Shown here piece by piece: positions 1-33,425 of a DNA stretch of 33,425 nucleotides. Source of the stretch: a virus; IMG/VR virus record IMGVR_UViG_3300013101_000046, positions 1 to 33,425 of that record; one strand, given 5' to 3'. The translations under genes were made by a program, and so were the position numbers. Under the pieces are notes generated by a model that did no database searches, had not been told where the DNA came from, and saw only the letters and a list, made by a program, of their open reading frames with translations. Each line of letters opens with the position of its first letter. The first letter of the stretch is position 1.

Positions 1-534
1 TATTTCAATATAAATAGGAAATCTATAATAAGTAAGTCTAGCATTTTCAAGTTTAAATTCATCGTTTGTAAAAATTCTAGCTTTATTTGCTATTAATGTT
101 GAAAAAGTTTCTCCCCAATGAAAATTAGGTTTCTTATGTTCGTCTCTTAATAATTGCGCTCTATTATCTTCTTCAGCCAAATAGATAAGCATTGGCCTTG
201 CATTAGGACAACACTCATCTTTAGCTTCTACATCTATTCTTTTATATTCTAAATAATTATCGGGAAGCTCATTAGTAGATTCATAAAAAATACCTCTATC
301 TGTAATAGCAAGTTTTGAATCTACAAGAAGTCTTTGTAAATCGTCAATTCTTCTTCTTGATTGTTCATCACCATCTTGAAAAATATTACTTCCACGAATC
401 TGTCTTCTAACCCACTCCACCATAGCTTTATTAAAAGATTCCACAATAATCCAGCATTCAATGTTATCAAAATCATTGGACGCTAATTTATTAAGTCTTT
501 CTTTTATTTTTAATTGTAGAGTTCGATTATTCAT
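1..534 (-). CDS. Probable head-tail connector or tail protein, truncated at window edge
   Basis: An open frame starts at an ATG at 534 and runs off the left edge with no stop, giving at least 178 residues. It begins MNNRTLQLKIKERLNKLAS and is hydrophilic and mostly helical, with no signal peptide or membrane segment. It lies 2 bases beyond the end of the small gene at 537-734 and is the last gene seen in the late block. In crAss-like phages the genes after the capsid gene encode portal-ring and tail-stabilisation proteins, so a connector role is inferred from position. I do not recognise a domain. It is a real gene with an uncertain product. Confidence 0.72.
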   Translation of the reverse strand, partial: MNNRTLQLKIKERLNKLASNDFDNIECWIIVESFNKAMVEWVRRQIRGSNIFQDGDEQSRRRIDDLQRLLVDSKLAITDRGIFYESTNELPDNYLEYKRIDVEAKDECCPNARPMLIYLAEEDNRAQLLRDEHKKPNFHWGETFSTLIANKARIFTNDEFKLENARLTYYRFPIYIEI

Positions 535-536
535 AA

Positions 537-734
537 TTAACTTTTAGAACCTTGTAATTTAGAACCTTGTACATTATGTCTATCAGTAGGTCCTTTAGGC
601 AAACCTGCATTATGAGCTTCACAAGCATCTAAACCTCTAATATTTCTAGAAGAACTAGGTTGCTCGGATAATCTTTTTTTACCTGCAGCATTCATAGTGC
701 TGTCTAATCCAAATTGATCACTTCCTTTTTTCAT
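537..734 (-). CDS. Small hydrophilic protein of the late block, unknown function
   Basis: A 65-residue polar protein rich in Ser, Gly, Lys and Asn, with no membrane segment and little hydrophobic core, so probably disordered. The C-terminus carries a short tandem repeat: QGSK occurs twice, four residues apart (VQGSKLQGSKS). It sits 10 bases after the 337-residue structural gene and 2 bases before the next, in a tightly packed same-strand series, which supports it being real. It could be a small virion component or an assembly tail peptide; I recognise no family. Confidence 0.6.
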   Translation of the reverse strand: MKKGSDQFGLDSTMNAAGKKRLSEQPSSSRNIRGLDACEAHNAGLPKGPTDRHNVQGSKLQGSKS

Positions 735-744
735 AGTATATATT

Positions 745-1758
745 TTATTTATTCCATTCAGTTTCTATTGCTAAAACTATAGCATCTGTTATATCCTCAT
801 TCATTGGATTTTTCATAAACTCAACAACATCCGCTGAATTTCTTCCTGCATTTGTTGCAGTATCCGTGTGATAAATATAACCATCTGCTTTAGGCATTAA
901 CGTTTTATAATACATCGCATCTTTAATTATTGCTCTTAATTTAAGATCTCCTACAGATTGATTAAATAAATCAATAAATGTACTTGCTGCTCTTTTTTGA
1001 ACTTTCTCAAAAGAACGTCCTTTGATATAATCATCCATTGCCTCATATAAAGCATCATGTGAAGTATTCTTTTTATATTGAGGACTGCCTGGATCAATCA
1101 CCTTAGTAATATAAAGTAATTTATTAGTGTCAGTATTATATAGTTCTTCTAATGCAACAGCCGCTTTATTTTGTAATTTTCTAAGTGTATTTTTAGTATT
1201 TACAGTTTCCTCATCTCTATCTAAATAAAATTTAGGAGGTGTTGCCATATCTCTAGCTACTGCTAAACTTTTTGCAACCATAGTAAATCCTCCAGCATCT
1301 ATAGCTCTAATTTTAATAAGATCATAAGGATCAGTTGTAGGATCTAAGAATACTGGATCAGTACCTGCTGCCAATTCCATTTTGTCCCAAAATTCACTAT
1401 TATTAGGTTTTAGTAATGTAACTAAATCCCAAAAATTCTCAGCTTCAGGATCTACAGGATTTCCTGCAAGATCTCTTTCTAATTGAGCAATTGTAATTCT
1501 AATGTCTTTTATTTTTGCATTTCTTTCATCCTCATCTTTTATCAACTTGATGTCAGGAGCAAATTCATTTAAACCTGTAAGGTATCTTTTAGTACCGTTG
1601 TTTTCAATACACGCTAATTGTTCTGTGTGTACTGCACCTTCATGTAAAGTCATTTCATACTTTTCTAATCCCATATTCTCACCACCTTCAAAATAAGGTC
1701 TGATTGAAATCTTTTTTCCTTTTCTTACACCGGGCACTTCTACTTTAGTAAAATCCAT
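745..1758 (-). CDS. Structural protein downstream of the capsid gene (crAss-like conserved type)
   Basis: A 337-residue soluble protein with an ATG start at 1758, preceded by an AAACCAACAAAT leader. It has a mixed charged N-terminal half and a helical C-terminal half, with no transmembrane segment. It is the first gene after the capsid-gene terminator, so it may be transcribed from its own promoter or by read-through. Its position after the major capsid protein and before small connector-like genes suggests a virion protein, perhaps an auxiliary capsid or ring component. No catalytic motif is visible; the exact role is unknown. Confidence 0.7.
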   Translation of the reverse strand: MDFTKVEVPGVRKGKKISIRPYFEGGENMGLEKYEMTLHEGAVHTEQLACIENNGTKRYLTGLNEFAPDIKLIKDEDERNAKIKDIRITIAQLERDLAGNPVDPEAENFWDLVTLLKPNNSEFWDKMELAAGTDPVFLDPTTDPYDLIKIRAIDAGGFTMVAKSLAVARDMATPPKFYLDRDEETVNTKNTLRKLQNKAAVALEELYNTDTNKLLYITKVIDPGSPQYKKNTSHDALYEAMDDYIKGRSFEKVQKRAASTFIDLFNQSVGDLKLRAIIKDAMYYKTLMPKADGYIYHTDTATNAGRNSADVVEFMKNPMNEDITDAIVLAIETEWNK

Positions 1759-1820
1759 AATTCTTTATTTGTTGGTTTATAATAACTGATTAATCCTCAG
1801 TAACGGATATAAATTTATAT

Positions 1821-1857
1821 AAAAAAAAGGAGAGGTACAATACCACCTCCTTTTTTT
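1821..1857 (-). terminator. Intrinsic terminator after the major capsid gene
   Basis: On the minus strand a GC-rich hairpin (GGAGGTGGTA / TACCTCTCC with one bulge and a wobble, loop TTG) is flanked by an A run and followed by eight T. It lies between the capsid gene end at 1892 and the next start at 1758, so it would cap the capsid transcript. The flanking A and T runs would also allow some termination in the opposite direction. Confidence 0.8.
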
Positions 1858-1891
1858 CTTTTCTTTTTTTGTAATTTCTAATCTTTTATAT

Positions 1892-3508
1892 TTAGAAAGA
1901 ACCTCCCGTAACAGGATTTCTCATTACAATTTTAAGAACTTTAGTTGGATCTTTAACCCAAATCGCAGGCATACATTGAGTCATCATAACTCTATATCCA
2001 TTGAATTGACCTGAAGATTGAAATCCTTGACTTCTACCCATATAATCCATAGTACCATTTTGATACCACCATTTAAGTTGATTATCCCATTCATTTTTCA
2101 ATAAATAGATATTATCATTTCCTGTATCTGTTACATCAAATATAACAAAGCTATAAGAACTTAAAGGATGACCGTCAATGATAGGATTCTCTACATCATT
2201 AGTATGTAAGTTGTCAAACGCTGGGTTTAAAACAAATTTTACATTAGCTAAGAATGGAATCACGTAAGAAGTATAAGCGAATCCAAAACCTAGATCCATA
2301 CCTTTACCTGTGATTGCTCCTATATCATCAGCTTGAATTACCAATCCAGCAGCGTTAGCTTCTCTTTTGATTGCTTCATTAACCAATTTCATTCCACCAA
2401 TTCCAGTTTGAACAATTAATTGTCTTTTTGGATCCGGACCTTTAAATTCAACTCTACCTTGATAGAAGTTATAAAGTTCAGATTTAAATAAATCTAAATT
2501 GAAATTTGATTTATTATAAATTCTTTTGAAAGAATTATCTAATTGTTTCCAAAGACCTACTGATAATCTCATGTCATCTGGCCCATCTTGACGTAATCTA
2601 CCACCATGACCCCACATTAAGTAAGTCTCAATATCATTAGCAATTTTAGATAAATGAGCAGCTTCTAATGCAGTTAAGAAAGTTCTTTTCAAATCTCCAT
2701 TATCTATTGCACGTTTGACATAATCTTTACCCATTGATTGAGCCATATCCTCTAATGAAGATACTGAAGGGTTTATGTTTTTATCAAAATTTCTCCAGAT
2801 TTCAGTAACAGGAATTGTACCATCAGCATTCATTCCTCCTTTAATCATCATGTCTGCCTTAGAAGAAATAGAATAATGAACGTGTGCTTCAGCACCACCT
2901 ACATAATTATAAAATTCTCTAAATCCAGAGTTCGTACTAATATCAGAAAATCTTTCTCCGTACTCACCTCTTGCAGAACCTTTTCTAAAAAATTTCATTC
3001 CTTCTCTAAGGAATTTATTATCTAGAAATTTTACATTATCATTATTTACTAATCTAATAGTGTAGATAAATCCATCACCCATAGGTAAGATATCATCATC
3101 AGTAATGAAAAGCTCTACTCCATTATACTTATCATAAGTAATAATATCTCCATGTCCAAACTCACGCTTGTTAATTTTGATTTTAAAAGTAGTACCATCC
3201 TGACCTTTCTTTAAATTTAAAGGTTCAATGTCTTCTATAACATAAGGAAGATCATTAGCAATAGGTGTTTGCCATTTATACTCACCACGGGCATTGTTGA
3301 CCATGATTACATTTTTTCCACCAAAAGAAGACATTTGATAAAGAGGCATCTCCACCTTCTGAGCCATAGCCCAGATATCTACAGGACCTAAGTCCATTGG
3401 ATCTGCATCTTTCAACATCCCTTGAAGGTGGTAAGAATCTACATGTGATGAAGCATCATATGTAGTATCCCTTAAGTAAATTCCATTATTTAATACTGGA
3501 GTCGCCAT
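1892..3508 (-). CDS. Major capsid protein, crAss-like
   Basis: A 538-residue protein with no signal or membrane segment, following the acidic scaffold candidate by 41 bases and ending just before a strong terminator, as expected of a highly expressed capsid gene. Length and order (terminase, portal, scaffold-like, this gene) match crAss-like capsid genes, whose products are around 500 residues with an HK97 fold. The C-terminus ends in a strand-rich stretch (IWVKDPTKVLKIVMRNPVTG). The HK97 fold is inferred, not seen. The main alternative is another abundant head protein, which is less likely given gene order. Confidence 0.82.
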   Translation of the reverse strand: MATPVLNNGIYLRDTTYDASSHVDSYHLQGMLKDADPMDLGPVDIWAMAQKVEMPLYQMSSFGGKNVIMVNNARGEYKWQTPIANDLPYVIEDIEPLNLKKGQDGTTFKIKINKREFGHGDIITYDKYNGVELFITDDDILPMGDGFIYTIRLVNNDNVKFLDNKFLREGMKFFRKGSARGEYGERFSDISTNSGFREFYNYVGGAEAHVHYSISSKADMMIKGGMNADGTIPVTEIWRNFDKNINPSVSSLEDMAQSMGKDYVKRAIDNGDLKRTFLTALEAAHLSKIANDIETYLMWGHGGRLRQDGPDDMRLSVGLWKQLDNSFKRIYNKSNFNLDLFKSELYNFYQGRVEFKGPDPKRQLIVQTGIGGMKLVNEAIKREANAAGLVIQADDIGAITGKGMDLGFGFAYTSYVIPFLANVKFVLNPAFDNLHTNDVENPIIDGHPLSSYSFVIFDVTDTGNDNIYLLKNEWDNQLKWWYQNGTMDYMGRSQGFQSSGQFNGYRVMMTQCMPAIWVKDPTKVLKIVMRNPVTGGSF

Positions 3509-3549
3509 CTTAAATTGTGTTTTTAGTTATTATTTATTTATTAAATTCT

Positions 3550-4827
3550 TTATCTATTAAAAAATCCTTTGCTTGGTTTTTTAATTGTTCTATTATGAGC
3601 ACCTTTTTGCTTTTCAGTACCTTCTGTTTCTTGTGAAGAAGTACTTCTACTAGCTTGCTCAGTTTTTAATTTTTTTACTGTATCAATCACTTGTTCTTTC
3701 TTTGCGCCTTTTGATAGTTCAGCTTTATATCCATCCGGATCAGCCAATAACCAAAGAGCCTCTGCAATTAAACCGTGATTAGGTTCCAGGAATTGATGTT
3801 TTTCTATTAAATGACCAAACATATTAGTAGGTTGACCATTAGCAGATTGATAATTAGGATTAATTAATCCTTGATATAACATCTGTTGTGTTCTTTCATC
3901 TAGTTTTAATCCGTTAAGATCTCCTGGAGAAAGTACACTGTAGATGTTTTCTGCATATTCTTGAGACATTGCCTCTTGTTTAATTCTTTTTTGCTCTTGT
4001 TCTGCAACCTTTCGTTGAACTACTTGTTCTTGCATTTTATCCAACTTAGGTTTAAATTGAAGAGCTTTTGCTTCTAGCTTTTCTAGATCTTTCCAAGATT
4101 CTATTTCTTCTTGGATTTCGCTTTCATCCCCAAATCTAGTAGCACCAAGATATTCTCTAATGATTGTTTCCTGACCTCTTTCTGTAGCAGGGTCTAAATT
4201 TTTAACAGCTTCTGCTTGAGATAATTGTTGAAATAATCCTTGAAGGTTGTTTCCTCCATCCGCTACATACTTCGCAGCATATTGCAATTCTTGAGGTAAC
4301 GATTTAAAAAATTCTTGAGGAGTTCTTTCTTGAACCTCTCTTTCTTTTTCTTGAATATTCGTTACAATTAATTCTTTAAATTCCTCTAACGTATACTCTG
4401 AAATATCCTTTTCATCATCAAATGGTAAAAGAACTTTGTCATCAATTAATGCTTTAGTAAGTTGGGCCATTCCGTTTTTATCAAGCGGGGGTCTGCCTCC
4501 TTTATCAACATCTGTATCAATTGCAGTGTCTTTAATTATTTTATTTAGATCCTCCTCATCAATTACAGGAGGCTCTATATCATCTTTTGCAGTTTCAACG
4601 TCCTCTTTAGGTTTTAAAGGATTTAATTCTTCCTTTTCCTCCTCTTTAGGTTTGTCATCTACAAAACTAACATCTACTTTTCCTGTGTCAAAGAACGATT
4701 TCTCTTTTGAGTCGTTATCTTCAGGAGCTGCTGTAATTACCGCGTCTGCCCCTGGCATTCCTAATAAGTTGTTCATTTCATCTTCTGAAATTTCGACAAC
4801 TTCCTTCTTGTTTTCTTCTGTTGACAT
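3550..4827 (-). CDS. Acidic coiled-coil protein, candidate scaffold
   Basis: A 425-residue protein. The first 120 or so residues are very rich in Glu, Asp and Lys (low complexity, probably disordered). Residues about 140-310 are helical with coiled-coil character and many Gln and Glu, and the last 40 are basic (ending KKPSKGFFNR). There is no membrane segment. It sits directly between portal and major capsid genes, the usual place for a scaffold, and an acidic, helical body with a basic C-terminus is typical of scaffolds that bind capsid protein. The role is inferred from composition and position. Confidence 0.72.
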   Translation of the reverse strand: MSTEENKKEVVEISEDEMNNLLGMPGADAVITAAPEDNDSKEKSFFDTGKVDVSFVDDKPKEEEKEELNPLKPKEDVETAKDDIEPPVIDEEDLNKIIKDTAIDTDVDKGGRPPLDKNGMAQLTKALIDDKVLLPFDDEKDISEYTLEEFKELIVTNIQEKEREVQERTPQEFFKSLPQELQYAAKYVADGGNNLQGLFQQLSQAEAVKNLDPATERGQETIIREYLGATRFGDESEIQEEIESWKDLEKLEAKALQFKPKLDKMQEQVVQRKVAEQEQKRIKQEAMSQEYAENIYSVLSPGDLNGLKLDERTQQMLYQGLINPNYQSANGQPTNMFGHLIEKHQFLEPNHGLIAEALWLLADPDGYKAELSKGAKKEQVIDTVKKLKTEQASRSTSSQETEGTEKQKGAHNRTIKKPSKGFFNR

Positions 4828-4947
4828 AATTATTTGTTGGTTTTAATGTCTATTATAATATAGCTAATTTAAAATAAATAAACCAATAATGTTTAAAAAA
4901 TTATTTTTACTTATTTCAAATTATCTGATTATATAGATATATTTGAT

Positions 4948-7698
4948 TTACTTCTTTTTCTCTTCTTTTTTATTAGGACTATCAAATCTATTTTTGTTTT
5001 CTCTAGCTATGGCTAGTTTATCTTGAGAAGATTGTCTAGAAACATTTAATTTTTCTCTTTCTAATGTCATCTTTTCTCTATGCTGATTAGTTCTATTATT
5101 TTCTTTTTCTCTTTGTAACCCAGTAGCCTCTTGATATCTTTCAGTTTCTCTAATATCTTTCATAGCATCTTTGTAATCAGATTCTTTATTTTCATTAATA
5201 TCAACCATAGATCCAAATCCTGCAGCTTTAATCTCAGCCATTAAAAGATTATTTCTTCTATCTTTTTCATTTTGCATAGCCTCAAAATCTTGCTCCATTT
5301 TCTTTTCTTTTTCTTGAGCTGCAACCATTTGATCTTGCATTTCTTGTTGAGACTGTCTATTTTTATCGGCTTCTTCTTGAGCTTTTCTTTCTGCAATTTT
5401 CATTGTCTCAGTTATCTCAGCTAAACTGTCTGCCTTAATCATATTCCCTAAATCAAATATAGATGCTCCTGCTGTATTATTAGTAATAGCCAATTGTTTT
5501 AATTTCTCAAGGGTAGCTCTATGATTTGATTTAGTACTTGCATAAACATTAACATCTCTAAGCATTAAGTCAGTACCGTTTATTTCAAAATTTACTCTTT
5601 CATGCATTGCAGTAAGGTATTGCAATCTTACAGAAGGCTTTGTAGAACTATAATGTTGCGCTAAATCAGTTCTCATTTGATGTACTCTAGGCATTAGATG
5701 ATCAGAATGACTAATAAAATATTGCTCTGTTTGAGCATATGAACCACTCATTGCTGCTCGCACTCCTTCTGCAGTTTCTTGTTCTATTTGCTGACCCATT
5801 CTTTGAGGGTTCACTCCTATATTTTCAAAAGCTTGTTGTTTAAAATAATTGCCTAATTGCACTCTAGACATTAGTCTATTAGTTTGTTCTAAATTCAATT
5901 GGGTAATATGTTGCATAGCCATTGGATTCTCCGTATTAGTTATGGTGGAATCATAAGGTAGCATGCTGAAATCCTTCATTGCAACATATGCTTTTGCTAA
6001 ATTATTTTTACCCCAATCTTCTCCCATTGAATGCTTTGGTAAACCGTTTTGATCAAATACAATAACAGTACCTAATTCATCAATTAAAATATCAGCTATC
6101 TGATTATTGACCATATTAAATCCTATCTGCCACGCTTTCATTTGATCCACACAAGATACAGATCTAGAATTTCTATCTGTAAATATTCTTCCTTCAACTG
6201 GAAGTTTACAACCATACATTGTTTTATCTCCTTTAAATTGAAATTTAATCCTACCAATAGTATTTTGATCAATACCAATATACATAGGATCAACCCCTCC
6301 TGGATTATTCATTCCCCAAAATGATGAATGATTAGGTCCTATCTTAACGCCTCCCCATACTTCATTTATCCAAATCCAATCAATATGTTCTCCAAAAACT
6401 AAATTATCTTTTGTTGTGTTTTTTAATAAATTAGTATTATAAATAGGATTAGTAGTAATTTCATAAATTTCATCTACTATCTCACTGGTAACCTCCCCTT
6501 GATCATCAATTTTAGTTAGATAACCAATCTTTCTTTGTGATTTCCAATATGTTGTAGTAACTCTTAGTAAATGATTAGAACCAAAATCTAAAAAATCTTC
6601 TGATTCTCCTAATATCCAAGAAACAATATCCCCTCCATTTTGTGAAAAATTATCATGCATTGATACAAACTGTCTATATGCTAATGATGGCATTTTAGTA
6701 TTCCAATCGTGTGATTTAGTAGCATCATAATAAGACCCATCATTCTGATATCCTTGGACTGCATATCCTGCAGATCTAACTGGATAAATAGCTTCTAAAG
6801 ATTCTTGTTGCGCTTGTGTCATCCTAGAACCGTATTTATCAATGACTTCTGCCACAGTCATCATATCAATCTTACCTACGGAATTTCCATCTGCTATATA
6901 GCGTACATCCGGGGACTTATGATAAAAAGTAAGTACTGGATTCCATAACTCAATATCATAATCATCATCATACATTTTAAAATGCCAAAATTCTCTATCC
7001 GTAACAAGAAGATCTCTAAATCCTCTTTCTTCAAGTTCGTCAATATTAAATCTTTCCATATCCGCCTCATACTGATGTTGGGCCCATTCTTCCATTATAT
7101 CAGTATAGCTTTTATTAAAAAATTCTTGTATTTGAGGTAAAGATTTAATTTCTTTATCTGCTTGTTCTTGTACTTTTGGATCTTCTAGATTAGCACCTTG
7201 TTCTTGTAATTTAGCATACATTTTCTTTTGAGCTTGTGATAGCAATGTATCTTCTATCATAGCTTTTTTACTATCAAGCATCTCATTGTAAGAAATCTCA
7301 TCTACAGATCTGTATGTAAGTTTAGAATCTCTTTTTGCAAATTCATTACATAATGTATTAATTACATTAGGTATAATTGGATAAAATTTTAATTCTAAAG
7401 CAGAGTCATCATCAGAAGTGAGTTGCTGAATGATATCATTATACTCATTATTATCTTCAACAATGTAATCAGTCTTATCAATAATACCATTGGCCAATTT
7501 ATAATTCTTAAGAAGTCTTCTGGCATTTCTTCTTAATTGTTTAAGTCCTTGCCATTCTAACCAATCCATATTCCAAGCAGCCCAATCATCATCCTTTTCA
7601 TTTCTTGGGAGAAATTGGATAGGTTGGGTTAATGTAGCCATTTTATTATAATCGGCTTTCTTCCCTTTCTTCAGATCCATTGCTGATAAAACTTCCAT
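4948..7698 (-). CDS. Portal protein, crAss-like
   Basis: A 916-residue protein, 6 bases after the terminase gene and followed by the scaffold candidate and capsid genes, the standard portal position. Crassvirales portals are unusually long for the fold, and this length fits. The first 750 or so residues are mixed alpha/beta. Residues about 790-916 are an extended Lys, Glu and Gln-rich coiled coil, consistent with the helical barrel seen in some podovirus portals, ending in SPNKKEEKKK. It would form the dodecameric channel at one capsid vertex through which terminase packs DNA. A 120-base gap separates it from the next gene. Confidence 0.86.
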   Translation of the reverse strand: MEVLSAMDLKKGKKADYNKMATLTQPIQFLPRNEKDDDWAAWNMDWLEWQGLKQLRRNARRLLKNYKLANGIIDKTDYIVEDNNEYNDIIQQLTSDDDSALELKFYPIIPNVINTLCNEFAKRDSKLTYRSVDEISYNEMLDSKKAMIEDTLLSQAQKKMYAKLQEQGANLEDPKVQEQADKEIKSLPQIQEFFNKSYTDIMEEWAQHQYEADMERFNIDELEERGFRDLLVTDREFWHFKMYDDDYDIELWNPVLTFYHKSPDVRYIADGNSVGKIDMMTVAEVIDKYGSRMTQAQQESLEAIYPVRSAGYAVQGYQNDGSYYDATKSHDWNTKMPSLAYRQFVSMHDNFSQNGGDIVSWILGESEDFLDFGSNHLLRVTTTYWKSQRKIGYLTKIDDQGEVTSEIVDEIYEITTNPIYNTNLLKNTTKDNLVFGEHIDWIWINEVWGGVKIGPNHSSFWGMNNPGGVDPMYIGIDQNTIGRIKFQFKGDKTMYGCKLPVEGRIFTDRNSRSVSCVDQMKAWQIGFNMVNNQIADILIDELGTVIVFDQNGLPKHSMGEDWGKNNLAKAYVAMKDFSMLPYDSTITNTENPMAMQHITQLNLEQTNRLMSRVQLGNYFKQQAFENIGVNPQRMGQQIEQETAEGVRAAMSGSYAQTEQYFISHSDHLMPRVHQMRTDLAQHYSSTKPSVRLQYLTAMHERVNFEINGTDLMLRDVNVYASTKSNHRATLEKLKQLAITNNTAGASIFDLGNMIKADSLAEITETMKIAERKAQEEADKNRQSQQEMQDQMVAAQEKEKKMEQDFEAMQNEKDRRNNLLMAEIKAAGFGSMVDINENKESDYKDAMKDIRETERYQEATGLQREKENNRTNQHREKMTLEREKLNVSRQSSQDKLAIARENKNRFDSPNKKEEKKK

Positions 7699-7704
7699 AC
7701 TATC

Positions 7705-9918
7705 TTATTTTAGATTTCTAAATCCCCCTCTTGGTTTTTTCATACCACCGGTATTAGTTCCTCTTGAACCAATATTCTTAAACGGACTCTTATTTAATTT
7801 AAACAAATTCTTTGACATCTCCAAGCTTTCAGGAGTTTCTTCTATTATACATTTAACACCCACATTAGAATCTTGAATAGTTAAAAATGTAACCAAAGAT
7901 GCTAATGTGACTAATCTATCTACGTTAAGACCATCATGATATACACCCATTTCTTTCATTGCCATTATATCAGGGATACGCTCTATACCATAAACAATTC
8001 TAACAAGTTCTCCTTTATCATCATACACCCTATCAATTTCTTCATTTAAAAATTCAATCAGATATGATATCATATGATCTCTAAAAAGCTTTCCTGTATT
8101 TTTCCAACCGTACTCTTGAAATACATTCATATTAGAATTTAAACTTTTTAGAAAAATCATTTGATCTTTAGGAACAAGATATTTTTGCTTTCTCACAGAT
8201 ATCATATATTGAATAAAAGAAGATATGTTATTCTCAATCAAAGTCCATGCATTATACCACTCAATAATTAATAGCAATCTTTCATGAGTTCTTGTTATAT
8301 CATCAAATCTTCCGCACCAGGCAGCAACAATCTTTCCGTGTTCTAAAAAAGTCTTCATTACTCCATTTTCATCAGCTTTTGTAATTTGAACAGCGTTTTT
8401 ATATATATAAATAGAACATAAAGAATCACTTGTTGTACTTTTTCCCTCAGATACAGGATCTATGGATCCTACATAAGTTTTCCATTCGGGATCTTTAATA
8501 GGTCTTTCCCAAACAACTAAACAACCTTCCTTATCTATTTCTTTTTTCTTAACTGGAAAATCCATTATAGGACTTTTTTTAGATTCTGAAATTAATATAT
8601 CATCCTTATCCCCTCTACTAATATTTAAATATTCATGAAAATATGTTTTATCTTCTATTCTTCTTGCTTGATTTGTTACTAGATGTAAAGGGAACTTAGA
8701 TTCTTCTCTATAATCAAAAGCTTCTTTTATATTAATGGGTTTTTGAGATATTCTTAATTGATATTTAGAAGGGTCTAGATTTTTTTTCCACTCTAATCTT
8801 TGTTCTTTAATTGCAACAAGTGCTTCTTCAACCATTGAATTTCCAAACTCATCTATATATGGAGGCATTGACCATTGTTCCGGAATAAACAAACCATGCT
8901 TACCCCAAGTTCCTTTATCATCTAATAAATTAGATTCTACAGCATAAAAACCATTATCTTCAGGATTTAAAATATATTCTTTTAAAGGTTCACATTGAGA
9001 TAAATCTCCAACAGACCCTGCAATTATAAAAATTCCTGTAGATAACATTCCTGAGTGTAACGCTGGCCTCATGAACTCATAAGTTAAATCAGCCTTTGGT
9101 GCAATACCTCCTTCCTCATGAAAGAATATTTTACACGGCCCTCCTACTCCTGCCGTAGGATCTTTTTCAAAAGTATGCCCTGTAAATGTAGATTTTAAAC
9201 CTTTTTTAAAATCTTTTCCTCCAACAGTCATTTCAATTTGTTGGGTCCAATCCATTACTTTACCTGGGTTCATAGGTCTATACCAAGCAGTATGTTCATT
9301 AAGAAAATCAGCATACTCTTGAGCCATTTTCCAAGAACCTTTTAGATTAATATAATCCTTAAGAGATGCTCCCATTTTTAATTTTGCACCTTCTTCAAAC
9401 CAAAATTGATTTATTAATTTTGCAACATGAAAATAACTACTAGCAATTTGTCTTTTCTTTAACATACTTGCATGCATGTCATGCAGTTCCGCAAGTATTT
9501 CATATAGTGCCATATGATATTGAACATCCCAAATATTGGGAAAATCATACTTTCCTTTTTCTTTATCAAAAATAGGTAGGAAATTTATCCATTGGTAGTA
9601 ATCTCTAGATACATACCAAGTATTAGATCCATTTTTATATATAACACCTTCTCTGCATTTACGCTTCTCATCATTCCAATAATTTCTATAATCTTTACTT
9701 TTAAATGGATATTTACAATAAAATTTATTTTTATTAAAGGAAGTTCCTTCTTTTTGCCAAAATGCAATGCTGTCATCAAAATCATATTTACCCGGTTCTT
9801 TAAATAAAGAAAGTAAAAAATTAATAATATCTTCTTTAGATTCAAAGATTGTATCTTTAACTCTTATTTTTTTATCATATGTAGGTATCGCTAAAGGATA
9901 ATCGGCATCTCTAAACAT
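7705..9918 (-). CDS. terL: Terminase large subunit (packaging ATPase and nuclease)
   Basis: A 737-residue protein. A Walker-A-like region is at residues 154-166 (KKRQIASSYFHVA), with no standard GK[ST]. Walker B is at 263-270 (KIFFHEEG), followed by a coupling motif IIAGSVGD near 298-305. The C-terminal RNase-H-like nuclease has Asp487 in YVGSIDPV, Glu562 in TLIENN and a later Asp-rich HDGLNVDR segment, giving the usual three-acid set. It pumps DNA into the prohead and cuts it. The start overlaps the small upstream gene by 8 bases. The degenerate Walker A is odd, but the remaining motifs make the call firm. Confidence 0.93.
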   Translation of the reverse strand: MFRDADYPLAIPTYDKKIRVKDTIFESKEDIINFLLSLFKEPGKYDFDDSIAFWQKEGTSFNKNKFYCKYPFKSKDYRNYWNDEKRKCREGVIYKNGSNTWYVSRDYYQWINFLPIFDKEKGKYDFPNIWDVQYHMALYEILAELHDMHASMLKKRQIASSYFHVAKLINQFWFEEGAKLKMGASLKDYINLKGSWKMAQEYADFLNEHTAWYRPMNPGKVMDWTQQIEMTVGGKDFKKGLKSTFTGHTFEKDPTAGVGGPCKIFFHEEGGIAPKADLTYEFMRPALHSGMLSTGIFIIAGSVGDLSQCEPLKEYILNPEDNGFYAVESNLLDDKGTWGKHGLFIPEQWSMPPYIDEFGNSMVEEALVAIKEQRLEWKKNLDPSKYQLRISQKPINIKEAFDYREESKFPLHLVTNQARRIEDKTYFHEYLNISRGDKDDILISESKKSPIMDFPVKKKEIDKEGCLVVWERPIKDPEWKTYVGSIDPVSEGKSTTSDSLCSIYIYKNAVQITKADENGVMKTFLEHGKIVAAWCGRFDDITRTHERLLLIIEWYNAWTLIENNISSFIQYMISVRKQKYLVPKDQMIFLKSLNSNMNVFQEYGWKNTGKLFRDHMISYLIEFLNEEIDRVYDDKGELVRIVYGIERIPDIMAMKEMGVYHDGLNVDRLVTLASLVTFLTIQDSNVGVKCIIEETPESLEMSKNLFKLNKSPFKNIGSRGTNTGGMKKPRGGFRNLK

Positions 9919-10108
9919 TTTTACAGGCTCTGATTTTCATTTCTTTTTCTACAGCTAACTGCAAACAATCTTCATGAGTTTTTGCAGATACGTGGTCTTC
10001 AGATTCACCATTAAAATAAGCAGGATATTCTTCTCTAGGAAAAGCATACCACTTTTCTTGATATTTGTTATAGTGAAATAACCAATTATATAATAAAGCT
10101 TCTTTCAT
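9911..10108 (-). CDS. Small protein directly upstream of terminase, unknown
   Basis: A 65-residue protein rich in Trp, Tyr and charged residues (NWLFHYNKYQEKWYAFPREEY near residues 8-28 in pattern), with no membrane segment. Its end overlaps the terminase start by 8 bases, which suggests translational coupling. The position raises the possibility of a terminase accessory factor, but the protein is short for a small subunit and has no recognisable DNA-binding motif. Similar aromatic-rich mini-proteins are common in Bacteroidota phages; this is a family impression only. Confidence 0.62.
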   Translation of the reverse strand: MKEALLYNWLFHYNKYQEKWYAFPREEYPAYFNGESEDHVSAKTHEDCLQLAVEKEMKIRACKNV

Positions 10109-10119
10109 AATTTTAATTT

Positions 10120-10644
10120 TTATTCTTGATCGTATGCTATTCCTTTACCACCTCTAACATGAGATTTTTGTTCATCTTGTAAATCTTTATACGCACCTTT
10201 AAATGAAGATCTTACTTGTTCAAAACTTTTTGCAGCACCTACCAATTGTGTAATATTACCATCCTTTCCTGCTGTTAAATTAGTAGTTCTCATGAACAAT
10301 GCTAATTTATCTAGCATTCCTGAAATTCCTTCATAAGCTCTTGAGGCAGGCGTACTAAACATTTCCTTACATCTATCTACTGCTGAAAAAATTAAAGGAT
10401 CCTCTGTAGAGAATTTAGCCTCAATGTCTTTTAATATACTATCCTCTTTATCAATCGCAACCATATTAAAATAAGGATTTGCATCAGGATTAGGATATGT
10501 CATATAAAACAAATAAGCATATACTTTTAAATATTCTTCATTTTTTTTATATTTTGTCATAATATCCTTCAGCCATTTAATTGTATAACAATGCTCAGTC
10601 GGGATTATTTTTCCATTCTGAACATCAAATAGTTTTGATACCAT
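10120..10644 (-). CDS. Helical protein upstream of terminase, possible small-subunit candidate
   Basis: A 174-residue protein starting MVSKLFDVQNGKIIP at 10644. The frame is open further upstream to a TTG at 10680, but the ATG is the better start. It overlaps the end of the RecB-like nuclease gene by about 20 bases. The protein is largely helical, with an N-terminal segment of about 60 residues resembling a small globular domain and a basic C-terminus (KSHVRGGKGIAYDQE). Being one small gene away from terminase, it is a candidate small terminase subunit or packaging factor, but no helix-turn-helix is clear. Confidence 0.66.
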   Translation of the reverse strand: MVSKLFDVQNGKIIPTEHCYTIKWLKDIMTKYKKNEEYLKVYAYLFYMTYPNPDANPYFNMVAIDKEDSILKDIEAKFSTEDPLIFSAVDRCKEMFSTPASRAYEGISGMLDKLALFMRTTNLTAGKDGNITQLVGAAKSFEQVRSSFKGAYKDLQDEQKSHVRGGKGIAYDQE

Positions 10645-11461
10645 TCTTTTTAGGATTTTTAATATGATTAATAATAGCAAGTACTTCTTCTTTTAAATAA
10701 GGTAATTCATATATAACTACTTCATCTACGACAGGGTTATCATTTTCATCAAGTTCTATAATAGGATACCCATATTCATTTTCGCCTACCTGTTTAAAAA
10801 TAATATGTCGTAATGTTAATTTACCCGGTTCTAAATGAGGATTATGTTTAAGGGCCATGTACATATACATGCTTAATTGTAAACAGTAATGTTCATAATT
10901 ACAATCTTCTATATGAGTTAATGGTTCTGATAAACAAGTAGTTTCTCCTTTCCAATTAGTATATCCATTAAATTTAATTTCTTTATTGGTTTTGTAATCC
11001 ATTATATTAATTTTTCCATTAACCACATCAAGATAATCAGCTTGACCACATGCTCCCGCGGAAGTAAGATAAACAAAATGCTCAGGATAAATTCCTGGAT
11101 TAAGTTTTTGTTCAGGTGCGTATTTTAGACCATCAATTATTTTTGGAGGAATTACAGGTAAATCATACCCTTCTATATTTAATGTATCACAAGATATTAA
11201 ATCAGCCTCTCGTTCATTATGATAAAAAGTACCCATACCAGTAGCTCTTAAATTTTCAGTCTTCCAAATTTCTAAAATTTTTTCTTCTGGTATTTTATAC
11301 CATTTGGATTTTCTATTTTTAGAACACTTAGCAGCCACCGCTTCTGCATCAAATTCGGATTTAAATAATCCTATTATTTTGGTAACGCTTTTCCACTCTA
11401 TAGTACTATTAGGATCTAAATCCTTATATAAGTGGCCTTCTTCTTTAAATATCAAACTCAT
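10625..11461 (-). CDS. PD-(D/E)XK nuclease, RecB/Cas4-like
   Basis: A 278-residue protein with the RecB-family motif set: TGMGTFYHNE (His81), GQADYLDV with Asp142, IMDYKTNKE with Asp155 and Lys157, and a Gln-containing helix (HYCLQLSMYMYM, Gln195) that normally follows the active site. These residues coordinate metal and cut DNA in PD-(D/E)XK exonucleases. Such a nuclease near the terminase is common in crAss-like phages, where it may process replicating DNA. It is a complete domain with no helicase part. Fold and catalytic residues are seen directly; the substrate is unknown. Confidence 0.85.
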   Translation of the reverse strand: MSLIFKEEGHLYKDLDPNSTIEWKSVTKIIGLFKSEFDAEAVAAKCSKNRKSKWYKIPEEKILEIWKTENLRATGMGTFYHNEREADLISCDTLNIEGYDLPVIPPKIIDGLKYAPEQKLNPGIYPEHFVYLTSAGACGQADYLDVVNGKINIMDYKTNKEIKFNGYTNWKGETTCLSEPLTHIEDCNYEHYCLQLSMYMYMALKHNPHLEPGKLTLRHIIFKQVGENEYGYPIIELDENDNPVVDEVVIYELPYLKEEVLAIINHIKNPKKNGIKTI

Positions 11462-11480
11462 TTTTTATATTTTATGTTAT

Positions 11481-11699
11481 TTAATCTCCTTTATAGCCCG
11501 ACATCTTAGTTTTATCAAAAGGGTTTTTTACAGTTATTTTTTGATAACCAATCTGCGTCTTTGTCTTTGTTGGAGGTTTCCCTGTTAATTCAGATATTAT
11601 CTTGCATCCTTTACATATGCTACATTCATGTCTAGTTAATAGCATTTCATCTGGGCACCACCCTTTACCTTCACACACAGGACATTTTTGCCAACTCAT
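11481..11699 (-). CDS. Small zinc-finger protein with DnaJ-like Cys motifs
   Basis: A 72-residue protein with CPVCEGKGWC (Cys6, Cys9, Cys15) and CSICKGC (Cys26, Cys29, Cys32), resembling the CxxCxGxG repeats of DnaJ zinc domains. The C-terminal half is basic and polar. It overlaps the following Cys-rich gene by 4 bases and precedes the nuclease gene by 19. Two zinc-binding genes in a row suggest roles in nucleic-acid or protein binding during packaging or late expression. No enzymatic motif is visible. The zinc-binding call is good; the function is unknown. Confidence 0.68.
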   Translation of the reverse strand: MSWQKCPVCEGKGWCPDEMLLTRHECSICKGCKIISELTGKPPTKTKTQIGYQKITVKNPFDKTKMSGYKGD

Positions 11700-12019
11700 T
11701 TTTCTTCGAGGTTTAGTGAATCTTCTATCATTTCTTCTTCTAAATCATCTACTACTGCATCCCATCTTGGATTATTTTCATCACCACATCCTGAAGATAA
11801 AGATCTTAATTTTAACGAAAGACTGCATCCGCATTTCCCACAACAAGGCTGAGTACCTGCCATATAACATTCATTCCCTTTACTATCAATAAAGGAACAT
11901 TTCCGGCATATTTGCATCCTTTCTTTAAAGATCTCTTCTATGTGTTTTTTCTTAAATATCTTATTTTTAATTCCTTCTAAGATCAAACCTTTACTCTTAT
12001 AAAGCTTTATTAGCGACAT
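11696..12019 (-). CDS. Cys-rich zinc-binding protein, late block
   Basis: I use the ATG at 12019 (MSLIKLYKSKGLI; 107 residues), because it is preceded by GAAAGGAAT, an SD-like site, and limits overlap with the IHF-like gene to about 23 bases. A longer reading reaches 12067. Cys residues at 38, 41, 51, 59, 60, 63, 65 and 78 form CRKC, PCCGKCGC and SSGCG motifs, a typical zinc-ribbon set. The C-terminus is very acidic (DDLEEEMIEDSLNLEEK). I remember similar Cys patterns in Bacteroidota phage proteins of unknown function, but no role is established. Confidence 0.7.
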   Translation of the reverse strand: MSLIKLYKSKGLILEGIKNKIFKKKHIEEIFKERMQICRKCSFIDSKGNECYMAGTQPCCGKCGCSLSLKLRSLSSGCGDENNPRWDAVVDDLEEEMIEDSLNLEEK

Positions 12020-12380
12020 ATTCCTTTCTCTCTTTTCTTTTTTCTGTATACCTATCTTTTTCTGCATCAATAAGAATTAATAATTTAGACATTTTATCAT
12101 TATAAGAAATTAATCTTTTAATATTTGCCTCATCTTTAGATTCTTCTCTTATTAATTTTTTAGATACTCTATCATATTTAAGCATTAACTTTTCTAAAGT
12201 TTTTTTCTTTACTATAAAAGAACCAAAATTTATAATTGATATTCTAGGATGCTCTAAACTTTTAATATGGTTTTTTACAGAAGACCAGTAAAAGCCAGAT
12301 ACATCCGAAACAAGATTTTCGGAGACACCTAACTTTTCTGCTGTTGGTTTAATTACTTCATTATGCTTTGCTGGCCTCAT
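11997..12380 (-). CDS. IHF/HU-family DNA-binding subunit
   Basis: A 127-residue protein. Residues about 7-65 have the HU/IHF layout: two helices (PTAEKLGVSENLVSDVSGFYW), a beta turn and INFGSFIV (Gly53-Ser54-Phe55), matching the GxGxF-type motif before the DNA-binding arms. The C-terminal half is a basic coiled extension. IHF-like subunits beside the structural genes are a known crAss-like trait. It would bend DNA, possibly for packaging, replication or late promoter control. It overlaps the upstream winged-helix gene by 20 bases, suggesting co-translation. The family call is fairly firm; the arm motif is weaker than in bacterial HU. Confidence 0.8.
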   Translation of the reverse strand: MRPAKHNEVIKPTAEKLGVSENLVSDVSGFYWSSVKNHIKSLEHPRISIINFGSFIVKKKTLEKLMLKYDRVSKKLIREESKDEANIKRLISYNDKMSKLLILIDAEKDRYTEKRKERKEYVANKAL

Positions 12381-12771
12381 CTATAGATTCAGTTCTTAAT
12401 AGTTTAACTTGAATAAAAATATTCCCCGAAGTTTCTATTTTCATATCCGGATTTAACTCAATAGATTTTTTTTCACGTTTAATTAAACCAATATTATTTA
12501 GTTTATTTACAGAATTTCTTACTGTTTGTGGAGTCTTAAAAATCTCTTTTTCAAACTTAAGATTATGATCTTTAGTACGCTCATCAAATTTACAAGCAGC
12601 ATTACAGAAATGAGTAAACTCTGCTTTACTGGAGATACCCAATAAAGTAAGACAGTCTAAATCAGAATTTGAAATGCTAATTCCTTTAAAATGAGTATAC
12701 ATATTTATTTGGAACTTGACAATATCAAATAGATTTAACTTATTAGATCTTTCTATTTTATTTAAAATCAT
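12361..12771 (-). CDS. Winged-helix DNA-binding protein
   Basis: A 136-residue protein. Residues about 80-112 (TPQTVRNSVNKLNNIGLIKR) read as the recognition helix and turn of a winged helix: a T-x-x-T-V-x-x-x-V-x-x-L stretch followed by G-L-I-x-R, typical of MarR/RepA-like proteins. The N-terminal part is helical and the C-terminus forms a strand-rich wing. It sits between the M15 peptidase and the IHF-like gene, overlapping the latter, so the two probably act together on DNA. It could be a late regulator or a replication-initiation-like protein; the sequence does not decide. Confidence 0.68.
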   Translation of the reverse strand: MILNKIERSNKLNLFDIVKFQINMYTHFKGISISNSDLDCLTLLGISSKAEFTHFCNAACKFDERTKDHNLKFEKEIFKTPQTVRNSVNKLNNIGLIKREKKSIELNPDMKIETSGNIFIQVKLLRTESIDEASKA

Positions 12772-12774
12772 TAT

Positions 12775-13224
12775 CTAATAATTACTATAGCCGTGTTTCT
12801 TACTGACTTTTAATATTTGTTTTTTAAGATTGTTTGGATCATATCCCACATGTACCCAGTTAGGTTCATCATCAGTACCATATTCCCAAATAAGTTGCGT
12901 AAATTCTAAATTATCTTTTACATAATGAAAGATTTCTGAATTAGTAATTTTACCAAACATATCTGCATCAATATCCAAAGCCTCCCCTTTACAATGCTGA
13001 GATGTCTTACTACCTCTAACTGCAGCATTTAATTCCTTAGATCTATAACCAGAACTAATACCAATAGGTACGCCAAAATGATTTCTTAATGGTTCAAAAA
13101 TTTGATTTGCTACTAATGTTAAAGAATTTAAATGAATCTTTGTTGGAGTATTATCTATACCATGTCTTGATGCAGTATTAGATTTCGTAACTTCTTTTAA
13201 AGTTAAATGTTCGCTAATTTTCAT
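12775..13224 (-). CDS. Endolysin-like M15 peptidase (D-Ala peptidase family)
   Basis: A 149-residue protein with the M15 zinc-peptidase pattern: ISSGYRS at 56-62, SQHCKGEALDID with ligands His77 and Asp84, and WVHV with His125. This family cleaves peptide bonds in peptidoglycan stem peptides, and phages use it as an endolysin or virion-associated lysin. It has no signal peptide, so export would need the holin encoded at about 15.5 kb or action from the virion. It abuts the coiled-coil gene (1-base gap). The size fits a single-domain M15 enzyme. Confidence 0.9.
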   Translation of the reverse strand: MKISEHLTLKEVTKSNTASRHGIDNTPTKIHLNSLTLVANQIFEPLRNHFGVPIGISSGYRSKELNAAVRGSKTSQHCKGEALDIDADMFGKITNSEIFHYVKDNLEFTQLIWEYGTDDEPNWVHVGYDPNNLKKQILKVSKKHGYSNY

Positions 13225-13225
13225 A

Positions 13226-13510
13226 CTACTGTTTTTTAAGAGTTTTGGCTGTTTCTTTAGACAGAGATTCCTTGGCTTCTTTTTCAGCCTGCCTTTGAGA
13301 TTCCATCATCTGCCCTTTTCGCATCATTATCTCAATACGTGTCATTTCGGCAACTTCTATTTCTGTAAGTAAGCTTTCATATTTAGCTTTCTTTTCAAGA
13401 AATGGAATTTCTTCATCATAAAATTTCATTAGATTTTTTTTCTGCTTTTCATAAGCAGCAGGATCAAATTCTTGATTACCTTTTTGTTTTTGATCTTTGG
13501 AATTACTCAT
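13226..13510 (-). CDS. Small coiled-coil protein preceding the peptidase
   Basis: A 94-residue, strongly charged, almost wholly helical protein (many Lys, Glu and Gln; residues about 20-85 look like one coiled coil), with no membrane segment. The ATG at 13510 is preceded by an ATTTAAACCAATAAT leader also found before other genes here. It is the first gene after the terminator at 13589-13611, so it probably starts the transcript carrying peptidase, IHF-like, nuclease and packaging genes. It may be a virion-assembly or lysis chaperone; the function is unknown. Confidence 0.68.
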   Translation of the reverse strand: MSNSKDQKQKGNQEFDPAAYEKQKKNLMKFYDEEIPFLEKKAKYESLLTEIEVAEMTRIEIMMRKGQMMESQRQAEKEAKESLSKETAKTLKKQ

Positions 13511-13588
13511 ATTATTGGTTTAAATATATTTAGTGTAAAAATACTAAAAATGTTTAAACATTACAAGTTTATATTTTTCAAAATAAAA

Positions 13589-13611
13589 AAAGTCAGTGAC
13601 TAACTGACTTT
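13589..13611 (-). terminator. Intrinsic terminator between tail/appendage genes and the packaging block
   Basis: Perfect 8-bp stem (AAAGTCAG / CTGACTTT) with loop TGACTAA and flanking A and T runs. It lies downstream of the gene ending at 13637 and upstream of the one starting at 13510, so it separates two leftward transcripts. The run of A before the stem on the plus strand gives the U tail for the leftward direction. Confidence 0.85.
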
Positions 13612-13636
13612 TCTAACAATTAAACTAAATAAAATT

Positions 13637-14335
13637 TTATAAATCTGTACCGCTATATGTAGCTATTGATTTAGGTTTAACTTGAGCTTCCGCATCTACA
13701 TTATCAATTCTATTTCTATTGGCCTCATCTCTACGTGTATGATTTTGTACACCTGGTGCGTTATATAGAATATTTTTATTATCATTAGTAAAGACCGTAT
13801 GATATAACGCATCATTTATGAATGCTGTATTCATATACCCAGGATTAACTCCACATAGTGCAATATCTGCGGGAACTTTTAAATTATTCCAGGCATTCAT
13901 ATATGCTGTAGAATTTGTGACAGTATCTAACACATTCCCTTGACAATCCTCAATTTTAACCTCTCCTTCAGGAAATATATATACACACATTCTATGATGA
14001 AGATCTGAAGTGTCATTATAAAAATTAGATTTTGTTATTGCAATCATGATTGCAAAATTATGACGCAGATTATTAAAATCTTGTACGGAATTAGTCTGTG
14101 CGGTAGCTCCTGTTAACGTAGATTCTAAAGCAGCTATTGCAGATGCCTGTAAACCTCCTCTAATCTTCCTAATAGTATTTACAGTACCTGTTGTAAAAGA
14201 AGATTCGTACTGACATAACAAAGTAAGTGCATTAACAATATCTTGATTATTTCCTTTGAGAGCTATAAATTTTAATAATTTATTAGAACTTACATAAATT
14301 TTGATTGGTTTTTCCAATATTGGAGGAGGAGCCAT
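13637..14335 (-). CDS. Late structural or appendage protein, unknown
   Basis: A 232-residue soluble protein starting MAPPPILEKPIKIYVSS. The N-terminal 30 residues are strand-rich, residues 30-110 are helical and Thr/Ala-rich, and the C-terminus is polar and probably extended. It is the last gene before the terminator at 13.6 kb, in the fibre/lysis stretch. No enzyme motif is visible. It is likely a virion component by position, for example an appendage or neck part, but nothing in the sequence identifies it. Confidence 0.65.
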   Translation of the reverse strand: MAPPPILEKPIKIYVSSNKLLKFIALKGNNQDIVNALTLLCQYESSFTTGTVNTIRKIRGGLQASAIAALESTLTGATAQTNSVQDFNNLRHNFAIMIAITKSNFYNDTSDLHHRMCVYIFPEGEVKIEDCQGNVLDTVTNSTAYMNAWNNLKVPADIALCGVNPGYMNTAFINDALYHTVFTNDNKNILYNAPGVQNHTRRDEANRNRIDNVDAEAQVKPKSIATYSGTDL

Positions 14336-14368
14336 AATTTTATTTTTTAAATAATATAATTTATAATT

Positions 14369-14530
14369 TTATTCCGGGCCATTTTTTAAAGGTAATTCAA
14401 CCAATACATTACTGGTATCTTTATCTTTAATAATAATACAATTTAATTCTTCATTTTTATATATTTCAATATCCTCTCTTATATCTAATCCTGGATAATG
14501 AGGATTTTCCATTAGTAGTTCTTCAGCCAT
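14369..14530 (-). CDS. Small acidic protein, 53 residues
   Basis: A short open frame starting MAEELLMENPHYPG and ending ELPLKNGPE. The ATG overlaps the stop of the upstream gene (TAATG at 14528-14532), a typical translational-coupling arrangement, which supports it being translated. It is acidic, with a predicted beta-hairpin segment (LNCIIIKDKDTSNVLVEL). The tight spacing fits the surrounding late operon. Function unknown. Confidence 0.6.
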   Translation of the reverse strand: MAEELLMENPHYPGLDIREDIEIYKNEELNCIIIKDKDTSNVLVELPLKNGPE

Positions 14531-14973
14531 TAGTCTCTAGTATAAGTTATCCAAAAATGGTAATCATAATTCCCGGCTGCTGTCCAATACCAATAAAAAT
14601 TTGTAGGATCTATATAATTAGCATAAGTAGCATATTGAGCTCCTCCTGGGGTTCCTACATAACCAGATGCAGCAACTAAAGTTTGTATCCCTGGAATTTC
14701 ATGAGGGACTCTTCCATAAGAACCACCTGTTGTAAAACTAGTTCCTGTTAAAAGTTTTCTGTAAATAGGTTTATCATCTATCCAAATTTTTCCAGTATCT
14801 ACTTCTTCACCTTCTTTAAATAAAACAGGTGCTTCTGCAACCCAATCATTAGTAAAATCAGGTCCATTTTGTGTATACACAATACCATCTTTTTTCCAAA
14901 GATACCTAGCACCATTCTTTCTTTTCAATCCTGCAGGAGATCTCATCCCTCTTTCTAACTCGTTATAATTCAT
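14530..14973 (-). CDS. Tail or fibre-associated protein rich in aromatic residues
   Basis: A 147-residue protein starting MNYNELERGMRSPAGL at 14973. A longer frame reaches a TTG at 15000, but the ATG is more likely. It is rich in Tyr, Trp, Gly and Thr, especially at the C-terminus (FYWYWTAAGNYDYHFWITYTRD), with no membrane segment. Such Gly- and aromatic-rich compositions are common in short virion or adhesin-like proteins. It shares its stop with the start of the 53-residue gene. Function unknown beyond a probable virion or tail role. Confidence 0.62.
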   Translation of the reverse strand: MNYNELERGMRSPAGLKRKNGARYLWKKDGIVYTQNGPDFTNDWVAEAPVLFKEGEEVDTGKIWIDDKPIYRKLLTGTSFTTGGSYGRVPHEIPGIQTLVAASGYVGTPGGAQYATYANYIDPTNFYWYWTAAGNYDYHFWITYTRD

Positions 14974-15032
14974 ATCTGTTGTGTTACTATAATATACCAA
15001 AAAAGATTAACTATATCAAATAAATTTCAAAT

Positions 15033-15467
15033 CTAATGTTCAAAGTAACAAAACTTTGTAACCCCTTCTTTATTTACATAATAATAAGTCCATCTTTCAT
15101 AATCAGGTATAGCTCTATAAACATCTCCTTTTCTATCTCTATACCAAATATCTCCTCTTTTATCAATCCTAAGACCTAAAGCAAAAAACTCTTTCCCTTT
15201 TATTTCTTGGTCTTGATGATGTTTTAAAAATCCTTTAAACTCTCTTTTAAACCTATACATGTCTGACCTATGAACATGAATAGAATCTAATAAATCTTCC
15301 TTAAGTAACTCCAAATCTTCCTTAGATGCAGTATCATCCCCAATAAGTATATTTTTAATTTCTGGAATAATAAACTGAAACGCAACAATAATAGCCACTA
15401 CAACAGTAAGTTTACCACTAGTTCCTTTTAACCATTTCCATATATCAAAATGCTCCTTGTTTGGCAT
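15033..15467 (-). CDS. Single-span membrane protein with coiled coil, possible lysis accessory
   Basis: A 144-residue protein with a hydrophobic segment at about 20-40 (LTVVVAIIVAFQFIIPEIK), then a helical charged region (about 50-95) and a compact C-terminal domain with repeated aromatic strands (DIWYRDRKGDVYRAIP, WTYYYVNKEG). It follows the holin gene by 9 bases on the same strand. The layout (one membrane anchor, coiled coil, small C-terminal domain) resembles lysis accessory or spanin-like proteins, but no lipobox is present. It could instead be a membrane-anchored virion protein. Confidence 0.6.
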   Translation of the reverse strand: MPNKEHFDIWKWLKGTSGKLTVVVAIIVAFQFIIPEIKNILIGDDTASKEDLELLKEDLLDSIHVHRSDMYRFKREFKGFLKHHQDQEIKGKEFFALGLRIDKRGDIWYRDRKGDVYRAIPDYERWTYYYVNKEGVTKFCYFEH

Positions 15468-15476
15468 AATTCTTTC

Positions 15477-15869
15477 TTATTTTATTTTATTTTTCCATAA
15501 AGCTTTCTTCATTCTATCTAAAAGATCATATCCAAGAATTTTACTAATGTTTTCAAATATACTTTTTCCCTCTACGGTAGCCAATATTCCCAAAGTAACT
15601 TTTACAAAAGGGATTTCCGGAGTAATGAACTCCATTAGAAAAGCAGACCATATAGCAAAAGGATAAAGTATTAACTTAGCAACAACTCTTCCTAATTTTC
15701 TAGAATGGATTTTACTTAACCCTCCTTCTTTATAAGCTGCCCATACTCCTGTTAACGTATCAATCATAATCAATGCTCCAATGGTAAACATGGCAAGATA
15801 TAATTGAGAAAAAAATAAACCTATAAATATAGTTATTTCAGAACTGAGTATTAATATTTTTTCTTTCAT
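15477..15869 (-). CDS. Phage holin
   Basis: A 130-residue protein with several hydrophobic segments (about 7-22, 24-42, 65-85, 90-105) and the holin-family signature DTLTGVWAAYKEGG near residues 37-50, followed by a basic SRKLGRVVAK. Holins of this type assemble in the inner membrane late in infection and open holes that let the lysin reach peptidoglycan. Its start overlaps the stop of the upstream membrane gene by one base. It lies in the late block with the M15 peptidase about 2.5 kb further along, so together they form a split lysis set. Confidence 0.85.
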   Translation of the reverse strand: MKEKILILSSEITIFIGLFFSQLYLAMFTIGALIMIDTLTGVWAAYKEGGLSKIHSRKLGRVVAKLILYPFAIWSAFLMEFITPEIPFVKVTLGILATVEGKSIFENISKILGYDLLDRMKKALWKNKIK

Positions 15870-16348
15870 TATTTCCCTTTTAAATTTTTATTTTTAATTT
15901 TTTCATACGCTAAATATTTTTCCCAAGAACCTAAAGTATGTCTTTTTTCTCTAAAAATTTTATTTAATATTTTACTTAATCCTTTACCTCTTTTATTTAT
16001 TGGTAGTTTTTTATATTCTAAATGGCCAATAGATGCAGACACAGTAACATCCTTACATCCAAACATTGTATTTTCTTCACTCGTTACGGAATCTTCTATC
16101 CATTCTCCCCAGACATTCCCCATGATATCAAAGGCTATTGCTATCCCATCATAAAAGAAATTACCTATTGTTGATAGTGTACCATCAATTAATCGCCACC
16201 AAATAGAAAAGAATAACTTCCAATTTTTATATTTAATCGCCATATATATAGGATATATTAAGTTAAATATCATCCCTATAACAATTACTATTGAAAATAT
16301 AATAATAGCAACGATCATTATTATGATATTTATAAAAAATGTTTTCAT
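15869..16348 (-). CDS. Membrane protein with long N-terminal hydrophobic region
   Basis: A 159-residue protein. Residues 4-36 form a very hydrophobic stretch rich in Ile and Val (one or two spans), a second weaker segment lies near 45-60, and the C-terminal 80 residues are basic and soluble, ending in KNKNLKGK. Start and stop overlap the neighbouring genes by one base on each side (TAATG type), so it belongs to the same translational unit as the holin. It could be a holin partner or a membrane factor for entry; no family is recognised. Confidence 0.65.
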   Translation of the reverse strand: MKTFFINIIIMIVAIIIFSIVIVIGMIFNLIYPIYMAIKYKNWKLFFSIWWRLIDGTLSTIGNFFYDGIAIAFDIMGNVWGEWIEDSVTSEENTMFGCKDVTVSASIGHLEYKKLPINKRGKGLSKILNKIFREKRHTLGSWEKYLAYEKIKNKNLKGK

Positions 16349-17220
16349 TATATTATTTCTCCTTTTAATTTAGATATTATATATGCTCTAAGAGTCATGC
16401 CTATCATGAATGGAATCATGGCTTGTGTCTGAGCAGTATCTACTACTACAGTGTCAATCCAAACGTGGTTTACCTCTGCATCATTCAACAAGTCATCAAA
16501 AAGCCTACCTTTTCCTGATTTTAAATAACTGCTAATTGCACCATTATAAAACTCCATAATCTCTAAAAGTTTATCTGTTGCAGTATCTTCATCAGGAAAT
16601 ACTCCACTTAATATTCCTCCCATTGCAGTATGACCAACTAAAATATTAACTATATTATCTCTACGTCTTTTTCCTTCTTTATTCTGCTTATTCATGGTAT
16701 CATAAATCTTAGTGGTTACTTTCGTGTTCAAATCATCTAAGGAATTATTATTTTTATACCATCTACGAGTTTTAGTTCTGTTAGTAACTCTTCTTGCTGC
16801 TGGAACTTTTGCTGTGTCATCTACATGCGTTATATATACTTCATCAACTTCTAAAATCTTAGCTCCTTTGTTTTGACTATCTACAAAACCGTAGTAAAAT
16901 TCAGTCTTTGTTGAAAATCCATCATTAGAAAAAGTATGCATAGAATGTAATTTTACATCCGTTTTAAGTTCTGATTTATAATCAACATCAGTTACATTTT
17001 TATTTTTAATATTAGTATTTACAAGATCAAAAATCTTATAATCTTTAAAATCTTCTTGATTATCTGAAATATATTCTTGTTTAATTTCTTGAGAAACTAC
17101 TTCTGTGTAATCATTCCCTGGAGAAACATCCGATACAATGAATTGTTCTTTGTATGTCTTGTCAATAGGGACACCTCCTATTTGAGGATTATATTCATCA
17201 TATTGCCATAATTTATCCAT
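16348..17220 (-). CDS. Large unknown soluble protein in the appendage operon
   Basis: A 290-residue protein with no signal or membrane segment. The N-terminal 120 residues are polar with strand pattern. Residues 130-190 are Lys/Arg-rich (RRVTNRTKTRRWYK; KEGKRRRDN). The C-terminal 90 are more hydrophobic and helical, ending IISKLKGEII. It follows the beta-helix spike gene by 12 bases and overlaps the next by one. By position it is a virion or adhesin-assembly protein; the basic middle could contact nucleic acid or acidic protein. I do not recognise it. Confidence 0.66.
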   Translation of the reverse strand: MDKLWQYDEYNPQIGGVPIDKTYKEQFIVSDVSPGNDYTEVVSQEIKQEYISDNQEDFKDYKIFDLVNTNIKNKNVTDVDYKSELKTDVKLHSMHTFSNDGFSTKTEFYYGFVDSQNKGAKILEVDEVYITHVDDTAKVPAARRVTNRTKTRRWYKNNNSLDDLNTKVTTKIYDTMNKQNKEGKRRRDNIVNILVGHTAMGGILSGVFPDEDTATDKLLEIMEFYNGAISSYLKSGKGRLFDDLLNDAEVNHVWIDTVVVDTAQTQAMIPFMIGMTLRAYIISKLKGEII

Positions 17221-17232
17221 GGTGTGTATTTA

Positions 17233-18774
17233 TTAAGGAGTTATTAATTTTTTTTCTATTCTTAATTGAGCTTGATAAATAGTAGCTTCTAGATTAGCCA
17301 CATCTGACCCAAATTCAAAGGTTATCGTATAATTAGTTCCTCCAGTTAATACTTTATCAAATAAAAATGATTCTGGATGTCTTATGTCTGTACCTGTATT
17401 AGCAGATCCTACAATTGAACCTCCTTGTAATATATTTATAACCTCTCCTGTACCTCCAGAATCTTTTGGCTCAACTACAAATAACAACTCTATATCAGGA
17501 TTGATTCCATCATTTAAAACAATTTTTCCCCAAAAATTATTGGAAATAGCGTTTAAACTCCAAATAAAAGATAATGATAATTGATAATTTTCAGTAACTA
17601 CAGGTGTATAAACAAGAGTTAGATATTTTTCCCAAACACCTAATTGTTGGTTCATTAAAGGAATTGTTGTCTGACCTGCTCTAGATAGAGTACCTTCTAT
17701 AAATTTATATATGTTGGAATTAATAGTAGAAAGAGATGCTAACTCATCTAAAGCTACAGAAACTCTACTTGGAATATTACTCCAATCAGATACTGTAGAC
17801 GGTTCATAAATAATATCCCCTCCCATTGGTAATCTAACTACACTAATATTCGCATTAATTAATGTGGATAAACCAAGATATTTTATATCAAATAAATTAA
17901 CTATCCCGTTTGTTGAAGATGTAATTGTATCAACTCCTAACCCTGTAGATATTGTTACATCGTCAAAATTTGCTATACCGTTATTTTCTATTATGATTGG
18001 ACTTGTTGAAGATTCTATAAATTTAGAATTTTTAAAATCGCAAACTGAATTATCAATTAGAATTGTTCCATTTGATTCAAAATTCCAAACATTAAAGGTT
18101 CCTCCATTTAAAATTTCCATTGTATTATTTAAAGAAGCAATGACAGTTAATGTGTTTCCTGAAAACTTTCCGTTATCAATTACTAAACTGCTTAATCCCC
18201 CACCCCCTTGGGAAAAGGATGTATTGAAGGCAACAACTCTTGATTTTCCTCCAGTAGCTGCAACATGATTATTGTCAATCACAAATCCGTCATCAAAACT
18301 ACAATTATCTAAAAATAATTCTTGGGCATTTATTCCTGTAAATTCAGAACGGACAATAAAACTCATATTAGAAACTGAAATTCCATTTTTAAACATGTTA
18401 TCATCTGTAGCAATTAGATTAATTGAAAGTTTCCTGACAACAACTCTTCTATTATTTCCTGTAGTTTGAGCTGTAACATTAATATATCTTTTAGTTATAA
18501 TAATATCTTCATTATATTTTCCTGATGTTATCATCAATGTTATTTGATTATCGGGATCAGTAATAAAAGAATGTGCTACAAGTAATGCTGCATTAATTGT
18601 TTTAAATGGTGTATCTATACCTCCATTTTCTAAAGTTCCTGTATATGAGTTATTAATCCACAAATTACTAGATTGCTTTTTATTGTCAATCTCATAAGGA
18701 CCTACGCTGTTACCTACATTTAATACTGAAGATAAACTTTGCTTTATTGCTGTAAATATATTTGTTCCTGACAT
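17233..18774 (-). CDS. Beta-helix tail spike or fibre protein
   Basis: A 513-residue protein. Residues about 40-75 have the DTPFKTINAAL pattern that begins right-handed parallel beta-helices of the DUF1565/pectate-lyase type. The middle (75-330) is a regular strand-turn series with repeated N, G and I positions (for example IIIENNGIANFDDVTI). The C-terminal 160 residues read as a beta-sandwich. This shape is typical of tailspikes and adhesins that bind or cleave surface glycans. No catalytic residues can be assigned by eye. Neighbouring genes also encode fibre-like proteins, so this cluster probably sets host range. Confidence 0.74.
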   Translation of the reverse strand: MSGTNIFTAIKQSLSSVLNVGNSVGPYEIDNKKQSSNLWINNSYTGTLENGGIDTPFKTINAALLVAHSFITDPDNQITLMITSGKYNEDIIITKRYINVTAQTTGNNRRVVVRKLSINLIATDDNMFKNGISVSNMSFIVRSEFTGINAQELFLDNCSFDDGFVIDNNHVAATGGKSRVVAFNTSFSQGGGGLSSLVIDNGKFSGNTLTVIASLNNTMEILNGGTFNVWNFESNGTILIDNSVCDFKNSKFIESSTSPIIIENNGIANFDDVTISTGLGVDTITSSTNGIVNLFDIKYLGLSTLINANISVVRLPMGGDIIYEPSTVSDWSNIPSRVSVALDELASLSTINSNIYKFIEGTLSRAGQTTIPLMNQQLGVWEKYLTLVYTPVVTENYQLSLSFIWSLNAISNNFWGKIVLNDGINPDIELLFVVEPKDSGGTGEVINILQGGSIVGSANTGTDIRHPESFLFDKVLTGGTNYTITFEFGSDVANLEATIYQAQLRIEKKLITP

Positions 18775-18776
18775 AA

Positions 18777-19160
18777 TTAATATCCTAAATGTTTGCGCAT
18801 CCCTTGAATAATCAAAGGCTTAATTGACGGTGAAAATAATACGTTTAATTCATCTACTCTATTATAAGCTTCTTCTAATATTTCAACATCTTTTACGTAA
18901 TCTCCTTGTTCATCTACTTCAGTTTCAACAACTGCAGGTTCATTATAAGTCATATACGTATCATAGGATGTTGATTTAAAAACATCATTAGAATCATAAA
19001 TATCTAATTTAAGTGTATGTTCTATTCTATTATTAATATAATCATAGAACGTTGCTACACAACTAGCTTTTAATACATCTGTACTATTTGAAATAGGTTC
19101 TTCAAAAGATATCTTATCAAATCCAATTCCTGTATGTCTGTTTATTATTAATGTTTTCAT
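18777..19160 (-). CDS. Small acidic protein between two fibre genes
   Basis: A 127-residue protein with a strand-rich first half (CVATFYDYINNRIEHTLKLDI) and a helical second half; overall acidic, with no membrane segment. It lies 2 bases before the beta-helix gene and 4 bases after the LRR fibre gene, so it is clearly part of the same operon. A fibre adaptor, fibre chaperone or baseplate connector are possible roles inferred from position. No family recognised. Confidence 0.64.
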   Translation of the reverse strand: MKTLIINRHTGIGFDKISFEEPISNSTDVLKASCVATFYDYINNRIEHTLKLDIYDSNDVFKSTSYDTYMTYNEPAVVETEVDEQGDYVKDVEILEEAYNRVDELNVLFSPSIKPLIIQGMRKHLGY

Positions 19161-19164
19161 ATTA

Positions 19165-20814
19165 TTATGCTATTGTTACCCCTTTTCCTATTATACTAGA
19201 TTGTGCTGCTAATCCGTCAAACCCTCCACTAGTTGCATCTGGTGCTGCATTTCCACCTATCTGTAAAGTTCTATTTATAAATCCTGGCAATATTATACCA
19301 TCTAATTGTACTAATAATTCATTAACCTGAGCTGCAGACCAATTATTATTAAAATATCTTGAAAAATGATTGTCTATGTTAAAATGACTAGACATACCAC
19401 TTGGATCAAACGGAGAAAGAGAAGGGTTATTATATGCGTTTAACGTACCTGTTGTAGATGATATCGAAATTGGCGGTATTATAGTTTTAATAACATTTCC
19501 TGGAGCAACATCTATTTCTAAACTTGTCACAGAAGTATCAAAAACGAGTTTAGATAAATCAATGAGAGGCACATTAGGATTTTGCATAAGTCTTACCCTA
19601 GTTAAAGGTAATGAGTTTGTTGTATTGTTTATACTCATTACCTCTAATAAAGAATTTCTAAATATATCTAATACAGCTTCTATTGTCAGCATGGAAAAAT
19701 CTATATTAACGATAGAATTATTATCATATAAAACCATTATACACCCTTTTCCGCTTGGGGTAGGATTAAATGTATAAAATGTAGATAGAGGATTAGTATG
19801 TAAATTAAAATTCCCTGTTACACTGGTAAAACCTGTAAAATCTAATCCTAATAATTTAGGATTATCATGGAACCAAAACGAAGTAAGTACAGTATTATTC
19901 AGCGTGGCATTTCCTGATGAAAAATTAATAGTTTCTAAATCAGAACATGAATAGATTCTGAATGAACCTTGTAAATCAGATATCATTGATAGGTCTAAAT
20001 TAACTAAACCTGTATTCCATGCAAAATATCTATTCATGTTAATAGCTGTAGTAGCTTTATGAATAATATCTGTTAAATTAGGATTATCATAAAACTGATA
20101 AAACGTTTTTATTTCTAAATTAGAAAGATCTAAAACTCCTGTAATGTCACACTGATCAATACCAAATGAATTACATATTTGATTAAGATCTGCATTTAGC
20201 AATAAACTTGTTAAGGATGGATTATCTAAGAACCATGCGTTCCCGCTTGTAATTCTAACACCCTTCATGTCGTGAGTACCTGTTATATCAGATGAATGAA
20301 TTCTATAATCATCTGTAAATTGAGTATTATCAGTATTGTGCGTTATACTAGTAATAGCTGTGCCATATGTGTAAAAAGCACCCGCCACTTTAATATTAGA
20401 AACATCTAATACTCCTGATAAAAGAGTAGTATTAAGCGATACTTCACAATTTCCTGTAGAAGCAGGTTGAATAAATGTAGTTAAAGGATTAGTATTAAAA
20501 TTTATTTGTCCTGAAATATTTGTAGTTAAAGATAAATCAACATAGGTAATTTCTCTGTTATTATTACTACTTATTCCTGTTAATAAAGAAACATCATCAC
20601 CATATACAATAATTGTTTTTTCTCCCGCTAAAATATAATTATGTAAAACAAAATTTGTATTAGTATGAATAGTTCCATCCCCCATATCCCAAGTCAGCGG
20701 AGATCCTGTTTTGGAAAAATTAAAAGATAATGGTCCCACCTTTGTAGTCTTGATAACTACAAAAGGAACTAAACTATCTCCTGTTCTTCCTCCTATGTCT
20801 TGTATTGGTAACAT
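19165..20814 (-). CDS. PKD-LRR tail fibre or receptor-binding protein
   Basis: A 549-residue protein. An N-terminal PKD-like domain (about 25-80) shows TWDMGDGTIHTNTNF and an HNYILAGEKTIIVYG strand pair. From about 85 to 500, repeats of about 22-25 residues carry Leu/Ile at fixed spacing with N-P-x-L-T and ITGVLDLSNLEI motifs, the pattern of a leucine-rich-repeat or LRR-like solenoid. The C-terminus is Gly/Ala-rich (GGFDGLAAQSSII). LRR fibres in phages present a variable curved face and are likely receptor-binding. It is followed 4 bases later by the next gene. Good structural call; the receptor is unknown. Confidence 0.76.
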   Translation of the reverse strand: MLPIQDIGGRTGDSLVPFVVIKTTKVGPLSFNFSKTGSPLTWDMGDGTIHTNTNFVLHNYILAGEKTIIVYGDDVSLLTGISSNNNREITYVDLSLTTNISGQINFNTNPLTTFIQPASTGNCEVSLNTTLLSGVLDVSNIKVAGAFYTYGTAITSITHNTDNTQFTDDYRIHSSDITGTHDMKGVRITSGNAWFLDNPSLTSLLLNADLNQICNSFGIDQCDITGVLDLSNLEIKTFYQFYDNPNLTDIIHKATTAINMNRYFAWNTGLVNLDLSMISDLQGSFRIYSCSDLETINFSSGNATLNNTVLTSFWFHDNPKLLGLDFTGFTSVTGNFNLHTNPLSTFYTFNPTPSGKGCIMVLYDNNSIVNIDFSMLTIEAVLDIFRNSLLEVMSINNTTNSLPLTRVRLMQNPNVPLIDLSKLVFDTSVTSLEIDVAPGNVIKTIIPPISISSTTGTLNAYNNPSLSPFDPSGMSSHFNIDNHFSRYFNNNWSAAQVNELLVQLDGIILPGFINRTLQIGGNAAPDATSGGFDGLAAQSSIIGKGVTIA

Positions 20815-21285
20815 TTATACTACATCTTTTTTAATTGATAATGCAACTTTTCCTTTTACAACAGATGCAGACCAATATAAAATATCAACTTTACCTATTA
20901 CTTGAGAAAATTCTAAATTATTTCCTTCTGCTGTAATTACGTTAGTTCCTTTAAGTACAGCGTTTGCACCAACGGTATTAGTAACCCATATCTGACCAGA
21001 AGAAGCTTTTATATTAATCGTAGGAACATTAATTGTTAAATTAGCAGTATTAAAATTTACATACTTGGAGTTACTACCTGTTCTAAAATCCAAATCAAGA
21101 ACTGCGCCAGCATTGCCTAAATCTTGTTCAGATACTGTCTGCATGGTATTATTTAGATGGAGCTTACCATCTTTTAATTCTTGCTGATATCCGTTTAAAT
21201 CTTGGGACTGGTCTTCAGTTTGAATTAAACTATCCTCTATAATATTTTTATCTGCTCCTAAAAAGCTAATTGCTGTTTGTGACAT
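20815..21285 (-). CDS. Fibre-associated beta-rich protein
   Basis: A 156-residue protein with an acidic helical N-terminus (about 1-55, with DQSQDLNGYQQELKDGK) and a C-terminal beta domain of alternating V/I/T strands (LTINVPTINIKASSGQIWV). It ends exactly where the LRR fibre gene begins, so the two are co-transcribed and probably interact. It could be a fibre adaptor or trimerisation unit. It has no signal peptide or enzyme motif. The coding call is firm; the role is inferred. Confidence 0.66.
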   Translation of the reverse strand: MSQTAISFLGADKNIIEDSLIQTEDQSQDLNGYQQELKDGKLHLNNTMQTVSEQDLGNAGAVLDLDFRTGSNSKYVNFNTANLTINVPTINIKASSGQIWVTNTVGANAVLKGTNVITAEGNNLEFSQVIGKVDILYWSASVVKGKVALSIKKDVV

Positions 21286-21296
21286 ATCTTAAATTT

Positions 21297-21920
21297 TTAT
21301 TGCACTCTAGTTGCTGTTACTACTGCTGTAAGATCTACCGTTGCGTCATAAGAAATACCTCCTAATGTACCATTGCTGTCTGATCCAAAAGATACTCCAT
21401 AGGGAGCCGTTCTTGTAAGACCTCCTATTACAGCGGTTCCAGACTCAATTACAATAGCAAAAGAACTAGACCCTGTTCCAAACGTACCAGTTGAATTACT
21501 TAAATCTATATGAGCACAACCTTGTAATAGATTAGGTTGAGTATTGCTTTTAATATTTATAAGTTCTGTAAGCATTAAACTTAATATCGCAGAAGGATCT
21601 AAATATTCTAAAGGACCTACAGGAACATAAGGCGCACCACTTACATCTTCATAGCTAGTAGTCCATAGACCGGTACCTTGATCATATTCTCTAATTTGTT
21701 GAACGACTAAATCTGCATTTCCAGTATCTCTAACTAAGAGTACTTCAAAATCTTGACTATTCATTATACTATTAAGAATACTAACTAAAGTAGGCTCTGT
21801 AGCATATCCTCCAGGAGGCGGTGCTCCTCCACCTGCAGCTATAGCTAATAGCAGTCTATGTTCAAAAGAATGATTACTTCCTTTATTACCTGATTTAGCA
21901 TTTCCGTTACCTAATCCCAT
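21297..21920 (-). CDS. Fibre or appendage protein with conserved MGLGNGN start
   Basis: A 207-residue protein that is the first gene of the long late block. It starts MGLGNGNAKSGNKGSNHSFE, an N-terminal module that I know from many flavobacterial and crAss-like phage virion proteins, where it probably anchors fibres to the particle. Residues 32-43 are a Gly/Pro-rich linker (AGGGAPPPGGY). The rest is strand-rich, ending in a small beta domain. It has no membrane segment. An A+T-rich gap and a terminator lie upstream, so the late promoter for this arm is probably just upstream of 21920. Confidence 0.76.
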   Translation of the reverse strand: MGLGNGNAKSGNKGSNHSFEHRLLLAIAAGGGAPPPGGYATEPTLVSILNSIMNSQDFEVLLVRDTGNADLVVQQIREYDQGTGLWTTSYEDVSGAPYVPVGPLEYLDPSAILSLMLTELINIKSNTQPNLLQGCAHIDLSNSTGTFGTGSSSFAIVIESGTAVIGGLTRTAPYGVSFGSDSNGTLGGISYDATVDLTAVVTATRVQ

Positions 21921-21981
21921 TATATATATTTTTACAGTTACGTATTAGTATAATATAATCAAAATAAACAAGAAAACAAAA

Positions 21982-22007
21982 AACCCCTTAGAATTAACTA
22001 AGAGGTT
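21982..22007 (-). terminator. Intrinsic terminator before the late block
   Basis: A 10-bp stem (AACCTCTTAG / CTAAGGGGTT on the minus strand, with one U-G wobble) and loop TTAATT, followed on the minus strand by TTTTTTG. The wobble pairs only in the leftward direction, so it ends transcripts of the 22.1-22.7 kb nuclease gene before the fibre genes begin. Confidence 0.82.
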
Positions 22008-22119
22008 TCTATTTCATTAATCAAAATTAAAATATCGCCAAATCACAAGCGAATTATAAAAGCATTGCTAAAGTAATAAAATTATTTCAATAAACAAAAA
22101 ATATTTAAACTTATTTAAT

Positions 22120-22689
22120 TTATTTATTTATAAAATCATTCATACTTTTTACTGCCCATTTTATTTTTCTACCTTTTTTTGATTTGTCAGTGGTAAGATA
22201 TCTATCTGGAGTAAAAGTTTCTTTAAATAATTTTTGAGGTATTATTACAGTAGTAAGAATTCCATACTTGCTATACAACCATTTAATATTAATCATTGCT
22301 AATCTGGTCATATTATTTTGGTCAAACTTTGGTTTAACCTCTATTTCCGAACAAATCTTATACTCATTATTTTCCTTAATCCGATATACAAGAAATGGGT
22401 AGTCAATCATCCGAGCACTTGTATCAAAAGAATCATTAAAAAATATACCTTTCGCCTTATCTGTCCACTCTATATAAAAATCGGGAGTATATTTGTGCCC
22501 TCTTACATAAGAATACTCAAGTACCTTATTAGGCACTCTTTTCATAATTTTAATATTAGTAGCTGTACAAGGATCAGATAATACATATGCCCCACTTCGA
22601 GAATAATATTTAATATATCCTTTATTTTTTAAATCATTTAAATACCAACTAAAATATAACTCTTCACTACTATCGAACATTTGCATCAT
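22120..22689 (-). CDS. PD-(D/E)XK endonuclease
   Basis: I place the start at the ATG at 22689 (MMQMFDSSEELYFSWYL; 189 residues), preceded by AAAAAAAAGGAT. A TTG 33 bases upstream is less likely. An acidic helix (SSEELYFSWYLND) is followed by YTPDFYIEW, which supplies the catalytic Asp, and by EIEVKPKF, the ExK motif. Similar spacing occurs in T7 endonuclease I/Holliday-junction-type and DUF1064-like nucleases. It would cut DNA, perhaps resolving replication intermediates. It lies between the tRNA region and the late block and ends at its own terminator. Good fold call; the substrate is not visible. Confidence 0.8.
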   Translation of the reverse strand: MMQMFDSSEELYFSWYLNDLKNKGYIKYYSRSGAYVLSDPCTATNIKIMKRVPNKVLEYSYVRGHKYTPDFYIEWTDKAKGIFFNDSFDTSARMIDYPFLVYRIKENNEYKICSEIEVKPKFDQNNMTRLAMINIKWLYSKYGILTTVIIPQKLFKETFTPDRYLTTDKSKKGRKIKWAVKSMNDFINK

Positions 22690-22802
22690 ATCCTTTTTTT
22701 TATAAATATACTTATTTATCAATTATTATTCTATCTTTACACTTAATTAGTTTAACTGAAAACAATATAGCCAAATAAAACCAACGCATCAATATAGTAT
22801 TC

Positions 22803-22866
22803 TTAGGGGTGGCTCCCCTTGTTTGCAGTAAAAACCTCAGTTAGAAATAGCTGGGGTTTTTAAACT
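22803..22866 (+). terminator. Two adjacent hairpins, the second a rightward terminator
   Basis: A first hairpin has AGGGG / CCCCT arms (22805-22809, 22815-22819). Ten bases later a second has AAAAACCTCAG (22830-22840) and CTGGGGTTTTT (22851-22861) with a U tract. The U-G wobble in the second pairs only on the plus strand, so it terminates rightward RNA. No upstream plus-strand gene exists in 22690-22800, so the RNA ended here could be a short non-coding RNA. The region 22690-22959 otherwise holds no convincing ORF. Confidence 0.6.
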
Positions 22867-22959
22867 CATAGGATGTTTGACTGTGATCCTACTAGATATA
22901 AAAAAAACACATGAACTTATACTAAATGCTATTTAAGGGGAAGATAAAATCCTGCTCTG

Positions 22960-23145
22960 TCACAAACCCAGACAACAGGTACTGCAAATAATAAAGAAAA
23001 TGCCTTGATTAGTAAGCCAATTAGCCAATAATAAATAAACATCCTGGTCGCAGAGGGAAGTGTTAGTATAGGTATTAATCAGAGTGACTCCTGCATTCTT
23101 CCTTTTGCAGTATAAAGGGTTTCTTATGTTCTTGTGGTTATCCAT
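22960..23145 (-). CDS. Doubtful small ORF, 61 residues
   Basis: An open frame with ATG at 23145. The N-terminal half is polar (MDNHKNIRNPLYCKRKNAG) and the C-terminal half hydrophobic with several Cys (WLTNQGIFFIICSTCCLGL), which could be one membrane segment. There is no SD or leader motif, it stands isolated in the region between the nuclease and the tRNAs, and plus-strand signals occur here too. I list it because 22867-23222 has no better gene, but I regard it as more likely a chance frame. Confidence 0.22.
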   Translation of the reverse strand: MDNHKNIRNPLYCKRKNAGVTLINTYTNTSLCDQDVYLLLANWLTNQGIFFIICSTCCLGL

Positions 23146-23222
23146 AGCATTAGATCCTCACAATAGCTTTTGAGTATTTATATTTACAACAATTAAAATT
23201 AATCATATAACATGAAAGAGGT

Positions 23223-23354
23223 ATGAGAAATCTAGCGTCATCTAAAGAATTGAGAAAAATATCAGACATTGAAAAATTCTTAGTAAACGCTATAAGTATG
23301 AACATTGTAAAGAACGAAGTTCATTTATTAAGAGTGATAACAGAGTATAATTGA
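23223..23354 (+). CDS. Small plus-strand protein next to the tRNA cluster
   Basis: A 43-residue open frame, MRNLASSKELRKISDIEKF and onward to TEYN, ending TGA at 23354. It has an SD-like GAAAGAGGT immediately before the ATG, unusual for this window. It is helical and amphipathic with no membrane segment. It ends on the last base of the tRNA-Gln gene, which is on the other strand, so the two converge. The good ribosome site and amphipathic pattern favour a real gene, but the length is short. Confidence 0.45.
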   Translation: MRNLASSKELRKISDIEKFLVNAISMNIVKNEVHLLRVITEYN

Positions 23355-23425
23355 TCCCTCGGCTGGAATTGAACCAGCATTTTTTGGCCCAAAACCAAAC
23401 GTCCTGCCAATTAGACGACAAGGGA
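23354..23425 (-). tRNA. tRNA-Gln (anticodon TTG)
   Basis: The reverse strand folds into a full cloverleaf: acceptor TCCCTTG / CGAGGGA, D arm, anticodon stem TTTGG / CCAAA with loop TTTTGGG giving anticodon TTG, and T arm GCTGG / CCAGC with loop TTCAATT. It reads CAA codons, which are common in this A+T-rich genome. It is the third of three tRNAs transcribed leftward from about 23600. CCA is not encoded. Confidence 0.93.
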
Positions 23426-23434
23426 ATAATAAAG

Positions 23435-23508
23435 AGCCGCCAGCAGGATTCAAACCTGCGAATAACTGGGTTGCAACCAGCCCCTTTAGATCACTCAGGC
23501 ACAGCGGC
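23435..23508 (-). tRNA. tRNA-Cys (anticodon GCA)
   Basis: Cloverleaf with acceptor GCCGCTG / TGGCGGC (ending in two G-U pairs), a short D arm (CCT / AGG), anticodon stem GCTGG / CCAGT with loop TTGCAAC (anticodon GCA) and T arm GCAGG / CCTGC with loop TTTGAAT. The discriminator is U, as in bacterial tRNA-Cys, which supports the identity. The weak D stem and two wobble pairs make it slightly unusual. Confidence 0.9.
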
Positions 23509-23519
23509 TTATTAAATTA

Positions 23520-23594
23520 GTCTAAGTTGCAAGACTCGAACTTGCGATCTCCTGCTCCCAAAGCAGGCGGATTACCAACTTTCCCAAACCTAGA
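23520..23594 (-). tRNA. tRNA-Pro (anticodon TGG)
   Basis: Cloverleaf with acceptor TCTAGGT / ACTTAGA, anticodon stem CCTGC / GCAGG with loop TTTGGGA giving anticodon TGG, and T arm GCAAG / CTTGC with loop TTCGAGT. It reads CCA codons. It is the first of the three leftward tRNAs. The C discriminator is not the usual A for Pro. Confidence 0.9.
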
Positions 23595-23610
23595 TTTAAA
23601 GCACAAAAAA

Positions 23611-23630
23611 ACCCTCAATTTCTTGAAGGT
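23611..23630 (-). terminator. Intrinsic terminator upstream of the tRNA cluster
   Basis: On the minus strand ACCTTCAA / TTGAGGGT (one wobble) with a GAAA tetraloop, followed by TTTTTTTG. It ends the leftward transcript of the 24-26 kb genes, so the tRNAs must start from their own promoter or be read through. A further weak hairpin (CCTGTCC / GGATAGG, one wobble) lies at about 23660-23682 with no T tract. Otherwise 23595-23861 holds no gene that I can see. Confidence 0.85.
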
Positions 23631-23861
23631 CTTTTTACACTAATATTACAGACCTATCCCATTAAGTAGGACAGGGTTGACCAATTCTTTTATTTACTTT
23701 AAATATTTGAGTATTCTTTTGCATGCTGCTAAGGTAATAAATTCTTTTGATAAAAAAAATAGTAGTAAATAAATTCACTACTATTCCTCTATACCGTTCA
23801 TAACAAAATGAATCAAAAACTTTACTAATGTAATCATTAAGAATTAATAATCTTATAAAAT

Positions 23862-24088
23862 TTAGTTATTAATTTTTTTAATCATTTTTTTTGGATCTGA
23901 TTTAACTTCCTCCATCATCCCCAATAGCACATCTACTCGACAATCTATATTAAGTATTTCAGCATCTAAAGTAATCTGTTTAGTTGTATAGCTCATAGTA
24001 TTAAAATCTAAATCCATAACTTCGTCTAATAAGTGCTCCCGTTTAATAATCAGACTATCAATCTGCTTTTTAATTAAATCATTTTCAT
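23862..24088 (-). pseudogene. Small coiled-coil gene with apparent frameshift at its start
   Basis: An open frame of about 75 codons reads ENDLIKKQIDSLIIKREHLL to MIKKINN and stop at 23862. The only ATG in the right place (24088, just after the upstream gene's TAA, as TAATATG) is out of frame by one base: a run of four A follows it, and five A would give MKNDLIKK. Either a base was lost, the sequence has a homopolymer error, or translation starts inside the frame (ATG of MDLDFN, about 51 residues). The protein is helical and charged. It follows the next gene tightly, as a real operon member would. Confidence 0.5.
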
Positions 24089-24089
24089 A

Positions 24090-24428
24090 TTAATAATTTG
24101 TATGTCTATCTAGTATAAAAATCAAAGACTTATTAGTATTATTTTTAAATTTCTGAAAGTCTCCTTTTAATTTAGCCAAAAGCATTAGTTCTGTATCATT
24201 TAAAATAATATGATCTTTATCAAAAAGCTCTTCATTAAGTTTATCAAAAAGCTTATTTATATTATATAAAGAATATACTTCCCTTATAAAAATATCTCGG
24301 ACCTCGTTCCTAATGCGCACATCATCACAATCTCGAGATTCATCTAAATCCTTTTTAGCATCTTCTATTAGATCATTAAGTTTGCTATTATCACTTTCTG
24401 GTAATTTTGGTAACACATCTTCATTCAT
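24090..24428 (-). CDS. Small acidic helical protein
   Basis: A 112-residue, strongly acidic protein (Asp, Glu and Leu-rich; two helical blocks at about 12-45 and 55-100), ending DRHTNY, with no membrane segment. It starts 2 bases after the next gene ends and shares the same strand and operon. The start MNEDVLPK resembles the MNGE starts of the two genes upstream, suggesting similar translation-initiation leaders. It may be a small anti-host or regulatory protein; the function is unknown. Confidence 0.62.
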   Translation of the reverse strand: MNEDVLPKLPESDNSKLNDLIEDAKKDLDESRDCDDVRIRNEVRDIFIREVYSLYNINKLFDKLNEELFDKDHIILNDTELMLLAKLKGDFQKFKNNTNKSLIFILDRHTNY

Positions 24429-24430
24429 AA

Positions 24431-24889
24431 TTATTGATTTTTAATTCTAATATCTAAAATTGCAGTATAACTCATCATTGCAGCAAGCTGTGCAGTTAAA
24501 ATATCTACTTGATCTTCAGGAACTAGTTTATTATCCAAAGCATCTCGTAGTTTTTGAACTTTGTCAAAAAGATCAAATTTTTCAATTATTAACCTGTCCA
24601 TGTAAGTTCCAGCTTTTCTATAAGTTTTATCAAATACATGTTTTGGTGACATAGAAATATATCCCTCATGAGAATTGTGATTTGGCTTAGAATTTGGATC
24701 CTTTTCATATTCCACCAAATAAACCATTTCATCTGTTGCTTCTCCTGCAGGAACTTCCCATCCCCTGTAATTACAATAATCTTTTTTTGTCATTGGAAAA
24801 GCTTTTATAGTCTTTGTTCCGATGTAAAGATTTTTCTCTAATTGCATTTTCTCTGCAATACTCATTTCTGTGTTATTTTCCCCATTCAT
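24431..24889 (-). CDS. Phage protein with YRGWEVP/SPKHVF domain
   Basis: A 152-residue protein. Residues 22-93 match a domain I have seen in many phages: TKTIKAFPMTKKDYCNYRGW, then a YLVEY-x-DP segment, then GYISMSPKHVFDKTYR. Its function is unknown in the literature I recall. Residues 95-152 form a helical region (RLIIEKFDLFDKVQKLRDAL) with a Leu/Ile heptad pattern, which looks like an added dimerisation domain. It overlaps nothing and sits in the early/middle leftward operon. It could help DNA replication or nucleotide use, but that is a guess. Confidence 0.72.
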   Translation of the reverse strand: MNGENNTEMSIAEKMQLEKNLYIGTKTIKAFPMTKKDYCNYRGWEVPAGEATDEMVYLVEYEKDPNSKPNHNSHEGYISMSPKHVFDKTYRKAGTYMDRLIIEKFDLFDKVQKLRDALDNKLVPEDQVDILTAQLAAMMSYTAILDIRIKNQ

Positions 24890-24900
24890 AATACTTAATT

Positions 24901-25194
24901 TTAATTACTAATACTTACTACCTCTGAAACAGTTTGTATATTACGATTGCATTCATTTATTTCCTCTGAAATAACATCCATCATAGCGATAAGTTCTTCT
25001 GCTAGACTATACGGTGATGATTTTATTTTAGTACCAGCTTCTTCTTCTAATTCTGGTTCAGTTCTTATAACATCACACTTAACTTTAAGTGTTAATTCCC
25101 TTAATCGTATTACATCTGATTTTAAATTATTTAATTTATCAAATACGTTACCCATGTTCATTACACTTGGTTCACAACTCATTTCTCCATTCAT
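24901..25194 (-). CDS. Small helical protein, unknown
   Basis: A 97-residue acidic protein starting MNGEMSCEPSVMNMG. Residues 18-47 and 62-95 are amphipathic helices that could form a helical hairpin. There is no membrane segment and no recognisable motif. It has close spacing on the same strand to both neighbours (11 and 19 bases). Its MNGE start matches the downstream gene, perhaps because both arose by duplication of a leader; the bodies do not look alike. Confidence 0.6.
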   Translation of the reverse strand: MNGEMSCEPSVMNMGNVFDKLNNLKSDVIRLRELTLKVKCDVIRTEPELEEEAGTKIKSSPYSLAEELIAMMDVISEEINECNRNIQTVSEVVSISN

Positions 25195-25213
25195 ATTATT
25201 TAGTTTTTATTTG

Positions 25214-25462
25214 TTACTTATTTGAAACAGATGATTCACCGAACATAATAATACGTTCAGTATCATATTTAAGTTTATACTTTTTCTCAATAGCAAGTTT
25301 ATCTACAAAAGAACCTTTAACTGTTAACATATAAATTTCTCTTTGTAATTCCTTAATATCCCGATTAAATTTAAGATTATCATTTATAAGATCTACATAC
25401 TCTTCTCTAGGAAGAACATGCATACTTTTACCAAGCAGGAGCTTGCATAACTTCTTAATCAT
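25214..25462 (-). CDS. Small basic coiled-coil protein
   Basis: An 82-residue protein, MIKKLCKLLLGKSMHVLP and onward, ending GESSVSNK. The N-terminal 12 residues are basic-hydrophobic and could bind membrane or nucleic acid; residues about 25-60 form a helix. The ATG is preceded by a TTAAACCAATAATT leader shared with other genes in the window. It lies between the HEXXH gene and the helical gene. Unrecognised; the coding call rests on leader, spacing and codon pattern. Confidence 0.6.
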   Translation of the reverse strand: MIKKLCKLLLGKSMHVLPREEYVDLINDNLKFNRDIKELQREIYMLTVKGSFVDKLAIEKKYKLKYDTERIIMFGESSVSNK

Positions 25463-25496
25463 AATTATTGGTTTAATTTATAATTAATCAAATATA

Positions 25497-25937
25497 CTAA
25501 TTATTAATCACATTTAAAATCTGACCCATTATATGAGTATGAAAATATGCTTCTGCCTCAACTTCAGTATCTCTATCAAGTAAGTCCGGTAAATAAAACT
25601 GACAAAGATGTAGTACTTCATGAGCCACTCTAGTATAATCAAAATCACATTTCTTAAAACCTGTAGTCAACGATATAATAGTATATTTAGAAAACCGATC
25701 AGAATCTTTAGGTGCTACATCACAAATTCCGCAAAACCAATTATTAGATCTAAAAGTATTTTCATGAGCCCTCACAGATTCAATCCAACAATCCATAACT
25801 TTTTTATTAACTCCTTTTTTCTTTCTCATCTTTTTAAGATGTTTCAAAGTCTGATCATAATCATAACCGTTAATAAATAAAGTCTCTCCAGGATAACATC
25901 CATGGTCAATCCATCCAATATACTTTTTTACACTCAT
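25497..25937 (-). CDS. HEXXH metallopeptidase-like protein
   Basis: I start at the ATG at 25937 (MSVKKYIGWIDHG; 146 residues); a longer frame begins at a TTG 15 bases upstream. Residues 105-112 read AHEVLHLC, an HExxH zinc motif, followed by VEAEAYFHTHI, whose Glu127 or Glu129 could be the third ligand. Cys14, Cys69 and Cys72 may be structural. This looks like a gluzincin-type minimal metalloprotease or a related Zn protein. It is the first gene leftward of the divergent control region, so it is probably expressed early from that promoter region. The motif is clear; activity is untested. Confidence 0.7.
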   Translation of the reverse strand: MSVKKYIGWIDHGCYPGETLFINGYDYDQTLKHLKKMRKKKGVNKKVMDCWIESVRAHENTFRSNNWFCGICDVAPKDSDRFSKYTIISLTTGFKKCDFDYTRVAHEVLHLCQFYLPDLLDRDTEVEAEAYFHTHIMGQILNVINN

Positions 25938-26262
25938 ACACCGAATATACAAAAAATTTTTTGCCCGCGAATTCTGGCCTGGGGGAGTAACCTTTAATCA
26001 TTTACAACCAAATACTACCCCTACCATTACTCATAGCGAAATACTAATCCCTACTAGGGCATATCAAAAACGGCACGGATTTCATTCACCCCATTAGAAA
26101 CTAGATTACGGTGCTAGTGCGCATCCTCTGGGAAATTGTACATTTTAGAGGATGTGGTTGGGCCTCTATAAAAAAAATTTTTTTAAAAGTCTGCACCCCC
26201 TACCCCCCTAGCAATTTGTGGACTAAACCCATAATTATAATTAAATCTTTAAAAATAATACT
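25938..26262. promoter_or_regulatory. Divergent intergenic region, likely control or origin region
   Basis: About 325 bases separate leftward and rightward transcription and carry no ORF worth listing. The region has GC-rich patches in an A+T-rich genome, two AAATACTA copies (26010-26017, 26039-26046) each followed by a C-rich tract, an 8-bp inverted repeat CATCCTCT / AGAGGATG (26122-26129, 26147-26154), an A8-T7-A4 run (26170-26188), and a C-rich stretch at about 26194-26210. The direct repeats and the A/T run fit a divergent promoter or replication origin. No canonical Bacteroidota promoter (TTTG ... TAnnTTTG) is obvious. Confidence 0.5.
26225..26231 (+). promoter_or_regulatory. AAACCCA leader box 1
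   Basis: The first of seven AAACCCA boxes on the plus strand. It is followed by an A+T-rich ATAATTATAATTAAATC stretch and then the ATG at 26263, 31 bases on. Similar boxes precede other tiny genes at 24-35 base spacing, which makes a promoter or leader element likely. Confidence 0.6.
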
Positions 26263-26406
26263 ATGAAAAAGTCTTCTGCATTCTCACTAGTTAGTCTAAT
26301 CATCATCTTCTTCTCAGGACTAGCTTTTCTGACAGGTGTCAGTATGTTTCTTGCTCCAGTCTTCGTGTTTCTAATGATACTACCTGCATGTAGTATGGAG
26401 CGCTAA
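26263..26406 (+). CDS. Tiny membrane protein, 47 residues
   Basis: A 47-residue open frame starting MKKSSAFSLVSLIIIFFSG, with two hydrophobic segments (about 7-27 and 29-42) separated by Gly/Thr, ending ACSMER. It could insert in the host inner membrane as a small early protein, for example in superinfection exclusion, though this is inferred. The AAACCCA box lies 31 bases upstream. It is the first rightward gene after the control region. No homologue is recognised. Confidence 0.6.
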   Translation: MKKSSAFSLVSLIIIFFSGLAFLTGVSMFLAPVFVFLMILPACSMER

Positions 26407-26449
26407 TATTCCCTAATGCTATGCCTATTGGTGTAGTATTAGGCTCATT

Positions 26450-26456
26450 AAACCCA
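26450..26456 (+). promoter_or_regulatory. AAACCCA leader box 2
   Basis: AAACCCA followed by CAATTTCAATTAAACTTTAAT and an ATG at 26481 (24-base spacing). Used here to choose the 26481 start over a longer frame beginning at 26421, which would place the box inside the coding sequence. Confidence 0.6.
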
Positions 26457-26480
26457 CAATTTCAATTAAACTTTAATATT

Positions 26481-26648
26481 ATGAAAACAGTTATCGCAAG
26501 CATCCTCGCAACAAGCAATGATAGTATAAGATCTACTCAAACTAAGATTAACCAGTGGCGTACTGCTGGTAGATTAGTTGAGATGGAAATACATACTACA
26601 AGTACTCATATTGTATTTGTCATTACACTTAAAAAGAATGCTAAGTAG
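26481..26648 (+). CDS. Small protein of 55 residues, unknown
   Basis: I start at 26481 (MKTVIASILATSNDSIRSTQ), because the AAACCCA box and A+T-rich leader precede it; the frame is open 60 bases further upstream but would read through the leader. It is a soluble alpha/beta-type mini-protein with a T/S-rich middle and a strand (HIVFVITL) near the end, finishing KKNAK. The stop lies inside a terminator stem. It probably forms its own transcription unit. Not recognised. Confidence 0.62.
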   Translation: MKTVIASILATSNDSIRSTQTKINQWRTAGRLVEMEIHTTSTHIVFVITLKKNAK

Positions 26649-26658
26649 CATTCTTTTT
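26631..26658 (+). terminator. Terminator containing the stop codon of the 55-residue gene
   Basis: Perfect 12-bp stem AAAAAGAATGCT / AGCATTCTTTTT with tetraloop AAGT, followed by a T. The TAG stop (26646-26648) spans loop and 3' arm, so the gene and its terminator are fused. Confidence 0.88.
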
Positions 26659-26668
26659 TACACCTAAT

Positions 26669-26675
26669 AAACCCA
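26669..26675 (+). promoter_or_regulatory. AAACCCA leader box 3
   Basis: AAACCCA followed by TCATTAAAATTAAACTTTAAA and ATG at 26706 (30-base spacing). It lies 11 bases after the previous terminator. Confidence 0.6.
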
Positions 26676-26705
26676 TCATTAAAATTAAACTTTAAAATAT
26701 TTATT

Positions 26706-26858
26706 ATGAAAAAATTCCATTCGCTAGTAGCATTCTTATTACATGAGGCAGCCTTATGTAATACACACATCAATAAGCACACATTATATGTATACGCTAT
26801 TGATTTATTTAGTAATCAAGAAATGCTTGAATACGTACATGAAAGCAAAGGGCATTAG
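26706..26858 (+). CDS. Tiny His-containing protein, 50 residues
   Basis: A 50-residue frame starting MKKFHSLVAFLLHEAALCNT. The N-terminal MKKxHSLVxFL pattern is shared loosely with the 47-residue gene at 26927, suggesting a common origin. It is weakly hydrophobic at the start, with a polar C-terminus rich in His and Glu (EYVHESKGH). The stop TAG is at the base of a terminator stem. Unknown role; probably an early host-interaction peptide, inferred only from location and size. Confidence 0.55.
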   Translation: MKKFHSLVAFLLHEAALCNTHINKHTLYVYAIDLFSNQEMLEYVHESKGH

Positions 26859-26865
26859 CTCTTTG
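26846..26865 (+). terminator. Terminator overlapping the stop of the 50-residue gene
   Basis: Eight-base-pair stem CAAAGGGC / GCTCTTTG (one G-U pair) with loop ATTA, followed by TTTTA. The TAG at 26856-26858 lies at the end of the loop and start of the 3' arm. Confidence 0.8.
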
Positions 26866-26884
26866 TTTTACAATTATAATTAAT

Positions 26885-26891
26885 AAACCCA
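26885..26891 (+). promoter_or_regulatory. AAACCCA leader box 4
   Basis: AAACCCA followed by an A+T-rich stretch and ATG at 26927 (35-base spacing). The preceding 20 bases are also A+T-rich (ATTATAATTAAT). Confidence 0.6.
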
Positions 26892-26926
26892 TTATTTAAA
26901 CTGAATATTTACTAAATACTATTATT

Positions 26927-27070
26927 ATGAAAAGTTTACACAGAATCGTACAAGGTTGGAAAATGACTACTGACCAAATAGGTGATGATAAAGATAAGAA
27001 ATGGCTATTAAGCGTTCTTGTTGCTGATTCATTAACGCATGAAATTACTCACAAGAAGGTGGCTATTTAG
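26927..27070 (+). CDS. Tiny basic protein, 47 residues
   Basis: A 47-residue frame starting MKSLHRIVQGWKMTTDQIGD, with a DDKDKKW block and a helical C-terminus ending HKKVAI. It has no membrane segment. Its stop lies in a GTGGCT / AGCCGC hairpin, but the next gene starts only 23 bases later with no box of its own, so the two may form a short operon. Not recognised; similar in size and leader to its neighbours. Confidence 0.55.
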   Translation: MKSLHRIVQGWKMTTDQIGDDKDKKWLLSVLVADSLTHEITHKKVAI

Positions 27071-27081
27071 CCGCTTTCATA
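27055..27081 (+). terminator. Weak hairpin overlapping the stop at 27070
   Basis: GTGGCT / AGCCGC with loop ATTT, enclosing the TAG stop, followed by TTTC. The stem is short and the T tract weak, so termination may be partial and allow read-through into the next gene. Confidence 0.5.
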
Positions 27082-27093
27082 ATACTTACTGTT

Positions 27094-27270
27094 ATGGAAA
27101 ATTATATTAATTGGCTTGTGAACATATTAATGCCTGACGGTAAGATATTATCCACAAGAGAAATGGCACCTACTGCATATTATGCTATTGATAAAGCAAT
27201 GCGTAAACATTATCGCAGGCAGCCGGATAGAAAAAAATATAAAGCTATTGCACCTTTTATTAAGGTGTAA
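27094..27270 (+). CDS. Small basic protein, 58 residues
   Basis: A 58-residue frame starting MENYINWLVNILMPDGKILS, with an aromatic, basic middle (YYAIDKAMRKHYRRQPDRKK) and a short C-terminal strand ending IAPFIKV. The basic stretch could bind nucleic acid. It has no AAACCCA box of its own and follows the previous gene by 23 bases, so they are probably co-transcribed. Its stop is in a strong terminator. The function is unknown. Confidence 0.58.
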   Translation: MENYINWLVNILMPDGKILSTREMAPTAYYAIDKAMRKHYRRQPDRKKYKAIAPFIKV

Positions 27271-27273
27271 TAG
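27245..27273 (+). terminator. Strong terminator containing the stop of the 58-residue gene
   Basis: A 12-bp stem CTATTGCACCTT / AAGGTGTAATAG (one G-U pair) with loop TTATT, followed by TTTG. The TAA stop (27268-27270) is inside the 3' arm, as in neighbouring units. Confidence 0.85.
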
Positions 27274-27283
27274 TTTGCCCAAT

Positions 27284-27290
27284 AAACCCA
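27284..27290 (+). promoter_or_regulatory. AAACCCA leader box 5
   Basis: AAACCCA followed by TTATTAAAATTAAATTAAAA and ATG at 27320 (29-base spacing). It supports the short 32-residue reading frame over a 78-residue frame that would read across the terminator and leader. Confidence 0.6.
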
Positions 27291-27319
27291 TTATTAAAAT
27301 TAAATTAAAATCAAATCTC

Positions 27320-27418
27320 ATGGAAAGAAGACATCATCATTATAACTCTGAAATTACACTAGCAAGGTTGGTAGGTGTATTCATTGTACTAATAATATTA
27401 CTAATCTCAATATCATGA
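27320..27418 (+). CDS. Tiny membrane protein, 32 residues
   Basis: A 32-residue frame starting MERRHHHYNSEITLARLVGV, with one membrane span (about 17-32, GVFIVLIILLISIS) and a basic, His-rich N-terminus, so N-in orientation is likely. The longer upstream frame in the same phase crosses a terminator, so I reject that start. Its TGA overlaps the ATG of the next gene (ATGA), suggesting translational coupling. Probably a small early membrane peptide. Confidence 0.55.
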   Translation: MERRHHHYNSEITLARLVGVFIVLIILLISIS

Positions 27419-27546
27419 ATTCATCTGCAAAAATACATGTGGACATTGTCAACATGAACATAGGGATTTTATACATGGTCAATCTTATAGACGTTAAGAA
27501 CTGTGTATTTATGCCATTAGACCGCATTTTCATAGGTTACAATTAA
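27415..27546 (+). CDS. Small protein translationally coupled to the membrane peptide
   Basis: A 43-residue frame starting MNSSAKIHVDIVNMNIGILY; its ATG overlaps the previous TGA (ATGA). It is moderately hydrophobic with strand character and ends DRIFIGYN. It is followed 7 bases later by a strong terminator, so it closes the 27.3-27.6 kb unit. Overlap with the neighbour supports translation, but the short length keeps confidence low. Confidence 0.5.
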   Translation: MNSSAKIHVDIVNMNIGILYMVNLIDVKNCVFMPLDRIFIGYN

Positions 27547-27553
27547 GGTTTAG

Positions 27554-27588
27554 TACCTCTCTTCAGTGTTGAAGGGAGGTATTTTTTT
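27554..27588 (+). terminator. Strong terminator at 27.57 kb
   Basis: A 12-bp stem TACCTCTCTTCA / TGAAGGGAGGTA (one U-G pair, plus-strand only) with loop GTGT and seven T. It ends the rightward unit of 27320-27546. Confidence 0.9.
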
Positions 27589-27926
27589 GCTGTAGCATTT
27601 CAATAATGAGGGTCATATACGGGCAAAATAGCTAAAAAGTTAATGTGTTGATAATTAGGAAAATAGTATCAAATTTCCCTGACGCAGTAATACTGAATGA
27701 TAGGAGCATATGGTAGCAGTTAGGATTCCAATAGCTTTTAACTTACTCCTTTAAACCCATCATTTCAATTGCATTATTATATTGAGTTTGAAATGATGAG
27801 CATACTGTATAGCAGTAACCACGGTGTTTCCCATACTTATTTATTACTCCTTTAAACCCATTATTTTAATGGTAGTTATAGAGTATGACTACGCAAATCA
27901 CAATCATTAATTAAAATTCACGAATC
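27589..27926 (+). promoter_or_regulatory. Leader region with two repeated units before the 145-residue gene
   Basis: There is no listed gene in these 338 bases. It carries two AAACCCA boxes, each preceded by TACTCCTTT (27753 and 27854). Each is preceded by a short frame ending LLL-stop at the box (14 and 20 codons), so the units look like tandem copies. The first also has an 11-bp inverted repeat CATCATTTCAA / TTGAAATGATG (27758-27768, 27788-27798). These features suggest regulated leader transcripts or leader peptides ahead of the downstream gene. Confidence 0.5.
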
Positions 27927-28364
27927 ATGAAAGGATTATTCAAATCAGATTACACAAATGATGGAAACAAACGTGCTGTTTACATTGTTAAAGGAACCAA
28001 AGCAGAATTAGATGCTTACGAAAAAGCTGTCAATGACAATGATAGCGGCTTTGAGATGGCTACTGATGAAAAGACTGGAGAGCCATTATTCTTTGGAAAG
28101 AGACTTGGACCATCATGTGTTATTGAAGTGTCAGATAATGGATTTATTAACGCGTTCAATAAAGATGCTCAAGCCATTACGGAAAGCATTGGTATGTATG
28201 AAGATGATGCTGAAATGCAAAAGGCTCTAAGAGATGCTGCAGCTCAAGCTATCATTGCGAAAGCATTAGGTGGAAGTCCTAGTAGAGTTGCTGCACCAGC
28301 ACAACCAGAGGCTGCATCAGAAGATGTATCCACTGAGGAGACTGAGGCGGAACCAGAGTTGTAA
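27927..28364 (+). CDS. 145-residue protein with acidic Ala/Glu-rich tail
   Basis: Starts MKGLFKSDYTNDGNKRAVYI, with an alpha/beta domain (about 1-90), then a helix, and a low-complexity tail from about 115 (Pro, Ala, Glu, Ser) ending ETEAEPEL. The tail looks disordered and very acidic. It is the largest gene in the 26.2-29.6 kb stretch. It has no membrane segment. It is followed by a hairpin with a GCAA tetraloop. It could be an acidic host-binding protein, such as a nucleic-acid mimic, but that is conjecture. Confidence 0.7.
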   Translation: MKGLFKSDYTNDGNKRAVYIVKGTKAELDAYEKAVNDNDSGFEMATDEKTGEPLFFGKRLGPSCVIEVSDNGFINAFNKDAQAITESIGMYEDDAEMQKALRDAAAQAIIAKALGGSPSRVAAPAQPEAASEDVSTEETEAEPEL

Positions 28365-28382
28365 ATCATACTTGAAACCTAC

Positions 28383-28410
28383 ACGCCAGCTACTGCAAAG
28401 TAGTTGGTGT
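28383..28410 (+). terminator. Hairpin with GCAA tetraloop after the 145-residue gene
   Basis: A 12-bp stem ACGCCAGCTACT / AGTAGTTGGTGT (with G-U pairs) closed by a GCAA loop. The T tract is weak (ACTTGGTTTT), so this is probably a terminator or an RNA-stability hairpin. Confidence 0.65.
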
Positions 28411-28807
28411 ACTTGGTTTTAGAGGTGTTTAGAGTAAGGTTTAAGCGTAATAACGGAAAGTTTAATAACTTAATACCAAGGTTTAAAGTTTAGTTTTATT
28501 AGTTTATTATAGTTTTATTAGATCACATTCATGTAGTCTATGAAATATAATGCGTTAAGTGTCAAGGAGTTACTGTTTTTGCTACTCTTATGTAACTAAT
28601 TGATGCTTAGGGTGTTATAATAACAGTTCATGTCAACAATTACTTGAAATAAATCTTGTAAGTGACTGAGTGTCAGACTGGAGGATTAACAAAACACCCC
28701 ATATACCACTATTTAGAACACCTCATTTATCCCAAACTATAAATATTAAATATAGATATACTAAGCTCATACACTAGCTAGTACATCTACTAATACACTT
28801 AGAACTT
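28411..28807. other. Region without a convincing gene (about 400 bases)
   Basis: The stretch is A+T-rich. It holds a repeated TAGTTTTATTAG (about 28491-28521) and a 19-codon frame from 28540 (MKYNALSVKELLFLLLLCN), too short to call. I see no hairpin terminator or AAACCCA box. It could carry a promoter for 28808 or an uncharacterised RNA. Confidence 0.4.
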
Positions 28808-28999
28808 ATGACCATACAAGAAGAATTCCATCTAGCAAAACTAGAGAAATTAAATAAAGCACACAATAAAGAACTGGCTAACCTTACAGAAATATGTCTT
28901 GATAGAACAGGACTTACCATAGGAGAACTAATAACCATTACAGAAGACCTTAATAAAGAACTTAAACAATTCAAAGAGACATACGGTACTAAGAAATAG
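28808..28999 (+). CDS. Small coiled-coil protein, 63 residues
   Basis: Starts MTIQEEFHLAKLEKLNKAHN, ends YGTKK. It is almost entirely helical with heptad Leu/Ile, so it probably forms a dimer. It has no membrane segment or motif. The reverse strand is also open in this stretch (66 codons), but the plus-strand start and codon pattern are better. Function unknown. Confidence 0.55.
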   Translation: MTIQEEFHLAKLEKLNKAHNKELANLTEICLDRTGLTIGELITITEDLNKELKQFKETYGTKK

Positions 29000-29083
29000 T
29001 ACTAGTGTTTCTTTCTACTATAGTTTTATCATAAAGCGTAAATTAGCGAAGGCCTAGAACCATCACCATTAAAACCATACATT

Positions 29084-29266
29084 ATGAGACATAGACTACA
29101 TACACGTAAACTTCATCAAGCAGTGAAAGAGGCTACGTCTGCTCAAGCATGGGCTAGAAAAGAATTCAATACTGAATTTATTAAAAGAGATCTATACTTT
29201 GAAGTATCTTTTAAGCTTAGTGATATAGGACAAGCATTAAAGTCATATCGCAACCGTACTAAATAG
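29084..29266 (+). CDS. Small basic helical protein, 60 residues
   Basis: Starts MRHRLHTRKLHQAVKEATSA; Arg, His and Lys are frequent at the N-terminus and end (SYRNRTK). The middle is helical. The basic charge suggests nucleic-acid binding. It has a weak ACCATTAAAACCAT leader upstream. It is isolated by about 85 bases from the previous gene. No family recognised. Confidence 0.52.
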   Translation: MRHRLHTRKLHQAVKEATSAQAWARKEFNTEFIKRDLYFEVSFKLSDIGQALKSYRNRTK

Positions 29267-29289
29267 TTCTCGAATCCACAGTATTAACA

Positions 29290-29349
29290 CTATTTATATT
29301 AGTTTGAATAATCAAAACACAAACAATGCATGTGTTCTAATATAAATAG
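29290..29349 (+). promoter_or_regulatory. 13-bp inverted repeat just upstream of the 29366 start
   Basis: CTATTTATATTAG (29290-29302) and CTAATATAAATAG (29337-29349) are perfect inverted repeats with a 34-base spacer. They lie 17 bases before the ATG at 29366, so this could be an operator or an RNA hairpin that hides the ribosome site. Confidence 0.55.
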
Positions 29350-29365
29350 CATTAAACCAATTATT

Positions 29366-29659
29366 ATGAATAAAGATAAAAAGAAATCTATAGCAGTAGT
29401 AGGATCTAAACCACCAACTACCCTCATTACTACTGTTATTGAGAAAAAAAAGAGCAAAGAGAATATTATTAAAAAGAATAGATCTATTGACTCAACTATA
29501 TCTTCAGTTGAAGAAATAGATTCCTTTATGGAACATTTCTCTACTGTAACTGGTAATAGTGCTATCTATGATTATCCAGAGCTATCTCATAAATCAAGTA
29601 TTCCTTCTAATAGTAAGCGAAGCCAACTTAGAAAGAAACGTAAAAAACGAAATAGATAA
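29366..29659 (+). CDS. Basic, Ser/Lys-rich protein, 97 residues
   Basis: I start at 29366 (MNKDKKKSIAVVGSKPPT), after the AAACCAATTATT leader; a frame 36 bases upstream (29330) would start inside the inverted repeat. It is very basic at the N- and C-termini (ending RKKRKKRNR), with a Ser/Thr-rich middle, so probably disordered and able to bind nucleic acid. The hairpin at 29677-29696 (8-bp stem, GAGT loop) follows. Unknown function. Confidence 0.55.
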   Translation: MNKDKKKSIAVVGSKPPTTLITTVIEKKKSKENIIKKNRSIDSTISSVEEIDSFMEHFSTVTGNSAIYDYPELSHKSSIPSNSKRSQLRKKRKKRNR

Positions 29660-29676
29660 ATATACTATTCACATCT

Positions 29677-29696
29677 ATATTACTGAGTAGTAATAT
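29677..29696 (+). terminator. Hairpin after the 97-residue gene
   Basis: Perfect 8-bp stem ATATTACT / AGTAATAT with loop GAGT. The T tract is short (TTGTCA), so termination may be weak. Confidence 0.5.
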
Positions 29697-29729
29697 TGTC
29701 ATAGATTTATTAACAAATCCAAAAAGATT

Positions 29730-30050
29730 ATGGGAGTTATAAACTTTAGAAACCATACACTTGTTTACAATAAAATATATAAATTTGAATCAGAAGGTAA
29801 ATGTTATTTTGTAAAAATAAGAGATGGCTATATGCTATCTTATAAGGGGTTAACTGAACATTTTCATTACATTATAAATATAAGAACAAAAAAAGTATAT
29901 CTTAAATTAGGATTCCCCAGTTCAACAATTGATTGGAAAATAACATTAGCTACTAATAAAGAAATAGTTTGGTTTAATGATTGTATTATTACAGATAAAT
30001 TTACTTATCCTCCTATTAACCACAGCATTATTGATTACATTAAATTTTAA
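29730..30050 (+). CDS. Paralogue 1 of a tandem trio with IIDYIKF C-terminus
   Basis: A 106-residue protein starting MGVINFRNHTLVYNKIYKFE, with alternating strands (CYFVKIRDGYMLSY; KKVYLKLGF) and a C-terminal HSIIDYIKF. This tail is shared with the next two genes. It is soluble, with a small beta-barrel-like layout. The genes are 3 and 5 bases apart, so they form one operon. It probably arose by gene duplication. Role unknown; a conserved C-terminal heptapeptide could be a docking or degradation tag. Confidence 0.65.
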   Translation: MGVINFRNHTLVYNKIYKFESEGKCYFVKIRDGYMLSYKGLTEHFHYIINIRTKKVYLKLGFPSSTIDWKITLATNKEIVWFNDCIITDKFTYPPINHSIIDYIKF

Positions 30051-30053
30051 ATT

Positions 30054-30359
30054 ATGACACTAAGCGAAATAAAAGCAAATACAATATACTTTTTTAGATT
30101 TGATAAACAAGATGGGTATTATCTAGGGTTAACAAAAACAGATAGTAGTCTAGAATTAGGCTGTCATATTAGGTTTGACCTTAATGGTTATCGAATACTT
30201 CATGAAAAAGGTACCATGAGTAGAGCAATAGCAAATTGTAGGCCTGCTAATAAAGAAGAAATACGCAAATATTGTCACTATCTAAATGAAGAAGGTATAT
30301 CTATACCTGCAGGAATAAATTCAGATGGGCAAATAATTATAGACTTTATTAAATTTTAA
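30054..30359 (+). CDS. Paralogue 2 of the tandem trio
   Basis: A 101-residue protein starting MTLSEIKANTIYFFRFDKQD and ending GQIIIDFIKF. It has a mixed strand and helix layout; the middle (ANKEEIRKYCHYLNEEGI) is helical. The 3' coding sequence matches paralogue 1 closely at the DNA level (ATTAAATTTTAA). It overlaps no neighbour and is 3 bases after paralogue 1 and 5 bases before paralogue 3. Divergent bodies with a conserved tail suggest diversifying function around a shared interaction. Confidence 0.65.
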   Translation: MTLSEIKANTIYFFRFDKQDGYYLGLTKTDSSLELGCHIRFDLNGYRILHEKGTMSRAIANCRPANKEEIRKYCHYLNEEGISIPAGINSDGQIIIDFIKF

Positions 30360-30364
30360 ATATT

Positions 30365-30640
30365 ATGGAACTTAGAGACGTAAAACCTGGCGAATATTAT
30401 AAACATGATCGCATTACCTTATATTGTTTAGGTATAACTGAAGAAAAAGGATTATATGAAGTAGTTTCTTCTAAAAATAAAAAGAATGGAGTGCCTATGT
30501 TTAATCATCGGGGAACATTAGATTCTATATTCAAGAACATGCTTCCTCCTAAATATACAAAAAAATATTTGGGATATAGAGGTTATGAAAGCTATCTTGA
30601 ACCTTTGGAAAATAAAGTAATTGATTACATTAAATTTTAA
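30365..30640 (+). CDS. Paralogue 3 of the tandem trio
   Basis: A 91-residue protein starting MELRDVKPGEYYKHDRITLY and ending ENKVIDYIKF. The KPGEYYKHDRITLYCLGITE segment aligns in pattern with the KANTIYFFRFDKQDGYYLGL segment of paralogue 2. Strand-rich with a helical tail; no membrane segment. Shares the same 3' DNA end (GATTACATTAAATTTTAA). The function is unknown. Confidence 0.65.
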   Translation: MELRDVKPGEYYKHDRITLYCLGITEEKGLYEVVSSKNKKNGVPMFNHRGTLDSIFKNMLPPKYTKKYLGYRGYESYLEPLENKVIDYIKF

Positions 30641-30658
30641 CAAATAAAAAATAAATAA

Positions 30659-31150
30659 ATGACTAAAAAAGCAGCAAAAGCAAAAACAACAGCGGTAAGT
30701 GTAGGTAAACAATTTACACAAGACTGCATACCAGAAATGTTAGAAAAAGTAAATGCTCAAATAGCAGCATTAACTAAAGTAGGAAATGAAGACAGACCTA
30801 CTACTAAAGGAACTATTTTTCCTGATGCAAATGAAATATGTAATATCAATGATGTAGCAAGTCTTATTCATGTCCACGCATCTATAGGAATTAGAGAAAA
30901 AGCGTATAATGCTTCAGTTAAAAAATTAGGATTAAATATTAAAGTTCCTCCATTTGCTATAAGCGGTCATTCTTCTAAAATGTGGGAAGATGATATTAAA
31001 GAACAACTTATGGTTGTTATCCACAGCAAAAAGGTAGCTACTCTTAATAAAATTAAAGAAAAATTAGAAGCTAGAAGATCTGAAGAACAAAAATTATCAG
31101 ATAGTCTTCATGAGATTAATGATCTTATGGATGAAGCTAATGAATTTTAA
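30659..31150 (+). CDS. 163-residue helical protein with basic N-terminus
   Basis: Starts MTKKAAKAKTTAVSVGKQFT, so the first 17 residues are Lys/Ala-rich and could bind DNA or RNA. Residues about 25-110 are mixed, with an IHVHASIGIREKAY stretch and a KVPPFAISGHSSKMWED segment, and the C-terminal 50 are a coiled coil (KKVATLNKIKEKLEARRSEE). It has no membrane segment. It follows the paralogue trio by 18 bases. Function unknown. Confidence 0.68.
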   Translation: MTKKAAKAKTTAVSVGKQFTQDCIPEMLEKVNAQIAALTKVGNEDRPTTKGTIFPDANEICNINDVASLIHVHASIGIREKAYNASVKKLGLNIKVPPFAISGHSSKMWEDDIKEQLMVVIHSKKVATLNKIKEKLEARRSEEQKLSDSLHEINDLMDEANEF

Positions 31151-31168
31151 TTAATGTATAAGATACCG

Positions 31169-31229
31169 GCAGTAGGTGTATTATCGTAATATTAATTTAT
31201 TAGCTTTTTTTATATCAAAATCCTACTGC
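31169..31229 (+). repeat. 8-bp inverted repeat at the left boundary of the array region
   Basis: GCAGTAGG (31169-31176) and CCTACTGC (31222-31229) are perfect inverted repeats separated by 45 A+T-rich bases that include a T7 run. They lie between the 163-residue gene and a strong terminator. Possible RNA hairpin or recombination-associated site; the function is unknown. Confidence 0.5.
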
Positions 31230-31234
31230 AGAAG

Positions 31235-31264
31235 AAAACGAATAGCTAAGTTGCTATTCGTTTT
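31235..31264 (+). terminator. Terminator before the cassette array
   Basis: A perfect 12-bp stem AAAACGAATAGC / GCTATTCGTTTT with loop TAAGTT. It ends rightward transcription before the first array junction at 31305, so the array genes need a promoter beyond this point. Confidence 0.88.
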
Positions 31265-31304
31265 ATATAGAGCCGATTTAGATAGATTATAATATTCTAA
31301 TGAA

Positions 31305-31433
31305 GCCTAACGTTGAATATAAGAATAGTAGGCGATTTAGAACGCTGAACTTCACAAACAGAACGGAGTTAATTAAATGATTATAAACTACCTACACGCA
31401 GAAAACGCCTATTATTTTTATATATTGTTAGGC
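31305..31433 (+). repeat. attC-like junction 0 (left end of array)
   Basis: Ends are GCCTAAC (31305-31311) and GTTAGGC (31427-31433); adding flanking AA/TT gives a perfect 9-bp inverted pair. An inner pair of 18-base arms (31317-31334 and 31406-31423) matches at 16 of 18 positions, the other two being G-T wobbles. At 129 bp it is like large attC sites such as VCR. GTTAGGC fits the integron core GTTRRRY. Confidence 0.6.
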
Positions 31434-31732
31434 TTTCGTTTTGTGTAGTGGGATAAAAACAATATTATGAGTAAAAATAAAGAAATTGTAACTGTTGGTA
31501 CTTGGGAATATGATATAAAATTAGGGAAAGCAATTAAGACAAAGACAGAAGATTGGTCTAAATCGAAAGCAGATTACGTATTTGATAGAAACATAACCAA
31601 ACCTAAAATTGTTGATGAGAACCAACATTTAAGAAACTTATTAAATATGTAAATAGTGTGTGTGTGTTGGCAAATGAAGCCTAACGGCTTGGCTATGAAG
31701 CGTTGAGGAACGAAATGATTTTATAGCCTGTG
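31428..31732 (+). mobile_element. Cassette A (integron-like gene cassette)
   Basis: Bounded by GTTAGGCTT upstream (31427-31435) and AAGCCTAAC downstream (31677-31685), a perfect 9-bp inverted pair specific to this cassette. It contains one ORF (31467-31652). The boundaries assume cleavage between G and TT of each core, as in integron cassettes. Confidence 0.55.
31467..31652 (+). CDS. Cassette A protein, 61 residues
   Basis: Starts MSKNKEIVTVGTWEYDIKLG, ends HLRNLLNM. It has an N-terminal strand pair (EIVTVGTWEYDIKLG), then a basic, Ser/Lys-rich region and a short helix. It has no membrane segment and no recognised domain. It is the only ORF of cassette A and ends 26 bases before the downstream inverse core. 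A gene of this size in one orientation is typical of integron cassettes. Confidence 0.55.
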   Translation: MSKNKEIVTVGTWEYDIKLGKAIKTKTEDWSKSKADYVFDRNITKPKIVDENQHLRNLLNM

Positions 31733-31738
31733 TTATGT
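31679..31738 (+). repeat. attC-like junction 1 (A/B)
   Basis: A 60-bp site with inverse core GCCTAAC (31679-31685), inner arms GGCTAT (31691-31696) and ATAGCC (31723-31728), and core GTTATGT (31732-31738). This order (R'', L'', L', R') and length match a classical attC. The core has T in place of the second R of GTTRRRY. Confidence 0.6.
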
Positions 31739-32176
31739 ACTGGCACGGGTTATTAACTAAAAACTTTAAATAAAATGGATTTAAGAATTGAAACAATATT
31801 TGAGGAACAAATGAAAGGAGATACATCTTTTCAAGAAAGAGAAAGCGGTTTAAGCCTGTTATTTGGTGGAACTAAATACAACAAACACGAAATGCGTGAA
31901 ACTTGGGATAGTGGTATAAAATTAGGTATTGAGATAGGCTTGAATAGAGCGAGTTTAGAAGGGCAAAGAATTGAATTAAACCATAATACACCCGAAAGAA
32001 AGAATAAAGAGTTTCTTGAAAAGTTTTACAAACTCGCAGAAGAGTATAAATGTGCAATACAGTATCATCCGCAAATAGGGATGGTTGTTTTAGACCGAGA
32101 ATATTAGTGATTGTACATAACGGAAAGTATAAGATTGCGTTGTGTAACGCAGTGAAACAATGAATTTTATACCGTG
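31733..32176 (+). mobile_element. Cassette B
   Basis: Bounded by GTTATGTAC (31732-31740) and GTACATAAC (32113-32121), a perfect 9-bp inverted pair. After a two-base interruption the repeat resumes weakly (CAC against GTG), extending the arms. It carries one ORF at 31775-32107. Confidence 0.55.
31775..32107 (+). CDS. Cassette B protein, 110 residues
   Basis: Starts MDLRIETIFEEQMKGDTSFQ and ends IGMVVLDREY. It is acidic and helical, with a Lys/Glu-rich middle (NTPERKNKEFLEKFYKLAEE) and a terminal strand. There is no membrane segment and no recognised motif. It ends 7 bases before the inverse core, as in compact cassettes. The stretch between the upstream core and the ATG resembles that of cassettes C and D (ACTG, CACGG, then A-rich). 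Confidence 0.6.
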   Translation: MDLRIETIFEEQMKGDTSFQERESGLSLLFGGTKYNKHEMRETWDSGIKLGIEIGLNRASLEGQRIELNHNTPERKNKEFLEKFYKLAEEYKCAIQYHPQIGMVVLDREY

Positions 32177-32182
32177 TTATCT
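32115..32182 (+). repeat. attC-like junction 2 (B/C)
   Basis: A 68-bp site: inverse core ACATAAC (32115-32121), inner arms GTATAA (32127-32132) and TTATAC (32167-32172), a GCGTT / AACGC hairpin (32137-32150) between them, and core GTTATCT (32176-32182). The same layout as junctions 1 and 3. Confidence 0.6.
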
Positions 32183-32450
32183 ACTGCACGGTTAATAAAA
32201 CTTAAAATCAAATAGTATGAAACTAAAATATAATATGTGGAAATGGTATAATTGGAGATGGTTATTTCTAACATTAACGACTTGGTATAGTGCTGTTGAA
32301 CACAAACAAAATACACCTGATTTGCTTCTTGTGATTTTATTCTTTGAAGTAATTTTTAAAATATCTATAATATTCACTTTGGTAGTGTTGTAGATAACGG
32401 TTAATATAAGAAGCGTATGGAGTGCAACGGAATATGATTTTTATATAATG
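32177..32450 (+). mobile_element. Cassette C
   Basis: Bounded by GTTATCTAC (32176-32184) and GTAGATAAC (32390-32398), a perfect 9-bp inverted pair. The inverse core overlaps the stop codon of its ORF (TAG at 32391-32393). One ORF (32217-32393). Confidence 0.55.
32217..32393 (+). CDS. Cassette C membrane protein, 58 residues
   Basis: A 58-residue frame starting MKLKYNMWKWYNWRWLFLTL. It is rich in aromatic residues at the start, with a membrane segment at about 36-56 (LLLVILFFEVIFKISIIFTL) and perhaps a weaker one at 13-25, and it ends LVVL. It could be a small toxin- or immunity-like membrane protein, which is frequent among integron cassettes, but there is no direct evidence. The TAG stop sits in the cassette's inverse core, so gene and recombination site overlap. 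Confidence 0.52.
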   Translation: MKLKYNMWKWYNWRWLFLTLTTWYSAVEHKQNTPDLLLVILFFEVIFKISIIFTLVVL

Positions 32451-32456
32451 TTGTAC
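32392..32456 (+). repeat. attC-like junction 3 (C/D)
   Basis: A 65-bp site: inverse core AGATAAC (32392-32398), inner arms ATATAA (32404-32409) and TTATAT (32441-32446), core GTTGTAC (32450-32456). The middle contains GAAGCGTATGGAGTGCAACG, related to junctions 1 and 2 (a GCGT...AACG pattern). Confidence 0.6.
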
Positions 32457-32946
32457 ACTGTGCGGTAATTAACACTAAAATTAAAATAAGATGGCATTAA
32501 CAGATACAGCCGAATACTGGCAAGATGTAAAAAACAGACCAATTAAACACGTATTTACCCATATAAAAGGTAAGGATTGCGGACACTACCACGTTGTAGA
32601 AAGTGACGAACTTAATTCAATAGATTGTTTTGCCTGTAAGAAAATTATAGAAAGTGACAATGAATTAAAGTTACAACTTGAAAAGAATAATGGTAAAAGA
32701 CAGAGAAAATTAGAAGCCAAACGAAAGAACAAAAAAGGCTACAAAATTGATTCTATTATAAAGTTCGGGAAGTTTCAAGGGCAAAATAAATCTATTGAAT
32801 GGTTGATAAACAACGAGCCATCTTATTTTAATTGGCTTGAAGATAAAATATTACTCCATTCAGAGGTAGATAGATATTTAGAAGCACGAAAGTAGCATTG
32901 TGTACAACGCCAAACTATGGCACGTTTTAATGTGCTTTAGCGACCG
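32451..32946 (+). mobile_element. Cassette D
   Basis: Bounded by GTTGTACAC (32450-32458) and GTGTACAAC (32900-32908), a perfect 9-bp inverted pair, and weakly extended after two bases (TGC against GCA). It contains the ExoX-C-like ORF 32491-32895. Confidence 0.55.
32491..32895 (+). CDS. Cassette D protein: zinc site plus ExoX-C-like domain
   Basis: A 134-residue protein starting MALTDTAEYWQDVKNRPIKH. Residues 28-50 carry possible zinc ligands (Cys30, His32, His34, Cys46, Cys49). A basic helix (KRQRKLEAKRKNKKG) follows. Residues 87-116 (SIIKFGKFQGQNKSIEWLIN then a YFNWL motif) match the FGKYKGK...YLxWL pattern of the small domain found at the C-terminus of exodeoxyribonuclease X and in stand-alone phage and bacterial proteins. 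It likely binds nucleic acid. No nuclease active site is present. The stop lies 6 bases before the inverse core. Confidence 0.65.
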   Translation: MALTDTAEYWQDVKNRPIKHVFTHIKGKDCGHYHVVESDELNSIDCFACKKIIESDNELKLQLEKNNGKRQRKLEAKRKNKKGYKIDSIIKFGKFQGQNKSIEWLINNEPSYFNWLEDKILLHSEVDRYLEARK

Positions 32947-32952
32947 TTATGC
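32902..32952 (+). repeat. attC-like junction 4 (right end of array)
   Basis: A 51-bp site: inverse core GTACAAC (32902-32908), inner arms GCAC / GTGC (32920-32923, 32932-32935) around loop GTTTTAAT, and core GTTATGC (32946-32952). A second hairpin ATGCAAC / GTTGCAT with the same loop GTTTTAAT overlaps the core end (32949-32970). No matching GCATAAC lies downstream, so this is the right limit of the array. Confidence 0.55.
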
Positions 32953-32983
32953 AACGTTTTAATGTTGCATCAAAATAATAAAT

Positions 32984-33003
32984 AAGAAGCTTAATTGCTT
33001 CTT
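32984..33003 (+). terminator. Hairpin after the array
   Basis: AAGAAGC / GCTTCTT with loop TTAATT and an A+T-rich surround, followed by GTTTATT. It probably ends transcription of the cassette genes. Confidence 0.65.
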
Positions 33004-33028
33004 GTTTATTAATTAAAACTTAGAAATT

Positions 33029-33181
33029 ATGGCGTCAACAGCAAATTCTGATGAAGGATCACAGGTCATACATGTATCTTAAAGATTAAAAATGCTCTTA
33101 TCCAAGCAGGTATCATTGCAAGAGATGATAAGCGGAACGTGTGCAAGCGGCTCCCAAGGGTTGCAACCTTGTAAGAGTACT
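33029..33181 (+). pseudogene. Possible frameshifted small gene
   Basis: An ATG at 33029 opens 17 codons (MASTANSDEGSQVIHVS) and stops at 33082. Another frame, open from about 33055 to 33166, reads ITGHTCILKIKNALIQAGII then RDDKRNVCKRLPRVATL, a plausible basic protein with no ATG of its own. Joining the two needs a frame change near 33055-33070. It could be a decayed gene, a sequence error or chance. A third frame from 33092 (32 codons) is less protein-like. Confidence 0.3.
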
Positions 33182-33201
33182 ATTAACTAACACTATTGAT
33201 T

Positions 33202-33425
33202 ATGAACAAATATTATATAACATTCGGGCAGAAACATGCTCACAGAGTTAATGGTTACACTTTTGATAAAGATAGTGTTGGTATCATTAAAGCAAACGAT
33301 GAAGAGAAAGCCCGGAACATAGCCTTTGAGTTATTCGGAGGCGAGTTCTTCACTACATATCCTGAAAGTTCTTGGGATGAAGATGAGCAAATGCAATTCT
33401 TCCCAAGAGGATATTTACCTGTAAA
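33202..33425 (+). CDS. Phage hypothetical protein, cut at the window edge
   Basis: Starts MNKYYITFGQKHAHRVNGYT and is open to the end of the window (at least 74 codons), with a mixed alpha/beta pattern: an N-terminal strand YYITFG, a helix around residues 37-50 (DEEKARNIAFELFG) and FFPRGYLP near the end. I recall similar small phage proteins (YYITFG ... FPRG), all of unknown function. This supports the right-hand edge still being phage DNA, so the cassette array is embedded in the phage rather than at its end. Confidence 0.7.
   Translation, partial: MNKYYITFGQKHAHRVNGYTFDKDSVGIIKANDEEKARNIAFELFGGEFFTTYPESSWDEDEQMQFFPRGYLPV

Follow-up and report, generated by a model that had tools for sequence, protein, structure and literature searches.

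The nearest precedents for the repeated boxes described here are the early promoters of phage AR9 and the pre-early motif of Thermus phage P23-45. In AR9 and the phiKZ-related jumbo phages, as in our case, many copies of a strict phage-specific motif stand before early genes and were found through their over-representation, and 33 of the 34 AR9 promoters predicted from the over-represented motif were confirmed (PMC5312081). P23-45 likewise has a motif before its pre-early genes and a double-barrel virion polymerase (gp96), and the motif is also found in its relatives (PMC10770324). It has been reported that early transcription of phage phi14:2 is rifampicin-resistant and carried out by the virion polymerase, the late genes being ascribed to the host enzyme (review, PMC10136315). 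The primary phi14:2 paper (Drobysheva et al. 2021) lay outside the literature that we searched, and the novelty of the boxes is therefore provisional; within that literature we found no early promoter motif for a crAss-like phage, so that the statement of a first-pass annotation of this DNA, that no published motif matches, stands to this extent.

The AR9 motif is AAATATATATTAT-6N-G and belongs with a multisubunit polymerase, whereas in the boxes described here TAAA comes after a core centred on CCC or CTC, and the relatives have a polymerase of the single-chain crAss type. The P23-45 motif is A+T-rich and similar among relatives; here, in contrast, the word changes between lineages. Phage N4 follows a similar programme in that a virion polymerase transcribes its early genes. 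The promoters of the N4 virion polymerase are hairpins on single-stranded DNA, whereas folding of our boxes as single-stranded DNA gave no hairpin or stable fold (z-scores -1.5 to 1.3). phi14:2 shares with our phages a divergent layout, a homologous early gene and, in the relatives, a homologous polymerase (gp66), but its early block contains no repeated word. Repeated asymmetric words between or before small genes are also seen in mycobacteriophages, namely the stoperators of cluster A, which are repressor sites, and the start-associated sequences of cluster K, which adjoin the start codon. Unlike these elements, the box described here is the sole promoter-like element between terminator and gene.

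A box array at the divergent junction

The window, by which we mean the whole stretch of DNA analysed, is a viral fragment of 33,425 bases, and the phage collection contains no record close to it. Its terminase and portal gave tblastn matches mostly to crAss-like phages (20-31%; Cellulophaga, Flavobacterium and Bacteroides phages among them), and as judged from these two proteins of a 33-kb fragment, the phage appears to be a distant relative of crAss-like phages. Late genes run leftwards on the minus strand from about 26 kb and early genes run rightwards on the plus strand from 26.2 kb, a divergent layout common to the window and phi14:2; genes are called early on the basis of layout and homology. 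Three tRNA genes (Gln, Cys and Pro; 23353-23593, minus strand) lie close to where the late block meets the junction. The first portal match listed among named phages was Lbo-JY46 (31%; PP438436 112080-114749), whose host Leptolyngbya, a cyanobacterium, is unusual for a crAss-like relative.

The boxes open the early block, at the point where late and early genes diverge. A word search located AAACCCA on the plus strand at 26225, 26450, 26669, 26885, 27284, 27753 and 27854, confirming the seven plus-strand copies within 1.6 kb that the first-pass annotation had reported; six of the seven boxes read TAAACCCAT. The A+T tail that had been noted after most boxes is conserved as TAAACCCAT.ATT..AATT.aA, and the distances from the end of AAACCCA to the next ATG are 31, 24, 30, 35, 29, 33 and 8 nt for boxes 1 to 7, the first five agreeing with the 24-35 bases proposed for five boxes. 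Box 1 with its tail (26224..26245, plus strand, TAAACCCATAATTATAATTAAA) precedes a 47-aa early gene at 26263..26406 (plus strand), a homologue of phi14:2 gp128 (39% over 44 aa), which sits in the early block of that phage. Box 2 (26449..26470, plus) precedes a 55-aa early gene (26481..26648, plus), a probable homologue of the boxed gene at 3326 of contig L102 (33% over 36 aa). Box 3 (26668..26689, plus) lies just downstream of a terminator hairpin with a T tract (26634..26660, plus) and before a 50-aa early gene (26706..26858, plus), and box 4 (26884..26905, plus) follows a hairpin with a T-rich tail (26846..26872, plus) and precedes a 47-aa early gene (26927..27070, plus). The next gene, of 58 aa (27094..27270, plus), has no box of its own and is a homologue of L102 4910 (44%). 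Box 5 (27283..27304, plus), which again follows a hairpin with a T-rich tail (27249..27276, plus), is succeeded by a 32-aa early ORF (27320..27418, plus) and a 43-aa early gene (27415..27546, plus), after which comes a strong terminator (27552..27588, plus).

Box 6 (27752..27773, plus) is followed only by a 20-codon ORF (27793), and box 7 (27853..27874, plus), a near-duplicate of box 6 including its upstream flank, lies 66 nt before the gene for a 145-aa early protein (27927..28364, plus). Nine further lineages have members of this family in their early blocks; the N-terminal half is conserved, and PHROG gave no match and Pfam none above the cut-off. No convincing ORF was seen at 27584-27752 or 27776-27926, the second of which is preceded by boxes; both stretches could possibly give short non-coding transcripts, and an Rfam search of the early block returned no match. 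The later early and middle genes on the plus strand carry no box.

The array is far beyond chance expectation. Between 26100 and 28000 there are 7 copies of TAAACCCA against a mean of 0.05 (maximum 1) in dinucleotide shuffles, and in 200 shuffles no 8-mer with at least three G/C ever exceeded 4 copies. A 24-position matrix scored the seven window boxes at 25-30 bits and the rest of the window at 16 bits or less. Outside the array, AAACCCA occurs in the whole window only at 22964 (plus), 2222 (minus) and 8736 (minus), each time inside an ORF.

Related phages carry other words at the same place

We sampled 72 contigs with related terminases, and G039 was found through an early protein. Many of these relatives have runs of tiny plus-strand genes at the same divergent junction, and the most over-represented junction word differs by lineage, giving six words with that of the window: AAACCCTTGA in G039 (12 copies), TTAACCCTTTT in G033 (8), TATCAACCTAC in G016 (8 plus one variant), TTCCCTTA in G014 (6-7 copies; as TTCCCT[TC]A, 6 plus one variant) and AAACTCTTGT in G030, G006 and G008, which form one clade (5, 5 and 3). 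These arrays, too, are far above chance. The cores of the six words are alike (ACCCA, ACCCT, ACCCT, ACCTA, TCCCT and ACTCT), and five of the six box types, all but that of G016, have TAAA or TAAT at 10-12 nt after their CCC or CTC core; the downstream TAAA is in part a trait of A+T-rich leaders. Homologous early genes stand behind different box words. Searches of the relatives for the window's own box, exact and with two mismatches, found no arrays, the relatives using other words, and we found nothing closely related to the early block of the window itself.

The words are nearly confined to the plus strand of the early block. Exact copies there account for 8/8 of TATCAACCTAC in G016 (111.5 kb; all within 2.3 kb), 12/13 of AACCCTTGA in G039, 8/8 of TTAACCCTTTT in G033, 6/6 of TTCCCT[TC]A in G014 and 5/5 of AAACTCTTGT in G030, and in G008 (84 kb) three copies of AAACTCTTGT lie in the block and two outside it. 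Exact words are thus absent or rare outside (0-2 per record). Matrix scans gave 15-37 bits for the arrays and mostly 7-16 elsewhere, the gap being mostly wide, so that the arrays are nearly all-or-none. The first-pass annotation had named as its own refutation a box that is equally common inside genes; the distribution is the opposite.

Not every related phage has such an array. In G024, G027, G032, G011 and G002 the candidate words have no more than 2-4 copies and are suggestive only, and the word TAACTCTT of the G012 clade was rejected as a box, being neither frequent nor confined to the early block. Word enrichment gave no repeated box-like word in the early blocks of phi14:2, though a virion polymerase is proven there, and crAss001, which speaks against a general rule. 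The early regions of Lbo-JY46 and phi4:1 also yielded no box-like word; the enriched words of phi4:1 were rejected as tRNA sequence.

Terminators and host-type promoters around the boxes

In the window, the earlier claim that terminators lie between the units holds for about half of the gaps, since boxes 1, 2 and 7 have no clear terminator hairpin upstream. Across the window and relatives, a terminator-like hairpin with a T-rich tail was present within 80 nt upstream of 37/52 boxes compared to 75/280 random positions in the same blocks, a contrast that is a low estimate because the control includes positions right after the same terminators. In G016 the T tract almost touches the box, and several boxes begin 4-10 nt past the terminator stem. 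The box is usually 14-50 nt from the ATG, the distance varying from 14 to beyond 50 nt. Because it usually comes after a terminator and ahead of an ATG, it is both the first conserved element downstream of the terminator and the last one upstream of the gene. Some boxes are not closely followed by an ORF (27753 in the window, and parts of G033 and G016).

The early blocks differ from the late side of the junction in host-type promoters. At the junction, TTTG-N19-TAnnTTTG is oriented towards the late genes, as a perfect match in G008, G030 and G006 (the one clade) and in G024, and with one mismatch and a spacing of 19 in G039, G027, G032 and the window, such matches being near chance expectation in several records. 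The possible site of the window (25489..25519, minus strand, TTTT-N19-TATATTTG, one mismatch) is within chance expectation when the window is taken alone. In the early direction, the early blocks of the window, G039, G033, G030, G006, G008, G024 and G027 contained no TTTG-N18-22-TAnnTTTG even when one mismatch was allowed, which for the window upholds the earlier remark that the box does not resemble the Bacteroidota housekeeping promoter; G016, G014, G011 and G032 have one or two such one-mismatch matches each. A scan for E. coli-type sigma-70 sites was at chance level. This pattern fits two systems, in which boxes would serve the early genes and host promoters the late genes.

A homologous virion polymerase is encoded by five relatives

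The phi14:2 virion polymerase (gp66 in the literature) probably corresponds to GenBank gp077, as judged from its length of 2180 aa and its DFDID motif. Five relatives (G008, G011, G016, G024 and G032), all with boxes or candidate boxes, encode a homologue (best E 8e-23 to 5e-9), and the catalytic motif aligns in all of them as DYDID, DFDVD or DFDVD-like; the window fragment stops short of the polymerase region. A search for DxDGD did not pick up the polymerase, the phi14:2 motif being DFDID, and when the G016 polymerase was compared with PDB sequences the phi14:2 structure was not among the matches listed, whereas direct BLAST with the phi14:2 protein matched. The G016 homologue is 4289 aa long (L152 99-12965, minus strand) and has near its C-terminus, at residues 3942-4081, a weak ybiA/NADAR-domain match (E 9e-4).

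The boxes as putative early promoters

Taken together, these results indicate that the boxes are very probably promoters. This role is well supported because the boxes are confined to the early block, stand between terminator and ATG and are nearly all-or-none, because relatives have other words at the same place, and because the early block lacks the host promoter that faces the late genes in several relatives. We further consider it probable that they are early promoters read by the phage's virion RNA polymerase. Of what the first-pass annotation had suggested, recognition by the virion polymerase or else an early leader, the part that concerns a promoter is well supported, and the virion polymerase is the best candidate for the reader because relatives with boxes encode a homologue and because of the published early transcription of phi14:2. 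Both the start of transcription at the boxes and the polymerase that reads them are inferred here from sequence.

Each box with its A+T tail would be the promoter of one immediate-early transcription unit, in which it is followed by a short leader rich in A+T, by one or two tiny genes and, in many cases, by a terminator, and the second tract near TAAA would probably lie at or near the transcript start. The reader would most likely be the virion RNA polymerase of the phage itself, which would enter the cell together with the DNA. A phage-borne reader would explain why the word varies by lineage while the late-facing promoters keep the host consensus; lineage-by-lineage change of the word is expected with such a reader and not with the host housekeeping enzyme.

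The boxes could instead be promoters for host RNA polymerase, with the housekeeping sigma or an alternative factor encoded by phage or host. The element is promoter-like in place and form, and a phage-encoded factor could also vary by lineage. This explanation is nevertheless unlikely: the host-type pattern, which at several junctions points towards the late genes, has no early-direction match with up to one mismatch in the early block of the window or in those of seven relatives, E. coli-type sigma-70 sites are no more frequent than expected by chance, the word differs between related phages, and a newly made phage factor would come too late for immediate-early genes unless it was injected. 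An operator for a phage regulator, comparable to the one-directional stoperators of cluster A mycobacteriophages, would account for a repeated, asymmetric, lineage-specific site in one orientation between terminators and genes. It appears improbable given that G016 boxes 4-10 nt after a terminator stem leave no space for another promoter upstream, that box and tail are the sole conserved element seen before the ATG, and that copies occur almost only ahead of early genes.

That the boxes lie in the leader region ahead of short ORFs would suit an element acting on the RNA, in translation, stability or processing, as with the start-associated sequences of cluster K mycobacteriophages. We regard such a role as quite improbable, however. 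The distance to the ATG runs from 14 to beyond 50 nt; some boxes have no evident ORF behind them (window 27753, G033 and G016), which is evidence against a translation signal; no stable fold is predicted; and individually terminated genes would still need a promoter, of which we saw no other. Boxes 6 and 7, which share about 20 nt, may be duplicated, but chance or mere recent duplication of one segment can practically be dismissed as the origin of the array, since the word is kept although the remaining boxes have different flanks and genes, the relatives have independent arrays with other words, and the shuffle and matrix results contradict chance.

We also advance a more general proposal, whose likelihood we hold to be evenly balanced. 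The crAss-like virion polymerases of this clade may read a short promoter with a W-C-Y-C-W-like core, usually followed by TAAA 10-12 nt on, whose exact word drifts with the polymerase by lineage. Such drift would amount to a naturally occurring promoter code, read by a relative of the RNA-interference polymerases, and the early block would be an array of small units, each with its own promoter and often its own terminator. The boxes give the phage polymerase a testable target: up to a dozen strict sites per genome and six words in related phages are templates for in vitro transcription, and the differences between words offer a comparative route to the DNA-reading part of the enzyme. In uncultured crAss-like phages they could also serve to identify early genes.

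Two further early regions deserve mention. In G014, the boxed early block is directly followed by about 30 tiny plus-strand ORFs (L102 5739-10420) of roughly 40-70 codons, many starting MIK or MIN, which have no boxes and resemble an expanded gene family. In the cultured Flavobacterium phage Fpv20 (L158), the early strand at 70-90 kb has [AT]AACCC seven times in 20 kb; 5/7 copies lie in the first 3.8 kb, and some stand just before early genes.
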